Below, piece by piece: positions 1 through 64,000 of a DNA stretch of 64,000 bases. This stretch comes from Nesterenkonia muleiensis. GTDB lineage: Bacteria > Actinomycetota > Actinomycetes > Actinomycetales > Micrococcaceae. The notes beneath the pieces were generated by a model, which worked only from the letters and a program-made list of their open reading frames with translations, ran no database searches and had not been told where the DNA came from. Every line of letters begins with the position of its first letter. Position 1 is the stretch's first letter. A program made the translations under genes and the position numbers. The stretch spans positions 248,001 to 312,000 of the forward strand of contig NZ_QWLD01000040.1 in NCBI RefSeq assembly GCF_003600155.1. The letters are read 5' to 3'.

Positions 1-82
1 CGTTATTGCTCATCTCGCTGACGGCGATGCGCCGAACGGTCACTGCGGGCAGATCGTAGATCAGGGAACTCTGCGGGGCCAT
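1..82 (-). CDS. MBL-fold metallo-hydrolase, N-terminal fragment (runs off the left edge)
   Basis: An open frame reads leftwards from an ATG whose first base is 82 to the edge of the window, 27 codons. A GGAG lies 5 nt upstream of the ATG. The peptide contains VRRIAVSEMSNN. This matches the first beta strand of glyoxalase II-like metallo-beta-lactamase-fold hydrolases, where 'S-x-M-x-N-N-x-Y' is the usual opening. A gene of this family divergent from uvrA is common in Micrococcaceae. The zinc-binding HxHxDH motif would lie outside the window, so the family call rests on the opening peptide and the context only. Confidence 0.55.
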   Translation of the reverse strand, partial: MAPQSSLIYDLPAVTVRRIAVSEMSNN

Positions 83-154
83 GGGCTCCAGTGTATGCGC
101 CGGGCTCTCTCCTGTGCAGGCCCGTTTGGCTCAGAGGCGGGCGCCGATGTGAAA

Positions 155-170
155 TCGAATACTTGTTCGA
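155..170. promoter_or_regulatory. LexA (SOS) operator upstream of uvrA
   Basis: The 16-bp sequence TCGAATACTTGTTCGA matches the actinobacterial LexA box TCGAAC-N4-GTTCGA at 11 of 12 defined positions. It overlaps the predicted -35 element of the uvrA promoter, where bound LexA would block RNA polymerase. uvrA is a classic SOS gene, which supports the call. Confidence 0.82.
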
Positions 171-191
171 ATAAAGAATCGGCCGTAGACT
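163..191 (+). promoter_or_regulatory. uvrA promoter
   Basis: TTGTTC at 163-168 and TAGACT at 186-191 are separated by 17 bp. Transcription would start near 198-199, at or next to the in-frame GTG at 199. That suggests a leaderless message. The -35 element lies inside the LexA box. Confidence 0.55.
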
Positions 192-198
192 TGTGCGC

Positions 199-3165
199 GT
201 GCCTGAGACGACTGCTGCTGTGATGGAGTCCGTAGACGACTACTACCGCCGGGGTTCCCGTGAGGATGCCCCGTCCAACGGGGTCTCCAGCGCCGTGGTG
301 GGACGCTCCGAGGCCGACCGGATCGTGGTTCAGGGCGCCCGTGAGCACAACCTCAAGGACATCGGACTTGAGCTGCCGCGCAATGCGTTCATCGTCTTCA
401 CCGGTCTTTCCGGCTCCGGCAAGTCCTCATTGGCCTTCGACACGATCTTCGCCGAGGGGCAGCGGCGCTATGTGGAGTCGCTGTCGGCCTATGCCCGCCA
501 GTTCCTGGGACGGGTGGACAAACCTGATATCGACTTCATCGAGGGTCTCTCTCCGGCAGTCTCTATTGATCAGAAATCCACTTCCCGCAACCCGCGCTCC
601 ACGGTGGGTACCGTGACCGAGATTCACGACTACCTGCGGCTGCTCTGGGCGCGTATCGGGGTTCCGCACTGTCCGGAGTGCGGGGAGGTGATCGACCGGC
701 AGACTCCGCAACAGATTGTGGACCAAGTGCTCAGCTTCGGCGAGAAGACCCGGTTCCAGGTGCTCGCCCCGGTGGTCCGTGAACGCAAGGGCGAGTTCAA
801 GGATCTCTTCCGCGAACTGGCCGGAGCCGGATTCTCCCGCGCGGTGGTCGACGGCGAGGTCATCCAGCTCAATGATCCGCCCGCCCTGGAGAAGCAGTAC
901 AAGCACAGTGTCGATGTGGTCATCGACCGGCTGGTCATCCGTGAGGGGATCCGGCAGCGGCTCACGGACTCCATCGAGACCGCACTCAAGCAGGCCGACG
1001 GCCGGGTGGTCATTGACCTGGTGGATACGGAGAACGGCGACCCCGCCAAGTACCGGAGCTTCTCCGAGAATCTGGCTTGCCCCAATGAGCATCCGCTGCC
1101 GATCGACGAGATCGAACCGCGCACTTTCAGCTTCAACTCGCCTTTCGGAGCCTGCGAGGTTTGCTCCGGCCTTGGCTCCCGCCTGGAGGTGGACCCTGAC
1201 CTGGTCATCCCTGACGACACACTGTCGATCAACGACGGCGCGATCGCTCCCTGGTCGATGGGAGTGGAGACCAGGAAATACTGGCTGCGGGTGATAGAAG
1301 GCCTCACCGATGAGCTGGACTTCACGCTGACCACCCCGTGGAAAGACCTGCCGAAGGCTGCCCGGAAGGCGCTGCTGCACGGGCGTAACTTCAAGGTCAA
1401 GGTCTCTTACCGCAACCGATGGGGGCGTGAACGCCGTTACACCAGTGGATTCGAAGGCGTGGTCACCTACATCGAGCGCAAACACGAAGAGGTCGAATCT
1501 GACAACGCCCGCGACCGCTTTGCACAGTACATGCGGCAGATACCCTGTCCCGCCTGTGACGGGCAACGGCTCAACCCCGCCGTACTGTCGGTGCTGGTGG
1601 CCGGGCGGTCCATCTCGGATGTCGCGCGGCTGCCACTGGATGAGTGCGCCGAGTTCTTCGACGGACTCACACTCACAGCTCGTGACGCCAAGATCGCCGA
1701 CCAGGTGCTCAAAGAGATCCATGCTCGCCTGCAGTTCCTGCTGGATGTGGGGCTGACCTACCTCACCCTGGAACGGGCCGCCGGCACCCTCTCCGGCGGA
1801 GAGGCCCAGCGCATCCGGCTGGCCACACAAATCGGCTCCGGCCTGGTCGGAGTGCTCTATGTGCTCGATGAGCCCTCCATAGGACTGCACCAGCGGGACA
1901 ACACCAGACTCATCCAAACCCTGACCCGGCTTCGCGACCTGGGCAACACCCTGATTGTGGTCGAACATGATGAGGACACGATCGCTGAGGCCGACTGGGT
2001 CGTGGACATCGGTCCCGGCGCCGGGGAGCGCGGCGGGCTGATCGTGCACTCGGGATCTGTGGAGGCACTACACGCCAACGAGGCCTCGGTCACCGGCGAC
2101 TATCTCTCCGGCCGGCGAAGCATCGCCCTACCGGCGCAGCGGCGAGAGATTGATCAGAAGCGGAAGCTGCGCGTTGTCGAAGCGGAGGAGAACAACCTCG
2201 ACAAAGTCAGCCTGGACATCCCGCTCGGGGTCTTTCTGGCGGTCACCGGAGTCTCCGGTTCCGGGAAGTCCACACTAATCAATGAGATCCTCTCTAAGGC
2301 GCTGGCCAATAAGCTCAACAACGCGCGTCAGGTGCCGGGCAGGCACCGCAGGATTGAGGGCGTCGCTGAGCACCTCGACAAGATCATCCAAGTCGACCAG
2401 AGCCCCATCGGCAGGACGCCTCGGTCAAACCCTGCCACCTACACCGGGGTCTTCGACCACATTCGCAAGCTCTTCGCCGCCACTCCGGAGGCCAAGACGC
2501 GCGGCTATCAGCCGGGCCGGTTCAGCTTCAACATCAAAGGCGGACGGTGTGAGTCCTGCTCCGGCGACGGCACCTTGAAGATCGAGATGAATTTCCTGCC
2601 CGATGTCTACGTCCCCTGCGAGGTGTGTCACGGGGCCCGCTACAACCGCGAGACTCTGGAGATCCTCTACAAGGGCAAGTCGATCGCCGATGTGCTCGAT
2701 ATGCCCATCGAGCAGGCCGCTGAGTTCTTCTCCGCCTTCGCGCCGATTGCTCGGCACTTGAACACTCTGGTCGATGTCGGGCTGGGCTATGTGCGCCTCG
2801 GCCAGTCCGCCACCACACTCTCCGGCGGTGAGGCCCAGCGCGTCAAACTGGCTTCTGAGCTGCAGAAGCGCTCCAACGGTCGGTCCATCTACGTGCTCGA
2901 CGAGCCCACCACGGGGCTGCACTTCGAGGACATCCGCAAATTGCTCGGAGTACTCCAGGGGCTGGTGGAGAAGGGCAACACCGTGCTGACCATCGAGCAC
3001 AACCTGGATGTCGTCAAATCTGCCGACTGGATCATCGACCTGGGGCCGGAGGGAGGCTCCGGCGGAGGCCGGATCGTCGCCGAAGGAACGCCCGAGCAGG
3101 TTGCGGCCGGACACCAGGCCTCTGGCTCGCACACCGGCCGATTCCTTGCCCCGGTGTTGCGGTGA
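199..3165 (+). CDS. uvrA: Excinuclease ABC subunit A
   Basis: UvrA is the damage-recognition ATPase of nucleotide excision repair; it loads UvrB at lesions in the cytoplasm. The product is about 988 residues, the usual length. It carries two ABC ATPase modules: Walker [10 protein letters not shown] near residue 70 and GVSGSGKST near 685, with LSGGEAQR signatures near 530 and 875. Zinc-finger cysteines appear as CPECG, CPACDG, and the C-terminal [14 protein letters not shown] pair. The start is uncertain. GTG 193, GTG 199 and ATG 223 are all in frame and none has a good ribosome-binding site. GTG 199 was chosen because the promoter predicts transcription starting there. LexA control is expected. 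uvrC follows after one gene. Confidence 0.97.
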
Positions 3166-3201
3166 GCAGTCCCGCCGACAGGGCAGGATTGCTAAGCTTC
3201 T

Positions 3202-3963
3202 GTGACGATGAACACCGCACCTCAGACACCCGATAGCGCCTCACTTCTGGAGGTGCGCACCGCAGGCCAGGAACGAATACGCCGCATCGGCGGACGCACG
3301 GCCCGGCTGCTCTGCCGGCCGACCATCACCGGCTTGGAGAACGTGCCGGAGACCGGCGGGTTCATTGTTGCCTCTAACCACCTGAGCTTCCTCGACTCGG
3401 TCCTGATCGCGGGCATCTTCCCCCGGCCGGTCGGGTTCTTCGCCAAAGCGGAGTACTTCACCCAGCCGGGTCTTCTGGGCCGGGGCAAGCGCTTCTTCTT
3501 CGAGTCCTTCGGCTCAGTCCCGGTGGACAGAGACGAGCACTCGGGCGCGGTGGAGGCGCTATACCGGCTCACCAGCATCATCGAGGCCGGGAACGGGGTG
3601 GGCATCTACCCGGAGGGGACCCGCAGCCGGGACGGACGGCTCTACCGGGGGAAAAACGGCGTCGGCTGGCTGGCCCTGGCCACCGGCGCGCCGGTGGTTC
3701 CAGTGGGCCTGCGCGGGACCGAGAAGCTGCAGGCGCCCGACAAGCGGGTGATGCGGCCGGCCCCATTCCAGATGCGCATCGGACAACCACTGCAGTTCGA
3801 CCAGCTGGGGGCCAAACACTCGATGAAACCCCGCAAGGCCGCCACCGGCGCCGTGATGGATGCTATCGCCGCACTTTCCGGCCAGGAACGGGTAGATGCC
3901 TACAACGTCCGCCCCGCTGAACCTGCCCCGAAATCCGGTGGCCCGAAGGGAGCCGATGGCTGA
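3202..3963 (+). CDS. 1-acyl-sn-glycerol-3-phosphate acyltransferase (PlsC family)
   Basis: This protein probably transfers an acyl chain to lysophosphatidic acid (or a similar acceptor) at the cytoplasmic face of the membrane. It is 253 residues long with the family motifs: NHLSFLD (His60 and Asp65, the HX4D catalytic pair) and YPEGTRSRDG near residue 136, which binds the glycerol phosphate. GTG 3202 and ATG 3208 are both possible starts. Its last codons overlap the first 8 bp of uvrC, so the two genes are probably translated together. The position between uvrA and uvrC looks like simple packing and does not imply a role in repair. The exact acyl acceptor cannot be read from the sequence. Confidence 0.88.
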   Translation: MTMNTAPQTPDSASLLEVRTAGQERIRRIGGRTARLLCRPTITGLENVPETGGFIVASNHLSFLDSVLIAGIFPRPVGFFAKAEYFTQPGLLGRGKRFFFESFGSVPVDRDEHSGAVEALYRLTSIIEAGNGVGIYPEGTRSRDGRLYRGKNGVGWLALATGAPVVPVGLRGTEKLQAPDKRVMRPAPFQMRIGQPLQFDQLGAKHSMKPRKAATGAVMDAIAALSGQERVDAYNVRPAEPAPKSGGPKGADG

Positions 3964-5839
3964 TCCGGCCAGCTACCGCCCCAGACCGGGAGAGATCCCC
4001 ACACAGCCCGGGGTGTACCGCTTCATCGATCCCCACGGGCGTGTCATCTACGTGGGCAAGGCCAAAAGTCTGCGCGCCCGGCTGAACTCCTACTTCAGCT
4101 CGGTCCATCAGCTTCACCCCAAGACCTACGCCATGGTCCATGCCGCAGCGTCCGTGCAGTGGACTGTGGTCGGTTCCGAGCTGGAGGCGATCCAGCTGGA
4201 GTACACCTGGATCAAACAGCACACCCCCCGGTTCAACATCATGTACCGGGACGACAAGTCCTACCCCTACCTCGCGGTCACCATGAATGAGAAGGTCCCC
4301 CGGGTTCAGGTGATGCGCGGGGACAAAAAACCCGGGGTCAAATACTTCGGCCCCTTTCACCCGGCCAAGGCCATTCGCGAGACCGTGGACACCATGCTCC
4401 GGGTCTTCCCGGTCCGGTCCTGCTCAGCCGGGGTCTACCAGCGCGCTGAAGCCTCCGGCCGACCCTGCCTGCTGGGCTACATCGACAAATGCGCCGCCCC
4501 CTGCGTGGGGAACATCTCCGTGGAAGACCACCGCAGGCTGGCCGAAGAGTTTGTGGAAGTCATGGCCGGACGCCCCGGCCCTCATATGCGCAGGATCGAA
4601 GAACAGATGAAGCAGGCAGTGGCCGATCTGCGGTATGAGGACGCCGCCCGCCACAGGGATGACCTGGAGGCGCTGCGCCGAGTCTTCGAACGCAACGCCG
4701 TCGTGCTCTCCGAAGACACGGAAGCCGATATCTTCGCCTTCGCTCAGGACGAGCTCGAAGCCAGTGCACAGGTCTTTCACGTGCGCCAGGGACGTATCCG
4801 CGGGCAGCGAGGCTGGATCTCGGAGAAAGTGGAGGAGCTCGACGACGCCGGCATGGTCGAGCAGCTCATCCTGCAGATCTACGGTGATATGCCCGACACC
4901 GAGCGCATTCCGCGCGAAGTGCTGGTGCCGGCCTCACCCGAGAACCACGCAGAGCTCACCGAGTGGCTCTCGGCACGACGAGGAGCACGGGTCAGCGTCC
5001 GTGTGCCGCAGCGCGGCGACAAGGCAGCGCTGCTCGGCACCGTCCAGGAGAACGCCGAGCAGGCGCTGAGCCTGCACAAGACCCGCCGCTCCAGCGACAT
5101 CACCACCCGATCGGCCGCCCTGCGTGAGCTGCAGGAGCAGCTGGCGCTGGAGGAACCGCTGCTGCGCATCGAATGCTATGACATCTCCCACACCTCAGGC
5201 ACCAACGTGGTCGCCTCCATGGTGGTCCTGGAGGACGGTCTGCCCAAGAAGCGGGACTACCGGCGCTTCAGCATCCGGGGTGAGGCCGCCCGCGACGACA
5301 CCTCGGCGATGCACAATGTGGTGACCAGGCGATTTCGCAAATACCTGCAGGAGTCAGCGGAGCTTGACGTGGATGATCCCGGCAAGTTCGCCTATCCGCC
5401 CAGCCTGGTGGTCGTTGACGGCGGCCAGCCCCAAGTCCATGCCGCACGGCGTGCTCTGGACCAGCTCGGGCTCACCGATATGCCGGTGGTCGGTCTGGCC
5501 AAACGGCTCGAAGAGGTCTGGCTGCCTGAGGATGATTTCCCCCTGGTGCTCCCGCGCACCTCGGAGGCCCTCTATATGCTCCAGCGGATCCGGGATGAGG
5601 CCCACCGCTTCGCCATCGCCTTCCACCGTACGGCCCGGTCGAAACAGATGACTGCCTCGGCCCTGGACGAGGTGCCTGGCCTGGGACCCAAACGCCGGGC
5701 CGCCGTCGTGGCCCACTTCGGCTCAGTGGCCAACCTGACCGAGGCAAGTGCTGAGCAGATTGCCGAAGTCCCCGGCCTGGGGCTGGAGACAGCCCAGAAG
5801 ATCCTCAGCCACCTGCGCGGTGAGGCTGAGTCACAGTAG
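3956..5839 (+). CDS. uvrC: Excinuclease ABC subunit C
   Basis: UvrC makes both incisions around a DNA lesion. The product is 627 residues. An N-terminal GIY-YIG nuclease carries GVY at 19-21 and YVG at 32-34. A UVR (UvrB-binding) helix lies near residues 217-245. A C-terminal RNase H-like nuclease shows CYDISHTSGT near 407 and VVDGGQPQ near 486, followed by paired helix-hairpin-helix motifs ending near 620. The ATG at 3956 is preferred over an upstream in-frame start at 3896 because GAAGGGAG precedes it at good spacing and the protein then begins MADPASYRPR, as is usual. It overlaps the acyltransferase gene by 8 bp and leads into rapZ 9 bp later. Confidence 0.97.
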   Translation: MADPASYRPRPGEIPTQPGVYRFIDPHGRVIYVGKAKSLRARLNSYFSSVHQLHPKTYAMVHAAASVQWTVVGSELEAIQLEYTWIKQHTPRFNIMYRDDKSYPYLAVTMNEKVPRVQVMRGDKKPGVKYFGPFHPAKAIRETVDTMLRVFPVRSCSAGVYQRAEASGRPCLLGYIDKCAAPCVGNISVEDHRRLAEEFVEVMAGRPGPHMRRIEEQMKQAVADLRYEDAARHRDDLEALRRVFERNAVVLSEDTEADIFAFAQDELEASAQVFHVRQGRIRGQRGWISEKVEELDDAGMVEQLILQIYGDMPDTERIPREVLVPASPENHAELTEWLSARRGARVSVRVPQRGDKAALLGTVQENAEQALSLHKTRRSSDITTRSAALRELQEQLALEEPLLRIECYDISHTSGTNVVASMVVLEDGLPKKRDYRRFSIRGEAARDDTSAMHNVVTRRFRKYLQESAELDVDDPGKFAYPPSLVVVDGGQPQVHAARRALDQLGLTDMPVVGLAKRLEEVWLPEDDFPLVLPRTSEALYMLQRIRDEAHRFAIAFHRTARSKQMTASALDEVPGLGPKRRAAVVAHFGSVANLTEASAEQIAEVPGLGLETAQKILSHLRGEAESQ

Positions 5840-5848
5840 GGTGGAGGC

Positions 5849-6739
5849 ATGAGCGATCTGGCACCTGTGAAGCCCCCTGAGAACGAGTTGCTGATCGTCA
5901 CCGGCCTCTCCGGAGCAGGGCGCACCACCGCGGCCCATGCTCTGGAAGACATGGGCTGGTACGTGGTAGAGGGCCTCCCGCCGGAGCTGATCTCCACCAT
6001 GATGGACCTGGTTGCCCGGAATCCCGGATCGGTGGAGAAGCTGGCGGTGGTGCTCGATGCGCGCAGCAGAGGGCTCTACTCCTCCATGCAGGAAGGCTTG
6101 GCGCAGATCGCTGCCGCCGGCATTACGTACCGGGTGCTGTATCTGCAGGCCAGTGATGAGCTGCTGGTCCGCAGATTCGAGCAGGGCCGCCGCCCACATC
6201 CGCTGCAGGGCAACGGCCGCATCCTCGAGGGCATTCATGCTGAGCGGGAGCTGCTGGAACCGGTCAGGGAGCAGGCCGACATTGTGGTGGACACCACCGA
6301 CCTCAACGTCCATGGGCTGGCCAATGCCATCAACGAGCTGTTCAGCGACGACGGCCCGATCACTCTGCGGCTGAACGTCATGAGCTTCGGCTTCAAATAC
6401 GGGGTGCCCGCCGATGCGAACTATGTGGCAGATGTCCGGTTCATCCCCAATCCGCACTGGGTGCCTGAGCTTCGGCCCCTGACCGGCCAGGATGGGAAGG
6501 TCCGCGACTATGTCTTGGACAACGCCGGGGCCGGTGAGTTCGTCGACCGGTATGTGGAGGCGCTCAAGCCGGTCCTTGACGGCTACCGCCGGGAGAACAA
6601 GCATTACGCCACCCTGGCTGTGGGCTGCACCGGTGGCAAGCACCGATCGGTGGCGATCAGTGAGGAGCTGTCCAGGCGGCTGGCGCAGCTGCCCAATGTC
6701 ACCGTCAATGTGGTCCACCGGGATCTCGGGCGCGAATAG
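5849..6739 (+). CDS. rapZ: RNase adapter / nucleotide-binding protein RapZ (YvcJ family)
   Basis: RapZ-family proteins bind nucleotides. In enterobacteria RapZ directs RNase E to the GlmZ small RNA; in actinobacteria the role is not settled. The protein has 296 residues. The P-loop is GLSGAGRTT at 19-27, with Arg in place of the usual Lys, as is common in this family. The conserved C-terminal CTGGKHRSV lies near residue 260. GGGTGGAGGC precedes the ATG, and a TAGGGT box formed partly by the uvrC stop ends 6 nt before the start, so an extra leaderless promoter is possible. The rapZ-yvcK-whiA order is conserved across Gram-positive bacteria. Confidence 0.94.
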   Translation: MSDLAPVKPPENELLIVTGLSGAGRTTAAHALEDMGWYVVEGLPPELISTMMDLVARNPGSVEKLAVVLDARSRGLYSSMQEGLAQIAAAGITYRVLYLQASDELLVRRFEQGRRPHPLQGNGRILEGIHAERELLEPVREQADIVVDTTDLNVHGLANAINELFSDDGPITLRLNVMSFGFKYGVPADANYVADVRFIPNPHWVPELRPLTGQDGKVRDYVLDNAGAGEFVDRYVEALKPVLDGYRRENKHYATLAVGCTGGKHRSVAISEELSRRLAQLPNVTVNVVHRDLGRE

Positions 6740-6757
6740 CAGGACCGGCGTATTTCC

Positions 6758-7777
6758 ATGACCCAGATGACCGGCCCAGTGCCTGTGCTCAGCACTCAAC
6801 CGGTGGCCCCTGTGAACCGAGCCTCCTTCCGGGTCACCGCCCTCGGCGGCGGGCACGGGCTCTCGGCCACGCTCAAGGCGTTGCGGATCGTGGCCGCGGA
6901 GCACCTGACCGCCGTCTGCACCGTCGCCGATGACGGGGGCTCCTCCGGGCGGCTGCGGAAAGACATGGACGTGCTGCCCCCAGGTGATCTGCGGATGGCG
7001 CTGACCGCGCTCTGTGACGACACCGACTGGGGACGCACCTGGGCTGATGTCATGCAGCACCGGTTCACCTCGAAGGACGGGATCACCGGCAGTCTCGACG
7101 ACCATGCCCTGGGCAATCTGCTGATCGTGGCGCTGTGGGAGCTCCTCGGAGATCCCGTGGAGGGACTCCGTTGGGCGGGAGCGCTGCTCGGTGCCCGCGG
7201 TCAGGTGCTGCCGATGTCCCGTACCCCGCTGACACTCTCCGGCCTGATCCACCCCAAAGACGGCGAGGCCCCCGTGCGGATGACCTCGCAGGCCGAGCTT
7301 GCCCGCGCCGGGAGCCTGGGCAGACTCACTGACCTGCTGCTAGAGCCCGGGGATGCTGAGCCCTGTATGGAGGCGCTGACCGCCATTGAGCTCTCCGACT
7401 GGGTCGTCTTCGGGCCGGGTTCCTGGTACACGTCCGTGCTTCCCCATCTGCTGCTTCACGGTCTGCGCACCGCTCTCAGTGAGACCGAGGCCAAACGCTG
7501 CGTGGTGATGAACCTCAAGCCGGACACCGATGAGACCGCCGGGATGAGCCCGGCGGACCACTTGGGCGTGCTGGCCGACTATGCCCCAGAGCTGCACATC
7601 GACGCCGTGATCGCCGATCCCCGGTCAGTGACCGAGGCTGAGCAGGACAGCTTCGAGACTGCCGCTGCCCGGATTGGAGCTGAGATTCTCTACGCCCGGG
7701 TCCGCAAGGAATCCCAACCGGATGTGCATGATCCACTGCGCCTGGCCATCGCGTTCAGCGAGGTTTTCGGTGCCTGA
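6758..7777 (+). CDS. yvcK: Gluconeogenesis factor YvcK / CofD-like protein
   Basis: YvcK (CuvA in mycobacteria) belongs to the CofD fold family, binds UDP-sugars, and affects cell-wall growth and use of gluconeogenic carbon sources. The protein is 339 residues. The glycine-rich GGGHG lies at 30-34 and DDGGSSGRLR at 58-67, with GDLRMAL and ALGNLLI following as in the family. It sits 18 bp after rapZ and 58 bp before whiA in the conserved trio. A true 2-phospho-L-lactate transferase (CofD) is less likely, because it would be expected among F420 genes and none are here. Confidence 0.93.
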   Translation: MTQMTGPVPVLSTQPVAPVNRASFRVTALGGGHGLSATLKALRIVAAEHLTAVCTVADDGGSSGRLRKDMDVLPPGDLRMALTALCDDTDWGRTWADVMQHRFTSKDGITGSLDDHALGNLLIVALWELLGDPVEGLRWAGALLGARGQVLPMSRTPLTLSGLIHPKDGEAPVRMTSQAELARAGSLGRLTDLLLEPGDAEPCMEALTAIELSDWVVFGPGSWYTSVLPHLLLHGLRTALSETEAKRCVVMNLKPDTDETAGMSPADHLGVLADYAPELHIDAVIADPRSVTEAEQDSFETAAARIGAEILYARVRKESQPDVHDPLRLAIAFSEVFGA

Positions 7778-7835
7778 GATACTATGACGCACGCTCCTGA
7801 GCACTTGACGACAACCACACGAGGACTCGATAACT

Positions 7836-8816
7836 ATGGCGCTGACCGAGTCGGTCAAAGACGAACTCTCCCGGGTCGTGGTCTCCACCACCTCGGAGCG
7901 CAAAGCCGAAGTCTCCGCCATGCTTCGATTCGCCGGCGGGCTGCACCTCATCTCCCAGCGCATCGTCATCGAGGCGGAGCTTGACCACGCTCGCACTGCC
8001 AGGCGGCTGCGCACTGTGCTCGGGGAGGTCTACGGACACAGCTGCGAGATTATCGTGGTCTCAGGCAACGGTCTCAAGCGCGGCTCGCGCTACGTGGTGC
8101 GGGTGGTCCGGGAGGGAGATGTTCTGGCCCGCCAGACCGGTCTTCTCGACGGACGCGGCAGGCCTGTGCGCGGACTGCCAGCAGTGGTTGTCAACGGCAC
8201 CGTCGCAGACGCCGTGGCGGCCTGGCGCGGGGCCTTCCTGGCCCATGGTTCGCTGACAGAACCGGGCCGGTCCTGCTCCCTGGAGGTCACCTGCCCGGGC
8301 CCGGAGGCGGCTCTGGCGCTGGTCGGTGCGGCCCGCCGGATGGATATCCTCGCCAAGGCCCGGGAGGTCCGCAACGCCGACCGGGTGGTTATTCGCGATG
8401 CAGAGTCCATCGGCAAGCTGCTCACCGCCATGGGCGCCCAGAAGACCCTGGAGGTTTGGGAGGATCGCAGACAGCGCCGTGAGCATCGCGCCTCCGCCAA
8501 CCGGCTGGCCAATTTCGATGACGCGAATCTCCGCCGCTCTGCCCAGGCCGCCGTCGCAGCCGGTGCCAGAGTGGCCCGAGCCCTGGAGATCCTCGGCGAT
8601 GAGGTGCCTGAGCATCTCGAGTACGCAGGCAAGCTCCGTCTGCAGCATAAGCAGGCCTCCCTGGATGAGCTCGGCAGACTCGCAGACCCTCCGATGACCA
8701 AGGATGCCATTGCCGGGCGTATTCGCCGGCTGCTGGCCATGGCGGACAAACGCGCGCAGGAGAGACGGATCCCTGGCACCGATGCCAACGTCACCGAAGA
8801 CATGCTCGGAGATTGA
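7836..8816 (+). CDS. whiA: DNA-binding protein WhiA
   Basis: WhiA combines a catalytically dead LAGLIDADG homing-endonuclease fold (roughly residues 20-200) with a C-terminal helix-turn-helix (roughly 240-310). In Streptomyces it acts with WhiB to switch on cell-division genes during sporulation; in non-sporulating actinobacteria it is kept and linked to division and growth. The product is 326 residues, the family norm, beginning [13 protein letters not shown], the typical opening. It ends the rapZ-yvcK-whiA run. The next gene, sodA, has its own promoter. Confidence 0.96.
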
Positions 8817-8831
8817 CCTGACGGACTTGAT

Positions 8832-8845
8832 TTAGTCATGACTAA
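8832..8845. promoter_or_regulatory. Perfect 14-bp palindrome upstream of sodA (candidate operator)
   Basis: TTAGTCATGACTAA reads the same on both strands. It lies in an AT-rich 176-bp gap between whiA and sodA, about 65 bp upstream of the predicted sodA -35. A dimeric regulator site is plausible; which regulator is unknown. Confidence 0.4.
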
Positions 8846-8910
8846 TTATTTGTTTCCCTTCTCCCTTTTCACCTCTTGGTGAACAGTCATTGTCATACGT
8901 GGTAACTCCT

Positions 8911-8939
8911 TAAGTTTTCAGCTGCGCGGCGCATAGGAT
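8911..8939 (+). promoter_or_regulatory. Probable sodA promoter
   Basis: TAAGTT at 8911-8916 and TAGGAT at 8934-8939 are 17 bp apart. The TAGGAT is a good actinobacterial -10 (TANNNT). This leaves a leader of about 45 nt carrying an AAGGAGG ribosome-binding site. Confidence 0.45.
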
Positions 8940-8992
8940 TGAGTCAGAGCGAGGTAGTGACCTCGGAACACCCCGTCATAAGGAGGAAAAGC

Positions 8993-9616
8993 ATGGCTGA
9001 ATACACCCTTCCTGAGCTTGACTACGACTACGGCGCCCTGGAGCCCCACATCTCCGGCCGGATCATGGAGCTGCATCACTCCAAGCACCACAACACCTAT
9101 GTGGGCGGTGCGAACACCGCATTGGAGAAGCTCGCTGAGGCCCGGGAGAAGGGCGACTACGCCACCACCCCGCTGCTGCTGAAGAACCTCCAGTTCAACC
9201 TGGGCGGGCACACCAATCACTCCATCTTCTGGAAGAACCTGACTCCCGAGGGGCAGGAGCGCCCCGAAGGTGAGCTGGCTGCGGCCATCGACGAGTACTT
9301 TGGCGGCTTCTCGGCATTCCAGGAGCAGTTCACCCAGGCGGCGCTGACCATTCAGGGTTCGGGCTGGGCGATCCTGGCCTATGAGCCGATCGGCGGCAAC
9401 CTGGTCATCGAGCAGTTCTACGACCAGCAGAACGGAGTCCCGGTGGCCACCACCCCGCTGCTGATGCTGGATATGTGGGAGCACGCCTTCTATCTGGACT
9501 ACCAGAATGTCAAGCCTGACTACGTCAAGGCCTTCTGGAACATCGTCAACTGGGAGGACGTCGCCTCCCGTCTGGCTGCCGCCCGGGCCGGGGCAAGCGC
9601 ACTCATCGCACCCTGA
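8993..9616 (+). CDS. sodA: Superoxide dismutase, Fe/Mn family
   Basis: This enzyme converts superoxide to peroxide and oxygen. The product is 207 residues, the usual length. The metal ligands are all present: His28 in MELHHSKHH, His76 in GGHTNHS, Asp160 and His164 in DMWEHAF. The GGH context and the Gln in YDQQNG favour manganese over iron, but metal choice cannot be fixed from sequence alone. The ATG at 8993 follows AAGGAGG at ideal spacing; the longer in-frame opening from 8939 lacks this. No signal peptide is seen, so it should act in the cytoplasm. It is probably transcribed alone from its own promoter. Confidence 0.97.
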
Positions 9617-9715
9617 GCGCGAGCGAGGTTGTCCTGTCGCTGCGGCAAAGCTGTGACACAATAGATGCAAGAAAACTGAACACTGTTCTGCAGAGCACCT
9701 GAGAACAACGAAGTT

Positions 9716-9765
9716 GTTGGGGGTCAGCAGCGCCGGGCTATCGTCCGGTGCCGCTGATCCCCAAC
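9716..9765. terminator. Strong hairpin between sodA and gap (terminator or leader structure)
   Basis: Imperfect inverted repeat: arms of about 20 nt (GTTGGGG...GCCGG and CCGG...CCCCAAC) flank an 8-nt loop. A short CGTTT follows. It could end sodA transcripts, or form a stable structure in the gap leader, since the gap start codon is only 67 nt downstream. Confidence 0.5.
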
Positions 9766-9831
9766 TCGTTTCCAGGGCAGCTGTCCCCAGACTGCAGAAG
9801 CCTCTCGAGTTGGAAACGGAAGGAATCACTC

Positions 9832-10839
9832 ATGGCGACCAAGATCGCAATCAACGGATTCGGACGTATCGGCCGCAGCGTTCTGCGCGTGCTGGAGGAT
9901 CAGAAGGCGGACCTCGAGCTCGTGGCGATCAACGATCTCACTGATCCGGCTGCACTGGTCAACCTGACCAAATATGACTCCATCATGGGCCGCTTCCCCG
10001 CACCCGTCTCCGTGGAGGATGAGACTCTGGTGATTGGCTCCCAGCGCATCAAGCTGTTCTCTGAGCGTGACCCGGCACAGCTTCCCTGGGGCGAGCTGGG
10101 CGTGGACATCGTGCTTGAGTGCACCGGCTTCTTCAACTCGAAGGAAGGGGCCGGCAAGCACATTGAAGCCGGTGCCAAGAAGGTGATCACCTCCGCTCCT
10201 GCCAAGGGGGTCGACGGCACTTTCGTGTTCGGCATCAATGAGGGCACTTTCGAGGCTGAGAACCATACCGTCATCTCCAATGCCTCCTGCACCACCAACT
10301 GCCTGGCTCCGCTGGTGAAGGTGCTCAACGATGAGTTCGGCATCGTTGAGGGTCTGATGACCACCATCCACGCCTACACCGGTGACCAGCGTCTGCACGA
10401 TGCTCCGCACCGGGATCCGCGCCGTGCCCGCGCCGCAGCGGTCAACATGGTCCCCACCTCCACCGGCGCCGCAGCAGCCATCGGCGCGGTGATCCCAGAG
10501 GTGGATGGCAAGCTCGACGGATTCGCGGTGCGAGTCCCCACCATCACCGTCTCGGGCACCGACCTGACCGTCACTGTGGAGAAGAGCGGTGTGAGCGTCG
10601 AAGACGTCAACGCGGCTTTCAAGCGGGCTGCCGAGGGGCCGCTGGCCGGGGCTCTGACCTACAACGAGGATCCGATCGTCTCCACCGATGTCATCGGTGA
10701 TCCCAGTGGTGCGGTCTTCGACGCTCCGCTGACCAAGGTCATCGGCAATACCGTCAAGGTCTTCGGCTGGTACGACAACGAGTACGGCTACTCCTCACGA
10801 CTGGTCAAGATGACCAAGTACGTCAGCGGTAAGCTCTGA
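9832..10839 (+). CDS. gap: Glyceraldehyde-3-phosphate dehydrogenase, type I
   Basis: This enzyme oxidises glyceraldehyde 3-phosphate to 1,3-bisphosphoglycerate with NAD+. The product is 335 residues. The NAD-binding INGFGRIGR lies at 7-15, and the catalytic Cys153 sits in SNASCTTNCLAP. The C-terminal WYDNEYGYSSRLV is typical. The ATG at 9832 follows GGAAGGAATC and gives the standard MATKIAINGFG opening; the longer frame from 9748 runs into the upstream hairpin and is not used. It heads the gap-pgk-tpiA-secG run. Confidence 0.97.
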   Translation: MATKIAINGFGRIGRSVLRVLEDQKADLELVAINDLTDPAALVNLTKYDSIMGRFPAPVSVEDETLVIGSQRIKLFSERDPAQLPWGELGVDIVLECTGFFNSKEGAGKHIEAGAKKVITSAPAKGVDGTFVFGINEGTFEAENHTVISNASCTTNCLAPLVKVLNDEFGIVEGLMTTIHAYTGDQRLHDAPHRDPRRARAAAVNMVPTSTGAAAAIGAVIPEVDGKLDGFAVRVPTITVSGTDLTVTVEKSGVSVEDVNAAFKRAAEGPLAGALTYNEDPIVSTDVIGDPSGAVFDAPLTKVIGNTVKVFGWYDNEYGYSSRLVKMTKYVSGKL

Positions 10840-10866
10840 GTCGGTGCCCCGCCTCTCAACGATTGG

Positions 10867-10872
10867 TAATCT
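10867..10872 (+). promoter_or_regulatory. Possible internal leaderless promoter of pgk
   Basis: TAATCT, preceded by TGG in the manner of an extended -10, ends 6 nt before the pgk ATG. No clear ribosome-binding site is present there. No good -35 is seen. Confidence 0.35.
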
Positions 10873-10878
10873 GAACAC

Positions 10879-12102
10879 ATGACCTCGACTGTTGATGATC
10901 TGATTGCCGAAGGCGTCTCAGGCCGTACTGTTCTGGTCCGCTCGGACCTCAACGTCCCGCTCGCCGAGGGTGCCGTGACCGACGACGGCCGTATTCGCGC
11001 CTCGCTGCCGGTGCTGGAGAAGCTGGCCGCAGCCGGGGCAGGGGTGCTGGTCACCGCACATCTGGGCCGTCCCAAGGGTGAGCCGAATCCGGCGTTCTCG
11101 TTGGGACCGGTGGCATCCCGGATGGCGGAGCTGACCCAGGTGCCGGTCAAGCGCGCCGATGATCTGGTCGGCGACAGCGCCCATACCGCAGCGAAGGGGC
11201 TCGAGGCAGGGGAGATCCTGCTGTTGGAGAATGTGCGCTTCGACGCCCGCGAGACGTCCAAGGACGACGGCGAACGCGCCGAACTCGCCACCGAACTCGC
11301 CTCCCTCACGGGAGAGAACGGGGCCTATGTGAACGACGCTTTCGGAGCGGTGCACCGCAAGCACGCCTCTGTGTACGACGTCGCCAGCAGGCTTCCTGCC
11401 TATCAGGGCGATCTGGTGGCCACTGAACTGGATGTGCTCAAGAAGCTCACCGAGACCCCAGAGCGCCCCTACACCGTGGTGCTCGGTGGTTCCAAGGTCT
11501 CGGACAAGCTCAATGTCATCGAGAACCTCATCCCCAAGGCAGATGCCCTGCTGATCGGCGGGGGCATGGTCTTCACCTTCGCCAAGGCACTGGGCTACGG
11601 CATCGGCAAGTCCCTGGTGGAGGAGGACAAGCTGGAGACGGTCCGCGGCTTCATGCAGCTGGCGCAGGAGCAGGGCTGCAAGCTGGTCCTGCCCACCGAT
11701 ATCGTCATGGCCGCGAGCTTCGCCGCCGATGCCGAGCATCAGGTGCTTCCGGTGGAGAAGCTGGAAACCGGCAGCCACGGGGCAGAGGCCCTGGGGCTGG
11801 ATATCGGCCCGGATACGGCAAAGGCCTTCGCGTCAGAGATCGCAGCTTCGAAGACCGTTTTCTGGAACGGCCCGATGGGCGTGTTCGAGATGGAGGCCTT
11901 CGCCACCGGGACCGCTGCAGTGGCAGAAGCGCTCAGCGGCACCGATGGCTTCACCGTGGTGGGCGGCGGCGACTCTGCGGCGGCGGTGCGCGCTCTGGGC
12001 TTCGACGAAACCCGCTTCGGCCATATCTCCACCGGCGGCGGAGCTTCGCTGGAATACCTCGAAGGCAAGACACTGCCTGGAATCGAAGCCTTAGGTGCTT
12101 GA
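10879..12102 (+). CDS. pgk: Phosphoglycerate kinase
   Basis: This enzyme makes ATP from 1,3-bisphosphoglycerate and ADP in glycolysis. The product is 407 residues. It shows the substrate-site RSDLNVPL near residue 22, the hinge and nucleotide region [19 protein letters not shown], and the closing GGGDSAAAV loop near residue 365. It begins 39 bp after gap and is followed by tpiA after 42 bp. Confidence 0.97.
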
Positions 12103-12144
12103 TATGTGGGGCCAGGCCCACACCCCCCATCTGAAGGAAGAGAT

Positions 12145-12957
12145 ATGACGCTGAAGCAAGACGGTACGTTTGTGCGCCGACCGCTCATTGCGGGGAACTG
12201 GAAGATGAATATGGACCATATGCAGGCCATTGCGTTGGTCCAGAAACTGGCCTGGACACTCGAGGACGCCGATCACGACTACGAGCGTGTTCAGGTCTCC
12301 GTCTTCCCGCCGTTCACCGACCTCCGCGGTGTCCAGACCCTGGTGGCCGGGGATAAGCTCGCCGTGGAGTATGGGGCACAAGATCTTTCACCCCAGGCCG
12401 AGGGTGCCTACACCGGGGACATCTCCGGAGCCTTCCTGGCCAAGTTGGGCTGCACCCAAGTGCTGGTCGGCCACTCCGAGCGCCGGGAGATTCACCGTGA
12501 GGGCGATGATGTGGTCCGCGGCAAAATCGAGGCCGCACTGCGACATGGCCTGGCGCCTGTGCTCTGTGTGGGTGAAGGACTGGAGGTCCGTGAGGCTGGA
12601 AACCATGTGGCGCACACTCTGGCTCAGGTCGAGGCTGCGCTGGAAGGCTTCACCGCTGAGCAGCTGTCCGACCTGGTGATCGCCTACGAACCGGTATGGG
12701 CCATCGGCACCGGCAAAACTGCCGGTCCCGAGGACGCCCAGGAGCTGGCCGCCGCCATCCGCGCCAAACTGGCCGAGCTGTTCAGCCAGGGGTTCGCCGA
12801 CACGGTCCGCCTCCTCTACGGCGGTTCGGTGAAGTCCGGCAACGTGGCCGCCATCCTGGCGGGCCCCGATGTCGACGGCGCACTGGTCGGCGGAGCCTCC
12901 CTGGACGCCGAGGAGTTCGCCAAGATTGCCCAGTTCGAAAAGCATGTCACCGCCTGA
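12145..12957 (+). CDS. tpiA: Triosephosphate isomerase
   Basis: This enzyme interconverts dihydroxyacetone phosphate and glyceraldehyde 3-phosphate. The product is 270 residues. Catalytic residues are Lys20 in GNWKMN, His at about 110 in VGHSERR, and Glu182 in [11 protein letters not shown]. The phosphate loop [11 protein letters not shown] is present near the end. The ATG at 12145 follows GAAGGAAGAG; an in-frame GTG at 12106 is less likely. Confidence 0.97.
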
Positions 12958-13010
12958 GGCTGTATCCTGGTAGCTGCGCAATTCCGCCGAACGTCGAAGA
13001 AAGGCCCTAC

Positions 13011-13262
13011 GTGAGTGCTTTGTCCATCGGGCTTCAGGTCGCCTTGCTGGTGATCAGCCTGCTCCTGATTCTGCTGATCCTGCTGCACAAGGGTCGCGGT
13101 GGGGGAATGTCCGATATGTTCGGCGGAGGAATCACCTCTTCGTTGGGATCCTCCGGAGTCGCTGAGCGAAATCTCACGCGGCTCACGATTGTGCTGGGCA
13201 TCGTCTGGGGGCTGATCATTGTGGCACTGGCTCTGATCATCCAGGCCACCGGAAGTTGGTAA
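13011..13262 (+). CDS. secG: Preprotein translocase subunit SecG
   Basis: SecG is the small auxiliary subunit of the SecYEG export channel. The product is 83 residues with two hydrophobic helices (about 5-25 and 58-80) separated by a glycine-rich loop GRGGGMSDMFGGG, which is diagnostic. The GTG start at 13011 follows GAAGAAAGG; the longer open frame reaching back to 12696 is an overlap with tpiA in another frame. It follows tpiA as in most actinobacteria and faces pgl, 27 bp away. An rbpA gene is often found at this spot in relatives, but none is here. Confidence 0.93.
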   Translation: MSALSIGLQVALLVISLLLILLILLHKGRGGGMSDMFGGGITSSLGSSGVAERNLTRLTIVLGIVWGLIIVALALIIQATGSW

Positions 13263-13289
13263 GCGCCTTTTCAGCCTGGGCTGTGTGGG

Positions 13290-14147
13290 CTAGCTGAGTT
13301 CTCCGGCGGCTGACCGGTCCAGGTGCCACACTGTCTCCTGGATGCCTGAAGCCCCCGCAGCGGGATACTGGGAGACGTCGGCCCCCGGGGAGAGTGCGTG
13401 GGCAACGGCCTGCGCTTTGTCACCTCCAGCGGTCACCAGCCATACCCTCTGGGCAGTGTGCACGGCGTCGAAGGTCAGTGTCACCCGCAGAGGTGGAGGC
13501 TTGGGGGAGTCCTCCTCCCCGGCAGTGGTCCGGTCGGTCACCGTGAGGGCGTCCTTGCCAGGGAAGAGACTGTTGATATGCCCGTCAGGTCCGACTCCCA
13601 GCAGCATGACAGCCAACGGCGGCATGTTCAGCCGCCCCTGAGGGCCGGAGATCCCGCCCTCAGGTGAGAACCGCTCCAATTCCTGGGCGTAGATGCTGGC
13701 ACCAGTCGCCGGATCCGCGGCCTGTTCGGAGGTCGGCATCGGATGGATATTCTCCGCCGGAAGCCCGCCCTCTGCCACCAGGAAATCTAGCAGCGCCTGG
13801 TGGGCCTGGGTCTCATTGCGCTCTGCGTCGCGTTCGGGCAGCAGACGCTCATCACCCCACCAGAAATGCACCCGGGACCAGTCCGGAGCACCTGAGCTGT
13901 CCTCCCGGACCAACTCCGCCACCGCTTCCAGGACCGCAATGCCGGCCCCTCCGCCGGTCAGCGAGACGTGGGCAACACCGTCGGCTTCGACTGCCTCAGC
14001 CAGCACGCCCAACAGTTTCTTGGCGATCACCTGGACCACCGCAGATCGGTCCTCGTAGATCTCGATCTGCGGGTCTGCTGTCTCGGCGTTGACCTGAATT
14101 CCCATGGCAACCACTCTCATTCCGGCGTCGTCGTTGTCTTGCCTCAT
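13290..14147 (-). CDS. pgl: 6-phosphogluconolactonase
   Basis: This enzyme hydrolyses 6-phosphogluconolactone in the oxidative pentose-phosphate pathway. The product is 285 residues from ATG 14147. It shows the SugarP-isomerase fold signature VSLTGGGAGIAVLEAV and the family motif HFWWGDERLLP followed by RNE. ATGs at 14120 and 14105 are alternative starts, and none has a clear ribosome-binding site. The protein from 14105 (MGIQVNAETADP, 271 residues) fits the family better. It lies 18 bp after zwf, so it is co-transcribed; opcA, normally between the two, is missing. Confidence 0.93.
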   Translation of the reverse strand: MRQDNDDAGMRVVAMGIQVNAETADPQIEIYEDRSAVVQVIAKKLLGVLAEAVEADGVAHVSLTGGGAGIAVLEAVAELVREDSSGAPDWSRVHFWWGDERLLPERDAERNETQAHQALLDFLVAEGGLPAENIHPMPTSEQAADPATGASIYAQELERFSPEGGISGPQGRLNMPPLAVMLLGVGPDGHINSLFPGKDALTVTDRTTAGEEDSPKPPPLRVTLTFDAVHTAQRVWLVTAGGDKAQAVAHALSPGADVSQYPAAGASGIQETVWHLDRSAAGELS

Positions 14148-14165
14148 CAGCGTAGGGCGCCAGGC

Positions 14166-15725
14166 TCAAGGAACTCTCCATGCGCGGCCGTCCCGGGCCA
14201 GCAGCTCGTGGGCAGACTCTGGCCCCCATGAGCCCGGCGCATAGGGCTCCGGCTGCTCCTCCAAGGACTCCCACCGCGTGATGAACGGGTCCAGAATGCG
14301 CCAGGAAAGCTCCACCTCGCGGTGCCGCGGGAACAGCGGAGGTTCACCCAGCATCACATCCAGGATCAGCCGTTCATAGGCTTCTGGCGACTCCTCGGTG
14401 AAGGACCGTCCGTAGCTGAAGTCCATGTCCACACCACGGATCTGCATACCCGTACCGGGAACTTTGGAGGCCAGGCGAAGCGTGGCACCCTCATTGGGCT
14501 GGATACGGATGATCAGCGCGTTCTGCCCGAACTCATCTTCGTCAGCCTCGCTGAACAGCAGATTAGGAGCGTGTTTGAACGTCACCACGATCTCGGTGAC
14601 ACGTTTGCCCAGCCGCTTGCCGGAGCGGAGGTAGAACGGCACCCCGTCCCAGCGGCGGGTGCGGATGCCCAGCGTGAAGGCGGCATAGGTCTCCGTGGTG
14701 GAGGTCGGGTCGAACCCTTCCTCCTCCAAAAAGCCGACCACCTCCTGTCCTTCCTGGTTCCCCGATGTGTACTGTCCACGGGCACTGGCTGACGCCAAGT
14801 CAGAGGGCACCTGAACTGCCTCCAGGACTTTCTCCTTCTCCCGGCGCAGATGATCGGCGTCGAAGCTGATCGGCTCCTCCATCGCGGTGATCGCCAGAAG
14901 CTGCAGCAGATGGTTCTGGACGACGTCGCGGGCCGCGCCCACTCCGTCGTAGTAGCTGGCCCGGCCCTCGATGCCGATGTCCTCTGCCATGGTGATCTGT
15001 ACATGGTCAATATGCTGGTTGTTCCACAGCGGCTCGAACAGCCGGTTGGCGAAGCGCAGGGCCAGAAGGTTCTGGACCGTCTCCTTGCCGAGGTAGTGGT
15101 CAATCCGAAAGACGTCGTTGGAGGCGAAGACGCGTTCCACGGCGTGATTCAGTTCATGGGCGGAGGCTTCATCGTGCCCGAAGGGTTTTTCGATGATCAC
15201 CCGGGACCATGGGTCTGCGCCGGAGGTCGTTCGGCGGGCCAGTCCATGGGTGGAGAGCTTCTGACTGACCGTCTCGAAGGAGTTCGGCGGAATGGACAGG
15301 TAAAAGGCATGATTACCGCCGGTGCCGCGTTGGTCCTGAAGGTCGACAAGCTCCTGGCCCAGGCGCTGGTACGCCGCGTCGTCCTCGAACCCTTCGGCCT
15401 GGACGAATCTCAGCCCGGCCGCGAGCCTCTGCCAGACCCCTTCGTCGAAGTCGGTCCGGGCACCCTTTCGGACATGCCCCTTGACCTGCTCGGCGAACTC
15501 CTCGTTGTTCCAGTCCCGGCGTCCGAAGCCCACCAGGCTGAAGCTGGCGGGCAGCCGGCCGCGGTTGGCCAGGTCGTAGAGAGCTGGCAGGAGCTTCTTC
15601 CGTGCCAGGTCGCCAGTGACCCCGAACATCACCATGGCGCAGTCTCCGGCAGGCCTGCCACCGTTGTGTCGTGCTGTGCGGGCTAGTGCCGGCGCCAGCG
15701 GATCCCCGTGTGCCCTGATGCTCAT
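14166..15725 (-). CDS. zwf: Glucose-6-phosphate 1-dehydrogenase
   Basis: This enzyme oxidises glucose 6-phosphate to the lactone and makes NADPH. The product is 519 residues. The nucleotide-binding motif GVTGDLARKK lies at 35-44, and the active-site RIDHYLGKE is near residue 207. The ATG at 15725 lies 7 bp after the pgi stop and gives a normal-length protein; a longer frame from 15788 would overlap pgi. In most actinobacteria zwf is followed by opcA, whose product is needed for full activity of this enzyme in corynebacteria and cyanobacteria. Here pgl follows directly. Confidence 0.96.
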   Translation of the reverse strand: MSIRAHGDPLAPALARTARHNGGRPAGDCAMVMFGVTGDLARKKLLPALYDLANRGRLPASFSLVGFGRRDWNNEEFAEQVKGHVRKGARTDFDEGVWQRLAAGLRFVQAEGFEDDAAYQRLGQELVDLQDQRGTGGNHAFYLSIPPNSFETVSQKLSTHGLARRTTSGADPWSRVIIEKPFGHDEASAHELNHAVERVFASNDVFRIDHYLGKETVQNLLALRFANRLFEPLWNNQHIDHVQITMAEDIGIEGRASYYDGVGAARDVVQNHLLQLLAITAMEEPISFDADHLRREKEKVLEAVQVPSDLASASARGQYTSGNQEGQEVVGFLEEEGFDPTSTTETYAAFTLGIRTRRWDGVPFYLRSGKRLGKRVTEIVVTFKHAPNLLFSEADEDEFGQNALIIRIQPNEGATLRLASKVPGTGMQIRGVDMDFSYGRSFTEESPEAYERLILDVMLGEPPLFPRHREVELSWRILDPFITRWESLEEQPEPYAPGSWGPESAHELLARDGRAWRVP

Positions 15726-15732
15726 CAGTCGG

Positions 15733-17382
15733 TCAGCCGAGTCCGGCCACGGCCTCGAGAACCTGGTCGATGCCGGCCCTCCGGTCACTCAGGTGAAGCT
15801 GGAGCACAGGGCGTCCATGATCGGCCAGCACCTGCGCGTCTCCATTGGCCTGCGCCTCGATGAGCTGATTGAGGCTGAACGGCCGGTCCGGGACCTCCAG
15901 ATCCGCGTCAGCGGCGGTGGTCAGCTGAAGGAAAACCCCCACTGCGGGGCCGCCTTTGTGGAACTGTCCGGTGGAGTGCAGGAATCGGGGCCCCCACCCG
16001 AAGGTCACCGGGCGCCCGGACAGCGCGGCCAGCTGCGGGCGAAGCTCCTCAAGCCGCGCCTCAGTGGTGCGGTCCAAATAGGCCATCACCGCCAGGTAGC
16101 CGTTGCCGGGGACGCGATCCACCAAAGCCCGCACCGCCTCGGCCACTGTGGTGCCGCCGGCGTCCAGCAGCGATTCATCGCCGGCGGCACGGATCTCCAC
16201 GGCACCGTCGATCACCGGCTCACTGGTCTCCAGAGCGGGGGAGTCCAGCAGCCCCCGGGCAGCAGCCTTGGCAGACTCCACATCCGGCTGGTCGAAGGGG
16301 TTGATGCCCAGCAGCGCACCTGCGACCGCAGTGGCGAACTCCCAGAGCAGCAGCTGTGCCCCGAGGCTGCCGCCGGTGCGCACCAGATGCGGTGAAACCA
16401 CCGTCTGAGCAGGATCAGCGTCTACTGAGGCGCCCCCCTCAGCGTCGGCGTCGACGATCTCGACGACCAGGACGTCGTCGGCGTCTCGGGTCAGCTCAGG
16501 CTCCCCGTCGGCGACGATCACCGGAAGCAGCCCGGTGCCGTCCTTGCCGGTGGACTCGGCCACCAGCTGTTCGATCCAGGCCCCCAGGCCGATCAGCGGT
16601 GAGCCTGCATCGGTGATGACCAGTTTGTCCCGTAACGGGGAGGTGCCGCCGATGGCCGCGCCCAGCTGCAGTCCGGGATTGGTGGTCTCGTCCTCCGCCA
16701 GCAGGTCCAGGGCAGCCTCTGCCTCGTCCAGCAGAGCGGCAATGTCCACCCCGGCCAAGCCGGCCGGAACCAGGCCGAAAGCGGTCAGTGCCGAGTACCG
16801 CCCGCCCACTGTGGGATCAGCCTCAAAGACAGCCCGCACACCCTGTTCACGGGCCTGCTCGCTGAGCGGGGAACCGGGATCGGTGACCACCACAGTGCGG
16901 GCGAAGGTATCGACGCCGTTCTCGGTGAGGGCCTGTTGGACGATCCGGCGCTGGGAGTCGGTCTCCACCGTGGAACCGGACTTGGAGGCGACCACCAGCA
17001 CAGTGCGCTCAAGGCCAGTCAGGGCTGCTCCCACCTGCTGGGGGTCGGTGGAGTCCAGCACTGTGAGGTCCATCCCGGCGGTGGCGCAGATGACCTCCGG
17101 GGCCAGTGAGGACCCGCCCATGCCGGCCAGCACCACCCGGTCCACTCCCTCAGCGGTGAGCTCGGCGCGCAGTGCGGTGATCTGTTCGACCAATGGCCGG
17201 GAGGATTCGAAGGGCGAGACCCAGCCGAGCCGCTTGGCGGACTCATCCTCTGCGGCTCGGCCCCAGAGAGTGTGGTCCTTCGCGGCCAGCCGGGAGGCGA
17301 ACTCGTGGTCCACGAGTGCGGGAACCTGGGTATCGGCAGCCTCACGGGCGGCGCCGAGCAGGGTCAGTGACAATGAGCTCAT
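15733..17382 (-). CDS. pgi: Glucose-6-phosphate isomerase
   Basis: This enzyme interconverts glucose 6-phosphate and fructose 6-phosphate. The product is 549 residues, with SIS-domain motifs such as [11 protein letters not shown] near residue 92 and [11 protein letters not shown] near 138. It belongs to the actinobacterial branch that sits beside tal and zwf. The ATG overlaps the tal stop by 4 bp (ATGA), so the two are translationally coupled. Confidence 0.94.
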
Positions 17383-18521
17383 GCGTTCCTCTTCAGTCCC
17401 TCTTCGATGGTGCTGAGCAGCCCCTCCCAGGACTTCTCAAACTTCTCCACGCCCTCCTTCTCCAAGGTGCCGACCACTCCGCGGTAGCTGATGCCGGCCG
17501 CCGAGACGCCGTCGAGCACCCGGTTGGACTCCACGTAGGTGTCGGTGATGGTGTCACCGTCGACCTCACCGTGATCGGCCAGAGCGTTGAGCGTCTTCTC
17601 CGGCATGGTGTTGACCACTCCGGCGGCGGCCAGCTCGGTGACGTAGAGCGTGTCGGAGAGGCTGGGATCCTTGGTGCCGGTGGAGGCAAACAGGAGTCTC
17701 TGCGGATGTCCGCCCCGCTCGGCCAGCAGCAGCCACCGCTCGGAGCTGAAAGACTCTGCGGCGATCTGGTGGGCCAGCCGGGCGTTGGCGATGGCTGCTT
17801 TGGACTTCAGCTTCTCAGTGCCTGGCTTGCCCTCCTCGGCGGCAAGATCCAGGCGCTTGTCCACCTCGGAATCCACCCGGGAGACGAAGAAGCTGGCCAC
17901 CGAGTGGATCTTTGAGATGTCCAGTCCGTCGGCGTGTGCCTTCTCCAGGCCCAGCATGAAGGCATTGATGACTGCCCGGTAGCGTTCCAGGGAGAAGACC
18001 AGAGTTACGTTGACGCTGATGCCCTCAGCCAGCACCGCCGCGATCGCCTCGATGCCTTCTAATGTGGCGGGGATCTTGATCAGCACGTTCTCCCGGCCGA
18101 CTGCTTCGGCCAGCCGCTTGGCCTCGGCGATGGTGGCATCAGCATTGTGGGCCAGCCGCGGGTCCACCTCGATGGACACCCGTCCGTCTACGCCGTCGGT
18201 GGCGGCGTAGACTCCGGCGAAGACATCACAGGCCTCACGGACGTCGCTGGTGGTGATCTCGAAGACGGCCTGCTCGGGGTCCGCCCCTTCGGCCGCCAGC
18301 TTCGCCAGCTGCTCTTCATAGGCCTCGCCGGACTGGACGGCAGATTCGAAGATGGTCGGATTGGTGGTCACACCCACTACGTGGTGGGATTCGATGAGTT
18401 TGGCCAGTGAGCCGGAGTTCAGCCGCTCTCGGGAGAGGTCGTCGAGCCAGATGGAGACTCCTACCTCGGAGAGCGCCTTGGTGTTCGGATTGCCCGTCAG
18501 TGCGGTGGTTTCGGCGGTCAT
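17379..18521 (-). CDS. tal: Transaldolase
   Basis: This enzyme moves dihydroxyacetone units between sugar phosphates in the non-oxidative pentose-phosphate pathway. The product is 380 residues, the longer actinobacterial form. The Schiff-base lysine is Lys149 in [20 protein letters not shown] near residue 50 and SFFVSRVD are also typical. It follows tkt by 30 bp and overlaps pgi. Confidence 0.96.
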
Positions 18522-18551
18522 TGTTGCTCCTAGGTCCGTTGGTGATGGGTC

Positions 18552-20660
18552 TCAGTCAGTGGCAGCGCTGATGGACTCCTCGGCTGCGGCGGTGACTGCC
18601 TCGGCGGTGATGCCGAACTGCTCATAGAGGGTCTTGTAGTCCGCGGAGCCGCCGAAGTGGTCCAAGCCCACGATCCGGCCGGCATCGCCCACATAGGGGT
18701 ACCAGGACAGCGGGTGGGCTGCCTCCACGGCAACCCGGGCCTTCACCCCAGCCGGCAGTACAGAGTCGCGGTAGTCAGGATCCTGCTCGGCGAACCACTC
18801 CAGGCATGGTGCGGACACCACACGGGCGGCTACATCCTTGGCCGCCAGCGCATCGCGCGCCTCCACAGCCAGGGAGACCTCTGAGCCGGTCCCGATGAGG
18901 ATCACATCAGGGGTGACGACGACGCCGCCGCGTACCGCCTCTGCCAGCACATAGGCTCCCTTGGCGGCACCCTCCACAGAGCCGAACTCCTCAGCGGTGG
19001 CCGCACCGGTACCCCGGGCGAAAGTGGGGACTCCCTGGCGGGTCAGTGCGATACCGGCGGGCTTTGTGGTGCGTGTGAGAATCTCCCGCCACACCACGGC
19101 AACCTCGTTGGCATCGGCTGGGCGAGTGACGTCCAGGCCAGGGATGGCGCGCAGACTGGCCAGCTGCTCCACCGGTTGGTGGGTGGGTCCGTCCTCGCCC
19201 AGGCCGATGGAGTCGTGGGTCCACACGAAGATGGACCCCACTCCCATCAGTGCAGCCAAGCGCACGGCCGGGCGCTGATAGTCGGAGAAGATCAGGAAGG
19301 TGCCGTTGTAGGTACGCAGCGGGACCGAGAGCTGCACACCGTTGGTGATGGCCGCAGCGGCATGCTCACGAATCCCGAAATGCAGGTTGCGCCCGTAGGG
19401 GCTGGCGGTGAACTTGCCCGTCGAGCTCGTCTCCGGGCCGAAGGAGTCTGCACTGGAGATCAGGGTGTTGTTGGAACCGGCAAGGTCTGCCGAGCCCCCC
19501 CACAGCTCGGGCAGCACCGGGGCGACGGCGTTGATGACCTTACCCGAGGCGGCACGGGTGGCGACGTCCTCGCCCGCGGGGAACACCGGCAGAGCCTGCT
19601 CCCAGTCTTCGGGCAGTTCGCCGGCGAGCAGACGGTCCAGCAGTGCTGCGGCGGCGTCGTTGTCCTCCCGCCAGGCGCGGTAGGAGATCTCCCATTGGGC
19701 ACGAGCCTCGGCACCGCGTTCAGTGACCTTGCGGGCGTGGGCGATGACCTCGTCCTCGACCTGGAAGTGCTGCTCCGGATCTGCCCCGAGCACGGTCTTG
19801 GTGGCCGCCAGCTCGTCAGCGCCCAGTTTGGAGCCGTGGATACCGCCGGTGTTCTGCTTATCCGGTGCGGGCCAGCCGATAATGGTGCGCAGCGCGATCA
19901 GTGAGGGTCTGCCGGTCTCGGCCTTGGCCGCGGTGAGGGCGCGCTCCAGTTCGGTGACGTCTTCGACGTAGTCACCGGTCTTGAGCCAGTCCACCCGCTG
20001 GACGTGCCAGCCGTAGGCTTCGTAGCGTGCCAGCACGTCTTCACTAAAGGCGATATCGGTGTCGTCCTCGATCGAGATCTTGTTGTCGTCCCAGATCACA
20101 TTGAGGTTGCCCAGCTGCTGGTGGCCGGCCAGCGAGGAGGCCTCGGAGGTCACGCCCTCCTGCAGATCGCCGTCGGAGGCGATGACCCAGACGCGGTGGT
20201 CGAAGGGGGACTCGCCGGCGGGAGCCTCGGGGTCCAGCAAACCGCGCAGCCGGCGCTGCCCATAGGCGAAGCCGACCGAGGAGGCCAGCCCTTGGCCCAG
20301 CGGCCCGGTGGTGATCTCCACACCGGCGGTGTGCCCGTACTCCGGGTGCCCGGGAGTGGCAGAGCCCCAGGTGCGTAAGGCCTTGATGTCGTCGAGCTCC
20401 AGGCCGTAGCCGGAGAAGTACAGCTGCAGGTACAGGGTCAGGCTGGTGTGCCCGGGGGAGAGGATGAACCGGTCCCGGCCGATCCACTGCGGATCGGAGG
20501 GGTCATGGCGCATGACCTTCTGGAACAGGAGGTAGGCAGCCGGGGCGAGCGACATGGCGGTGCCGGGGTGGCCGGACCCGACCTTTTCGACGGCATCGGC
20601 GGCGAGCACACGCAGGGTGTCCACGGCCTTCTTGTCGAGGTCGGTGAAGATTTCGGTCAC
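18552..20660 (-). CDS. tkt: Transketolase
   Basis: This thiamine-diphosphate enzyme transfers two-carbon units in the pentose-phosphate pathway. The product is 702 residues. It shows GSGHPGTAMS near residue 28, the thiamine-diphosphate motif SDGDLQEGVTSEA with a downstream NN-type WDDNKISI, and GPTHQPVEQLASLRAIP. The GTG at 20660 is chosen because TTGGAGGA precedes it and the protein then begins TEIFTDLDKKAVDTLR as in relatives; an upstream start at 20741 would add an unrelated 27-residue stretch. It heads the tkt-tal-pgi-zwf-pgl operon. Confidence 0.96.
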   Translation of the reverse strand: MTEIFTDLDKKAVDTLRVLAADAVEKVGSGHPGTAMSLAPAAYLLFQKVMRHDPSDPQWIGRDRFILSPGHTSLTLYLQLYFSGYGLELDDIKALRTWGSATPGHPEYGHTAGVEITTGPLGQGLASSVGFAYGQRRLRGLLDPEAPAGESPFDHRVWVIASDGDLQEGVTSEASSLAGHQQLGNLNVIWDDNKISIEDDTDIAFSEDVLARYEAYGWHVQRVDWLKTGDYVEDVTELERALTAAKAETGRPSLIALRTIIGWPAPDKQNTGGIHGSKLGADELAATKTVLGADPEQHFQVEDEVIAHARKVTERGAEARAQWEISYRAWREDNDAAAALLDRLLAGELPEDWEQALPVFPAGEDVATRAASGKVINAVAPVLPELWGGSADLAGSNNTLISSADSFGPETSSTGKFTASPYGRNLHFGIREHAAAAITNGVQLSVPLRTYNGTFLIFSDYQRPAVRLAALMGVGSIFVWTHDSIGLGEDGPTHQPVEQLASLRAIPGLDVTRPADANEVAVVWREILTRTTKPAGIALTRQGVPTFARGTGAATAEEFGSVEGAAKGAYVLAEAVRGGVVVTPDVILIGTGSEVSLAVEARDALAAKDVAARVVSAPCLEWFAEQDPDYRDSVLPAGVKARVAVEAAHPLSWYPYVGDAGRIVGLDHFGGSADYKTLYEQFGITAEAVTAAAEESISAATD

Positions 20661-20688
20661 TGTGAGTGTCCTCCAAGCGGTGGTTTCG

Positions 20689-20694
20689 ATTCTA
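20689..20694 (-). promoter_or_regulatory. Possible -10 element of the tkt operon
   Basis: On the minus strand this reads TAGAAT, a good TANNNT box, about 28 bp before the GTG start. A leader with TTGGAGGA would follow. No convincing -35 is visible. Confidence 0.35.
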
Positions 20695-20765
20695 CAAAGG
20701 GGCTTCCAGGAGGCACGCCCTTGTGCCGTGAGTTCTCTCACTCCACCCTACCGGGGAGAGCCGAT

Positions 20766-21722
20766 TTAGTCGCGATTCAACGGTAAGCCGAGGGCGTAGG
20801 CGATCAGCTCCATGCTGCGGTGATTGATCACCAGATCGGCCTGCTCCGCCAGTGCCGGTTTGGCGCAGAAAGCGACCCCGACCCCAGCGGTGTTCACCAT
20901 ATCCAGGTCATTGGCGCCATCGCCGACTGCGACGACATGCTCAATACCGATCCTGTGGTGGCCAGCCCACTCCAGGAGCCGCTGGCGCTTCACTGCGCGG
21001 TCCACCACCTGTCCGGCGACCGCACCGGTGAGCTGGCCGTGGGCGATCTCCAGAGTGTTGGCGTCGAAGCCGGTCAGCCCCAGCTCTGCGGCGAGCGGCT
21101 CCAGGATCTGCCGGAATCCGCCGGAGACTGCGTAGACCGGCCATTGATGACGCTGACAGATGGCGATGAGCCCACGGGCACCAGGGCTGGGGGTCAGCTG
21201 ACGGAACGTTTCGTGAAGAACTGTGTCGCTCAAACCACCCAGAGCGCGCACTCTGGCGTGCAGGCTCTGGGTGAAATCCAGCTCCCCGCGCATCGCGCGC
21301 TCGGTGACCGCAGCGACCTCCTCGGCCCGGCCCGCATGGGCAGCCAAAAGGTCGATGACCTCCTGATCGATCAGTGTGGAGTCCACATCCATGACGAGCA
21401 TCAGGGAATCGGTTGGTCTTTGCGGAGCGGGCAGGACCGCGGTGGTGATGATCTGCTTAGTCTGTCCTGTGCTCTTTGTCTGCTCAGCTGCGTCGTCGAG
21501 CAGTAACTGAATCAGCTGGGTGCCGAAATCATCGTCGGCATCAGCGAGTTCCAGGAACCAGCGCACAGCTCGCACCGCAGAGGTGCCGGTGGCGAACTCT
21601 GCCGCCTCGGTGTGGTGGACAGTTCCTCGGCGCTCGAACTCGGCGGTCAGGGAGCGGATCAGCGCGCCGTCGAGACCTTCGGCGGCGATTGTGGCCACAG
21701 TTCCTGGATGTCGATCAGTCAT
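20766..21722 (-). CDS. serB: Phosphoserine phosphatase
   Basis: This enzyme removes phosphate from O-phosphoserine in the last step of serine synthesis. The product is 318 residues. A HAD phosphatase domain carries DVDST at 112-116 (nucleophile Asp112) and VGDGANDLDMV near the end. The first 95 residues resemble the ACT-like extension of actinobacterial SerB. The ATG at 21722 is preferred; the frame stays open to 22079 but that stretch lies opposite the ABC ATPase gene and is not coding. The gene is divergent from that ATPase. Confidence 0.93.
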   Translation of the reverse strand: MTDRHPGTVATIAAEGLDGALIRSLTAEFERRGTVHHTEAAEFATGTSAVRAVRWFLELADADDDFGTQLIQLLLDDAAEQTKSTGQTKQIITTAVLPAPQRPTDSLMLVMDVDSTLIDQEVIDLLAAHAGRAEEVAAVTERAMRGELDFTQSLHARVRALGGLSDTVLHETFRQLTPSPGARGLIAICQRHQWPVYAVSGGFRQILEPLAAELGLTGFDANTLEIAHGQLTGAVAGQVVDRAVKRQRLLEWAGHHRIGIEHVVAVGDGANDLDMVNTAGVGVAFCAKPALAEQADLVINHRSMELIAYALGLPLNRD

Positions 21723-21758
21723 AGCGAGTCTCACCCTATAACCGCCGCGCCGGTTCGG

Positions 21759-21764
21759 TAGTGT
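21759..21764 (+). promoter_or_regulatory. Probable leaderless -10 for the ABC ATPase gene
   Basis: TAGTGT ends 7 nt before the ATG at 21772, and no ribosome-binding site is visible. Confidence 0.4.
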
Positions 21765-21771
21765 TGGGCGC

Positions 21772-22557
21772 ATGAGTCCAGTGCTGAATCTTTCAGGTGT
21801 CACCGTGCGCCGCGGCCGCAAACTGCTCCTTGATGATGTGAGCTTCCAGATCCAGGACGGACAGCGTTGGGTGATCCTCGGGCCCAATGGAGCGGGAAAG
21901 ACCACGTTGCTACAGATTGCCGCAGCGAGGCTCTTCCCGACAGCTGGTGAGGCGACAGTCTTGGACGAGACGCTGGGCCGGGTTGATGTCTTTGAGCTGA
22001 GGCCGCGGATCGGCCTGTGCTCCAATGCGGTGGCCAATTCACTGCCCGGCCGCGAGACGGCTCTCAACGTGGTGGTCACCGCCGCCTACGGGGTCACCGG
22101 ACGGTGGCGCGAGGAGTACGAAAGCCTCGACGAGCGCCGTGCCTTCGACCTGCTCAACGCCTGGGGTGTGGGCACGGTCTTCGACCGGCCCTTCGCAACC
22201 CTGAGTGAGGGGGAGCGGAAACGTGTGCAGATAGCCCGTGCGCTGATGACCGATCCAGAGCTGCTGCTGCTGGACGAGCCCGGAGCTGGTCTGGATCTGG
22301 CAGGGCGTGAGGCGCTGGTGTCCCGAACCTCGCAGTTGGTGTCCGAGGAGTTCGCACCGGCCACGGTGCTGGTGACCCATCATTTGGAAGAGATTCCACC
22401 AGGTTTCACTCATGTGCTTCTGCTGCGCGACGGCAAGGTGGTCTCTGCCGGCCCGCTCGGTGAGACGCTGACTTCGGAGAAACTCAGCACCACGTTCGAT
22501 ATGCCGCTTGAGCTCACTGAGCGCGGGGGCCGCTACTCTGCCTTCATGAGGCAGTAG
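21772..22557 (+). CDS. ABC transporter ATP-binding protein (no permease nearby)
   Basis: This is an ABC ATPase of 261 residues: Walker A GPNGAGKTT at 37-45, signature LSEGERKR at about 144, Walker B LLLLDEPGAGLD near 162, and an H-loop in VLVTHHLEEI. No membrane partner is encoded next to it. The next gene is a TauE/SafE permease that does not use ATP. The substrate is unknown. A stand-alone ABC ATPase beside serB is common in Micrococcaceae, and its role is not established. Confidence 0.87.
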   Translation: MSPVLNLSGVTVRRGRKLLLDDVSFQIQDGQRWVILGPNGAGKTTLLQIAAARLFPTAGEATVLDETLGRVDVFELRPRIGLCSNAVANSLPGRETALNVVVTAAYGVTGRWREEYESLDERRAFDLLNAWGVGTVFDRPFATLSEGERKRVQIARALMTDPELLLLDEPGAGLDLAGREALVSRTSQLVSEEFAPATVLVTHHLEEIPPGFTHVLLLRDGKVVSAGPLGETLTSEKLSTTFDMPLELTERGGRYSAFMRQ

Positions 22558-22560
22558 CGC

Positions 22561-23454
22561 ATGGAGACACTGCTTAGTTTTGAACTTGACGGTCTCGGCA
22601 TAGGATTCCTGCTTCTCATTCTGTTGGCAGCGGTCTGGGCCGGAGCCATCAACGCCGTGGTCGGTTCTGGCACTCTGGTGACCTTCCCGGTGCTGGTGGC
22701 CATGGGGGTGCCTCCGGTAGCTGCCACCGTGTCGAATGCGATGGGACTGATCGCGGGAAACTTCACCGGGGCCTGGGGCTACCGGCGCGAGATCATTCAG
22801 GTCAGGTCAGTGCTGGCCCGTCTGGTCCCGGCCTCATTCTTGGGCGGTGTCATTGGGGCGACCCTGCTGATCACCCTGCCCGAAGAGGTCTTCGGCACGG
22901 TAGCGCCGTTTCTGATTGTGATCTCCCTGGGTATGGTGATCGCCCAGCCGCGGTTGTCCGCGTGGGTCAAGCGACGGGCCGCCGAGGAGATGCTGGACTC
23001 TGACCCACAGACTCCACAGCCGGATGATGATCCGGAGACAGTGGCGGCCAAGGCGGCGGACTCGGTGGGCTGGCCGCTGATTCTGCTGGTGTTCTTCGCC
23101 GGCATCTACGGAGGGTACTTCGTCGCCGCCCAGGGCATCCTGCTGATGGGGGTGCTGGGCGTGTTCCTGGCAGCGACCATCCAGCAGGCCAATGGGGTGA
23201 AGAACCTCCTGGTGGCTTTCGTGAACCTCACCGCCGCGATCAACTATGTGGTGGTCGACTACCTGGTGCGCGAGCCGGAGGACCGGGTGATTCTGTGGGG
23301 GGTCGTGGCCATCATCGCCGTGGGCTCCACCCTCGGTGGGCTGATCGGCGCCTGGGTGGGCCGGAGACTCTCCCCGGTGGTGCTGCGGGGGATCATCATC
23401 ACCCTGGGTCTGGTGGCGCTAGGGGTCATGCTGCGCAACCTCTTCTTAGGGTGA
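22561..23454 (+). CDS. TauE/SafE family sulfite/anion permease
   Basis: This is an integral membrane protein of 297 residues with about eight hydrophobic helices in two repeats. The first half carries GAINAVVGSGTLVTFPVLVAMG, the TauE/SafE hallmark, quoted here by position: residues 26 to 47. A charged linker near residues 140-165 separates the halves. Family members export sulfite, sulfoacetate or other organic anions; the substrate cannot be assigned here. It starts 3 bp after the ABC ATPase gene, so they share a transcript, though a shared function is not implied. Confidence 0.88.
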   Translation: METLLSFELDGLGIGFLLLILLAAVWAGAINAVVGSGTLVTFPVLVAMGVPPVAATVSNAMGLIAGNFTGAWGYRREIIQVRSVLARLVPASFLGGVIGATLLITLPEEVFGTVAPFLIVISLGMVIAQPRLSAWVKRRAAEEMLDSDPQTPQPDDDPETVAAKAADSVGWPLILLVFFAGIYGGYFVAAQGILLMGVLGVFLAATIQQANGVKNLLVAFVNLTAAINYVVVDYLVREPEDRVILWGVVAIIAVGSTLGGLIGAWVGRRLSPVVLRGIIITLGLVALGVMLRNLFLG

Positions 23455-23488
23455 CGAGCAGCCGCATTGTGGTGTAGGATTGATCGTT

Positions 23489-23513
23489 GGCCGTTCCCGG
23501 CCCTTGATCTTTT
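23489..23513 (+). terminator. Possible terminator after the TauE/SafE gene
   Basis: GGCCG and CGGCC arms around a TTCC loop are followed by TTGATCTTTT. It is a short stem but lies in the right place, 35 bp after the stop codon. Confidence 0.35.
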
Positions 23514-23601
23514 GTATCCCAGCCTCTGGCGCAGCTTTGGATAGCGGGATCCCCCAGATTCCGCGCACTAAAGACCAGCGGCACTAGTAAAGGACACGAG
23601 C

Positions 23602-23859
23602 ATGAAACCCGACATTCACCCCACTTACCAGCCGGTGATCTTCAACGACCTCTCCTCCGGGGAGAAGGTGCTGACCCGCACCACTGCCACCTCCGAGAAG
23701 ACGATGGAGTGGGAGGACGGCAACACCTACCCGGTGATCGACGTCGAGATCTCCGCCGCCTCGCATCCGTTCTACACCGGCAAGCAGCGCATCATGGACT
23801 CCGCCGGCCGTGTGGACAAGTTCAACAAGCGCTTCGCTGGTTTCGGCGGCAAGAAGTAA
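23602..23859 (+). CDS. rpmE2: 50S ribosomal protein L31 type B
   Basis: This is a large-subunit ribosomal protein of 85 residues. It lacks the CxxC zinc-binding cysteines, so it is the zinc-independent (type B, 'C-minus') form. It begins [14 protein letters not shown], as is typical, and follows AAAGGACACGAGC. In many bacteria the C-minus form is induced by Zur during zinc shortage and replaces the zinc form. No Zur-like palindrome was recognised in the 147-bp upstream gap. tRNA-Leu follows 64 bp later. Confidence 0.95.
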
Positions 23860-23923
23860 GAGTTTCCGGCTCCGCCTGCCGACGTGCTAAGCTCTCTTGG
23901 CTTCACGTTGAAGCAGGCACCCT

Positions 23924-24011
23924 GCGCGGGTGGCGGAATAGGTAGACGCGCTAGCTTGAGGTGCTAGTCTCCAACTTATCGGAGGTGCGGGTTCAAGTCC
24001 CGCTCCGCGCA
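23924..24011 (+). tRNA. tRNA-Leu (anticodon GAG)
   Basis: A full class II tRNA of 88 nt. The acceptor arms GCGCGGG and TCCGCGC pair. The anticodon stem CTAGC/GCTAG encloses the loop TTGAGGT with anticodon GAG. A long variable arm (TCTCC/GGAGG) is present, as expected for leucine. The T arm has GGTTCAAGTCC. The CCA end is not encoded. TAAGCT at 23888-23893 is a possible -10. The 3' half is the site of an apparent old integration. Confidence 0.96.
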
Positions 24012-24058
24012 CAGGCCAGAATCGGGTGGTACCCCGCTCTGACAAGGCCAAATGTACG

Positions 24059-24101
24059 GCAAGGCCCCTGTCTCACTAGCTACAGACAGGGGCCTTGCTT
24101 T
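24059..24101 (+). terminator. Rho-independent terminator after tRNA-Leu
   Basis: A perfect 15-bp inverted repeat (arms 24059-24073 and 24084-24098, GCAAGGCCCCTGTCT) with a 10-nt loop is followed by TTTG. The stem is very stable, but the T run is short. Confidence 0.8.
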
Positions 24102-24117
24102 GTCCCGGATCAGGGAT

Positions 24118-24139
24118 GGTGCACAAATCCGGTGCACAA
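24118..24139. repeat. Direct repeat GGTGCACAA x2, 13 bp apart
   Basis: GGTGCACAA occurs at 24118-24126 and 24131-24139, about 110 bp inside the island next to tRNA-Leu. Short spaced repeats beside an att core can be arm-type sites for an integrase. With no integrase present this is only a suggestion. Confidence 0.35.
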
Positions 24140-24150
24140 CTGGCCTTCGC

Positions 24151-24921
24151 TTAGCCTTCGTCAGCGTTGCCGTACTCCGCGTAGTCTTCGGGGTCACCGC
24201 CGTCGTGCTCTGCCCACTGCTCGGCACAGGTTCCCCCCGGTGGGTTGGGTTCCCAGTCGGCGCGGGCCTGGGACTGTTCCCACAGGAACGTGTTCACCTC
24301 GTCGTCGGTCTGGAAAGTCCGCCAGAGGGTAGCGGTCTCGTCGCCCTCCCAGCAGGCAGAGTGTGCCTCTAGGTGCTCCCACTCACCGATTTCGAGGTAA
24401 TCCGGGTGACAGAGCGGGTCAGGCATCGCCCCGGAACCGTCCCACTCCTGGGGCCAGCCGACCGGCTGATCACGTCCGGCATTGTGCTGGTCCTTGTCGG
24501 CCAGCGCCGCGCTGTTGGTGCATTCGAGGTGAGAGACGCCCTCGCCGCGCATCACCGTGTAGTCAGCGGGGTCGAAGTCCTCGATCTCCTCGATCGGAGT
24601 CATCGTGACCTCGCCGTCGATCCGGGTGTAGACCATGCCGCCTTCCGGCTCATACCACGTGCCGTCGTTCTCCGTCGCAATCTCTGGGTCCCAGTCCACC
24701 GCGTCCTCGTACACTGGGTCCGGCTCTATCAGAACGTACTCAGATTCAGACTCAGGTTCCTCCTGCTCCTCGGTCATCTCAGCGGCTTCCGTGACCTCAC
24801 TTGCCGCGCTGGTGCTCGGCGTTGGCTCATCGTCAGCGGCAGAGGCATCCCCGGCGCAGGATGAGACCAACAGGGCGACTCCGAGGGCTGAGAGTACGGG
24901 CGTGCAGGTTTTGTTGGGCAT
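24151..24921 (-). CDS. Lipoprotein of unknown function, paralog 1
   Basis: I do not recognise a named domain. The 256-residue product opens with a lipoprotein signal ending in the lipobox LLVSSC (Cys22). An acidic, low-complexity linker follows (about 25-75), then a folded C-terminal part. That part shares with paralog 2 (24993-25484) the pattern HL-x-C, HN-x2-RDQPVGWP, DPLCHPDYLEIGEW and a further H-x-AC-x-EG. The three cysteines and the histidines are conserved, which suggests disulfides or metal binding outside the membrane. The ATG at 24921 follows GGTGAAGAT, a sequence nearly shared by the paralogs. Likely tethered on the outer face of the cell membrane. Confidence 0.8.
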   Translation of the reverse strand: MPNKTCTPVLSALGVALLVSSCAGDASAADDEPTPSTSAASEVTEAAEMTEEQEEPESESEYVLIEPDPVYEDAVDWDPEIATENDGTWYEPEGGMVYTRIDGEVTMTPIEEIEDFDPADYTVMRGEGVSHLECTNSAALADKDQHNAGRDQPVGWPQEWDGSGAMPDPLCHPDYLEIGEWEHLEAHSACWEGDETATLWRTFQTDDEVNTFLWEQSQARADWEPNPPGGTCAEQWAEHDGGDPEDYAEYGNADEG

Positions 24922-24992
24922 ATCTTCACCATACTTACCGTGTCGTAGTGCTGTGGCGGGAACTTCAGTCAGAGGTAGTGCCGAAGATGGTC

Positions 24993-25484
24993 TCAGCGAT
25001 TTCGGTTGGCCTCTTCACTCCACTGGAACCGCGCCATTGACTGCTCCCAGAGTCCTTCGTTGATCGAGTCCTGGGAGCGCGTTCCATCGTGGACGATGTT
25101 GGATGTCTCGATGCCCTCACAGCAGGCGTAGTGCTCCTCAAAGTGGACCCACTCACCAATCTCCAGATAGTCCGGATGGCACAGCGGGTCAGGGAGTTTT
25201 CCTGCCTGTCGTTCCTCCAGGGGCCACCCGACCGGTTGATCACGGTCAGCGTTGTGCTCGGCCTTGGCCTCCAGGGCCTCCGGGTCATCGCACTGAAGGT
25301 GTTCTACAACAACCTCAGCGCCGGAGTCTTCCGACACTTCAACAGTGTCGAGACTCGACTCTGGCTCAACGCTCGGGATCGAGGCTGACTCATTGTCCGA
25401 GTTTGGGGTATCCGCGGCACAGGAGGCGACCAGTAGAGCCACGCCTAGGATCGAGAGTGCAGAGGTCCAGGTGGTGTGACGCAT
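24993..25484 (-). CDS. Lipoprotein of unknown function, paralog 2
   Basis: This is a 163-residue relative of the preceding lipoprotein. The signal peptide ends in LLVASC (lipobox). A shorter acidic linker is followed by the same core: HLQC, HNADRDQPVGWP, DPLCHPDYLEIGEW, ACCEGIET. The C terminus ends soon after GLWEQSMARFQW, which matches LWEQSQARADW of paralog 1. GGTGAAGAT precedes the ATG at 25484. It lies 71 bp upstream of paralog 1 on the same strand, so the two may share a transcript. The function is unknown. The 184 bp between this gene and the next holds nothing I can name. Confidence 0.78.
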   Translation of the reverse strand: MRHTTWTSALSILGVALLVASCAADTPNSDNESASIPSVEPESSLDTVEVSEDSGAEVVVEHLQCDDPEALEAKAEHNADRDQPVGWPLEERQAGKLPDPLCHPDYLEIGEWVHFEEHYACCEGIETSNIVHDGTRSQDSINEGLWEQSMARFQWSEEANRNR

Positions 25485-25668
25485 ATCTTCACCTTACATA
25501 GGGGCTGGTTAGGCTGTGCTTTCAGTCCAAGAGGACCAGGTGAGCGGACCCCGCGTCAAGATGCTCGAAGACGTTGAGGGTCCTGCCAGCGTCAGGAGGC
25601 GTGCGCGGTGAGGTCGCCGCCCGGGCGGCGGGTGCTGCAACCTGTTAGGCGTCGAGATATGTGTTCTC

Positions 25669-26148
25669 TCAGGTACGGACGGCGGTCATGCGAGACTGAA
25701 TCTCGGCGATGACGTGCTCGGGATTGCTGGTGCTGAGCAGGTGCTCCTGCCCGCTGCAGCGCAGCCGCACACTCGGCCCGCCAACTAGTAATCCAGTGAC
25801 GCCGCCGGGAAGCATGCGCAGCCCCATACCGGCGCTGAAGCCGGTATCCGGGCCAGGCTCAATGGAAGTAATCTCCTCCCAGCGGAAATGCCGCTGAAAG
25901 ATTCCCATGCAACGGGCATGCAGGGCTTCGGCATCAGTGGTGATAACTACACGCATACGGCAGACAGCAGCTACCAGGAGCAGCGTCGGCACGGAGATCC
26001 CCAACACGACGAGGAAGGCTGTCCTCTCACCAATCGTGAACAGGATGCCTGGCAAACACGCCGCAACGCAGAAGATCATCAGAGGTGCCCAGTGTTTGGC
26101 CGCAATGCCAGTGCTGGAAATGACTGTCTGTTTGGCATTACTCACCAC
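25669..26148 (-). CDS. Small membrane protein with a PH-like C-terminal domain
   Basis: A 159-residue protein. Two hydrophobic helices (about 20-38 and 44-62) are followed by a soluble part, VVITTDAEALHARCMGIFQRHFRWEEI, cited by position about 66-93. Its pattern (beta strands, R-x-x-W-x-x-I, then a glycine-rich stretch and a closing helix) resembles bacterial pleckstrin-homology-like (bPH) proteins. The function is unknown. It is divergent from the decayed regulator to its right. The family call is tentative. Confidence 0.6.
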   Translation of the reverse strand: MVSNAKQTVISSTGIAAKHWAPLMIFCVAACLPGILFTIGERTAFLVVLGISVPTLLLVAAVCRMRVVITTDAEALHARCMGIFQRHFRWEEITSIEPGPDTGFSAGMGLRMLPGGVTGLLVGGPSVRLRCSGQEHLLSTSNPEHVIAEIQSRMTAVRT

Positions 26149-26308
26149 ACCGAGTTTACCAGTGAGGCAGGCCTCAGAACATCAAGTCAGTGGTTCTGTC
26201 AGCACAGTCACCACGCGCAGTCCTGGCGTGCTTGTTAGTCCAATAGGTCCGGAGTCACGATACCGAGACCTTTGTCATGTGCCTGAGACTATTCCTGACC
26301 AACGTGGT

Positions 26309-26503
26309 GCGTGTGGTCAGCGCGTACGTGGGCTTCGCACCCGTGAAGGGTGGTCGCAAGAAGCGTTCGCGCACCATGTAGGACCCGGTCCGTACCTACA
26401 TGAGCGGCGTCGAGCGCGCCGTCAGAACCCCACCCTTGACGTGCTCTGAAAACTGGCACAGGGACTCCGCGTGACAGTGGCCGGACTGTTCCACGACCAG
26501 TAA
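26309..26503 (+). pseudogene. Broken XRE-family (helix-turn-helix) regulator
   Basis: Fragments in different frames together spell a cro/C1-type DNA-binding domain: QRVRGLRTREGWSQEAFAHH, then in another frame YMSGVERAVR, then NPTLDVL, a stop codon at 26447-26449, and KLAQGLRVTVAGLFHDQ before a TAA at 26501. The order matches an intact XRE domain, with at least two frameshifts and one nonsense codon. It fills most of the 364-bp stretch between the PH-like gene and the rhodanese gene. Such regulators often control restriction-modification or phage genes, so this is probably a leftover from the mobile element. Confidence 0.72.
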
Positions 26504-26512
26504 GAGTACAGG

Positions 26513-26920
26513 TCAGACTGGCGCAGTGAGGTCGTCTACGGGGCGGCGAGTGCGGCCCCGGGCTGTTTCGATGGCAAGGCCTTCCTTGGCCCAGTATTCG
26601 TAGCCGCCCAGGAGTTCCTTCAAATTCGTGTAGCCCATCCTGGCGAGGTCCAGCGCAGCTTTGGTGCTGCCGTTGCAGCCTGGTCCCCAGCAGTAGAGAA
26701 CAATCTCGCTGCTCTTATCCGGGACGTGCTGGGCAATACGATCAGCCAGGTCAGCCCGGGGGATGTGCAGAGCATTTGGGATATGCCCTTGATCCCAGGA
26801 CGCCTGGTTGCGCACATCGACGACGACGGGGGCCTCTCCCTTCATTCGTGCTTCGCTCAGGTCAGAGGGGTCAGTCTTGAAGGCCAGGGATGTCAGGAAA
26901 AACTCTTCAGCAGTCATCAT
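26513..26920 (-). CDS. Rhodanese-domain protein
   Basis: A single-domain rhodanese of 135 residues. VVVDVRNQASWDQGHIPNA opens the domain, and the active-site loop is YCWGPGCNGSTKAA, with Cys as probable persulfide carrier. Such proteins transfer sulfane sulfur, or only sense or bind it. The ATG at 26920 is followed at once by a second ATG. A TAGCGT box ends 6 nt upstream. It is divergent from an Lrp/AsnC regulator, an arrangement that suggests the regulator controls it. Confidence 0.9.
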   Translation of the reverse strand: MMTAEEFFLTSLAFKTDPSDLSEARMKGEAPVVVDVRNQASWDQGHIPNALHIPRADLADRIAQHVPDKSSEIVLYCWGPGCNGSTKAALDLARMGYTNLKELLGGYEYWAKEGLAIETARGRTRRPVDDLTAPV

Positions 26921-26926
26921 GCTTTA

Positions 26927-27006
26927 ACGCTATGACTCACGCTGCGGGCGATGAACAAGCGATACACGGAAATTGATCTCTCGCACCATGGAATCGCCGT
27001 TAGTAT
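26927..27006. promoter_or_regulatory. Divergent promoters of the rhodanese and Lrp genes
   Basis: Minus-strand TAGCGT (26927-26932) ends 6 nt before the rhodanese ATG, and plus-strand TAGTAT (27001-27006) ends 7 nt before the Lrp ATG. Both genes lack a clear ribosome-binding site, so both messages are probably leaderless. An Lrp site is expected in between, but I see no clean palindrome. Confidence 0.45.
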
Positions 27007-27013
27007 CCACGTT

Positions 27014-27481
27014 ATGCCGTCTAATACGCACCCCGCCCTGGATGAGACAGATTCCCGCATCCTCTTCGAGCTGCAAGAAGATGGGCGCATCAGCACCGCA
27101 GAGCTTGCTCGTCGCATCAACCTATCTGCCAGCTCCACTGCGGAACGTGTGCGCCGACTGACTGAAAGCGGAGTCATTCGGGGATTCCGCGCAGTAGTGG
27201 ACCCTGAGGTGATGGGCTTCCCGATCCTGGCCATAGTGCGCCTGCGTTACCCATCAGGGCACTACAAACCGTTCTATGACCTGATGGAGAACCTACCCCA
27301 GCTCACCGAGGCGCATCATGTGACCGGAGAGGACTGTTTCATCCTCAAAGTTCATGCCGCCTCTATGGCCGATCTGGAGAAGACGAACGCGAAACTGGCA
27401 ACCCTCGGAGCGGTCTCCACCAGCGTCGTCTACTCGACCCCTGTGGAGCACCGGGCCATAGTTCCCCCCGCCAGCATGTAG
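27014..27481 (+). CDS. Lrp/AsnC-family transcriptional regulator
   Basis: This is a 155-residue regulator. The N-terminal winged helix-turn-helix reads LDETDSRILFELQEDGRIS with recognition region LSASSTAERVRRL. A C-terminal RAM (ligand-binding) domain follows, with GEDCFILKVHA. ATG 27014 gives the standard opening; an in-frame start at 26951 would add 21 unrelated residues. It is divergent from the rhodanese gene, which it probably controls, perhaps in response to cysteine or another amino acid. The ligand is not known. Confidence 0.92.
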   Translation: MPSNTHPALDETDSRILFELQEDGRISTAELARRINLSASSTAERVRRLTESGVIRGFRAVVDPEVMGFPILAIVRLRYPSGHYKPFYDLMENLPQLTEAHHVTGEDCFILKVHAASMADLEKTNAKLATLGAVSTSVVYSTPVEHRAIVPPASM

Positions 27482-27613
27482 ATGCCAAATCGTCGAACGG
27501 TGTCACAAACGGCGTCGAACGAGGTTCTATGAGACCGCAGCAGATCGGTGAGTGCGTCGAGAGAACCGCATGACATCAAGAGAGAAAGGTCGAAAACCCT
27601 GATCAGTGGCAGA

Positions 27614-27673
27614 TTGAGGTGCTAGCCTTCACACTTTCGGAGGTGCAGGTTCAAGTCCCGCTCCGAGCACAGG
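27614..27673 (+). repeat. Diverged copy of the tRNA-Leu 3' half (candidate att site)
   Basis: Sixty bases align without gaps to 23956-24015, from the anticodon loop to just past the tRNA 3' end, with 52 identical. Six of the eight differences fall in the variable arm. The T arm and acceptor region are nearly unchanged (GGTTCAAGTCCCGCTCCG is shared). The 5' half of a tRNA is absent, so it is not a tRNA gene. It is best read as the far attachment site left by an integrated element. Confidence 0.85.
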
Positions 27674-28322
27674 TTGAGTCAGACCTGGCCGCGTCGTCGT
27701 GATTGACCAGGTGCTCCCGCTCACCGATCTCAGATAGTCCGGGTGGCAGTAGGGGTCAGGCATCGCGCCGGTGCCGCCCCAGTCCTGGGGCCACCTAACC
27801 GGCTGGCTTCCGCCGTTGTACGAGGCTTTCTCAGCGAGTTCATCGGGGTCTTCGCAGTGGAGGTGATGGACTTCGATACCCGCACCGTCTTCACCATCGA
27901 GATAGTGGACGCCAACGTTGCCCTCCACATCTACGATCTGCTGGCAGGGCCGGAGCGCCCGATCAGGATGGGGTACAGCGTAAAGGTTGGATTCGGCGTT
28001 TGCCTCTCCAGTCCACCCCGCTGCCGTCTCCGGACACATCTCGGCAAGGTGTTCCTCGGATTCGACGATGTAGCCAGGCGGGACCAGAATATTGGTTCGG
28101 GCCGCAACGCTTTCGGTCACTTCCAGACCGTCGGCTAGGGGTCCTCAGTCAGCGGTCCCCAATCGGTCAGCCTCGAGGTCAGCCGCTTCTGACTCCTCGC
28201 AGGCGCTGGTGCTCGGCGCTGGCCCATCGTCGGTCGGAGGCAGAGGCGTCCCCGGCGCAGGATGAGACCAGCAGGGCGACTCCGAGGGCTGAGAGGACAG
28301 GCGTCCAGATAGTGTTGCGCAT
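27674..28322 (-). pseudogene. Decayed lipoprotein gene, paralog 3
   Basis: The minus strand from ATG 28322 spells an intact lipoprotein signal very like paralog 1 (MRNTIWTPVLSALGVALLV, then SSCAGDASA). The frame then breaks within the linker and continues in another frame to a stop at about 28145. The core resumes in a third frame with HLHCEDPDELAEKASYN, PVRWPQDW and DPYCHPDYL. A missing base follows CTG in DYLE, after which EIGE-x-EHL appears in another frame, and the gene ends at the tRNA-Leu fragment. There are at least three disruptions plus loss of the 3' end. The open frame 27629-28120 is part of this relic and not a gene. Confidence 0.8.
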
Positions 28323-28366
28323 GCCTCCACCTTCATTTATCGTCAAGACGGTTTGTGCTGCGAACC

Positions 28367-29224
28367 TCAGCCAGAGACGTTGCTGAGGGTGGTGTCAGCA
28401 CCCCGCACCGGGACAGTGAAGGCGTAGCAGCTGTTGGCTCCCGACGTCTGGGGTCCCTGGTAGGTCATATCCCATCCTGTGCCGTGTCCCCACGGCGTGT
28501 TGAACGAGTACTCACCGCCCAGTCCCATGTACAAAGTGCTCGCCCGTTGCGATTCCGAGCTGTGGCATACCGCGCTGATCGTTCGGAAATACGGATCGGT
28601 CACACCACCGGACTCCTCAAAGCAGGTGGGAGTCTCTGCGGTGTCGTAGGAAAGCCAGATGTACTGTTCGTTTCCCTCGCATGACGTGGCTGAAGCGTTC
28701 GCGTCGAGGATGTCGCTTCGCCTATCAGGCCAGGGAATGCCGGTCAGCTCTTCGGTGATCGGACCTGCTCCGTCCTGCGTGAGCTGGTCTTCATACAGCG
28801 GCGTGGCGCTGCTGGGGTCGATCACGCCGTCAACGGTGAATGTCTGGCCTTTGACGGTCAGCTCCCTGATCGGCTCATCGAACTCGATGAGTCCGGCATC
28901 GTCAGGCTCTGCGCCGTCGTCCAGGGCGTCCGCGAATGCCTGTTCGATGGGCGCATGCTCAAACGGCGTGTCAGGGACAGGCACGTCCTCATAGTCATAA
29001 ATGGGCGGTGCTTCACTGCCAGGCGGTAGAGGCGGAGCGTATATGTCGTCGCTGTGGACATCGTCTTCCAGCGTCCCGTCAACCTCGCCGGAAGTGACAA
29101 TCTCCTCATCCTGCTCAGGTGTGGCTGTCACATCGTCAGTCGCCGCCGTATCCGCAGCACAGGAGGAGACCAGCAGGGCGGCACCGAGGATCGAAAGTCC
29201 GGGCGTCCAGGTTGTGTTGTGCAT
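28367..29224 (-). CDS. Lipoprotein of unknown function, paralog 4 (different C-terminal domain)
   Basis: A 285-residue product with a lipoprotein signal closely matching paralogs 1-3 (TTWTPGLSILGAALLVSSC). An acidic proline-rich linker follows (about 25-95). The C-terminal half differs from the other paralogs and holds four cysteines (SCEGNEQYIWLSY, TCFEESGG, AVCHSS, NSCYAF). Its pattern faintly recalls secreted beta/gamma-crystallin-like domains, but I would not assign it. The ATG at 29224 follows GGGTGAAGATT; a GTG at 29233 lies inside that ribosome-binding site. The shared signal sequence and leader suggest domain swapping within a duplicated array. Confidence 0.75.
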   Translation of the reverse strand: MHNTTWTPGLSILGAALLVSSCAADTAATDDVTATPEQDEEIVTSGEVDGTLEDDVHSDDIYAPPLPPGSEAPPIYDYEDVPVPDTPFEHAPIEQAFADALDDGAEPDDAGLIEFDEPIRELTVKGQTFTVDGVIDPSSATPLYEDQLTQDGAGPITEELTGIPWPDRRSDILDANASATSCEGNEQYIWLSYDTAETPTCFEESGGVTDPYFRTISAVCHSSESQRASTLYMGLGGEYSFNTPWGHGTGWDMTYQGPQTSGANSCYAFTVPVRGADTTLSNVSG

Positions 29225-29448
29225 AATCTTCACCCTACATATTGATCGGGCAGCGATTCTCGGCGATGACAGAATCCGCCGCCGAGCCGGAGAGGGCTCA
29301 GACCGAGGGCGCAGGTCGGTGATGGTTCCTGCTCAGAAGCGAGGGTGATCCAGGTCCTCTGAGGCGATGCAGACTGCTGCCCGGTGGGTTCGGCAGCGTT
29401 CTGGCATACGGTGCCAGCGAGCGCCCAGGCTTCTGGGCCCGGTGCCGA

Positions 29449-29454
29449 TAGGGT
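29449..29454 (+). promoter_or_regulatory. Probable leaderless -10 for the M20 peptidase gene
   Basis: TAGGGT ends 7 nt before the ATG at 29462. Confidence 0.38.
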
Positions 29455-29461
29455 GGTGGCT

Positions 29462-30751
29462 ATGGAGAACAACGTCGTCGAATTCTGCCGTGACCTGATC
29501 CGCATCGACACCTCCAACTGGGGTGAGGGCACCTCCAACGGGGAGCGCGACGCCGCCGAGTACTGTGCTGAGATCATGCGCCGGGCCGGACTGTCACCCG
29601 AGTTCTATGAGAAAACCCCCGGCCGGACCAATGTGGTGGCCCGGATGAAGGGCAGCGACCCCGATGCCGGCGCGCTGGTGGTGCACGGACACCTGGACGT
29701 GGTCCCCGCCCAGGCTGAGGACTGGCAGGTGGACCCCTTCGCGGCCGAGCTCATCGACGGGCTGATCTGGGGCCGCGGGGCAGTGGACATGAAGGACATG
29801 GACGCGATGATCCTGGCCTCCATGCTGCAGATGGCTCAGGACGGCCATCAGCCCAAGCGCGACATCATCTTCGCTTTCTTCGCCGACGAGGAGGACAACG
29901 GCACCTACGGTGCCCGTTGGCTGACCCAGACCCACCCGGAACTCTTCGACGGCGCCACTGAGGCGATCAGTGAGGTGGGTGGATTCTCCGCGGACATCGC
30001 AGGGACTCGCACCTACCTGATCCAAACCGCCGAGAAGGGCATCCACTGGACCAAGATGACCGCCCACGGCACTGCGGGCCACGGCTCAGCCATCCATAGG
30101 GACAACCCGGTGGTCCACCTGGCCGAGGCGGTGGCGGCGATCGGCGCTCACGAATGGCCCATCGAGTACACCAAGACCACCCGCGCGCTCTTTGAGCAGC
30201 TGGCAGAGGTCACCGGGATCCCCTTCGACCCGGAGGACCCTTCGGCGCTGATCGAGGCCTCCGGCTCAGCGGGGAAGTTCATCGCCGCGACTCTGCGCAA
30301 CACCTCCAACCCCTCTTTGCTGCGAGCCGGCTATAAGCACAATGTGGTGCCGGGCCAGGCTGAGGCGCTGGTTGATGCCCGCACGTTGCCTGAGCAGGAT
30401 GAAAAGGTTGCTGCGACCCTGCGCGAGCTGGCGGGGGAGAAGGTCACCTTCGAACTGATGAACCAGGGCCCGGCGCTGGAGGTGCCGTTCTCCGGTGCCC
30501 TGGTGGAGCAGATGGTCCAGGCGCTGAAAGACGAAGACCCAGAGGCCGTCGTCGTGCCATACATGCTGGGCGGCGGCACTGACAATAAGCATCTGGCCAC
30601 ACTCGGCATCACCGGCTACGGGTTCGCCCCGCTGCAGCTGCCGGCCGACCTCGACTTCACCGGCATGTTCCACGGGGTCGACGAGCGGGTGCCGGTCGAG
30701 TCCCTGAAGTTCGGCGTCCGCACTCTGCACCGCTTTCTGCTGGAGCAGTAG
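29462..30751 (+). CDS. M20/M25/M40-family metallo-hydrolase (dipeptidase-like)
   Basis: This is a cytoplasmic zinc peptidase or deacylase of 429 residues. The metal-site motifs are VVHGHLDVVPA (His and catalytic Asp), WGRGAVDMKD, and DEEDNG (general base Glu). A dimerisation lid domain lies between about 180 and 300, and GGGTDNKHLA closes the active site. The substrate (dipeptide, acyl amino acid or other) cannot be told from the sequence. ATG 29462 gives the typical MENNVVEFCRDLIRIDTSN opening; the frame extends upstream to 29384 without support. Gene order M20-DUF5703-mshC is conserved in Micrococcaceae. Confidence 0.91.
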   Translation: MENNVVEFCRDLIRIDTSNWGEGTSNGERDAAEYCAEIMRRAGLSPEFYEKTPGRTNVVARMKGSDPDAGALVVHGHLDVVPAQAEDWQVDPFAAELIDGLIWGRGAVDMKDMDAMILASMLQMAQDGHQPKRDIIFAFFADEEDNGTYGARWLTQTHPELFDGATEAISEVGGFSADIAGTRTYLIQTAEKGIHWTKMTAHGTAGHGSAIHRDNPVVHLAEAVAAIGAHEWPIEYTKTTRALFEQLAEVTGIPFDPEDPSALIEASGSAGKFIAATLRNTSNPSLLRAGYKHNVVPGQAEALVDARTLPEQDEKVAATLRELAGEKVTFELMNQGPALEVPFSGALVEQMVQALKDEDPEAVVVPYMLGGGTDNKHLATLGITGYGFAPLQLPADLDFTGMFHGVDERVPVESLKFGVRTLHRFLLEQ

Positions 30752-30779
30752 GGATTTACGAGCCTCGGCGTGGGGAAAT

Positions 30780-30878
30780 TCACTGTGCACCTGCAGGTTG
30801 CTGTTCCAGATGCACAGCCTGTTTCCCAGAATCCGTCTCCACGTCAACGTTGGTGGGAATCTCACTGTGCAAATTGCA
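30780..30878. repeat. Short repeats in the M20/DUF5703 intergenic region
   Basis: TCACTGTGCA occurs at 30780-30789 and 30861-30870. The second copy runs into the inverted repeat GTGCAAATTGCAC (30866-30878). They lie between two convergent genes. No role is clear. Confidence 0.3.
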
Positions 30879-30890
30879 CGGCGGGGGATC

Positions 30891-31133
30891 CTAGAAGGTC
30901 CGCTTAACACGGATGCGGCGCCTCCGCAGCCAATACTTGCGCACGCCGCCGGTGTAGATCGCCGAGCGGCGGAGCTCCCAGCGGCCGTACTCCGCATGGT
31001 CGATCACCTGACGCCGTGCCTCCGCCAACGACTCCCGCGGCTGGCAGGTGATCACCAGGTATTCCCAGCCGCGGCCGTCGTCGCCCTCAGTAAGGTACCG
31101 GGTCGGCACGGTGGCCGGAGTCTTATCTGACAT
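30891..31133 (-). CDS. DUF5703-family small protein
   Basis: An 80-residue basic protein with the conserved pattern HAEYGRWELRRS-x-IY-x-GG-x-RKYWLRRRRIRV, which I recognise from a small actinobacterial family listed as DUF5703. Its function is unknown. The ATG at 31133 is chosen because TAGAGT ends 7 nt upstream and the extra 13 residues from 31172 are not family-like. It lies between the M20 peptidase gene and a small acidic protein gene, as in related genomes. Confidence 0.8.
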   Translation of the reverse strand: MSDKTPATVPTRYLTEGDDGRGWEYLVITCQPRESLAEARRQVIDHAEYGRWELRRSAIYTGGVRKYWLRRRRIRVKRTF

Positions 31134-31140
31134 TGCGACC

Positions 31141-31146
31141 ACTCTA
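31141..31146 (-). promoter_or_regulatory. Probable leaderless -10 for the DUF5703 gene
   Basis: Minus-strand TAGAGT ends 7 nt before the ATG at 31133. Confidence 0.4.
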
Positions 31147-31216
31147 AAGCACACGGTCAAGCCTCGGTGCACATTGGGTCTACCGCGCGGACTGGCGGCG
31201 TTGATACTGTGTGCCT

Positions 31217-31483
31217 ATGAACATCGATCCTCGCATCGCACTCAGCGCGCTCACCAATGCACTGGAGGAGCATCTTTCCACCGCGGTCAACCGCCGTGGC
31301 GAGGACGATCCGGCTGTGGAGACCACGTTCTACCGAGTCGCAGACGCCTTCGAGGCCTATGAGGACGCGCTCTTCGCCGCCACTGGAGAGGTGACCCCGC
31401 TGGACCTCTACGACGAGGAGTCAGACGATGTCGATGAGCTCGACGAGGACGATGACCTCGATGATGATCTTGAGGACGGCTGA
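31217..31483 (+). CDS. Conserved small acidic protein of unknown function
   Basis: An 88-residue protein. The first 60 residues are predicted helical (ALSALTNALEEHLSTAVNRR and FYRVADAFEAYEDALF). The last 25 are almost all Asp and Glu, with a DDD/EDD pattern. Similar proteins at this place in Micrococcaceae are often labelled 'primosomal protein' without evidence. I see no DNA-binding motif. The ATG at 31217 is preferred over GTG 31211. The gene is 74 bp upstream of mshC. Confidence 0.72.
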   Translation: MNIDPRIALSALTNALEEHLSTAVNRRGEDDPAVETTFYRVADAFEAYEDALFAATGEVTPLDLYDEESDDVDELDEDDDLDDDLEDG

Positions 31484-31556
31484 ACCGACGGAATGATCCG
31501 GGGCGTCTGCGGGTTGTCTGTGAGTTGGACCTATCCGCCCGTGAGAGGATCAATGC

Positions 31557-32828
31557 GTGAAATCGTGGAGTGCCCCTGCTGTGCCCGGCCTGCCGCACGT
31601 CGCCGAGACCCTTGAGCTTTACGACACGCCGGCCTCAAGCACCGTCAGCACCGTCTCCCGCAACGGTGTGGCCTCCCTCTATGTCTGTGGCATCACACCC
31701 TACGACGCCACCCACTTGGGCCATGCCAACACCTACGTCCACTTCGACCTCTTGGTGCGTTACTGGCTGGCCTGCGGCGTGGACGTGCAGTATGTGCAGA
31801 ATGTCACCGACATCGACGACCCGCTCCTGGAACGGGCGCAGAGCACAGGAGCGGACTGGCAGGACCTGGCGGAGTCCCAGACTGAGCTGTTCCGGGAGGA
31901 TATGACCGCGCTCAGCGTCATCCCACCAACTCACTACCTGGGTGCGGTGGAGATGATCCCGGCAGTGGTCGAAGACGTCGAACGTCTCCACCACCTGGAG
32001 ATCGCCTATCCGGTTGCTGCCGATGACGCCGCCGGTGACGACTACTACTTCGACATCGCCGCCGCCGAACAGCGCACTGACTGGCGTTTGGGCAGTGTGG
32101 GCAACTATGACCGGCAGACTATGGAGCAGCTCTTTCCCGAACGCGGCGGCGATCCTCAGCGGGCCGGCAAACGAGACCCTCTCGACCCGCTGCTCTGGCG
32201 CTCGGCACGCCAGGGGGAGCCCCAATGGCCCGGCGGCAGGCTGGGACAGGGCCGGCCCGGTTGGCACATCGAATGCTCAGTGATCGCCAGGCGGCACCTG
32301 CCCGCGCCGTTCACCGTCCAGGGCGGCGGCTCGGACCTGCGCTTCCCGCACCACGAGTTCTCCGCCGCGCATGCCACCGCGGCCGACGGCGTGGCCCTGG
32401 CTGAGCGCTATATGCACACCGGCATGGTCGGGCTCGACGGGGAGAAGATGTCCAAATCGCGCGGAAACCTGGTGCTGGTGTCCCAGCTGCGCTCCGACGG
32501 AGTGGACCCGCAGGCGATCCGGACACTGATCCTCACCCACCACTGGCGTCAGGACTGGCCCTATACCGGGCAGAAACTCCGGGAGTCCGAGCAGCGCCTC
32601 CTCCGTTGGAAAGCCGCATGGCAGCAGGCCGAGGACCGTCAGGACGATGACGCCGGGGCTGATGACCTGCAGTACGCCCTGATCAGCGCCCTCGCCAATG
32701 ATCTCAACGCACCGGCCGCCTTGACCAGCCTCGACCTCTGGGCCAGCGGACATCTTGCCGCAGGAACCAGCAGGACGCGGGTTCACCATGTGGTGCAGGC
32801 GCTGCTGGGGATCGACCTCTCCGGCTGA
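31557..32828 (+). CDS. mshC: Cysteine--GlcN-Ins ligase, mycothiol synthesis
   Basis: MshC joins L-cysteine to 1D-myo-inositol 2-amino-2-deoxy-glucopyranoside using ATP, the penultimate step of mycothiol synthesis. It evolved from cysteinyl-tRNA synthetase. The product is 423 residues. The HIGH-type motif is HLGH at 53-56, zinc ligand Cys44 lies in YVCGITPYD, the second zinc site is in WHIECS, and KMSKS starts at 297. It lacks the long anticodon-binding C terminus of CysS, which supports MshC. The GTG 31557 follows GAGAGGA by 7 nt. The presence of MshC fits an actinobacterial host. Confidence 0.95.
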   Translation: MKSWSAPAVPGLPHVAETLELYDTPASSTVSTVSRNGVASLYVCGITPYDATHLGHANTYVHFDLLVRYWLACGVDVQYVQNVTDIDDPLLERAQSTGADWQDLAESQTELFREDMTALSVIPPTHYLGAVEMIPAVVEDVERLHHLEIAYPVAADDAAGDDYYFDIAAAEQRTDWRLGSVGNYDRQTMEQLFPERGGDPQRAGKRDPLDPLLWRSARQGEPQWPGGRLGQGRPGWHIECSVIARRHLPAPFTVQGGGSDLRFPHHEFSAAHATAADGVALAERYMHTGMVGLDGEKMSKSRGNLVLVSQLRSDGVDPQAIRTLILTHHWRQDWPYTGQKLRESEQRLLRWKAAWQQAEDRQDDDAGADDLQYALISALANDLNAPAALTSLDLWASGHLAAGTSRTRVHHVVQALLGIDLSG

Positions 32829-32847
32829 GGAAGCCGGCCGCAACATC

Positions 32848-33801
32848 CTAACGCTCAGGCGGTTTGCGCCGACGCAGGTAGCGTTCGAACTCCTCGGCGA
32901 TGGCGTCCCCCGACGCCTCCGGAAGGTTCGTAGTGTCCGTGGCCTCCTCCAGCCGCTTGACGTATTCAGCGATCTCGTTGTCCTCATCGGCAAGATCGTC
33001 GACCCCCCGCTCCCAGGCAGCGGCGTCCTCAGCGATCTCCTCGGCCTCCTGAGGGTCCAGCGGCAGATCAAGCAGCTCTTCGAGCTTGCGCACCAGCGCC
33101 AGCTGCGCCTTGGGGGAGGGCGCCTGGCCCACATAGTGCGGCACCGCCGCCCACAGCGAGACGGCGGGAATGCCGGCCTGGTAGGCAGTATGGGCCAGAA
33201 CCCCCACGATCCCCACCGGCCCCTCATAGGTGGGCTCCTCGATGTCCAGCAGCTCCCGGAGCTGATCGTCCTCTGAGGAGAACGACGCCGGTATAGGCCT
33301 GGTATGCGGGACATCGGCCAGCAGCGCACCCACCAGAACCACCGCGGCCACATGATGCTCCGCCGCCAGTGTCAGCAGATCGGCAGTGTAGCCGCGCCAC
33401 CGGAAACTGGGCTCCACACCGTGGACGAGGAGCAGGTCGAACTCCCCGGCCTCCGGTGCGGCACGCAGGATGGTGGTGGAGGGCCAGATGATCTCCCGTC
33501 CGCTGGGGTTGCGCAACACTCTGGGACGGGAGAACTGGAAATCGTAGAACTCCTCATCTGTGAGCTTCTCCACCAGCTCCGCGCCGAAGGCCTGAGACAG
33601 GGTGCGCACAGCAGCGGAGGCCGCCCCGCCGGCGTCGTTCCACCCTTCGAAGGCAAGCACCATCACCGTGGGCCTGCCGCTGTCCTCGCCATTGGTCTCG
33701 GCGATTCTGCGCAGGTGAGCAGCAAGCAGCTCTGCCCGGTCCACTCTGGCCGCGGGGGCGTCCGGATCTGCCGAGTCGGGGTTCTGGTTGTCCTCACTCA
33801 C
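32848..33801 (-). CDS. PAC2-family protein
   Basis: A 317-residue PAC2 (proteasome assembly chaperone 2-like) protein. LAFEGWNDAGGAASAAV near residue 50 and LLVHGVEPSFRW near 120 are the family marks. Bacterial members have no proven function despite the name. Here the name is especially misleading, because no 20S proteasome genes are seen at the Pup locus. The C-terminal third is acidic and helical. The GTG at 33801 is chosen because TACTGT ends 7 nt upstream; the open frame runs further, to 33906, across the divergent promoter. Confidence 0.88.
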   Translation of the reverse strand: MSEDNQNPDSADPDAPAARVDRAELLAAHLRRIAETNGEDSGRPTVMVLAFEGWNDAGGAASAAVRTLSQAFGAELVEKLTDEEFYDFQFSRPRVLRNPSGREIIWPSTTILRAAPEAGEFDLLLVHGVEPSFRWRGYTADLLTLAAEHHVAAVVLVGALLADVPHTRPIPASFSSEDDQLRELLDIEEPTYEGPVGIVGVLAHTAYQAGIPAVSLWAAVPHYVGQAPSPKAQLALVRKLEELLDLPLDPQEAEEIAEDAAAWERGVDDLADEDNEIAEYVKRLEEATDTTNLPEASGDAIAEEFERYLRRRKPPER

Positions 33802-33808
33802 ATTTCTC

Positions 33809-33846
33809 ACAGTAGTAGCAAGCCACCGCTGGTGGAAGCGTACGAT
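33809..33846. promoter_or_regulatory. Divergent leaderless promoters of the PAC2 and HAD genes
   Basis: Minus-strand TACTGT (33809-33814) ends 7 nt before the PAC2 GTG, and plus-strand TACGAT (33841-33846) ends 7 nt before the HAD ATG. Neither gene has a ribosome-binding site. Confidence 0.45.
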
Positions 33847-33853
33847 GGTGGAT

Positions 33854-34555
33854 ATGTCAGAACTGCAAGCCGTTTTCTGGGACATGGACGGCACTCTCGT
33901 GGACACCGAGCCCTACTGGATGGAATCTGAGTACCAGCTGGTCAGGGCCCATGGGGGGTCCTGGAACGATGAGAAGGCGCATCTGCTGGTGGGTCAAGCC
34001 CTGCCCTTCTCCGCCACCGTGCTCCAGCAGTCCGGGGTGCAGATGGGAGTCCGTGAGATCATCGACCACCTGACCGGTCAGGTGGTCGCCAAATGTGCTG
34101 AGCGGATGCCCTGGCGCCCAGGGGCCCGTGAGCTGCTGGAGGAGCTGCATGCTGAGCAGGTCCGCAATGCGCTGGTGACCATGAGCTTCACCCCGCTGGC
34201 CCGGGCGGTGGCAGATGCGCTGCCAGCCGGACAGCTGGAGTTCACCGTCACCGGAGATATGGTCTCAGCCGGAAAACCTGACCCTGAGGCCTATCACCTG
34301 GCCTTTGACACCATGGCAGCGGACCACCAGGGCCGCACTGGAGCGCAGCTTCAGCGCCAGCGCTGCATCGCCATTGAAGATTCAGTGCCGGGGACTGCCG
34401 CCGCAGCGGCCTCAGGCCTGGTGACCCTGGCTGTGCCGCACTACACCCCGCTGCCTGAAACCGGTCAGTGGCATCTGTTGGACACCCTCGACGGTGCCCG
34501 AGTCACCGACCTGCAGCAGCTTCTCCTCCGAGACCCTGCCCCGGCGGTCGCATGA
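33854..34555 (+). CDS. HAD-family hydrolase (beta-phosphoglucomutase/phosphatase-like)
   Basis: A 233-residue HAD phosphatase of subfamily IA. Motif I is FWDMDGTLVDTEP (nucleophile Asp12), followed by a helical cap. Motif II lies in LVTMSFTPLARAV, the lysine in SAGKPDPEAYHLA, and motif IV in IAIEDSVPGTAAAAASG. The substrate is unknown. ATG 33854 gives the usual MSELQAVFWDMDG opening. The stop overlaps the start of the tRNA methyltransferase gene by 4 bp, and the same pair occurs at the Pup locus in related actinobacteria. Confidence 0.9.
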   Translation: MSELQAVFWDMDGTLVDTEPYWMESEYQLVRAHGGSWNDEKAHLLVGQALPFSATVLQQSGVQMGVREIIDHLTGQVVAKCAERMPWRPGARELLEELHAEQVRNALVTMSFTPLARAVADALPAGQLEFTVTGDMVSAGKPDPEAYHLAFDTMAADHQGRTGAQLQRQRCIAIEDSVPGTAAAAASGLVTLAVPHYTPLPETGQWHLLDTLDGARVTDLQQLLLRDPAPAVA

Positions 34556-35625
34556 GGGGCGGGCACTCGGTGGTCGCACGGCCGGTCGGCAAGCATATGC
34601 GCACCGGTGCGCTGCAGGCCGGGCAGCGGGTCCAGCTCACCGACTACAAGGGCCGGAAGTCCACCATCACGCTCACTGAGGGAGGCGAATGGCACACCCA
34701 CCAGGGTGTGCTCCACCATGGCCTGCTGATCGGTCAGTCCGAGGGAATCGTGGTGGAGAACAGCGCGGGCTACCGGTACCAGGTGCTGCGCCCGCTGCTG
34801 AACGACTATGTGCTCTCCATGCCGCGCGGGGCCACTGTGGTCTACCCCAAGGACTCTGCCCAGATGGTGCAGGTCGCAGACATCTTCCCCGGGGCCCACG
34901 TGCTGGAGGCCGGAGTCGGCTCAGGGGCGCTGAGCATCTCCCTGTTGCGGGCAGTGGGCGAGTCAGGAACGCTGAACTCCTACGAACTGCGTGAGGAGTT
35001 CGCCGAGATCGCCCAGAGCAATGTGGAGGCGTTTTTCGGCGAGCCGCACCCGGGCTGGCAGATCCTCATCGGCGATGCCGCTGACAAACCCCTGGACATC
35101 GAAGCCCCCGGCGGCGTGGACCGGGTGGTGCTGGACATGCTGGCCCCCTGGGAGTGCCTGAACACCGTACGCACGGTCTTGGCCCCCGGCGGCGTATGGG
35201 TCAGCTACGTGGCCACCGTGACCCAGCTCTCCCGGCTGACCGAGGCCATCCGCGGCAGTGGCGGTTTCACCGAGCCGGAGGCCCACGAAACCATGATGCG
35301 TACCTGGCACTTGGACGGTTTGGCGGTGCGTCCGGACCACCGGATGGTCGCCCACACCGGGTTCTTGCTCTCCGCCAGGCGTCTGGCCGAGGGGCAGCTG
35401 CCATTGGCGCTGAAGAAGCGGGAGAAGGTCTCTGAGCCCTCTGCCGAGGACAAACGGGCCTGGGCCGGCACGGCGTGGGAGAACGACGACGACGTCGAAG
35501 CCACTTGGGATCAGGAGAGTCTCAAGACTCGCGTGGTATCGAAGAAGAAGGCGCGCAAAGCCGCCGCCAATGCGGTCCGGCACGCCGAGGCAGCCAAGGA
35601 GGTGTCCACAGATGAGTCAGACTGA
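34552..35625 (+). CDS. trmI: tRNA (adenine-58-N1)-methyltransferase TrmI
   Basis: This enzyme methylates A58 in the tRNA T-loop using S-adenosylmethionine. The product is 357 residues. An N-terminal beta domain (TDYKGRKSTITL, HHGLLIGQSEG) is followed by YPKDSAQMVQVADIFPG and the SAM-binding motif VLEAGVGSGALSISLL near residue 120. The C terminus is a charged tail of about 80 residues. ATG 34552 overlaps the HAD stop (ATGA). Its end overlaps arc by 14 bp. trmI upstream of the mpa/arc gene is a conserved feature of Pup loci. Confidence 0.94.
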   Translation: MRGGHSVVARPVGKHMRTGALQAGQRVQLTDYKGRKSTITLTEGGEWHTHQGVLHHGLLIGQSEGIVVENSAGYRYQVLRPLLNDYVLSMPRGATVVYPKDSAQMVQVADIFPGAHVLEAGVGSGALSISLLRAVGESGTLNSYELREEFAEIAQSNVEAFFGEPHPGWQILIGDAADKPLDIEAPGGVDRVVLDMLAPWECLNTVRTVLAPGGVWVSYVATVTQLSRLTEAIRGSGGFTEPEAHETMMRTWHLDGLAVRPDHRMVAHTGFLLSARRLAEGQLPLALKKREKVSEPSAEDKRAWAGTAWENDDDVEATWDQESLKTRVVSKKKARKAAANAVRHAEAAKEVSTDESD

Positions 35626-37165
35626 GGCCCAAACCGAGCAGTTGAGCAGCCGGCTGGAACAGGCGCATCGGCAGATCGACAATCTGCGCAGCAGGCAGCG
35701 GGATCTGGAGCGTCAGCTTCAGTCGGCCGGACGGAACAATGATCGGATGAAGGGCCTGCTGGAGGCGACCAAGGGCCAGATCGATCAGCTCAAACTGGCC
35801 TTGGAGGCCGACGGGCAGCCGCCTTTCACCTTTGCCACGGTGGTCGGCTACCACCAGCAGCGGGACCGGACAGAGGGCCGTGAGATCGAGGCGGCCACCG
35901 GGCCCGGCTGCGATGTGCTGCACTCCGGCCGGAAGCTGCGCGTCTCGGTCTCCCCGCTGATCGTCCCGGAGGAGGTCACCCCCGGCAGCCAGGTGATGCT
36001 CAATGAGAACTACACCATCATCGCCGTGTTAGACCCTGAGGGCACCGGTGAGATCGCCCGGGTCAAGGAGATCCTTCCCGACGGCAGGTTGGTCATCATC
36101 GCCCGCGGAGAGGACGAGAGGGTGGTCAAGCTCTCACCCTCGGCTGAGGTGCAGGCAGAGGGTGAGAAGCCGGTACGGGTCGGGGACGCTGTGGTGGTCG
36201 ACCTGCGCATCGGAACGGCCACTGAGGTGGTGCCGCTCTCCGAGGTCGAAGATGTGGTGCTGGAGGAGACTCCGGATGTCTCCTACCAGGACATCGGCGG
36301 TCTGGCAGAGCAGATTGAGCAGATCCGCGATGCGGTGGAGCTCCCCGTCCTTCACGCTGACCTCTTCCGTGAGCACGGGCTGCGGGCGCCTAAGGGCATT
36401 CTGCTCTACGGCCCGCCGGGCTGCGGGAAGACCATGATCGCCAAGGCGGTGGCCACTTCGTTGACCAACGGCGATGAGGCAGTCGCGTACTTCTTGAACA
36501 TCAAAGGACCGGAGTTGCTGAACAAGTATGTGGGTGAGACCGAGCGCCATATCCGGGTGATCTTCTCCCGGGCCCGGGAGCGTGCCTCAGCCGGCTCGCC
36601 GGTGGTGGTGTTCTTCGACGAGATGGAAGCGCTGTTCCGCACCCGCGGCACCGGAGTCTCCTCCGATGTGGAGACCACCATCGTGCCGCAGCTGCTGGCG
36701 GAGATCGACGGTGTGGAGTCATTGGACAATGTGATCGTCATCGGCGCCTCCAACCGCGAAGACATGATCGACCCGGCCATCCTGCGGCCGGGACGGCTTG
36801 ATGTGAAGATCCGGGTTCAGCGGCCCACCGCGGCCGGGGCGCGCGACATTCTCGGCATTCATCTGAGCGATGCGGTGCCGCTGCGCTCTGCCCTGGTCGA
36901 AGAGCACGGAGGGCGCGACGCCGCCCGCACCGCACTGATCGAGTCGACGATCTCTCAGCTCTACCCCGAGCACGCCGGGTTCATGTCCGGAGCGGTGCTG
37001 AGCAACATTGTCGACCGCGCCAAGAAGCTTGCGATCAAGGACTACCTGGCAAGCTCTGCAGACGAGGAGGTCAAGGGCATCACCTCCGCACATCTGGAGC
37101 AGGCGATCGAGCAGGAGCTCGCCGAGCAGCGGGCCATGGTGGCCGGACTGGGGATCGCAGGGTGA
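35612..37165 (+). CDS. arc: Proteasome-type AAA ATPase (ARC/Mpa)
   Basis: ARC forms hexameric rings that unfold Pup-tagged proteins. The product is 517 residues: an N-terminal coiled coil (about 5-50) that binds Pup, tandem OB domains (about 65-215), and an AAA module with GPPGCGKT near 270, Walker B VFFDEMEALF and arginine-finger region near DPAILRPGRLD. The C terminus is EQRAMVAGLGIAG. It lacks the terminal QYL-type motif that mycobacterial Mpa uses to open the 20S proteasome. ATG 35612 follows AAGGAGGTG, a strong site, and is preferred over a start at 35570. Its stop overlaps dop. Confidence 0.95.
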   Translation: MSQTEAQTEQLSSRLEQAHRQIDNLRSRQRDLERQLQSAGRNNDRMKGLLEATKGQIDQLKLALEADGQPPFTFATVVGYHQQRDRTEGREIEAATGPGCDVLHSGRKLRVSVSPLIVPEEVTPGSQVMLNENYTIIAVLDPEGTGEIARVKEILPDGRLVIIARGEDERVVKLSPSAEVQAEGEKPVRVGDAVVVDLRIGTATEVVPLSEVEDVVLEETPDVSYQDIGGLAEQIEQIRDAVELPVLHADLFREHGLRAPKGILLYGPPGCGKTMIAKAVATSLTNGDEAVAYFLNIKGPELLNKYVGETERHIRVIFSRARERASAGSPVVVFFDEMEALFRTRGTGVSSDVETTIVPQLLAEIDGVESLDNVIVIGASNREDMIDPAILRPGRLDVKIRVQRPTAAGARDILGIHLSDAVPLRSALVEEHGGRDAARTALIESTISQLYPEHAGFMSGAVLSNIVDRAKKLAIKDYLASSADEEVKGITSAHLEQAIEQELAEQRAMVAGLGIAG

Positions 37166-38841
37166 GTGTACGCCGTCTGATCGGCATGGAGACCGAGTAC
37201 GGGATCCATGCCCCTGCCAACCCGCGGGCCAGCCACGTGGCACTGTCGATCGAGCTGGTCAACGCCTATGCCGCCCATGTCACCGAAACCGGGGGAGCGG
37301 TGGCCGGCACCGAATGGGACTATCAGTCCGAGTCCCCGCTGGTGGACGCCCGGGGGTGGGTGCTGCCGCGATCCTCAGCGCATCCCAGCCAGCTCACCGA
37401 TACCCCGGAGGCGCTGGTGGATGCCCTGGGCAATGTCTCCGGCGGCGATCCCAGCCCGGCAGACACCGCAGAAAGCGGCTTCAACCCGCCTGGCTCTGCG
37501 CATTGGCGCGGGGACTTCTTCGAGCTCCAGGCCGGACAGCCTCAGCTGCTGATGAATCTGGTGCTAGGCAACGGGGCGAGGTTCTACGTCGACCACGCTC
37601 ATCCGGAGTATTCGGCGCCAGAGACCCTGGGTGCCAAACGTGCCGTGCTCTACGACGTCGCCGGCGACGTCGTCGCCCGTGCGGCCGCGCAGCGGCTGTC
37701 CCGGGAGCCGGGGGCGCCGGAGCTGCTGCTGTACAAGAACAACACCGACAACAAATCCGTCTCCTACGGTGCCCATGAGAACTATCTGGTGCCGCGATCG
37801 GTTCCGTTCGACGATCTTGTCGCGGGGCTGCTGCCCTTCTTCGTCACCCGGCAGGTGCTCTGCGGCGCCGGGCGGGTCGGCATCGGGCAGCGGGGCCAGA
37901 GCAGCGGGTTCCAGATCTCCCAGCGGGCGGACTTCTTCGAGGAGCAGGTCGGGCTGGAGACCACGGTGCGCCGGCCCATCATCAACACCAGGGACGAGCC
38001 GCATGCGCACTTCGACACCTGGCGCCGGCTGCATGTGATCATCGGTGACGCCAATATGAGCGAATACTCCGCCTGGCTGCGAGTCGGCACCACGGCCCTG
38101 GTGCTGGACCTGATCGAATCCGGCTCGGCTCCGCAGATCAGGCTCACCGACCCGGTGCAGGCCCTGAAGGCCATCTCCCACGATCCCACCCTGACCCAGA
38201 GAGTCTCCACAGACCGTGGTCCCATGACCGCCCTGGAGATCCAGCAGCAGTACCTGCAGGCGGCGACCGCCCATGCCCGCACCGTCCACGCCCCCGGGCT
38301 CCCCCATGCGGCCCCGGACACTGAGACCGCTGAGGTGATCGAGGCGTGGCACCAGCTGCTGAACGACCTCGCTGAGGACCTCAGCCTGGCCGCCGACCGG
38401 GTGGACTGGGTCTCCAAGCTCCAGCTGCTGGAGTCCTACCGCCGCCGGGACAGCTTGGATTGGGACTCGCCGACGCTGGGCATGATCGACCTGCAGTACC
38501 ACGATCTGCGGCCGGAGAAGGGCCTGTACTACAAGCTGGCCAGGGCCGGGCGGATGCGCCGGCTGTTCACCGATGAGCAGGTCGCCTGGGCCGCCGAGCA
38601 TCCTCCGGAGGAGACCCGGGCCTGGCTGCGCGGCCAGTTGGTCACACAGCATGCTCAGGCAGTGGTGGGTGCCTCGTGGGATCAGGTGCTGCTGCGTCCC
38701 GATGAAGTCTCTCCACCGGTCAGGCTGCACCTGCCCGATCCCTATGCTGCCACCCGGGTCAAGGCCGAGCCGGTTCTGGAGAGCGCCGCAGATACTGCCG
38801 AGCTGGTGGAGGGCCTGCAGTACATGCTGGGCCAGCGGTAG
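37162..38841 (+). CDS. dop: Pup deamidase/depupylase
   Basis: Dop deamidates the C-terminal Gln of Pup to Glu and removes Pup from tagged proteins. It is related to glutamine synthetase. The product is 559 residues, starting MSVRRLIGMETEYGI. It has the Dop-specific inserted loop (about residues 55-95, between the SPLVDARGWVLPRSS region and GSAHWRGDFFE), which PafA lacks. Shared core motifs include NGARFYVDHAHPEYSAPE, NNTDNKSVSYGAHENYL, and RPIINTRDEPHA. GTG 37162 overlaps the arc stop (GTGA), which indicates translational coupling. Confidence 0.95.
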   Translation: MSVRRLIGMETEYGIHAPANPRASHVALSIELVNAYAAHVTETGGAVAGTEWDYQSESPLVDARGWVLPRSSAHPSQLTDTPEALVDALGNVSGGDPSPADTAESGFNPPGSAHWRGDFFELQAGQPQLLMNLVLGNGARFYVDHAHPEYSAPETLGAKRAVLYDVAGDVVARAAAQRLSREPGAPELLLYKNNTDNKSVSYGAHENYLVPRSVPFDDLVAGLLPFFVTRQVLCGAGRVGIGQRGQSSGFQISQRADFFEEQVGLETTVRRPIINTRDEPHAHFDTWRRLHVIIGDANMSEYSAWLRVGTTALVLDLIESGSAPQIRLTDPVQALKAISHDPTLTQRVSTDRGPMTALEIQQQYLQAATAHARTVHAPGLPHAAPDTETAEVIEAWHQLLNDLAEDLSLAADRVDWVSKLQLLESYRRRDSLDWDSPTLGMIDLQYHDLRPEKGLYYKLARAGRMRRLFTDEQVAWAAEHPPEETRAWLRGQLVTQHAQAVVGASWDQVLLRPDEVSPPVRLHLPDPYAATRVKAEPVLESAADTAELVEGLQYMLGQR

Positions 38842-38844
38842 GAT
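38839..38844 (+). promoter_or_regulatory. Possible leaderless promoter of pup inside the dop stop
   Basis: TAGGAT, whose first three bases are the dop stop codon, ends 7 nt before the pup ATG. Confidence 0.35.
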
Positions 38845-38851
38845 GGTCTCC

Positions 38852-39055
38852 ATGTCAGCACAGCCGCAGAAGCAGCCGCACCGCCCCGGCGGGGATCAGA
38901 CGCCGGAGTCTGCGGATTCCGGCCAGGTGAAGGGAAACCCGCAGGCCTCCGAGCGCGTTGAGGAGCTCGACAGTCTCCTGGACGAGATCGACACCGTGCT
39001 GGAGGCCAATGCCGAGGAGTTCGTCAAGGGCTTCGTCCAGAAGGGCGGCCAGTAG
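38852..39055 (+). CDS. pup: Prokaryotic ubiquitin-like protein Pup (Gln form)
   Basis: Pup is the small, mostly disordered protein tag joined to lysines of target proteins. The product is 67 residues. The helix-forming core ELDSLLDEIDTVLEANAEEF binds the ARC coiled coil, and the C terminus VKGFVQKGGQ ends in GGQ, so Dop must deamidate it before PafA can attach it. ATG 38852 is chosen; ATG 38843 would add three residues. pafA starts 3 bp after the stop. In proteasome-bearing relatives prcB and prcA usually lie at this junction. Confidence 0.96.
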   Translation: MSAQPQKQPHRPGGDQTPESADSGQVKGNPQASERVEELDSLLDEIDTVLEANAEEFVKGFVQKGGQ

Positions 39056-39058
39056 GGC

Positions 39059-40549
39059 GTGGACCGACGCGTCTACGGCGTCGAAACCGAATTCGGCCTC
39101 ATTCATCACCCGGAGACCGGCCGTGGCCTGCCCCCTGATGAACTGGCCCGCTACCTGTTCCGTCCGGTGGTGGAGTTCGGACGCAGCTCCAACATCTTCA
39201 TCCCCAACGGCTCACGGCTCTACCTGGACGTCGGCTCCCACCCGGAGTACGCCACCGCCGAATGCGATGACCTGATCGACCTGATCGCCTCAGACCGTGC
39301 CGGTGAGCGGATCATGCATGACCTGGCGCAGTGGACCGAGGAGCGAATCCGGGACGACGGATTCAACGGCCAGGTCTATGTGCTGAAGAACAATGTGGAC
39401 TCAGCGGGCAACTCCTACGGCAGCCACGAGAACTATCTGATACCGCGGACCACCCACTTCCGGCGGCTCTCCGGAATTCTGCTTCCGTTCCTGGTCACCC
39501 GGCAGATCATCGCCGGAGCCGGCCGCGTCGTGCCGGCTGACCAGGAGAACGAGGCGCACTTCGCGTTCTCCCAGCGTGCTGACCACATGTGGGAGGGCAT
39601 CTCCAGCGCCACCACCAGGTCGCGGCCGATCATCAACACCCGGGACGAGCCCCACGCCGACGCCGCCGCCCACCGCAGGCTGCATGTCATTGTGGGGGAC
39701 TCCAACATGTCCTCCACCACCTCGCTGCTGCGCTACGGCGCCACAGATCTGGTGCTGCGGATGATCGAGGCCGGGGTGCCGATCGGCGACTACGAACTGG
39801 AGAACCCGATCGCGGCGATCCGCGCGATCAGCCACGACATCACCGGCCGGACCACCGTGCGCCTGCGCAGCGGCCAGGAGCTGACTGCCGCGCAGATCCA
39901 ACGGGGACTGCTGGAGAGGGTCACCAGGTTCGTCACCGAGCAAGGCTCCCACCACCGGCATGTGGAGACCATCCTGGAGCTCTGGGCGCGCACGCTGGAG
40001 GCGGTGGAGACCGGCAACCACGGCCTCATCGACCAGGACATCGACTGGGCCATCAAGAAGCGGCTGGTTCAGCAGGTCGCTGCGCGTCACGGCCTGGAGC
40101 TCAGCCACCCCCGGCTCGCACAGATCGACATGTCCTACCACGATGTCAATCCGCAGCGCGGGCTCTTCCATCTGCTGCTCACACGTGGCCTGGCCACCGA
40201 CGTCCTCTCTGAGGAGCGCATCACCCGGGCCATGACCTCCCCGCCGCCGACCCGGGCAGCAGTCCGGGGCGAGTTCCTCTCCACCGCCCGGGCCTATGGC
40301 GCTGAGTGCACGGTGGACTGGGTCCATCACAAGCTGATCGACCGGCCGTTGGAGGCGGTGATGGTCAAAGACCCTTTCGCCGCCCAGGATGAGCGCGTGG
40401 AGGCGCTGCTGGACAGACTCGGCGACCGGGGAGCCCAGCTGCGTGAGCTCAGCGGTGATGAGCGGAGCCAGAGGGGCGTCACTGTGGCGCTGACTGAAAA
40501 GTACGCATTCACCGGTGAGGCCGCACCGCCGGAGCCTCCGCTGATCTGA
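39059..40549 (+). CDS. pafA: Pup--protein ligase
   Basis: PafA activates the C-terminal glutamate of Pup with ATP and joins it to a lysine side chain of the target. The product is 496 residues. It begins MDRRVYGVETEFGL and shows GSRLYLDVGSHPEYATAE, NNVDSAGNSYGSHENYL and RPIINTRDEPHADA, the same core as Dop but without the Dop loop. The C-terminal domain that recruits Pup follows residue 400. It is about 40 residues longer than the mycobacterial enzyme, mainly at the C terminus. The GTG start at 39059 lies 3 bp after pup. Confidence 0.96.
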   Translation: MDRRVYGVETEFGLIHHPETGRGLPPDELARYLFRPVVEFGRSSNIFIPNGSRLYLDVGSHPEYATAECDDLIDLIASDRAGERIMHDLAQWTEERIRDDGFNGQVYVLKNNVDSAGNSYGSHENYLIPRTTHFRRLSGILLPFLVTRQIIAGAGRVVPADQENEAHFAFSQRADHMWEGISSATTRSRPIINTRDEPHADAAAHRRLHVIVGDSNMSSTTSLLRYGATDLVLRMIEAGVPIGDYELENPIAAIRAISHDITGRTTVRLRSGQELTAAQIQRGLLERVTRFVTEQGSHHRHVETILELWARTLEAVETGNHGLIDQDIDWAIKKRLVQQVAARHGLELSHPRLAQIDMSYHDVNPQRGLFHLLLTRGLATDVLSEERITRAMTSPPPTRAAVRGEFLSTARAYGAECTVDWVHHKLIDRPLEAVMVKDPFAAQDERVEALLDRLGDRGAQLRELSGDERSQRGVTVALTEKYAFTGEAAPPEPPLI

Positions 40550-40575
40550 CAAAGTCTGAAACAAACGAGTAGAGT
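40546..40575 (+). promoter_or_regulatory. Promoter of the FKBP lipoprotein gene
   Basis: CTGACA (40546-40551) and TAGAGT (40570-40575) are 18 bp apart, and the -10 ends 7 nt before the ATG. This is among the best promoters in the window and suggests a leaderless message. Confidence 0.6.
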
Positions 40576-40582
40576 TCCCTCG

Positions 40583-41812
40583 ATGCACATTCACCGCGCT
40601 GCCAAAGCCCCGCTGGCCCTGTCCGCCACCGCCGTCCTTCTGCTCACCGCCTGCAACGGCGACGAAGGCCTCGGCGATTCCGGAGCGCTCTCCGGGGTCG
40701 AGGTCAACCACAGCTCAGAGGGAGAAGCCCCCGAGGTCGTCATCTACGACCCGATCGAGGCCGATGAGAACTCCTCCTACGTGGTGACCCAGGGCGAGGG
40801 CGAGCAGGTCGGCTCCGACATGCTGGTTGACTATCACATGACTGCGGTGAACCCCGATGACGGAGCAGTGCAGCAGCACAGCTACGATGAGATGCTCCCT
40901 CAAACACTGCCAGTACCACTGTTGCTGCAATCAGACAATGACCTAGACCGTTTCGTGGGCGAGGCTGTCTCAGGCGAAGGGGCCACTGTCGGATCAGATG
41001 TGCTGCTGTACATGGTCGCAGATGAAGACATCGGAATGACCGAGCCGATCCTCTGGAATGTCGAGATACTCGACCAGTACCTGATTTATGCCGATGGGCA
41101 GGAGCAGGAGCAGTCCGGGGATCTGCCCCAGGTCGACTCCGAAACTGGCACTGCGCCCGAGCTCGGTGAGTACGACGCCGAGGCAGAGCCGCCCAGCGAG
41201 CTCACCAGTGAGGTGCTGATCGCCGGTGACGGCGCTGAAGTGGCCGACGATGATCACGTCATCGCCCAGTACCGCGGTTGGCGCTGGGAGGACGGGGAGA
41301 TTTTCGACCAGTCCTGGGGCGAAGATGGCGAGCCCGGGGCACCCTTCGACTTCTCGCTCACCGGTGGTGTGATCGAAGGCTGGCTGGAGGGCATCCCCGG
41401 CCACAACGTGGGCGACCGCCTCCTGCTGGTCATTCCCGAAGACCAGGCCTACGGTGAAGCGGTCAACGACGACGGCACCACTGAGACTGGTGGTCCGGGC
41501 GGCACCCTGATCTTCGCCATCGACATCCTGCGCACCATCGACAGCGAAACCATGGAGGAGCTCCAGGCCGCCCAGCAGGAGGCCCAGCAGCCTGAGATGG
41601 GTGAGATGCCCGAGGTTGACGAGGAAGAGGTCGCCGAACTGGCCGAGGAGCTCGGCGTCGGCGAGGATGAGATTGCCCAGTTTCTGATGATGGGCATCTC
41701 CCCGGACGAGCTGCGTGAGATGTTCCAGGGCGCGGAAGACGGCGCTGAGGATGAGGCTGACTCCGAGGAAGACCCGGACAGCGACGATGACACCGACGAC
41801 GAGGATGAATGA
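40583..41812 (+). CDS. FKBP-type peptidyl-prolyl isomerase lipoprotein with acidic tail
   Basis: A 409-residue exported protein. A lipoprotein signal ends in LLLTAC (Cys24). The first half (about 60-165) looks like a degenerate FKBP domain. The second (about 200-312) is a clearer FKBP domain (VIAQYRGWRWEDGEIFDQSW, cited in part; GVIEGWLEGIPGHNVGDRLLL; FAIDIL). A helical, strongly acidic tail of about 95 residues ends in DDDTDDEDE. It probably helps exported proteins fold outside the membrane. It is followed 1 bp later by a second FKBP gene. Confidence 0.88.
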   Translation: MHIHRAAKAPLALSATAVLLLTACNGDEGLGDSGALSGVEVNHSSEGEAPEVVIYDPIEADENSSYVVTQGEGEQVGSDMLVDYHMTAVNPDDGAVQQHSYDEMLPQTLPVPLLLQSDNDLDRFVGEAVSGEGATVGSDVLLYMVADEDIGMTEPILWNVEILDQYLIYADGQEQEQSGDLPQVDSETGTAPELGEYDAEAEPPSELTSEVLIAGDGAEVADDDHVIAQYRGWRWEDGEIFDQSWGEDGEPGAPFDFSLTGGVIEGWLEGIPGHNVGDRLLLVIPEDQAYGEAVNDDGTTETGGPGGTLIFAIDILRTIDSETMEELQAAQQEAQQPEMGEMPEVDEEEVAELAEELGVGEDEIAQFLMMGISPDELREMFQGAEDGAEDEADSEEDPDSDDDTDDEDE

Positions 41813-41813
41813 C

Positions 41814-42218
41814 ATGTCTTTCGGACAGCGAAGCTACGACCGCGGCCGCCCAGAGGTCGACTTTCCGGGAGAGACTCCGCCGGAGGAACTGGTGATCGAG
41901 GAGATCATCCCCGGGTCCGGACCGGAGGTGGCCCCCGGTGACGCCATCTCCTGCCACTATGTCGGTGTCTCCTGGTCCACCGGCGAGGAGTTCGACGCCT
42001 CCTGGAACCGCGGAGCGCCGCTGGACTTCACCGCAGGCATCGGCCAGGTCATCCAGGGCTGGGACCAAGGGCTGATCGGCATGAAGGAAGGTGCCCGCCG
42101 GCGTCTGGAGATTCCCCCGCATCTGGCCTACGGCGAAGCCGGGGCCGGTGGCGCCATCGGGCCCCATGAGACCCTCATCTTCGTGGTGGACTTGGTGAAG
42201 GTCAACAAGACCGACTGA
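41814..42218 (+). CDS. FKBP-type peptidyl-prolyl cis-trans isomerase
   Basis: A cytoplasmic single-domain FKBP of 134 residues. YVGVSWSTGEEFDASW, VIQGWDQGLIGMKEGARRRLEIP and LAYGEAGAGGAIGPHETLIFVVDL form the standard active-site pattern. The ATG at 41814 starts 1 bp after the stop of the lipoprotein FKBP; the longer frame from 41715 lies in that gene's acidic tail in another frame. An FKBP here, after pafA and before pafBC, is typical of Micrococcales. Confidence 0.94.
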   Translation: MSFGQRSYDRGRPEVDFPGETPPEELVIEEIIPGSGPEVAPGDAISCHYVGVSWSTGEEFDASWNRGAPLDFTAGIGQVIQGWDQGLIGMKEGARRRLEIPPHLAYGEAGAGGAIGPHETLIFVVDLVKVNKTD

Positions 42219-42230
42219 TCGCTGAGGCCT

Positions 42231-44174
42231 ATGCAGCATCACGAGGGGGATACCGATCAGCAGCCGCGGCAGACTGCAGCGGCTGAGGACGGTGTGGTGC
42301 GGGCACTCTCCATGGCCAACGCCCTGCTGAACCATCCAGGTGGGCTGAGCCGGGAGCAGATCTTCGACAAGGTTGAGCTCTACCGTGCCCGTCGCGATGA
42401 GCGGGACCGGCTCACCGGGGTTCAGCGGAAACGGGCCGACGCGGCTCTGGAGAAGCTCTTCGGCCATGACAAAGCGCACCTGCGCAGCTGCGGCATCGCA
42501 CTGAGCGAACCCAGCTCTGAGGACGACTACCGGTACCGGATCGACAGGCGCCAGTACGGACTGCCGGACCTTCAGCTCACCGCTGACGAGCATATGGCCC
42601 TCCACCGCGCCCAGCTGCTGTTCGCCCATCACCACATCGCCGGACTGCAGCACGCACTGTGGGCCATCAACCCCGACTACCAGGATGTCGTCTCCCCCCT
42701 GGCCCCCCGAGCCCTGCAGGCATCCATCGGCTCGGAGGCGGAGCTCTCCCATCTGATCGACGTCGCCACCATCGGCACTCGCATCCCGGTGACCTTCCGC
42801 TACACCGGAAGAGGCCGGTCCGGGGCTGAGACCAGGCGTGTGGTTCCGCTGGCCACTGGCGCCCAGGGCCACTGGTATCTCATCGCCCATGACCTGGACC
42901 GGGACCAGCAGCGGCTTTTCCGCCTGGACCGGGTGACTGGTTCGATCACGGCGCTGCCGGCGGCCACACTGACCGAGGCGGAGGCTGAGGTGGTGGGACA
43001 GATTGCTTCTGAGAGGCTCTACGCGCAGCTGGATGTGTCTGCGGTCCTGGAGCCGACTGAGCGACAGTTCGCGGAGCGGGAGCTGCTCTGCGGCGCCCTG
43101 CGTGCGCACCAGGGACCGGCTCCGCAGACGCTGCCCAAGCTCACAGATCCACCCGGCGGGCTGCGGAAGGATGACGCGGCGGCCAAAACCGAACGTGTGG
43201 TCAATATGATAGCCCTGCTGCTGGCCGGCGGGGGAGTCCGACCCAGCCAGTTGCTGGTGAAGTATGCGATCACTGAGGAGCAGCTGCTGCGTGATCTGCT
43301 CAGCATCAGCCTGGTCAACACCCACGGGTTCCCAGACACCCTCGATGTACAGCCCTTCCCTCCGCTGAACGATGAGCAGTTCGTCTCCGAGTACCTCACC
43401 GCCGATGAGCCGATTGTGCTGCACCCCGGCAGCGGAGTCCTGGACAAGCCGGTCTCGCTGACCAAACCCGGGGCGCTGAGCCTGATGATCGCGCTGAAAG
43501 CTCTCATCGAGGTCTGCCCTGCGGCTGATGAGCATATTGCCCGGGCTGCGGAGAACCTTCAGCAGAAGATTCTAGGTATTGTGCCGAGGTCCATCGCGCA
43601 GGCGGCTATGTCCATGTCCTTGTCCCGCGCCTCTGCCGACGGGCCCCTTCTGCAGACTGCCGGCGAGGCCATGGACGCGGGATATGCGTTGGATCTGGAG
43701 TATGCCGATGCGTCCGGGCGGTATAGCAGCAGGACCATCGAGCCGGTCCAGATCGTCTACGACGGCCCGCATACCTATCTGCGTGCCTGGTGCCGTCACG
43801 CCGAGGGGGAGCGGTTCTTCCGCCTCAGCCGGATCCTGCGCATGACCGCGCTGCCGCAGGCGGCCCAGGGTGCCGAGGCCGCTGCCCTTGATCTCAGCCA
43901 GAGTCCCCGGCCCCAGGTGCCGGTGACCGCTGAGTCAGTGCCGGTGGTGCTGCGATTCGCACCCTGTGCCGCCGCCCAGGCCGTCATGTACAGCCCGGTC
44001 AAGCAGCACACCGACAAACAGACCGGGACGCGGACCATCTCCACGCATTTCGCCACTCAGGAGGCCGCCGTGCGGGTGTGCCTGGAGGCAGGGGGAGACA
44101 TCGAGGTCATCCGTCCTGCGGAGCTTCGTGAGGAAGTACGACGCCGTGCCGAAGATGCGCTGGCGCCGTCGTGA
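42231..44174 (+). CDS. pafBC: PafB-PafC fusion, WYL-domain DNA-damage regulator
   Basis: PafB and PafC usually form a heterodimer that switches on DNA-repair genes independently of LexA. Here both are one 647-residue chain. The first half has a winged helix (about 20-90) and a WYL domain (about 165-235, with HWYLIAHDLDRDQQRLFRLDRV). The second begins near residue 320 (KTERVVNMIALLLAGGGV) and has its own WYL domain (about 480-560, with TYLRAWCRHAEGERFFRLSRI). A natural fusion of this kind is known from Arthrobacter. The ATG at 42231 starts 12 bp after the FKBP gene. tatA follows. Confidence 0.93.
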   Translation: MQHHEGDTDQQPRQTAAAEDGVVRALSMANALLNHPGGLSREQIFDKVELYRARRDERDRLTGVQRKRADAALEKLFGHDKAHLRSCGIALSEPSSEDDYRYRIDRRQYGLPDLQLTADEHMALHRAQLLFAHHHIAGLQHALWAINPDYQDVVSPLAPRALQASIGSEAELSHLIDVATIGTRIPVTFRYTGRGRSGAETRRVVPLATGAQGHWYLIAHDLDRDQQRLFRLDRVTGSITALPAATLTEAEAEVVGQIASERLYAQLDVSAVLEPTERQFAERELLCGALRAHQGPAPQTLPKLTDPPGGLRKDDAAAKTERVVNMIALLLAGGGVRPSQLLVKYAITEEQLLRDLLSISLVNTHGFPDTLDVQPFPPLNDEQFVSEYLTADEPIVLHPGSGVLDKPVSLTKPGALSLMIALKALIEVCPAADEHIARAAENLQQKILGIVPRSIAQAAMSMSLSRASADGPLLQTAGEAMDAGYALDLEYADASGRYSSRTIEPVQIVYDGPHTYLRAWCRHAEGERFFRLSRILRMTALPQAAQGAEAAALDLSQSPRPQVPVTAESVPVVLRFAPCAAAQAVMYSPVKQHTDKQTGTRTISTHFATQEAAVRVCLEAGGDIEVIRPAELREEVRRRAEDALAPS

Positions 44175-44226
44175 AGCATCCAGGGGAGTCCATTAGACTT
44201 GACCGGAAGAGGAAAGGAACCTGTTC

Positions 44227-44481
44227 ATGAACATTTCCGGCTGGCAGTGGCTGATTCTGCTGCTCATTGTCCTGCTGCTCTTCGGCGCCACCCGCCTGCC
44301 TAAGCTTGCTCGTTCGATGGGGGAGTCTGCGAGGATCTTCAGGTCCGAGGTCAGGACTACGCAGGAGGAAGATCAGGAGGCCGGCGACGACGCCTCCGCC
44401 GAGCCTTCTGCCGTAGAGGGCAAGGTCATCGACCCTACGGCCGATGTGCACAAGAGTCGCGGACGCCGCGACCACTCCTGA
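44227..44481 (+). CDS. tatA: Twin-arginine translocase subunit TatA
   Basis: TatA forms the size-variable pore for export of folded proteins. The product is 84 residues: one N-terminal membrane helix (about 5-21, WLILLLIVLLLFG), the amphipathic helix TRLPKLARSMGESARIFRSE, and a charged tail. AGAGGAAAGGAA lies before the ATG, and TAGACT at about 44195 may be a -10 element. tatC follows at once. Confidence 0.95.
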   Translation: MNISGWQWLILLLIVLLLFGATRLPKLARSMGESARIFRSEVRTTQEEDQEAGDDASAEPSAVEGKVIDPTADVHKSRGRRDHS

Positions 44482-44482
44482 G

Positions 44483-45283
44483 GTGCCCGGGTCCAAACGC
44501 GCCAAGCGCGATGCCGAGGGGCGGATGCCGCTGCGGGAGCATCTTCGCGAACTGCGACGCAGGCTGCTGGTCTCCGGTGCCGGGATCGTGCTGGGGGCAG
44601 TGGCCGGGTTCTTCCTCTACGACTGGCTCTTCGCCTCCTTGGCCGAACCGGTGCTGGAGTTCGGATCAGGTGACGAGACCAGACTGACGGCGATCGCATT
44701 CAACGCGGTGGGGCAGCCACTGGACATGCTGATCCGGCTCTCACTGTTCGTGGGCCTGGTGATATCCTCTCCGGTCTGGCTCTACCAGATCTGGGCCTTC
44801 ATCATGCCGGGGCTGAAGAAGAAGGAAAAGCGGTACGCGATCGCCTTCATCGCCGTCAGCGTTCCGCTGTTCCTGGCCGGGATCGCGATGGCCTATACAC
44901 TGCTGCCGCGGGCCATCGAGTTCTTCTTCCAACTCAACCCTGAGGGCACTGCCAACGTCATCGACCCCAGCATCTACTTCACTTTTGTGCTCCATCTGTT
45001 CTTAGCCTGCGGGATCGCTATGGTGATCCCGGTGATTCTGGTGGGCATCAACATGATGGGGATCATCAGTGGCCGCCAGATCCTCAACTCCTGGCGCGGG
45101 GTGGTGATGCTGATCGCGGTGATGTCCGCTCTGGCGGCCCCCGGAGGTGAGGCGGTCACCATGTTCTTCATCATGATTCCGCTGACCCTGCTCTTCGCGG
45201 TGGCGATAGGGCTCTGCCTGCTCAACGACAGGCGGCGTGAGAAGCGGGAGCGGGAGACCCTCAGGCCTGGCGCGTCAGCCTGA
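44483..45283 (+). CDS. tatC: Twin-arginine translocase subunit TatC
   Basis: TatC binds twin-arginine signal peptides. The protein is 266 residues from GTG 44483 and has six membrane helices. EGRMPLREHLRELRRRLL is the hallmark N-terminal motif, and the conserved segment FIMPGLKKKEKRYA follows the second helix. ATG 44444, which overlaps tatA, is an alternative start. The last 23 bp overlap the 3' end of the transglutaminase gene on the other strand, so the two genes are convergent. Confidence 0.94.
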   Translation: MPGSKRAKRDAEGRMPLREHLRELRRRLLVSGAGIVLGAVAGFFLYDWLFASLAEPVLEFGSGDETRLTAIAFNAVGQPLDMLIRLSLFVGLVISSPVWLYQIWAFIMPGLKKKEKRYAIAFIAVSVPLFLAGIAMAYTLLPRAIEFFFQLNPEGTANVIDPSIYFTFVLHLFLACGIAMVIPVILVGINMMGIISGRQILNSWRGVVMLIAVMSALAAPGGEAVTMFFIMIPLTLLFAVAIGLCLLNDRRREKRERETLRPGASA

Positions 45284-46115
45284 CATCCACGTTCAGGACG
45301 GTCTCCGGGGTGCCGCCGGAGAGGATCCCCTTGAACGGGGTCACATCGGCGTAGTCCCTGCCGCGGGTCACCAGAATGTGATGATCACCGGCGGGCTGAT
45401 GATTGGTGGGGTCCCAGGAGTGCCAGCGGCCGTCCCACCATTCCAGCCAGGCATGGGACTGTCCCGCTACCTCGGTGCCGATGGCAGTCTCCGGGTCCGG
45501 ATGGATGTACCCGGAGACATAGCGGGCGGGAATTCCCAAGGTGCGCAGCGCTCCGATGGCCACATGGGAGAGGTCCTGGCAGACGCCTTTGCGTTCGGCG
45601 AAGGACGCCTCGGCGTTGTAGTGCACTCCAGTGGTGCCAGGCTGGTACTCCATCTGCTCGCGCAGCCAGGCGAAGAGGGCCAGGGCCGTCTGGTTCGGGG
45701 TGTTCCCGGCGGAGATCTCCGCAGCGGCATCAGTGAGCTCCTGACCCGGTACAGAGAGCTTGGACTGGGGCAGATAGTCGCTGAACTCCTCGAGGTTCTC
45801 AGCAAGCGCGAGCTGATCCCAGTCCAGCAGGTCCTCCGGGGCATGCTGCTTCTCAGCGCGGTGGACCTCCACCAAGGCCTGTGCCGTGACCGTCAGGGTC
45901 TCGTGCCAGGAGTGCAGGTCGAAGGTGTGCACTTTGGTTCCCCAGTAGTCCCGGTAGTGCGAGAGTGTGGTGGCGTAGGGCGAGATCTTCAGATCCGTCT
46001 CCAGCACCACCTGGGCGGCATCGGTCTGCGGGGTCATCCGCGCCTCGTTGTAGGAGACCGACACCGGTGCTCCGTACTGGTAGTCGGTGGTGTGAACCAC
46101 GTGCAACCGCGTCAT
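45261..46115 (-). CDS. Transglutaminase-like protein (bacterial N-terminal beta-region type)
   Basis: A 284-residue papain-fold protein. The N-terminal 'bacterial transglutaminase-like' region (TTDYQYGAPVSVSYNEARMTP) is followed by the catalytic triad: Cys in ERKGVCQDLSH, His in GQSHAWLEWW, Asp in SWDPTN. It may cleave or form amide bonds. ATG 46115 overlaps the alpha-E stop by 4 bp. The triad order CP ATP-grasp / alpha-E / transglutaminase is widespread in bacteria, and comparative genomics has proposed a peptide-synthesis role. No product is known. Confidence 0.9.
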   Translation of the reverse strand: MTRLHVVHTTDYQYGAPVSVSYNEARMTPQTDAAQVVLETDLKISPYATTLSHYRDYWGTKVHTFDLHSWHETLTVTAQALVEVHRAEKQHAPEDLLDWDQLALAENLEEFSDYLPQSKLSVPGQELTDAAAEISAGNTPNQTALALFAWLREQMEYQPGTTGVHYNAEASFAERKGVCQDLSHVAIGALRTLGIPARYVSGYIHPDPETAIGTEVAGQSHAWLEWWDGRWHSWDPTNHQPAGDHHILVTRGRDYADVTPFKGILSGGTPETVLNVDVRLTRQA

Positions 46116-47041
46116 ATGTGCTCTCCCGTCCACGCATGCTCGGACGCCTGCGCGAAGTACTTGGTCGTGATGGCATCAGAGGCCCCGGCACACGCTGCCT
46201 GCACCCGCTCCAGGTGCTCAGCCAACTCACCGATCAGATCCTCAGAGTGGTGGTACTCCAGGAACGTGCGCGCCTGACCCACCAGGCGCCTGGCGCTGTC
46301 CATCTTGCCGGTGCGGCTGTATTCGGGGTCCAGGGCGATCAGTGACTGCTCCACCTGGCGCAGGGCCGAGACCACTGATCGCGGGAAGAGCTGATCCAGC
46401 AGCAGGAACTCCACGGCGTAGGCGTCGCCGAACGCCGCCCGGCGGCTGCGCAGGAAAGACTCATAGGCCCCGGCGCAGCGCAGCATATTGGCCCAGGAGA
46501 GCCGGAAGGCCTCCTCATCTCCGGTGGCGAGCATGCGCGCAGTCATATCTGCACGCTCCAGCGCACGGCCCAGGGCCAGGAACTGCCAGGTGTCGTCTCG
46601 GCTCATCGTGGAGTCGGCCATGCCCTGCACGGTGGCGGTGCGTTCGATCACCCAGGTGCAGAAGCGGTAGGTGCCCACCACATCCTGTCGGTGGCTGGTG
46701 AGCCCGTTCCAGGTGGCGTTGAGCGATTCCCACACCGGTGCGGACACCGTCTCCCGGGCGCGCCTGGCGTTCTCCCGGGCCGCGGAGAGCGAGCCGGCGA
46801 TCGAGTTGGGCTGCTGGAGGTCGAAGGCCATCCGGGTGACCAGATGCTGCAGTCCAGTGGGCGAGTCCTCGCTGGGCTCCACGCCCATGACCGCCAGCAG
46901 GTTGGCCGAGACCGTGCGCTGCTCGGGCAGCGGGAGCTGGTTGAGCCGCTCAAGGTGGACATCCAGGATGCGGGCTGTGCCGTCGGCGCGCTCCACGTAC
47001 CTGCCGATCCAGAACAGCGACTCAGCAATCCGGCTCAGCAT
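46112..47041 (-). CDS. Alpha-E domain protein
   Basis: A 309-residue all-helical protein of the Alpha-E family, beginning MLSRIAESLFWIGRYVERADGTARILD (only its first part is cited as motif: residues 1-20). RDDTWQFLALGRALERADMTARML near the middle repeats the pattern, which suggests a pair of related helical halves. The function is unknown. It is always coupled to the circularly permuted ATP-grasp protein. Its start overlaps the ATP-grasp stop by 1 bp and its stop overlaps the transglutaminase start. Confidence 0.92.
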   Translation of the reverse strand: MLSRIAESLFWIGRYVERADGTARILDVHLERLNQLPLPEQRTVSANLLAVMGVEPSEDSPTGLQHLVTRMAFDLQQPNSIAGSLSAARENARRARETVSAPVWESLNATWNGLTSHRQDVVGTYRFCTWVIERTATVQGMADSTMSRDDTWQFLALGRALERADMTARMLATGDEEAFRLSWANMLRCAGAYESFLRSRRAAFGDAYAVEFLLLDQLFPRSVVSALRQVEQSLIALDPEYSRTGKMDSARRLVGQARTFLEYHHSEDLIGELAEHLERVQAACAGASDAITTKYFAQASEHAWTGEHI

Positions 47042-48732
47042 CAGACGCCTCCTTCCTGCGGGGCCGCCGCGGCTTCAGGTGCGATGGTCGGCGTGAGCCG
47101 GCCGCGAGGCGAGCGCTGCATGTGCGCACCGTCGGAACCAGCTTGGTTCTGCTGCTGCTGCTGCTCGTCGAAGGCGTCTGCCGGATTCGCATCGGTGTGG
47201 AACGCCGAGGGCCAGACCCGTTGAGACGACTGGCTGCGGCGTCGGGTGCTCCAGGGCACAGCAGTGGAGACCGCCGTGCCTGCGGCGCCGTCCTGGTCGA
47301 CCACCCAGGTGTCCTTGGAGCCGCCTCCCTGGGAGGAGTTGACCACCAGGGAACCCTCGGTGAGTGCCACGCGGGTCAGGCCCCCGGGCAGCACCCAGAC
47401 GTCCTCACCGTCGTTGATCGCGAACGGACGCAGGTCCACATGCCTCGGGCCGAAGGTGTCCTCGGCCAGTGTGGGGACTGTGGAGAGCTGCAGCACCGGC
47501 TGGGCGATCCAGCCGCGCGGGTCGGCCATCACCTTCTTGCGCAGAGCCTCCAGCTCTCCGGGCGTGGCGGCAGGGCCGATGACCAGTCCCTTGCCCCCGG
47601 AGCCGTCCACCGGCTTGACCACCAGCTCCTCCAGCCGGTCCATCACCTCTTCCCGGGCCTCGGCCTCTTCCAGGCGGTAGGTGTCCACATTTTCGATGAT
47701 GGGATCCTCGCCCAGGTAGTAGCGGATGATGTCCGGCACATAGGTGTAGACCAGCTTGTCGTCGGCCACACCGTTGCCCACTGCGTTGGCGATGGTGACA
47801 TTGCCTGCCCGGGCGGCGTTGACGATTCCTGGGATCCCGAGCATGGAGTCGGCTCGGAACTGCAGGGGGTCCAGGAAATCGTCGTCGAGGCGCTTGTAGA
47901 TGACATCCACCCGCTGCTCGCCCTCGGTGGTGCGCATATACACCCGGTTGCCGCGGCAGACCAGGTCTCGGCCCTCCACCAGCTCCACCCCCATCATCCC
48001 GGCCAGCAGAGTGTGCTCGAAGTAGGCGGAGTTGTACACCCCGGGAGTCAGCACCACCACAGTGGGGTCATCGACGCCCTCAGGAGCTGTGCGGCGCAGA
48101 GCCGAGAGAAGCCGTCGGGGATACTCCTCCACCGGCCGGATGGCCGCCCCGGAGAAGGCTTCAGGCAGCCCTTTGGCGATCGCCCGGCGGTTCTCCAGCA
48201 CATAGGAGACTCCGGAGGGCACCCGGACATTGTCCTCCAGTACCCGGAAGGTGCCGGTGTCGTCCCTCACCAGATCGATCCCGGAGATATGCACCCGGAC
48301 TCCGCCGGGGGTCTTGAAGCCGTGCACCTCACGGTGGAAATGCGCGCTGGAGGTGATCAGTGAGCGCGGCACGACGCCGTCGCGGACGATCTCCATCCGG
48401 TCGTAGACGTCGTTGAGGAACATCTCCAGGGCAGTGACCCGCTGGGCCACCCCGGCCGAGATGCTGTTCCACTCCTGACCGGGAATGATCCGCGGCACGA
48501 TGTCCAGCGGCCAGGCCCGTTCCTCCCCGGCGAAGTCGAAGGTCACACCGCGGTCCAGAAACGTCCGTGCCATCGTCTCGGCCCGGGCGGAGACGTCGGG
48601 GCTGGTCAACGACTGCAGCACATCGTTGACTCCGGAGTAGTCGGGCCGCAGCGTGCCGTCGGGGGAGAACATCTCGTCGAAGGCGGTGGAGCGTTCCATG
48701 GCCTTCGGGTACTCAGCGAAGAGATCCTTCAT
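47041..48732 (-). CDS. Circularly permuted ATP-grasp protein (type 2)
   Basis: A 563-residue protein with the circularly permuted ATP-grasp fold: AWPLDIVPRIIPGQEW near residue 75, RVLEDNVRVPSGVSYVLENR near 170, and KPVDGSGGKGLVIGP near 390. ATP-grasp enzymes form C-N bonds through acyl phosphates, so a peptide or amide ligase is plausible. The last 80 residues are low-complexity, with a run of five Gln encoded by a short CAG repeat (47149-47163), and are unlikely to be part of the core. It heads a three-gene operon and is divergent from pepN, with only 38 bp between the starts. Confidence 0.9.
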   Translation of the reverse strand: MKDLFAEYPKAMERSTAFDEMFSPDGTLRPDYSGVNDVLQSLTSPDVSARAETMARTFLDRGVTFDFAGEERAWPLDIVPRIIPGQEWNSISAGVAQRVTALEMFLNDVYDRMEIVRDGVVPRSLITSSAHFHREVHGFKTPGGVRVHISGIDLVRDDTGTFRVLEDNVRVPSGVSYVLENRRAIAKGLPEAFSGAAIRPVEEYPRRLLSALRRTAPEGVDDPTVVVLTPGVYNSAYFEHTLLAGMMGVELVEGRDLVCRGNRVYMRTTEGEQRVDVIYKRLDDDFLDPLQFRADSMLGIPGIVNAARAGNVTIANAVGNGVADDKLVYTYVPDIIRYYLGEDPIIENVDTYRLEEAEAREEVMDRLEELVVKPVDGSGGKGLVIGPAATPGELEALRKKVMADPRGWIAQPVLQLSTVPTLAEDTFGPRHVDLRPFAINDGEDVWVLPGGLTRVALTEGSLVVNSSQGGGSKDTWVVDQDGAAGTAVSTAVPWSTRRRSQSSQRVWPSAFHTDANPADAFDEQQQQQNQAGSDGAHMQRSPRGRLTPTIAPEAAAAPQEGGV

Positions 48733-48770
48733 GTTCCTACTGTTCTGTCCGGGTCTGTTTGAATACCACT

Positions 48771-51422
48771 ATGTCAGAAACTGAGAATCTCAGCCGGGAC
48801 CAGGCAGTGTTTCGCTCCTCGAACATCAGCGTCTCCTCCTACACCGTCCACGTGGACCTCTCTGCCGCCGCCGATGACGGGGCCACCAGCTACCCGGTCA
48901 GCACCCGTGTGGAGCTGACTTTCAGCCCGGGCCGCTCTGCCGCCGCTGCAGGCGCTGACGGAAGTGTGCCATTCCTGGATTACATAGGTGTTTCGGTGCA
49001 GTCGCTGCGCATCAACGGCAGGGACTGCGATGCTGCGGCGGCCGCCGGCCGTGCCGGAATACGGCTTCCTGACCTGGTGGAGGGAACCAATGTGGTGGAG
49101 ATCGATTCGGTCTCCAGATTCTCCCGCTCCGGCGAGGGCCTGCACCGGTTCGCCGATCCCAGTGACGGGCAGGTCTACCTCTACACCCAGTACGAGCCGG
49201 CTGACTGCCGTCGGGTCTTCCCGGTCTTCGACCAGCCTGACCTCAAAGCCCGGTTCCGGTTCTCCATCACCGGGCCCGAGGACTGGCAGCTGAGGTCGAA
49301 CGGCCGGGAGGTCTCTCGCGAGCTGGCCGGGGACGGACTGGTGCGGGTCAGCTTCGCCGAGACCGAGATCATCAGCTCCTACATCACCGCGCTGGCGGCC
49401 GGTCCCTACCACGTGGTCACCGACAGCTGGCGAGGCTCGGGTCATGAAGGGGAGCCCTTCGAGATCGACCTGGCGGTGCTCTGCCGGGCCTCCCTGGCCG
49501 AACACTTGGATGCTGGGGAGATTCTCAAGATCACCAAGCAAGGTCTGGACTTCTTCCACCAGGAGTTCGACTACCCCTACCCCTGGGGCCGAGGTTCAGG
49601 GGGAAACGGGAAGTATGACCAGATCTTCGTCCCGGAGTACAACCTCGGTGCCATGGAGAACCCCGGTTTGGTGACCTTCACCGAATCCTATGTGTTCGAC
49701 ACTGCGGCCACTGAGTCCCAGCATGAGACCCGGGCCAACACCATCCTGCATGAGATGGCCCATATGTGGTTCGGCGACCTGGTGACCATGGAGTGGTGGG
49801 ACGATCTCTGGCTCAAAGAGTCCTTCGCAGACTTCATGGGCTCCTATGCGGTCGACGCCGCCACCGACTTCACCACCGGATGGATCGCCTTCGCCAACTC
49901 GCGGAAAGGCTGGGCCTATGTGCAGGACCAGCTGCCCACCACGCACCCGATTGTGGCGGATATTGCGGACCTGGAGGCAGCTGATCAGAACTTCGACGGC
50001 ATCACCTACGCCAAGGGGGCCAGCGTGCTCAAGCAGCTGGCTGCCTATGCCGGGGCGGATGCTTTCCGGGAGTCGGCGCGCCGCTACTTCAAGCGCTTCG
50101 CTTATCGCAATGCCAGGCTTGCGGACTTCCTCAGTGTGCTGGAGGAGGTGACCGGCAAGGACATGCGGGCCTGGTCCCAGGCGTGGCTGCAGACCTCCGG
50201 CATCCCGGTGCTTAGCGCTCCCATCGATGACACCGGCGGGCTGCAGGTCCAGCAGTCCGGCACCGACCCGGCCACCGGGGAGCCGATCGCCCGGCCGCAT
50301 GTGATCCGGGTCGGCCTCTTCACCCTGGATGGCACCGGCGCCCTGACCCGGGTCCAGTCGGTGCCGGTTGAACTTCCTGCCGACGCCGTGGGCGGGCTCA
50401 CCCCGGTGCCGGGGCTGCAGCTGCCTGAACCGGGAATACCGCGGCTGATCCTGCCCAATGATGAGGACCTGACTTACGCCAAGCTGGTGCTGGACGCAGG
50501 GTCGGTGGAAGCGGTGCTGAGCCACCCGGTGGGCGATCCGCTGGCCCGGGCCACGGTGTGGGCTGCCGTCTGGTCCATGGTGCGCGACGGTGAGCTCTCC
50601 GCTGCCAGGTTTGTCCACGCGGTGCTGCAGCTGGGCCTGAGCATCCCCGAGTCCGCAGTGGTCCAGTCATTGCTGCGGCAGGCCAACCAGGCCTGTGAGC
50701 TCTACACCCCCGCAGCGCAGCGGGAGCAGCTGGAGACCGTCTTCGCCGCGGGACTGGCGGAGTTCGTGAGCGATGATGACAAGAGCGACGACGCTGTCCT
50801 TGCCGCCACCCGCACGCTGGCCACGCTCTCCCGCCGGCACGGCAGCCAGCTGGATTTCCTGGTTCAGATGCTGGAGACCGAGACCGACGAGCAGCTGCGC
50901 TGGCTGTTCTTGCAGGCCCTGGCCGCATACGGACGGGTCGGTGAGGCCGAGCTCGATGCCGAGCTTCAGAGCCGCACCACCGCCCGGGGTGAGATCGCCC
51001 ACCGGCTCGCCGCGGCGGCACGGCCTGATCCGCAGGTCAAGAAGCAGGCTCTCCGGCAGGCTCTGACGGGTGTCGATGCTGAGGGAGCCGAGCTCTCCAA
51101 CGATCACCTGACCGCCACGGTGGAGGGTTTCACTGCCGACCCGCAGGGACTGACCGTAAGGTGGACCGAGGACTACTTCGAAGCGCTCACCGAAGTCTGG
51201 GAGGGTATGACCCAGGGTCAGGCCACCCGGGTGGTCCGCGGACTCTTCCCCGGGTCACAGGACTTGGGCGCTGGGCAGCATCCGGATCAGCATCCGGTGG
51301 CCCAGCGCACGCGGCGCTGGCTGGAGGAGAACGCCGAAGCCCCGGGAGCACTGCGCCGGATCCTCATCGAAGAAGAGGATCAGCTGCTGCGCAGCCTCCG
51401 CGCCCAAGCCGCCACCGCCTAG
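48771..51422 (+). CDS. pepN: Aminopeptidase N (M1 family)
   Basis: A cytoplasmic zinc aminopeptidase of 883 residues. The substrate-binding motif GAMENPG is followed by HEMAH at 327-331 and the third zinc ligand Glu350 in WLKES, the exact HExxH-18-E spacing. A C-terminal helical domain of about 350 residues is present, as in the ERAP-type actinobacterial enzymes. ATG 48771 is preferred over a TTG at 48759. It is convergent with the acyl-CoA oxidase-like gene, with a hairpin between. Confidence 0.95.
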   Translation: MSETENLSRDQAVFRSSNISVSSYTVHVDLSAAADDGATSYPVSTRVELTFSPGRSAAAAGADGSVPFLDYIGVSVQSLRINGRDCDAAAAAGRAGIRLPDLVEGTNVVEIDSVSRFSRSGEGLHRFADPSDGQVYLYTQYEPADCRRVFPVFDQPDLKARFRFSITGPEDWQLRSNGREVSRELAGDGLVRVSFAETEIISSYITALAAGPYHVVTDSWRGSGHEGEPFEIDLAVLCRASLAEHLDAGEILKITKQGLDFFHQEFDYPYPWGRGSGGNGKYDQIFVPEYNLGAMENPGLVTFTESYVFDTAATESQHETRANTILHEMAHMWFGDLVTMEWWDDLWLKESFADFMGSYAVDAATDFTTGWIAFANSRKGWAYVQDQLPTTHPIVADIADLEAADQNFDGITYAKGASVLKQLAAYAGADAFRESARRYFKRFAYRNARLADFLSVLEEVTGKDMRAWSQAWLQTSGIPVLSAPIDDTGGLQVQQSGTDPATGEPIARPHVIRVGLFTLDGTGALTRVQSVPVELPADAVGGLTPVPGLQLPEPGIPRLILPNDEDLTYAKLVLDAGSVEAVLSHPVGDPLARATVWAAVWSMVRDGELSAARFVHAVLQLGLSIPESAVVQSLLRQANQACELYTPAAQREQLETVFAAGLAEFVSDDDKSDDAVLAATRTLATLSRRHGSQLDFLVQMLETETDEQLRWLFLQALAAYGRVGEAELDAELQSRTTARGEIAHRLAAAARPDPQVKKQALRQALTGVDAEGAELSNDHLTATVEGFTADPQGLTVRWTEDYFEALTEVWEGMTQGQATRVVRGLFPGSQDLGAGQHPDQHPVAQRTRRWLEENAEAPGALRRILIEEEDQLLRSLRAQAATA

Positions 51423-51435
51423 GAATCACGTCAAG

Positions 51436-51480
51436 AAACTGCCGGAACTCCTGTCGACAAGGCTGCAGTTCCGGCGGTTT
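51436..51480. terminator. Bidirectional terminator between pepN and the acyl-CoA oxidase-like gene
   Basis: Arms of 14 nt (AAACTGCCGGAACT at 51436-51449 and AGTTCCGGCGGTTT at 51467-51480) pair with a single G-T wobble around a 17-nt loop. TTTG follows on the plus strand and the AAA start provides a U run on the minus strand. Confidence 0.75.
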
Positions 51481-51503
51481 GTTGACACAACTTTTGAAGG
51501 AGA

Positions 51504-53582
51504 CTACTGCCTCTTGGCCTTCCTCTGCTCGGCGCGCTTGCGGTCAAGCAGGGTCTTCTCCTCCACGGGTGCCTCGGAGGAGGCGCGCAGCTTCCGGTAG
51601 TGGGCGATCGCCTCATCCTGACGGGCTTGCTCCGCGCCGGAGGCCACCTCCATGCGCACATGCTCCGGCTCATAGCCGAAGGCATCCACAATGTCCTGAG
51701 CGTGCGGGCGCAGCCGGGCCACCAGCCGGTTGATGTAGGGAGTCAGGGTGCGCGCCCGCTGGGTGGAGATCCGGCCGTTGACCAGATACCAGTCCAGGCT
51801 CTCCTCAATAGTGGTCAGAGCGTAGAGATCGCGCAGCCAGGTGATCACCTCGCGGGTGCCTGCATTCTTGATGGTCTCCAGAGCGTCGGTGAATGCCTCC
51901 CAGAGCAGCAGATCGGCGTGGGCCTTGGCGGTGTTGATGATCTGGTACTGGTGGTCATTGAACACTGTGGCCTGCTTCTCAGCGGGCAGCTTGCCCACAC
52001 TGCGCAGCTCACCGGCGACGTCGACCACCATCTGCCTGACCCGTGAGGCCAGCAGATCACGCTGCACCTCGGTCTGCTTGAACCAGTTCGCGCTGCGCCG
52101 CTCGTCACCGGTGTCGCTGACTCCCTGCAGCGCCCGCCGCAGCCCGAACCGGTGCATGACCGTGTCCCCGGCCTGGTTGGCCACATAGCTGGCCAACGCA
52201 CCGACGTCGGCATTCTTGAACTCGGCGGCGTAGTCAGCCAGCAGCCGCTTGGCCACCAGTTGCAGCAGCACATTGTTGTCGCCTTCGAAGGTGACGTACA
52301 CGTCCAGGTCTGCGTACAGCGATGCGAAACGGTTCTCCGAGATGAACCCGGCTCCGCCGCAAGCCTCGCGGGCCTCCTGGAGCGTGTCCAGGGCGTGCCA
52401 GGTGGCCACCGGCTTCACCGCGGCGGCCAGAGTCTCCAGCTCCTGACGGTTCTCATCGGAGTCATCGGTGCCGGAGAAGACGTCGTCGAGCTTGGCCAGC
52501 AGCTTCTCATGGGCAAAGCCGGCAGCCAGGGTCTTGGCCAGCCGGGGGAGCAGCCGGCGCTGGTGCAGCTGGTAGTCCATCAGGACCTCCTCCTCCGTGG
52601 AGGAGGTGGCGTTGAACTGACGGCGCTGATTGCCGTAGGTGACTGCGCCGATCAGTCCGAGCTTGGCGGCGGCCACTGCGGCGCCGGTGAGGGAGACTCG
52701 CCCCTGAACCAGGGTGCCGAGCATGGTGAAGAACCGTCGGCCGGGGGATTCGATCGAGGAGGTGTAGGTGCCGTCGGCGGCTACATCGCCGTAGCGGTTC
52801 AGCAGGTGGTGGCGCGGTATGCGCACCTGGTGGAAGTGCAGCCGGCCGTTGTCCACACCGTTGAGCCCGCCTTTGTGCCCGTCATCGCCGATGGTGATTC
52901 CGGGAAGGGCGTTCCCCTGCTCGTCACGGATCTCCAGGTAGAAGCAGTGCACCCCGTGGTTGACGCCTTGGGTGATCAGCTGGGCGAAGACCACTGCTGC
53001 AGTGGCGTGTAAGGCGGCATTGCCCAGATAACGCTTGGTGGCAGCCTCGAAGGGCGTATTGATCACGAACTCCTGGGCCTGCGGATCATAGGTGGCGGTG
53101 GTACCCAGGGAGGCCACATCGGAGCCGTGGCCGATCTCGGTCATCGCGTAGGCGCCAGGGACCGAGAGGTCCATGATCCCTGGCAGCCAGCGCTTCTGGT
53201 GCTCTGCGGAGCCCAGGTGCATCACCGCTGCGCCGAAGAGCCCCCACTGCACGCCGGATTTGATCTGCAGCGAGGGGTCGGCGGTGACCAGCTCTTCGAA
53301 TGCGGCAATATTGGCGCCGTGGGCGGCGTCGCCGCCGAACTCCTCGGGAAAGGCGCGGTGGACAGCGCCGGCCTCTACTAAGGCATGGGCCTGTTTGAGG
53401 GTGCGTTCGCGGTGGTCCTCCTTGGTGAGGTTCTCGGTCTTGTGGAACTGCGGATCCTTCAGCACCTCCCGGGCCGTCCGCCGGGTCTCCGCCCAGCGGC
53501 CCAGCAGCACCTCTTCCAGGTGTGCCGTGTCCACCGCGGCCGTTTCGATGGCTCCGGTGCTGAGGTCGTCGTGGGTGCCCAT
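51504..53582 (-). CDS. Acyl-CoA dehydrogenase/oxidase
   Basis: This flavoprotein makes the first double bond of fatty acyl-CoA in beta-oxidation. At 692 residues it is longer than ordinary acyl-CoA dehydrogenases (about 380) and has the layout of acyl-CoA oxidases. AYAMTEIGHGSDVASLGTTA near residue 140 binds FAD, EACGGAGFISENRF lies near 405, and TFEGDNNVLLQLVAKRLL near 425. Whether electrons go to oxygen or to ETF cannot be told. The ATG at 53582 faces the thiolase gene across a region with two palindromic operators. Confidence 0.9.
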   Translation of the reverse strand: MGTHDDLSTGAIETAAVDTAHLEEVLLGRWAETRRTAREVLKDPQFHKTENLTKEDHRERTLKQAHALVEAGAVHRAFPEEFGGDAAHGANIAAFEELVTADPSLQIKSGVQWGLFGAAVMHLGSAEHQKRWLPGIMDLSVPGAYAMTEIGHGSDVASLGTTATYDPQAQEFVINTPFEAATKRYLGNAALHATAAVVFAQLITQGVNHGVHCFYLEIRDEQGNALPGITIGDDGHKGGLNGVDNGRLHFHQVRIPRHHLLNRYGDVAADGTYTSSIESPGRRFFTMLGTLVQGRVSLTGAAVAAAKLGLIGAVTYGNQRRQFNATSSTEEEVLMDYQLHQRRLLPRLAKTLAAGFAHEKLLAKLDDVFSGTDDSDENRQELETLAAAVKPVATWHALDTLQEAREACGGAGFISENRFASLYADLDVYVTFEGDNNVLLQLVAKRLLADYAAEFKNADVGALASYVANQAGDTVMHRFGLRRALQGVSDTGDERRSANWFKQTEVQRDLLASRVRQMVVDVAGELRSVGKLPAEKQATVFNDHQYQIINTAKAHADLLLWEAFTDALETIKNAGTREVITWLRDLYALTTIEESLDWYLVNGRISTQRARTLTPYINRLVARLRPHAQDIVDAFGYEPEHVRMEVASGAEQARQDEAIAHYRKLRASSEAPVEEKTLLDRKRAEQRKAKRQ

Positions 53583-53634
53583 GGTGAACTCCTGAAGTCG
53601 CTAGGCTGAAGGTGATGATCAACACAACTAGTCT

Positions 53635-53654
53635 AAGATACTGGCGAGTAACTT
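53635..53654. promoter_or_regulatory. Operator 1 of the divergent fatty-acid genes
   Basis: A near-perfect 20-bp palindrome with half-sites AAGATACT and AGTAACTT around GGCG (7 of 8 half-site positions match). It lies 53 bp from the oxidase-like start. A TetR- or GntR-type acyl-CoA-sensing repressor is the likely binder. Confidence 0.7.
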
Positions 53655-53713
53655 GGCCAGTCCGCGCATTCCTTACCCGCGGGGATGAAAGTGACGGCCA
53701 GCACAGGTAGGCT

Positions 53714-53733
53714 AAGATACTGATGAGTAATAA
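53714..53733. promoter_or_regulatory. Operator 2 of the divergent fatty-acid genes
   Basis: A second copy of the element, AAGATACT-GATG-AGTA, 79 bp from operator 1, followed by AT-rich sequence. CTAAGATACTG and GAGTAA are shared with operator 1. It covers a spurious upstream start at 53723 and lies 25 bp before the chosen thiolase ATG. Confidence 0.68.
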
Positions 53734-53758
53734 CGCCCAGCCCTTCCAGGAGCAGACC

Positions 53759-55048
53759 ATGGCAGAAACAGTGCGCGACGCCGTCATCATCGGCGGCAAC
53801 CGAATCCCCTTCGCCCGTGCCCACGGTGCCTACGCCAAGGCGTCGAACCAGGACATGCTGACCTCGGCGCTCAACGGGCTGGTGGCGCGCTTCGGTCTGC
53901 AGGGCCAGCAGCTGGGCGCAGTGGCCGGCGGGGCGGTGATGAAGCATTCCAAGAACTTCAATCTGGTGCGCGAATCGGTGCTCGGCACCCCTCTGGACCC
54001 CAAGACTCCGGCCTATGACGTGCAGATGGCCTGCGCCACCGGGACCGAGGCCATCGGGTCGCTGGCCAATAAGATCAAGCTGGGCCAGATCGACTCTGCC
54101 ATCGGCGGCGGCGTGGATTCGATCTCCGATGCTCCCATCGTGGTCACCGACGAACTGCGCTCAATCCTCATGGAAGCCAACCGTGCCAAGACCATGGGGC
54201 AGCGGCTGAAGGCGCTGGCCAAGATCCGTCCCGGACACCTGGCCCCCCAGGCACCAGACACCGGTGAGCCGCGCACCGGGCTGTCCATGGGTGAGCACAT
54301 GGCCGTCACAGCCCACCAGTGGGAGATCAGCCGCCAGGAGCAGGACGAGCTGGCAGTGGCCTCCCACCAGAACCTCGCGGCCGCCTATGACGAGGGCTTC
54401 TTCGATGATCTGGTCACCCCGTTCAAGGGCCTGAGCCGGGACAACAACATGCGGGCCGATTCCAGCATCGAGAAGCTGGCCAAGCTCTCACCGGTCTTTG
54501 GCCGCGATCTGGGCGATGCCGCCACCATGACCGCGGCGAACTCCACGCCGTTGACCGACGGCGCCTCTGCGGTGCTGCTGGGATCCGAGGAGTGGGCCGA
54601 TTCCCATGATCTGCCCAAGCTGGCGAACTTCGTGGACTACGAGCAGGGCGCGGTGGACTTCGTCGACGGCGCCGAGGGCCTGCTGATGGCTCCTGCCTAC
54701 GCCGCAGCCCGGATGCTCAAGCGCAATGGGCTCACCTTCCAGGACTTCGAATACTTCGAGATCCACGAGGCCTTCGCCTCCACAGTGCTGGCCCAGATGA
54801 AGGCCTGGGAATCCGAGGAGTTCTGCAAGAACAAGCTGGGGCTGGATGCCCCACTGGGCAGCATCGACCGCAGCCGGCTCAATGTCACCGGCTCATCCCT
54901 GGCCGCAGGCCATCCCTTCGCGGCCACCGGCGGCCGGATCATCGCCGCACTGGCCAAGCTGCTGCACGGCAAGCCTGGAAAGCTGGGCTTCATCTCGGTC
55001 TGCGCGGCCGGAGGCCAGGGAATCACTGCGATCATCGAAGGACGGTGA
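53759..55048 (+). CDS. Acetyl-CoA C-acetyltransferase (thiolase, FadI-like)
   Basis: This thiolase cleaves 3-ketoacyl-CoA in the last step of beta-oxidation. The product is 429 residues. The nucleophile is Cys92 in QMACATGTEAI; the other catalytic residues are His in EIHEAFAST and Cys in VCAAGGQG near 417. The ATG at 53759 follows CAGGAG; the frame opens earlier at 53723, but that start lies inside operator 2. It is co-transcribed with the downstream reductase (GTGA overlap). Confidence 0.93.
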   Translation: MAETVRDAVIIGGNRIPFARAHGAYAKASNQDMLTSALNGLVARFGLQGQQLGAVAGGAVMKHSKNFNLVRESVLGTPLDPKTPAYDVQMACATGTEAIGSLANKIKLGQIDSAIGGGVDSISDAPIVVTDELRSILMEANRAKTMGQRLKALAKIRPGHLAPQAPDTGEPRTGLSMGEHMAVTAHQWEISRQEQDELAVASHQNLAAAYDEGFFDDLVTPFKGLSRDNNMRADSSIEKLAKLSPVFGRDLGDAATMTAANSTPLTDGASAVLLGSEEWADSHDLPKLANFVDYEQGAVDFVDGAEGLLMAPAYAAARMLKRNGLTFQDFEYFEIHEAFASTVLAQMKAWESEEFCKNKLGLDAPLGSIDRSRLNVTGSSLAAGHPFAATGGRIIAALAKLLHGKPGKLGFISVCAAGGQGITAIIEGR

Positions 55049-56415
55049 GCCGCTCAATGGCCAAGGACTCCTACACAGACTTCGTCAACACCGGCTTCGG
55101 TAAGAAGATCACCAAGGCCCTGGGCCTTCCCCAGCCGGCCAGGCTGCGCCGTTACAGGCCTCAGGCCCCGGTGATCGAGGGACCGGTGGTGCTGCTGGGC
55201 TCCAGCGGCGTCACTGACGCCCTGGCCGACCGTCTGCTGGGGTGGGAGCTTGATGTCCGGCGCCATGTCGGGCCCAGGGAGAAGATCGCCGCGGTGATCG
55301 CTGTCTTTGACTCAGCCCACAGCCCGGCTGAGCTGAGCCAGACCGTGCTGGCTCTGGGTGGGCTGCTCAAGCAGCTCAGACCCTCCGGCCGGGTCATCAC
55401 CCTCTTCCGCAGTCCCGACCAGACCGAGGATCCGGCAGCCCGGGCCGCGCGCAAGGGAGTCGAGGGCATCACCCGGTCCCTGGCGCATGAGCTGCGCGCA
55501 GGAGGCACCGCCAACGGACTGGTGCTGCAGGAGGACCTGGACCCGAGCGCACCCTCGGTGGCGGCGGCCCTGCGCTTTCTGCTCTCGGGCCGCTCGGCGT
55601 TCGTTTCAGGCCAGTTCATCACAGTGGACTCGGTCAACGGCATTCTGCCCGAAGACTGGGCCCTGCCCCTGGCGGGGCAGGTGGCAGTGGTCACCGGAGC
55701 CGCACGCGGCATCGGGGCGGCCATCGCCGGCACCCTGCACCGCGACGGTGCCCAGGTCATAGCGGTGGATATCCCGGATGCCGGGGAGCAGCTGGCCGCA
55801 GTGGCCAATGACGTCTCCGGCACCGCACTGCAGCTGGACATCACCGCCGACGATGCCGCCGAGCGCATCCTGACCCATGCTCAGCAGCACTACGGCCGGC
55901 TGGACATCGTGGTGCACAATGCCGGCATCACCCGGGACAAGCTGCTGGCCAATATGGACCCCTCCCGCTGGGACTCGGTGATCGCGGTGAACGTCGAATC
56001 CCAGCTGAGGATGAACCGGACCTTCCTGAACTCCGAACTGTTCAACCGGGCAGAGGACACCGTGGGACCGCGCATCGTCTCTCTGGCCTCCACCTCCGGC
56101 ATCGCCGGCAACCGCGGTCAGACCAACTACGCCGCCTCCAAATCCGGAGTCATCGGCATGGTCTCGGCCTCCTCGGCCCAGCTGCAGGCCCGGCACGGGA
56201 CCATCAACGCCGTCGCCCCTGGTTTCATCGAAACTGAGATGACCGCGAAGATCCCGTTTGCCACCCGTGAGGTGGCTCGCCGGCTGAACTCACTGAACCA
56301 GGGCGGTCTGCCGGAGGACGTGGCAGAGACCATCGCCTATCTGGCCTCGCCGGCGGCAGCCGGAACCTCCGGTCTGACCCTGCGGGTCTGCGGACAGAAC
56401 CTGATAGGAGCGTGA
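55045..56415 (+). CDS. High-molecular-weight 3-oxoacyl-ACP/CoA reductase (FabG4-like SDR)
   Basis: A 456-residue SDR with an N-terminal degenerate Rossmann half (about 1-205) and a C-terminal active half. The active half has VVTGAARGIGAA near 216, NAGITRDK near 292, the catalytic Ser region SLASTSGIAG and Tyr362-x3-Lys366 in NYAASKSG. It is the layout of mycobacterial FabG4, which reduces 3-oxoacyl-CoA or runs in the oxidising direction in beta-oxidation. GTG 55045 (overlapping the thiolase stop) or ATG 55057 may be the start. Confidence 0.9.
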   Translation: MSRSMAKDSYTDFVNTGFGKKITKALGLPQPARLRRYRPQAPVIEGPVVLLGSSGVTDALADRLLGWELDVRRHVGPREKIAAVIAVFDSAHSPAELSQTVLALGGLLKQLRPSGRVITLFRSPDQTEDPAARAARKGVEGITRSLAHELRAGGTANGLVLQEDLDPSAPSVAAALRFLLSGRSAFVSGQFITVDSVNGILPEDWALPLAGQVAVVTGAARGIGAAIAGTLHRDGAQVIAVDIPDAGEQLAAVANDVSGTALQLDITADDAAERILTHAQQHYGRLDIVVHNAGITRDKLLANMDPSRWDSVIAVNVESQLRMNRTFLNSELFNRAEDTVGPRIVSLASTSGIAGNRGQTNYAASKSGVIGMVSASSAQLQARHGTINAVAPGFIETEMTAKIPFATREVARRLNSLNQGGLPEDVAETIAYLASPAAAGTSGLTLRVCGQNLIGA

Positions 56416-56422
56416 TCCAGCC

Positions 56423-57340
56423 ATGACACCGGCCACACCCATCGAGCTGCCTGACCTCGGCAGCCTCTATCGGCGCGCAGCACTGGAGGCAGCCAGGTCA
56501 AAACTGTCTGCCAACGGAACCCTCAAGGCCCTGCCGAAGGCACCGGTGGTGGCTGCACATCCGGGCATCACCGAGGACCAGGCAGAGCAGTACCGCACAC
56601 TCTTCGCCGGAGAGGCCTTCGACGGGGTCTACCGCAGCTCGCTCCCGTCCACGCTCATCCACATAGCCGGCTTCCCGGTGCAGATGGCCCTGATGTCCCA
56701 GGATGACTTCCCGCTGCCGCTGCTGGGAATGGTGCACCTGTCCAACGAGGTTCACCACCACAAGCCCATCGCGGTGGGCACACCGCTGCAGATGCTGGCC
56801 CGAGCGCAGAACCTCGCCCCGCACCGGCGGGGCACCCAGACCGAGCTGGTGATCGAGGTCTATCCCGGTGATGCGGCGGTGGACACCGCGGGGGCGGACC
56901 AGCTTCTGTACTCCAGCATCTCCACCTACCTGGGCATGGGCACCTACCTGTTCAGCGAGGATGAGGCCGCTTCCCCCCAGCGCGAGGAGTTCGTCCCACC
57001 GCAAAAGACCGGGCTGTGGACCCTGGGCGCCGACGCCGGACGGCAGTACGCCGCGGTCTCCGGTGACTACAACCCCATCCACCTGACCGGGCTGACGGCC
57101 AAGTTGCTGGGACAGAAGCAGGCGATCGTGCACGGCATGTACTCTGCGGCCCGGATGCTGGAGGGCCGCGAGCCGGAGACTGCCGGCCACCGTTGGAGCA
57201 TCACTTTCGAAGCTCCGATCGCACTGCCCGGCAAGGTGGCCTTCGCCGCCGAGCACATCGATGAGAAGACTCAGCGCTTTGTCGGTTGGAACCCGCGGAA
57301 GCGGAGGCGGCACTTCACCGGGGAGCTCGTCCTGCCGTGA
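56423..57340 (+). CDS. MaoC-like hydratase
   Basis: A double-hotdog-type hydratase of 305 residues. The C-terminal half carries the hydratase-2 motif YAAVSGDYNPIHLT with the catalytic Asp and His, then IVHGMYSAARML. The N-terminal half lacks the motif and probably shapes the acyl pocket. It would hydrate enoyl-CoA in the fatty-acid pathway set by its neighbours. It sits 7 bp after the reductase, and its stop overlaps the amidohydrolase GTG by 4 bp. Confidence 0.88.
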   Translation: MTPATPIELPDLGSLYRRAALEAARSKLSANGTLKALPKAPVVAAHPGITEDQAEQYRTLFAGEAFDGVYRSSLPSTLIHIAGFPVQMALMSQDDFPLPLLGMVHLSNEVHHHKPIAVGTPLQMLARAQNLAPHRRGTQTELVIEVYPGDAAVDTAGADQLLYSSISTYLGMGTYLFSEDEAASPQREEFVPPQKTGLWTLGADAGRQYAAVSGDYNPIHLTGLTAKLLGQKQAIVHGMYSAARMLEGREPETAGHRWSITFEAPIALPGKVAFAAEHIDEKTQRFVGWNPRKRRRHFTGELVLP

Positions 57341-58233
57341 GCCTTCAGGCACCTGCGCAGGACAGCGACGTCGCTGGGCTGACCAGTGCTCTGGGCATCC
57401 CGGGGCTGGCGGATATCCACGTCCACTTCCTCCCGGAGAGAATGCTGGCCAAGGTCTGGGACTACTTCGACCGGGCGGAGGAACACTACGGCACCGCCTG
57501 GCCGGTCCGCTATAAATGGGACCAGGATCAGAGGTTAGACCATTTGCGCAGTATAGGGCTCAAGCGCATCCCCGCCTTGACCTATCCGCATAAGGCGGCC
57601 ATGGCGGGGTGGCTCAACGAGTGGAATGCCGCCTTCGCCCAGGCTCAGCCCGATGTGATCCACTGCGGTACATTCTTCCCCGAACCGGAGGCCGGTGCCT
57701 ATGTGGGCCATGCCCTGGACCGCGGCGCACAGCTGTTCAAGGCCCATGTGCAGGTGGGCGGATATGCGCCTACCGACATACTGCTTGACCCGGTCTGGGC
57801 ACAGCTGCAGGAGGCCCAGACGCCGGTGGTGATCCACGCTGGCTCAGCGCCCCGACCCGGCAGATACACCGGAGTCCAACTGGTCCGGGAGGTGCTGGAC
57901 CGGTATCCGCGGCTGACACTGGTCATCGCGCATATGGGAATGCCGGAGTATCACGAGTTCGCCGATCTCGCTGAGACTTTCGAGAACGTCTATCTGGACA
58001 CCACCATGAACTTCACCGGCTTCACCGAAGCCGTCGCGCCGGCTCCGCAGGACTATCTGGTCCGGCTGGCCGGGCTGCGGGAGAAGATCATCCTCGGCTC
58101 GGACTTCCCGAACATCCCCTATCTGTACGCCGAACAGCTGCGGGCACTGGTGGACCTGGAGCTGGGCGAGGACTGGCTGCGCAGCGTGCTTTGGTACAAC
58201 GGAACCCGGCTGCTCGGTAGAATATACCAATGA
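57337..58233 (+). CDS. Metal-dependent amidohydrolase (amidohydrolase 2 family)
   Basis: A TIM-barrel hydrolase or decarboxylase of 298 residues. Metal-binding motifs: DIHVHFLPE near residue 24, [14 protein letters not shown], and GSDFPNIPY near the end. Relatives include aminocarboxymuconate-semialdehyde decarboxylase, but the substrate is unknown. The GTG at 57337 overlaps the MaoC stop (GTGA); the frame extends upstream to 57286, but that is inside the MaoC gene. Its stop overlaps dxs (ATGA). Confidence 0.85.
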
Positions 58234-60224
58234 GCATTCTGCCTACGATCAGCTCACCGCAGGATCTGTCCAAGCTCAGCGAGGAACAGCTGGGCCGTCT
58301 GGCCGAAGAGATCCGGCAGTTCCTCATCAGCCATGTCTCCGCCACCGGCGGGCACTTAGGTCCCAACCTCGGCGTCGTCGAACTCACCCTGGCTGTTCAC
58401 CGGGTCTTCGACTCTCCGCGGGACTCGGTCATCTTCGACACCGGCCACCAGTCCTATGTGCACAAGCTGCTCACTGGGCGTCAGGACTTCTCCACACTGC
58501 GCCAGCAGGGCGGTCTTGCCGGCTATCCGGATCGTTCGGAGTCGGTTCACGACATCGTGGAGTCCTCGCACGCCTCCAGCTCCCTGGCCTGGGCCGACGG
58601 AATCTCCCGGGCCCGTGCGCTGAAGGGTGAGGGCGACCGCTACGTGGTGCCCATCATCGGCGACGGCGCGCTGACCGGCGGAATGGCCTGGGAGGCGCTG
58701 AACAACATTGCCGCAGACAAGGACCGCCGAGCGGTGATCGTGGTCAATGACAACGGCCGTTCCTATGCGCCGACTGTGGGCGGCATCGCCAATCAGCTCT
58801 CCAAGCTCCGCCGTGGGGTCCTGGACAAAGTCCGCACCCATCCGTTCTACGAATCGGTGATGGACGGGACCAAGAACAAGCTTGTCAGCGGTGGAAGCAT
58901 GAGTCAGATGGTCTACCGCAGCCTGCACGCGGCCAAGAAGGGTGCCAAGGATTTTTGGGCTCCTCAGGGGCTGTTCGAGGACCTGGGGATGAAGTACATC
59001 GGGCCGGTGGACGGCCATGACCTGCAGGCTTTGGAGGAGGCGCTGGGCGATGCGCGCAACTACGAGGGCCCGGTGATCGTCCATGCCATCACCGAGAAGG
59101 GCCGCGGCTACGCGCCCGCCCGCGCCGACGAGACCGATCAGTTCCACGCAGTAGGAGTGATCGACCCGGAGACCGGCGACCCTGTCTCCCGCGGGTCCTC
59201 CCGCTCCTGGACCTCGGTGTTCGAGGAGGAGATCGCGGCGATCGCCGATGAGCGCGAAGACATCGTGGCGCTCACCGGCGCCATGATGATCCCGGTGGGA
59301 TTGCGCACTATGGCCGCGAATCACCCTGAACGTGTGGTGGACGTGGGGATCGCCGAGCAGCATGCGGTAGCCTCGGCCGCTGGGCTGGCTTACGGTGGGC
59401 TGCATCCGGTCGTCGCCCTCTACGCCACCTTCCTCAACCGGGCCTTCGACCAGGTGCTGATGGATGTGGCCCTGCACAAGGCGGGAGTGACCTTCGTGCT
59501 CGACCGTGCTGGAGTGACCGGTCCTGACGGTCCCAGCCACCACGGTATGTGGGACCTTTCACTGCTGCAGATGGTGCCGGGGCTGCGTATTGCCGCGCCG
59601 CGGGACTCCACCCGGCTGCGCGAGGAACTGCGTGAGGCGGTCACCGTAGAGGACGCCCCCACAGTGGTGCGGTTCTCCAAAGGATCGGTCAACGATGAGC
59701 TCGACGCCGTGGAGCGGCTGGCCGACGGTGTGGATCTGCTCTACACCAGCAGCGAGAAAGACAGCGACGGCTCCTACACCAATGACGTGATGGTGGTCTC
59801 GGTCGGAGCGATGGGGGAGCTGTCCCTGGATGTGGCCCGCCGTCTGGAGGATCAGGGCATCACCGCCACAGTGGTGGACCCCCGGTGGGTGCTGCCGGTT
59901 CCGGAGTCGGTCACCGCCCTGGCAGCCAGGCACCGGATTGTGGTGTGCATCGAGGATGGTGTGAAGGCCGGTGGCGTGGGCTCCCGGATTCGGCAGGTCA
60001 TGCGTGAGGCCGGCGTGGACACTGCGCTGAACGAGGTCGGACTTCCGGTGGAGTTCCTCGGTCATGGCACCCGCAGCCAGGTGCTGGAGCGGGTGGGTCT
60101 GACCTCCACGCAGATCGCCCAGGACACCGTGGCCCAGGTGCTGGGCACCAAGGTGCCCTTCGCCCGTCGACTGCCCGGCGAGGACCTGCCCACCGGAGAG
60201 ATCCCGGTCTTCCGCGGTCGGTAG
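58230..60224 (+). CDS. dxs: 1-deoxy-D-xylulose-5-phosphate synthase
   Basis: DXS condenses pyruvate and glyceraldehyde 3-phosphate in the first step of the non-mevalonate isoprenoid pathway. The product is 664 residues. [16 protein letters not shown] near residue 37 carries the essential His, [16 protein letters not shown] near 148 binds thiamine diphosphate, and [15 protein letters not shown] near 430 is typical. The ATG overlaps the amidohydrolase stop by 4 bp, so it is at least partly read from the fatty-acid operon, an unusual neighbour. A 22-bp palindrome follows. Confidence 0.97.
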
Positions 60225-60232
60225 AGAGCGGC

Positions 60233-60254
60233 AATGCTGCTTATAAGCAGCATT
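60233..60254. terminator. Perfect 22-bp palindrome after dxs
   Basis: AATGCTGCT and AGCAGCATT arms around TATA form a 9-bp hairpin starting 8 bp after the dxs stop. There is no T run, so it may be a factor-dependent terminator or mRNA-end structure, or an operator for the exporter gene downstream. Confidence 0.5.
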
Positions 60255-60334
60255 CAATGGAGCGCTCCTGACACAGCTTGGGTCTTAAGACTGTCCGGCT
60301 AAGGCTGGGCCGCACTGCAGTTGAGACCGGGAGA

Positions 60335-60340
60335 TAGTGT
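60335..60340 (+). promoter_or_regulatory. Probable leaderless -10 for the MFS gene
   Basis: TAGTGT ends 6 nt before the GTG at 60347. No clear -35 is visible. Confidence 0.38.
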
Positions 60341-60346
60341 GTCCAG

Positions 60347-61552
60347 GTGAACGACTACCGAAAGATCTGGACGGGCAGTGCGGCCTCGAACCTTGCTGAC
60401 GGGGTGACTTTCGTGGCGCTGCCGCTGCTGGCGGCCACGATGACGGACGAACCGCTCAAGATTGCGGCGCTGTCGGTCGCGTACACGGTGCCGCGGCTGC
60501 TCTCGGTCCTGGGCATCGGCGTCGTCGTTGATCGATTCGATCGCCGCAAGCTGCTCTACTGGGCGAATTTCTCCCGCAGCGCGCTCTTCGCTGGACTAAC
60601 CGCGCTTGTTCTCACTGAGACCGCAACCCTCATCGCCCTCTACGTGGTGTACGCCGTCATGGGGGTGGTCGAAACGCTCTCAGACAGCACCGCAGTGGCG
60701 GTCCTCCCGCAGGCTGTGCACTCCTCGCAGCTCGACCGCGCGAATTCGCAGATCACTGGAACCCAGGTAGTCGTAGACGAGTTTCTGGGGCCTCCTCTGG
60801 GAGGTTTCCTCTTCGCGCTGGCGGCGTTCGTCCCATCGTTGCTGAACGTGTGTGCATTCGTCCTGGCGGCGCTGGCCTTCTTCAGTCTGCGCGGCACCTA
60901 CACTGTTCCCGCACACTGCGACCCTGGTTCGCGCCCGTCGTTTGTGCAGCAGGTCAGGGAAGGAATTGCCTGGGCTTGGTCGAATGCCATCGTGCGGACG
61001 CTCATCCTGATCGGAGGTCTGGCGAGCATCGGCTATATGATCCCGTTCTCGTACTTGGTTCTCTATGCAGGCGATGTGCTCGGGCTGGGGCCCACAGGTT
61101 ACGGTCTGCTGCTGTCGGCGTCCGCTGTGGGTGGGGTGTTGGGCAGCCTGGTGGCTGCTCCGGTGCGACGGCGGATCGGCTATCGCTGGACGATCACGGC
61201 TGCACTGATCGTAGGAGCTGGATCCTTCGCCGCCATCGCAGTCGTTGAGAACGCCTGGGTCGTCGGCTTCCTTCTCGCCACGTATATCGGTCATGCTGTG
61301 GTGTGGAACATCATGGCGGTGTCCATCAGGCAGAAGGTCACTCCAGCGGCCATGATGGGACGTGTGGGATCGGTCAGCCGACTGATCGGAATTGGTGGTC
61401 TCGCGATCGGAGCCGGTCTGGGAGGGCTTCTGGCCACCTGGTTCGGCTACCAGACGCCCTTTGCCGTCGCCGCCGGATTCTTTGGTCTCTGCCTTGTGCT
61501 CATGGCCCTGGCCTCTGGGCACTTCACGCGATTCGAGCGCGATGTCGCCTGA
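60347..61552 (+). CDS. MFS transporter (probable drug or siderophore exporter)
   Basis: A 401-residue membrane protein of the major facilitator superfamily with about 12 predicted helices. It has the loop motif VDRFDRRKLLYWAN between helices 2 and 3, and resembles the MFS_3/EntS-type exporters. N-terminal NDYRKIWTGSAASNLADGVTFVALPLL is typical of that group (motif at residues 2-20 and beyond). The substrate is unknown. GTG 60347 is the start. It ends 12 bp from the 3' end of the kinase gene on the other strand. Confidence 0.88.
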   Translation: MNDYRKIWTGSAASNLADGVTFVALPLLAATMTDEPLKIAALSVAYTVPRLLSVLGIGVVVDRFDRRKLLYWANFSRSALFAGLTALVLTETATLIALYVVYAVMGVVETLSDSTAVAVLPQAVHSSQLDRANSQITGTQVVVDEFLGPPLGGFLFALAAFVPSLLNVCAFVLAALAFFSLRGTYTVPAHCDPGSRPSFVQQVREGIAWAWSNAIVRTLILIGGLASIGYMIPFSYLVLYAGDVLGLGPTGYGLLLSASAVGGVLGSLVAAPVRRRIGYRWTITAALIVGAGSFAAIAVVENAWVVGFLLATYIGHAVVWNIMAVSIRQKVTPAAMMGRVGSVSRLIGIGGLAIGAGLGGLLATWFGYQTPFAVAAGFFGLCLVLMALASGHFTRFERDVA

Positions 61553-61564
61553 GGCTCCGTCGCA

Positions 61565-62728
61565 TCAGGTGGTGCGCATATTGGTGACATGCAGACGCCA
61601 GTGATCGGATCCGTCTGGGCCGACTGATACTTCAGCTCCGTAGGCTTCAGCGCGCTCTCTCAGGACTTCCAGCCCGATGCCGAGGGCGGGACTGTTTCGC
61701 TGCCGCTCTTGATTGATCTGGTTCAGAACACAGAGCTCTGCCCGGTCACCTTCCACCGCGAAACGAATGTGACAGGCGGGCTGACCATCTGCTGAGCGTG
61801 CTCCGTATTTGATGACGTTGGTCACTGCCTCCTTGAGAATGTGGTAAAACGCCACTTGCGCCGAAGGCCCCAGAGTGGTCGCGCCGGTGGTCGATTCCAC
61901 CGTGGTGGGAATCCCTGAATTGCTGAGCTCATCTTCGAAGTGCTGCAGACTCTCCGGGATCGAGGGAAGCACCAGGTCATCGGTTTCAGGTATCGGCTTA
62001 TTGTCCCGCAGCAGTGTCACCATTCGGCCAATCCGGTCAATAGTCAGAGTGGCTCTGTCAAGGACCGAATCCAGCTCTGTCACTACTTGTGGGTCACGCT
62101 GGTCCAGCTGCAGCCGCTGGGCCTTCATGACGATGACGGTGAGGTCACTCACTGCGTTGTCATGAAGTTCGCGAGCCAGAGATGAGCGTTGTTCCGCCAG
62201 GGAGCTTTCCGCTTGCGTGAGTTCTGATCGTGACCGGTCCCGATCCCTGCTGAGGCTACGCACCAGGCGTCCGATGGCATAAGCGAGCACTGTGAGACCG
62301 GTTACCACCATCGCGCCAAGAACCTGTACTTGAACATTTTCCAGGCCTGCGAACTGAGAGACGAGCCATGCAAGTGCAACTAAAGCGTAGACCTGTCTGA
62401 CGGCCGGTCTGCCATAGGTGGCCAAGACGCCCACCATGATGAGGACGAAAAGTTCCTGATCGATGGAGACATAGCCGAGGAAGAGCCTCACGCCAGCAGC
62501 GGCAAGGAGCCCCGCCAATGCAGCCCACCCCGCTCCGATCCATAGGGCCCCGACTGTTAGGAGCCATAGTGAAGTACCCACATAAAACTGCAGGCTCAGG
62601 GGCTCATCGCTGAGGATTGGCTGGGTCACTACAGTGAATATCGCCCACCCTACTCCGAAGGAAAATAGTATCCACCGTAGGACGGGGCTTGGCTTGTCAG
62701 ACTGTAGTTCTTGGCGGATTCTGTCCAC
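61565..62728 (-). CDS. Sensor histidine kinase (NarL-partner, HisKA_3 type)
   Basis: A 387-residue membrane kinase. Five or six hydrophobic segments fill residues 18-155. A coiled stretch follows, then the phospho-accepting His189 in ARELHDNAVSDL and a HATPase domain with EAVTNVIKYGA and LGIGLEVLRERAEAYG. It has no large extracellular domain, so the signal may be sensed in or near the membrane. The GTG 62728 start has no ribosome-binding site and lies 9 bp after the stop of the peptide gene, which suggests translational coupling. The response regulator is divergent. Base composition is lower in GC than the core genes. Confidence 0.88.
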   Translation of the reverse strand: MDRIRQELQSDKPSPVLRWILFSFGVGWAIFTVVTQPILSDEPLSLQFYVGTSLWLLTVGALWIGAGWAALAGLLAAAGVRLFLGYVSIDQELFVLIMVGVLATYGRPAVRQVYALVALAWLVSQFAGLENVQVQVLGAMVVTGLTVLAYAIGRLVRSLSRDRDRSRSELTQAESSLAEQRSSLARELHDNAVSDLTVIVMKAQRLQLDQRDPQVVTELDSVLDRATLTIDRIGRMVTLLRDNKPIPETDDLVLPSIPESLQHFEDELSNSGIPTTVESTTGATTLGPSAQVAFYHILKEAVTNVIKYGARSADGQPACHIRFAVEGDRAELCVLNQINQERQRNSPALGIGLEVLRERAEAYGAEVSVGPDGSDHWRLHVTNMRTT

Positions 62729-62737
62729 ATCAGCAGA

Positions 62738-62884
62738 CTACAGGCAGTACTGTGTGAGGCCTGCGTCACACAATACTTGCCGCCACCAATAGGGTTCGAT
62801 CAGAGGGTCAAGCAGAAATGCCTGTAGACCTCCAGTAGTGAGACCGGCAAGTCCAAGAACGTCGAATGCGAATTCCAACACCAT
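62738..62884 (-). CDS. 48-residue peptide, possible signal or precursor peptide
   Basis: A short gene with a strong ribosome-binding site: GAGGGGAG, 7 nt before the ATG at 62884. The peptide is hydrophobic, starting MVLEFAFDVLGLAGL, has a PYWWRQ segment near 31-36, and ends LCDAGLTQYCL with two Cys (39 and 47) eight residues apart. The kinase gene starts 9 bp downstream on the same strand. No family is recognised. It could be a peptide signal for the kinase, a precursor of a modified peptide, or a leader peptide that only couples translation. The frame also opens earlier, at 62923, without a ribosome-binding site. Confidence 0.55.
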   Translation of the reverse strand: MVLEFAFDVLGLAGLTTGGLQAFLLDPLIEPYWWRQVLCDAGLTQYCL

Positions 62885-63031
62885 GATGTGTCTCCCCTCA
62901 GAGTTGTCTTTCATTTTAATCATGGCCTGACCTCATGTGGTGTCGTCAATCTTTGACAGTTTCGGCGCATCTTTCTCAAAGACGGTTGGCCCGCGTTTAG
63001 GGTAATAACGAGCAGAGAAGAAGGACAGAGC

Positions 63032-63721
63032 ATGATTCGCGCCGTTATTGTGGATGATCACCCACTGATCCGTGAGACTTTGCGCCAGTATGTGGAGACT
63101 TCTGCTGACATCGAGTGCGTCGGTGAGGCTGCCGATGGACAGGAAACGATCAGCCTGGCTTTGGAACTTGAGCCGGACGTGGTCCTGATGGATCTGAACC
63201 TCCCGGTCAAAGACGGAATCAGCGCGACCTACGATATTACCCGCTCTTCAACGGTTCGAGTCCTCGTGTTCTCCGCTCTGGAGACTGACCAGGACGTTCT
63301 GCGCGCCCTCCAAGCAGGTGCTCGGGGGTATATGACCAAGCGAGCCGCGGCCCACGACGTCCTCCATGCGATCCGGCTAGTGCACCAGGGAGACCTGCTC
63401 TTTGCCCCAGATATCGCAGAGCTGCTGCAGGTCAATCAGAGAAGCTCTCAAGGGGAGGTGAAGAGACTTCTTCAGCGTCTGGTGTCGACTCCGCGCCTCA
63501 GTGGGCGTGAGCTTAGCGTTCTTCAGGGGGTATGTCGGGGGCTGACGAATCAGGCGATAGCCGATGAGCTTGTCATTCAGCTGAGCACAGTCAATACCTA
63601 CATCACGCGTCTGAACAAGAAACTGGGAACCCATACCAAAATCGATATGTATATCCAGGCAGTCAAGGAAGGCATCATTCCCTCGCCATTCGCCGAGAGA
63701 CCGACGGAGCAACGTCTATGA
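63032..63721 (+). CDS. Response regulator, NarL/FixJ family
   Basis: A 229-residue regulator. The receiver domain has the acidic pair Asp8-Asp9, phospho-acceptor Asp54 in LMDLNLP, Ser81 and Lys103. A linker follows, then a LuxR-type helix-turn-helix (about 155-215, LSGRELSVLQGV and AIADELVIQLSTVNTYI). GAAGAAGGA precedes the ATG. It is divergent from the peptide/kinase pair across 147 bp and overlaps the next gene by 4 bp, so that gene is the likely regulated target or an operon partner. Confidence 0.93.
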   Translation: MIRAVIVDDHPLIRETLRQYVETSADIECVGEAADGQETISLALELEPDVVLMDLNLPVKDGISATYDITRSSTVRVLVFSALETDQDVLRALQAGARGYMTKRAAAHDVLHAIRLVHQGDLLFAPDIAELLQVNQRSSQGEVKRLLQRLVSTPRLSGRELSVLQGVCRGLTNQAIADELVIQLSTVNTYITRLNKKLGTHTKIDMYIQAVKEGIIPSPFAERPTEQRL

Positions 63722-64000
63722 GCGGTCGAACATCCCGTCACCAACGTCGGACCGTTTCTGTCATTGGTGTGCTCTGTGCTGTCATTCTGGCTGCGGTGGT
63801 TGGGTGGTGGGCCGCTGCAGTGACGCTGGGTGATGCTGGGGTGGAGGATGAGGGGACTCCTGGTGAGCAGGAGGTCTGGGCTGCTGCGTCTCATGAGTCG
63901 GTGGGTCGGTCGTTGAATCTCTCCACTACTGTTCGTCAGCCTTCTGAGCAGGTGGGGAGTAATAGGTTTCCTGGCATTGTCCGTGAGGTTCAGGATGGTC
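63718..64000 (+). CDS. Membrane-anchored export adaptor, N-terminal part (runs off the right edge)
   Basis: An open frame of 94 complete codons runs from ATG 63718, overlapping the regulator stop (ATGA), to the window edge. It has a basic N terminus (MSGRTSRHQRRT), one membrane helix (about 14-35), and then VWAAASHESVGRSLNLSTTVRQP. That pattern resembles actinobacterial HlyD/RND-type periplasmic adaptor proteins that partner MacB-like ABC exporters. Codons end in T or G more often than in the core genes, which hints at a foreign origin. The family is a reasoned guess from about 95 residues. Confidence 0.55.
   Translation, partial: MSGRTSRHQRRTVSVIGVLCAVILAAVVGWWAAAVTLGDAGVEDEGTPGEQEVWAAASHESVGRSLNLSTTVRQPSEQVGSNRFPGIVREVQDG

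Follow-up and report, generated by a model that had tools for sequence, protein, structure and literature searches.

A small gene with a C-terminal cysteine pair ahead of a membrane histidine kinase in Nesterenkonia and its relatives: a candidate peptide-pheromone system

The window analysed here (a 64,000-nucleotide stretch of the genome of Nesterenkonia muleiensis) holds a 48-codon gene immediately ahead of the gene for a membrane histidine kinase. That this small gene is real, coding, conserved and linked to its kinase is near certain. What it is for is a question of probabilities: its product is probably the signal for the adjacent kinase, in a two-component pheromone system that would operate in the manner of ComX-ComP-ComA but use an unrelated signal. 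With less assurance, we also lean towards a broader reading, in which a family of disulfide-looped pheromones (W/F-x-C-x5..8-C), each matched to a HisKA_3 kinase of its own and to a divergent regulator of the NarL type, would serve quorum sensing in the Micrococcaceae and their relatives, and would come in cleaved secreted, membrane-anchored and leaderless (~20-residue) forms. Comparison of sequences attests to the conservation, the linkage, the coding constraint, the divergent regulator and the signal-peptide-like N-termini (approximately 53 of 69 precursors); peptide release, the disulfide, kinase binding, feedback, density dependence and output we infer.

The proposed mechanism can be stated briefly. 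The small gene would encode a precursor from which a peptide signal derives; on insertion into the membrane, or secretion across it, the C-terminal piece of the precursor would come to lie outside. That piece would be a loop closed by the two cysteines, probably as a disulfide, and led by the aromatic-hydrophobic W/F-x-C step. The polytopic HisKA_3 kinase would sense it via its membrane helices and phosphorylate the divergently encoded NarL-type regulator, which may act on the shared intergenic promoter, generating feedback. At the window locus the regulator may also drive a regulator-adaptor-ATPase-permease operon, and that operon may serve a bacteriocin-like secreted protein. As a putative ligand is encoded next to each receptor and has a clear C-terminal motif, the proposal is amenable to examination with short synthetic peptides. 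As for what is already on record in these bacteria, LuxR homologues are listed for Arthrobacter and Kocuria in excerpts from the literature. According to a 2026 study of density-linked competence in Micrococcus luteus, evidence for any dedicated peptide signal or two-component system is currently lacking (PMC12849477).

Layout of the locus

The proposed signal-precursor gene occupies 62738..62884 on the minus strand (an assignment based on its translation, on a relative in the G029:C42 contig and on comparison across the family). GAGGGGAG stands immediately 5' of its ATG at 62884, and its stop codon lies 9 bp ahead of the GTG of the kinase gene (61565..62728, minus strand); those 9 bp contain no SD-like sequence. 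Re-reading the sequence thus agrees with the original prediction of a 48-residue ORF with a strong ribosome-binding site directly before a kinase gene that lacks one. (A second possible start, the ATG at 62923 with GAGG upstream, would give 61 codons; the relative in N. ebinurensis has GAGGGGAG and the shorter start, as in the window.) The N-terminal half of the peptide is hydrophobic and is followed by ...YWWRQVLCDAGLTQYCL, with Cys39 and Cys47 as the C-terminal pair that had drawn attention in the first place.

The kinase is identified as a membrane kinase of the HisKA_3 type by Pfam, hydropathy and its place in a kinase tree. Its HisKA_3 match in Pfam is at 6.8e-08, HATPase_c falls under the cut-off, and the same search found no further sensor domain. 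About five hydrophobic segments can be discerned, which fits the earlier suggestion that membrane helices are its only sensor. On its other side, a gene for an MFS transporter (MFS_3/MFS_1 by Pfam, 60347-61552) converges on the kinase gene, 12 bp separating the two stop codons.

Between the peptide gene and the divergent regulator gene lies an intergenic region (62885..63031) containing an inverted repeat, TCTTTGA/TCAAAGA (62950-62956 and 62976-62982), and a 20-mer, ACTGTCAAAGATTGACGACA, at 62941-62960 in the minus-strand reading; both are putative regulator sites, a function that we infer. The regulator itself (63032..63721, plus strand) is of the NarL/LuxR type, with Pfam matches to Response_reg (3.7e-24) and GerE (7.3e-14). 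Its 3' end overlaps by 4 bp the ATG at 63718 of a periplasmic-adaptor-like gene, the arrangement originally described; this gene (plus strand, 63718..64000, continuing to G000:C55:312995) has a PG_binding_1 domain as its sole Pfam match. Past the window end follow a MacB-like ATPase (L003:12997-13659) and an FtsX-type permease (L003:13628-14779). Beyond these lie a candidate secreted protein of 91 codons (L003:14899-15174) and, one unrelated gene further on, a lipoprotein gene on the minus strand (L003:17425-18105). The original prediction had pointed beyond position 64000 for MacB-like ABC genes or modification enzymes: the former are there, and none of the latter was recognised by eye among the ORFs neighbouring the locus.

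The small ORF is a conserved gene

The cysteine pair alone is weak evidence for a gene, since, of the window's 358 ORFs between 40 and 110 aa long, 5 end similarly (C-x5-8-C-x0-2). The ORF is judged real because it is conserved in relatives. The closest relative of the kinase that was found, 51% identical and encoded in G029:C42 (Nesterenkonia ebinurensis MD2), is preceded by an intact ORF of 46 codons ending WWRERLCEIGFPAYC, which the window peptide matches at E=0.00121; identity of the window peptide to its nearest relative is only 30%, which counts against the proposal. (A technical note: searching directly with the window peptide gives matches in 54 of 147 genomes at E up to 10, and G029:C42 is the sole match outside the window that was taken further.) Other Nesterenkonia kinases are preceded by ORFs such as ...FICRAFPNASGC and ...FFCQYVDPFYCD.

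A family-wide search brought in 90 of 395 genomes with a kinase at E up to 1e-50. Fifty-two loci, hand-picked from 99 match rows to span genera (four of them also among another 26 loci that were read), were scanned for ORFs of 35 codons or more that end in C-x4-8-C-x0-3. One is present in 43 of the 52 regions upstream of the kinase. On the opposite strand of those stretches the figure is 2 of 52, and among other 500-bp windows from these loci it is 41 of 1282. The conserved small ORF for which the original prediction had suggested searching is found. Four of the nine misses (L148, L152, L157 and L173) have a peptide just beyond the stretch or the strict pattern. Carriers include Nesterenkonia species, Oceanitalea stevensii and Georgenia satyanarayanai, with 10 intact and one broken peptide ORF in the 21 loci read, of 46.

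The median dN/dS is 0.177 in one group of peptide ORFs (35 usable of 36 pairs) and 0.173 in another (39 of 66); by this measure the peptide ORFs are under purifying selection. The window-G029 pair, at a dS of 3.2, is near saturation. A chance ORF is rejected on conservation and dN/dS.

Distribution on the kinase tree

The kinase tree has 115 rows (it was made by a quick method, has long branches, is midpoint-rooted for drawing only, and omits L178, L192, L247, L248 and duplicate fetches). The presence of a peptide, as labelled by regular expression (72 of the 115 rows), requires 11 changes on this tree, against a mean of 35 when labels are shuffled; none of 500 shuffles came as low. After hand curation, which removed L126, L172, L112, L117 and L244 and added L189 and L241, a peptide is present ahead of 69 of the 94 kinases that make up one side of the tree and ahead of none of the 21 that make up the other, where the sole regex match, L244, was judged to be due to chance.

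Twenty-five of the 94 kinases are thus without an intact peptide ORF. Fourteen constitute one Nesterenkonia subclade (G000:C42:3444-4562 and 13 relatives, e.g., L044:4402-6348), with N-termini that are variants of FESGGFWSCRDLNKW. Outside it, L162, L165, L168, L182 and L126 have no peptide ORF at all, the long basal rows L187, L191 and L193 also lack one, L185 and L186 have a 15-residue ORF without cysteine ahead of the kinase, and the ORF of L041 is frame-broken. Loss of the small ORF from relatives that keep the kinase had been named as telling against the original prediction. The ORF is intact in the closest relative found, frame-broken at G029:C48, and absent from the subclade of 14 tree rows.

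Some side observations belong here. The peptide-less kinase gene of L044 lies only 36 bp from its divergent regulator gene. The tiny ORF of L185 and L186 (G563 and G661) reads MGIFYIFGKMIGIFR; those ahead of the related kinases of L188 (G550), L194 (G687) and L184 (G631) read MFASSIWTALCKLLRACS, MMMIRSGIWTALCRLLGLCS and MFGVVPMGFWTWLCEASGFCK.

Farther afield, in 77 genomes of another family of the class, a peptide gene stands ahead of every one of the four related kinases that turned up. A class-level search yielded a peptide at one of the 13 loci read (L241), regex matches in L244 and L246 being judged chance. Peptide-kinase pairs in G952, G1035, G1074 and G1090 (L241 and L257-L259) belong to one genus, with genomes of 2.3-2.8 Mb, of another family of the class.

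Motif and precursor types

The signature at the C-end of the family is typically W/F-x-C-x5..8-C. Among the 69 peptides the two cysteines are separated by 5 (8 peptides), 6 (44), 7 (6), 8 (10) or 9 (1) residues, and the last is followed by 0-2 residues in 65. Counting from the first cysteine, W or F occupies position -2 in 44 peptides, and G or P occupies position +4 in 53.

The precursors fall into three types. Approximately 53 of the 69 are signal-peptide-like, with an A-x-A, by a rule of thumb applied with hand correction (automatic starts were revised for six called "short", namely L128, L152, L153, L170, L121 and L122, and for two called "AxA", L095 and L104). Approximately 13, all from Nesterenkonia and including the window peptide, have a hydrophobic N-terminus and no clear A-x-A; for two of these, L037 and L171, a signal peptide is still conceivable, and the fourteenth Nesterenkonia peptide, L173, looks signal-peptide-bearing. 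The remaining three are leaderless, in ORFs of 18-21 codons. The window peptide itself looks like a membrane anchor, and a free peptide in this strain stays a proposal because a clear A-x-A cleavage site is absent. Genes for a protease or for maturation were not recognised next to the Nesterenkonia peptide genes.

Comparing 11 representative peptides with family models gave three weak single matches: to lactococcin_972 (0.011), to a protease-inhibitor model (0.037) and to DUF2759 (0.0046). No description of the peptide-kinase family was found in the family models or in the open literature (bioRxiv preprints and the majority of subscription papers lay outside the search); this widespread peptide family is apparently undescribed.

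Receptor, regulator and promoter

Between four and six hydrophobic segments are seen in the six kinases checked, a topology that rests on hydropathy. The membrane part is the more variable: its mean identity is 49, 59 and 63% in three groups, against 70, 80 and 89% for the rest of the protein. Distances between membrane parts are correlated with distances between peptides after allowing for the catalytic part, with partial r of 0.83 (p printed as 0.000), 0.41 (p=0.026) and 0.21 (p=0.083) in a Mantel-type test whose rows share ancestry. On these figures the sensor domains appear to track the peptides in two of the three groups, the third being suggestive at most, or weak.

A regulator gene is adjacent at each of 22 loci, divergent from the kinase gene at 21 and tail to tail with it at one (L216, in G029:C48). 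In each of nine Nesterenkonia genomes, all of one clade, a promoter element near the peptide gene is the sole such site when up to three mismatches are allowed, in keeping with feedback on the operon of peptide and kinase. Searching for a wider regulon with this element returned only the own locus in 9 of 11 genomes, and a reversed control gave a single match in G019 and another in G029. For the window 20-mer the only match was at its own place, in one of two genomes.

The exporter cassette is an accessory

The original prediction had left peptide signalling and modified-peptide export side by side. Comparative evidence supports the former well and does not support the latter: the three-gene adaptor-ATPase-permease cassette adjoins kinase and regulator at only 2 of 22 loci (the window and G029:C48), and most precursors are signal-peptide-like. 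An export system as the core of the locus is rejected on that count, and the cassette is, judging by its occurrence, accessory. Its proteins are 69-79% identical between the window and G029:C48, while the kinases there are 31% identical. Some ABC ATPase ORF (27-41% identical) occurs in the stretches fetched for L207, L210, L212, L222 and L223, with no match to adaptor or permease.

Of 30 genomes of the genus, five have the adaptor. In the four others besides the window's, G029:C48 has a kinase and regulator adjacent, G004 and G021 have neither in their ORF lists, and in G015 the contig begins at the cassette (in G004 it ends inside the permease). A homologous lipoprotein gene is near the cassette in all five (26-42% identity to that of the window). 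Three of them (window, G029 and G021) also have a candidate secreted protein, the three candidates being mutually dissimilar. The window's candidate (L003:14899-15174) has 46% G+C within a region of 63%, and its start has, by eye, no good ribosome-binding site. Cassette, secreted protein and lipoprotein together look like a candidate bacteriocin-like module that may be under control of the peptide system in the window. Export of a lactococcin-972 type was considered and rejected: the ATPase scores 144.3 bits against a TIGR03608 cut-off of 254.85, and none of the three secreted candidates matches that family in Pfam or NCBIfam. (The N. ebinurensis locus L216, in G029:C48, brings together a frame-broken peptide ORF, a lipoprotein gene, a secreted-protein gene and the ABC cassette.)

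Other explanations

If the peptide is not a diffusible signal, what else might it be? It might be a co-regulator in cis of the MgrB kind: an anchored small protein with two extracytoplasmic cysteines that binds the kinase helices and sets kinase activity without ever diffusing, perhaps reporting the redox state of the envelope. MgrB is itself bitopic, with two essential periplasmic cysteines (C28 and C39) for which a disulfide and a role as redox entry point are proposed in the part of the source available (PMC10576120), and the approximately 13 Nesterenkonia peptides, the window's included, offer just such a design: one hydrophobic segment, two C-terminal cysteines and no clear cleavage site. 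A released peptide is nevertheless better suited to the approximately 53 of 69 precursors that are signal-peptide-like, in which a linker precedes the motif, and to the three leaderless ORFs of ~20 residues; the motif, moreover, differs between close species and follows the sensor part of the kinase in two of three groups. We regard the anchored co-regulator, the main rival, as unlikely.

Two further explanations place the function elsewhere. The small ORF could be a mere translational leader that couples synthesis of the kinase to that of a functionless peptide, as the stop codon 9 bp before the kinase start and the lack of a ribosome-binding site in the gap would allow; a dN/dS of ~0.17, a conserved C-terminal motif and signal-peptide-like N-termini are so foreign to this idea that we give it hardly any credence. 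Alternatively, the peptide could itself be an antimicrobial, or its precursor, with the kinase and ABC genes constituting a self-sensing immunity. The MacB-like cassette does adjoin the locus in the window and in G029:C48, and in four other genomes it lies beside a homologous lipoprotein gene, joined in two of the four by a gene for a secreted protein; yet it is missing at 20 of 22 loci, and the 11 representative peptides have no convincing match to a bacteriocin family (E=0.011 for lactococcin_972, 0.0046 for DUF2759), which makes an antimicrobial very improbable. A peptide signal for the adjacent kinase is the reading that we prefer.

Relation to known systems

The likeness to MgrB-PhoQ, as far as the available part of PMC10576120 describes it, is one of architecture (a short bitopic two-cysteine peptide acting on a membrane kinase) and applies to the Nesterenkonia subset. 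Unlike mgrB, the gene described here stands ahead of that of its own kinase, and most of its relatives look secreted.

In the blp and plantaricin loci of lactic acid bacteria, bacteriocin production is regulated by a peptide and export is by a double-glycine peptidase exporter. A peptide, kinase and regulator beside an ABC exporter and a secreted-protein candidate recall that arrangement; the kinase is of another class, the transporter is MacB-like with no double-glycine peptidase exporter, and the cassette is absent at 20 of 22 loci.

The thiolactone and lactone systems, Agr and Fsr, combine a small cysteine-containing peptide, a membrane sensor, a LytTR-type regulator and AgrB. The first two have their counterparts here. 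Identity with Agr is rejected: kinase and regulator are of the HisKA_3 and GerE types, the regulator being Response_reg plus GerE instead of LytTR. No AgrB-like gene was recognised by eye beside the peptide gene.

The ComX-ComP-ComA quorum-sensing system of Bacillus also has a peptide gene before the gene for a polytopic HisKA_3-type kinase, and a regulator of the LuxR/NarL type. (ComP-ComA is assigned to the NarL family in the available part of PMC8895600.) The signal described here differs in having a cysteine pair and, mostly, a signal-peptide-like N-terminus, and the regulator gene is divergent; no ComQ-like prenyltransferase gene was recognised by eye in the ORF lists around the peptide gene, and ComQXPA is to that extent, by eye only, excluded. 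What is shared with peptide-pheromone two-component systems in general is a conserved peptide gene beside the kinase gene and, adjacent to it, the gene for the cognate regulator.
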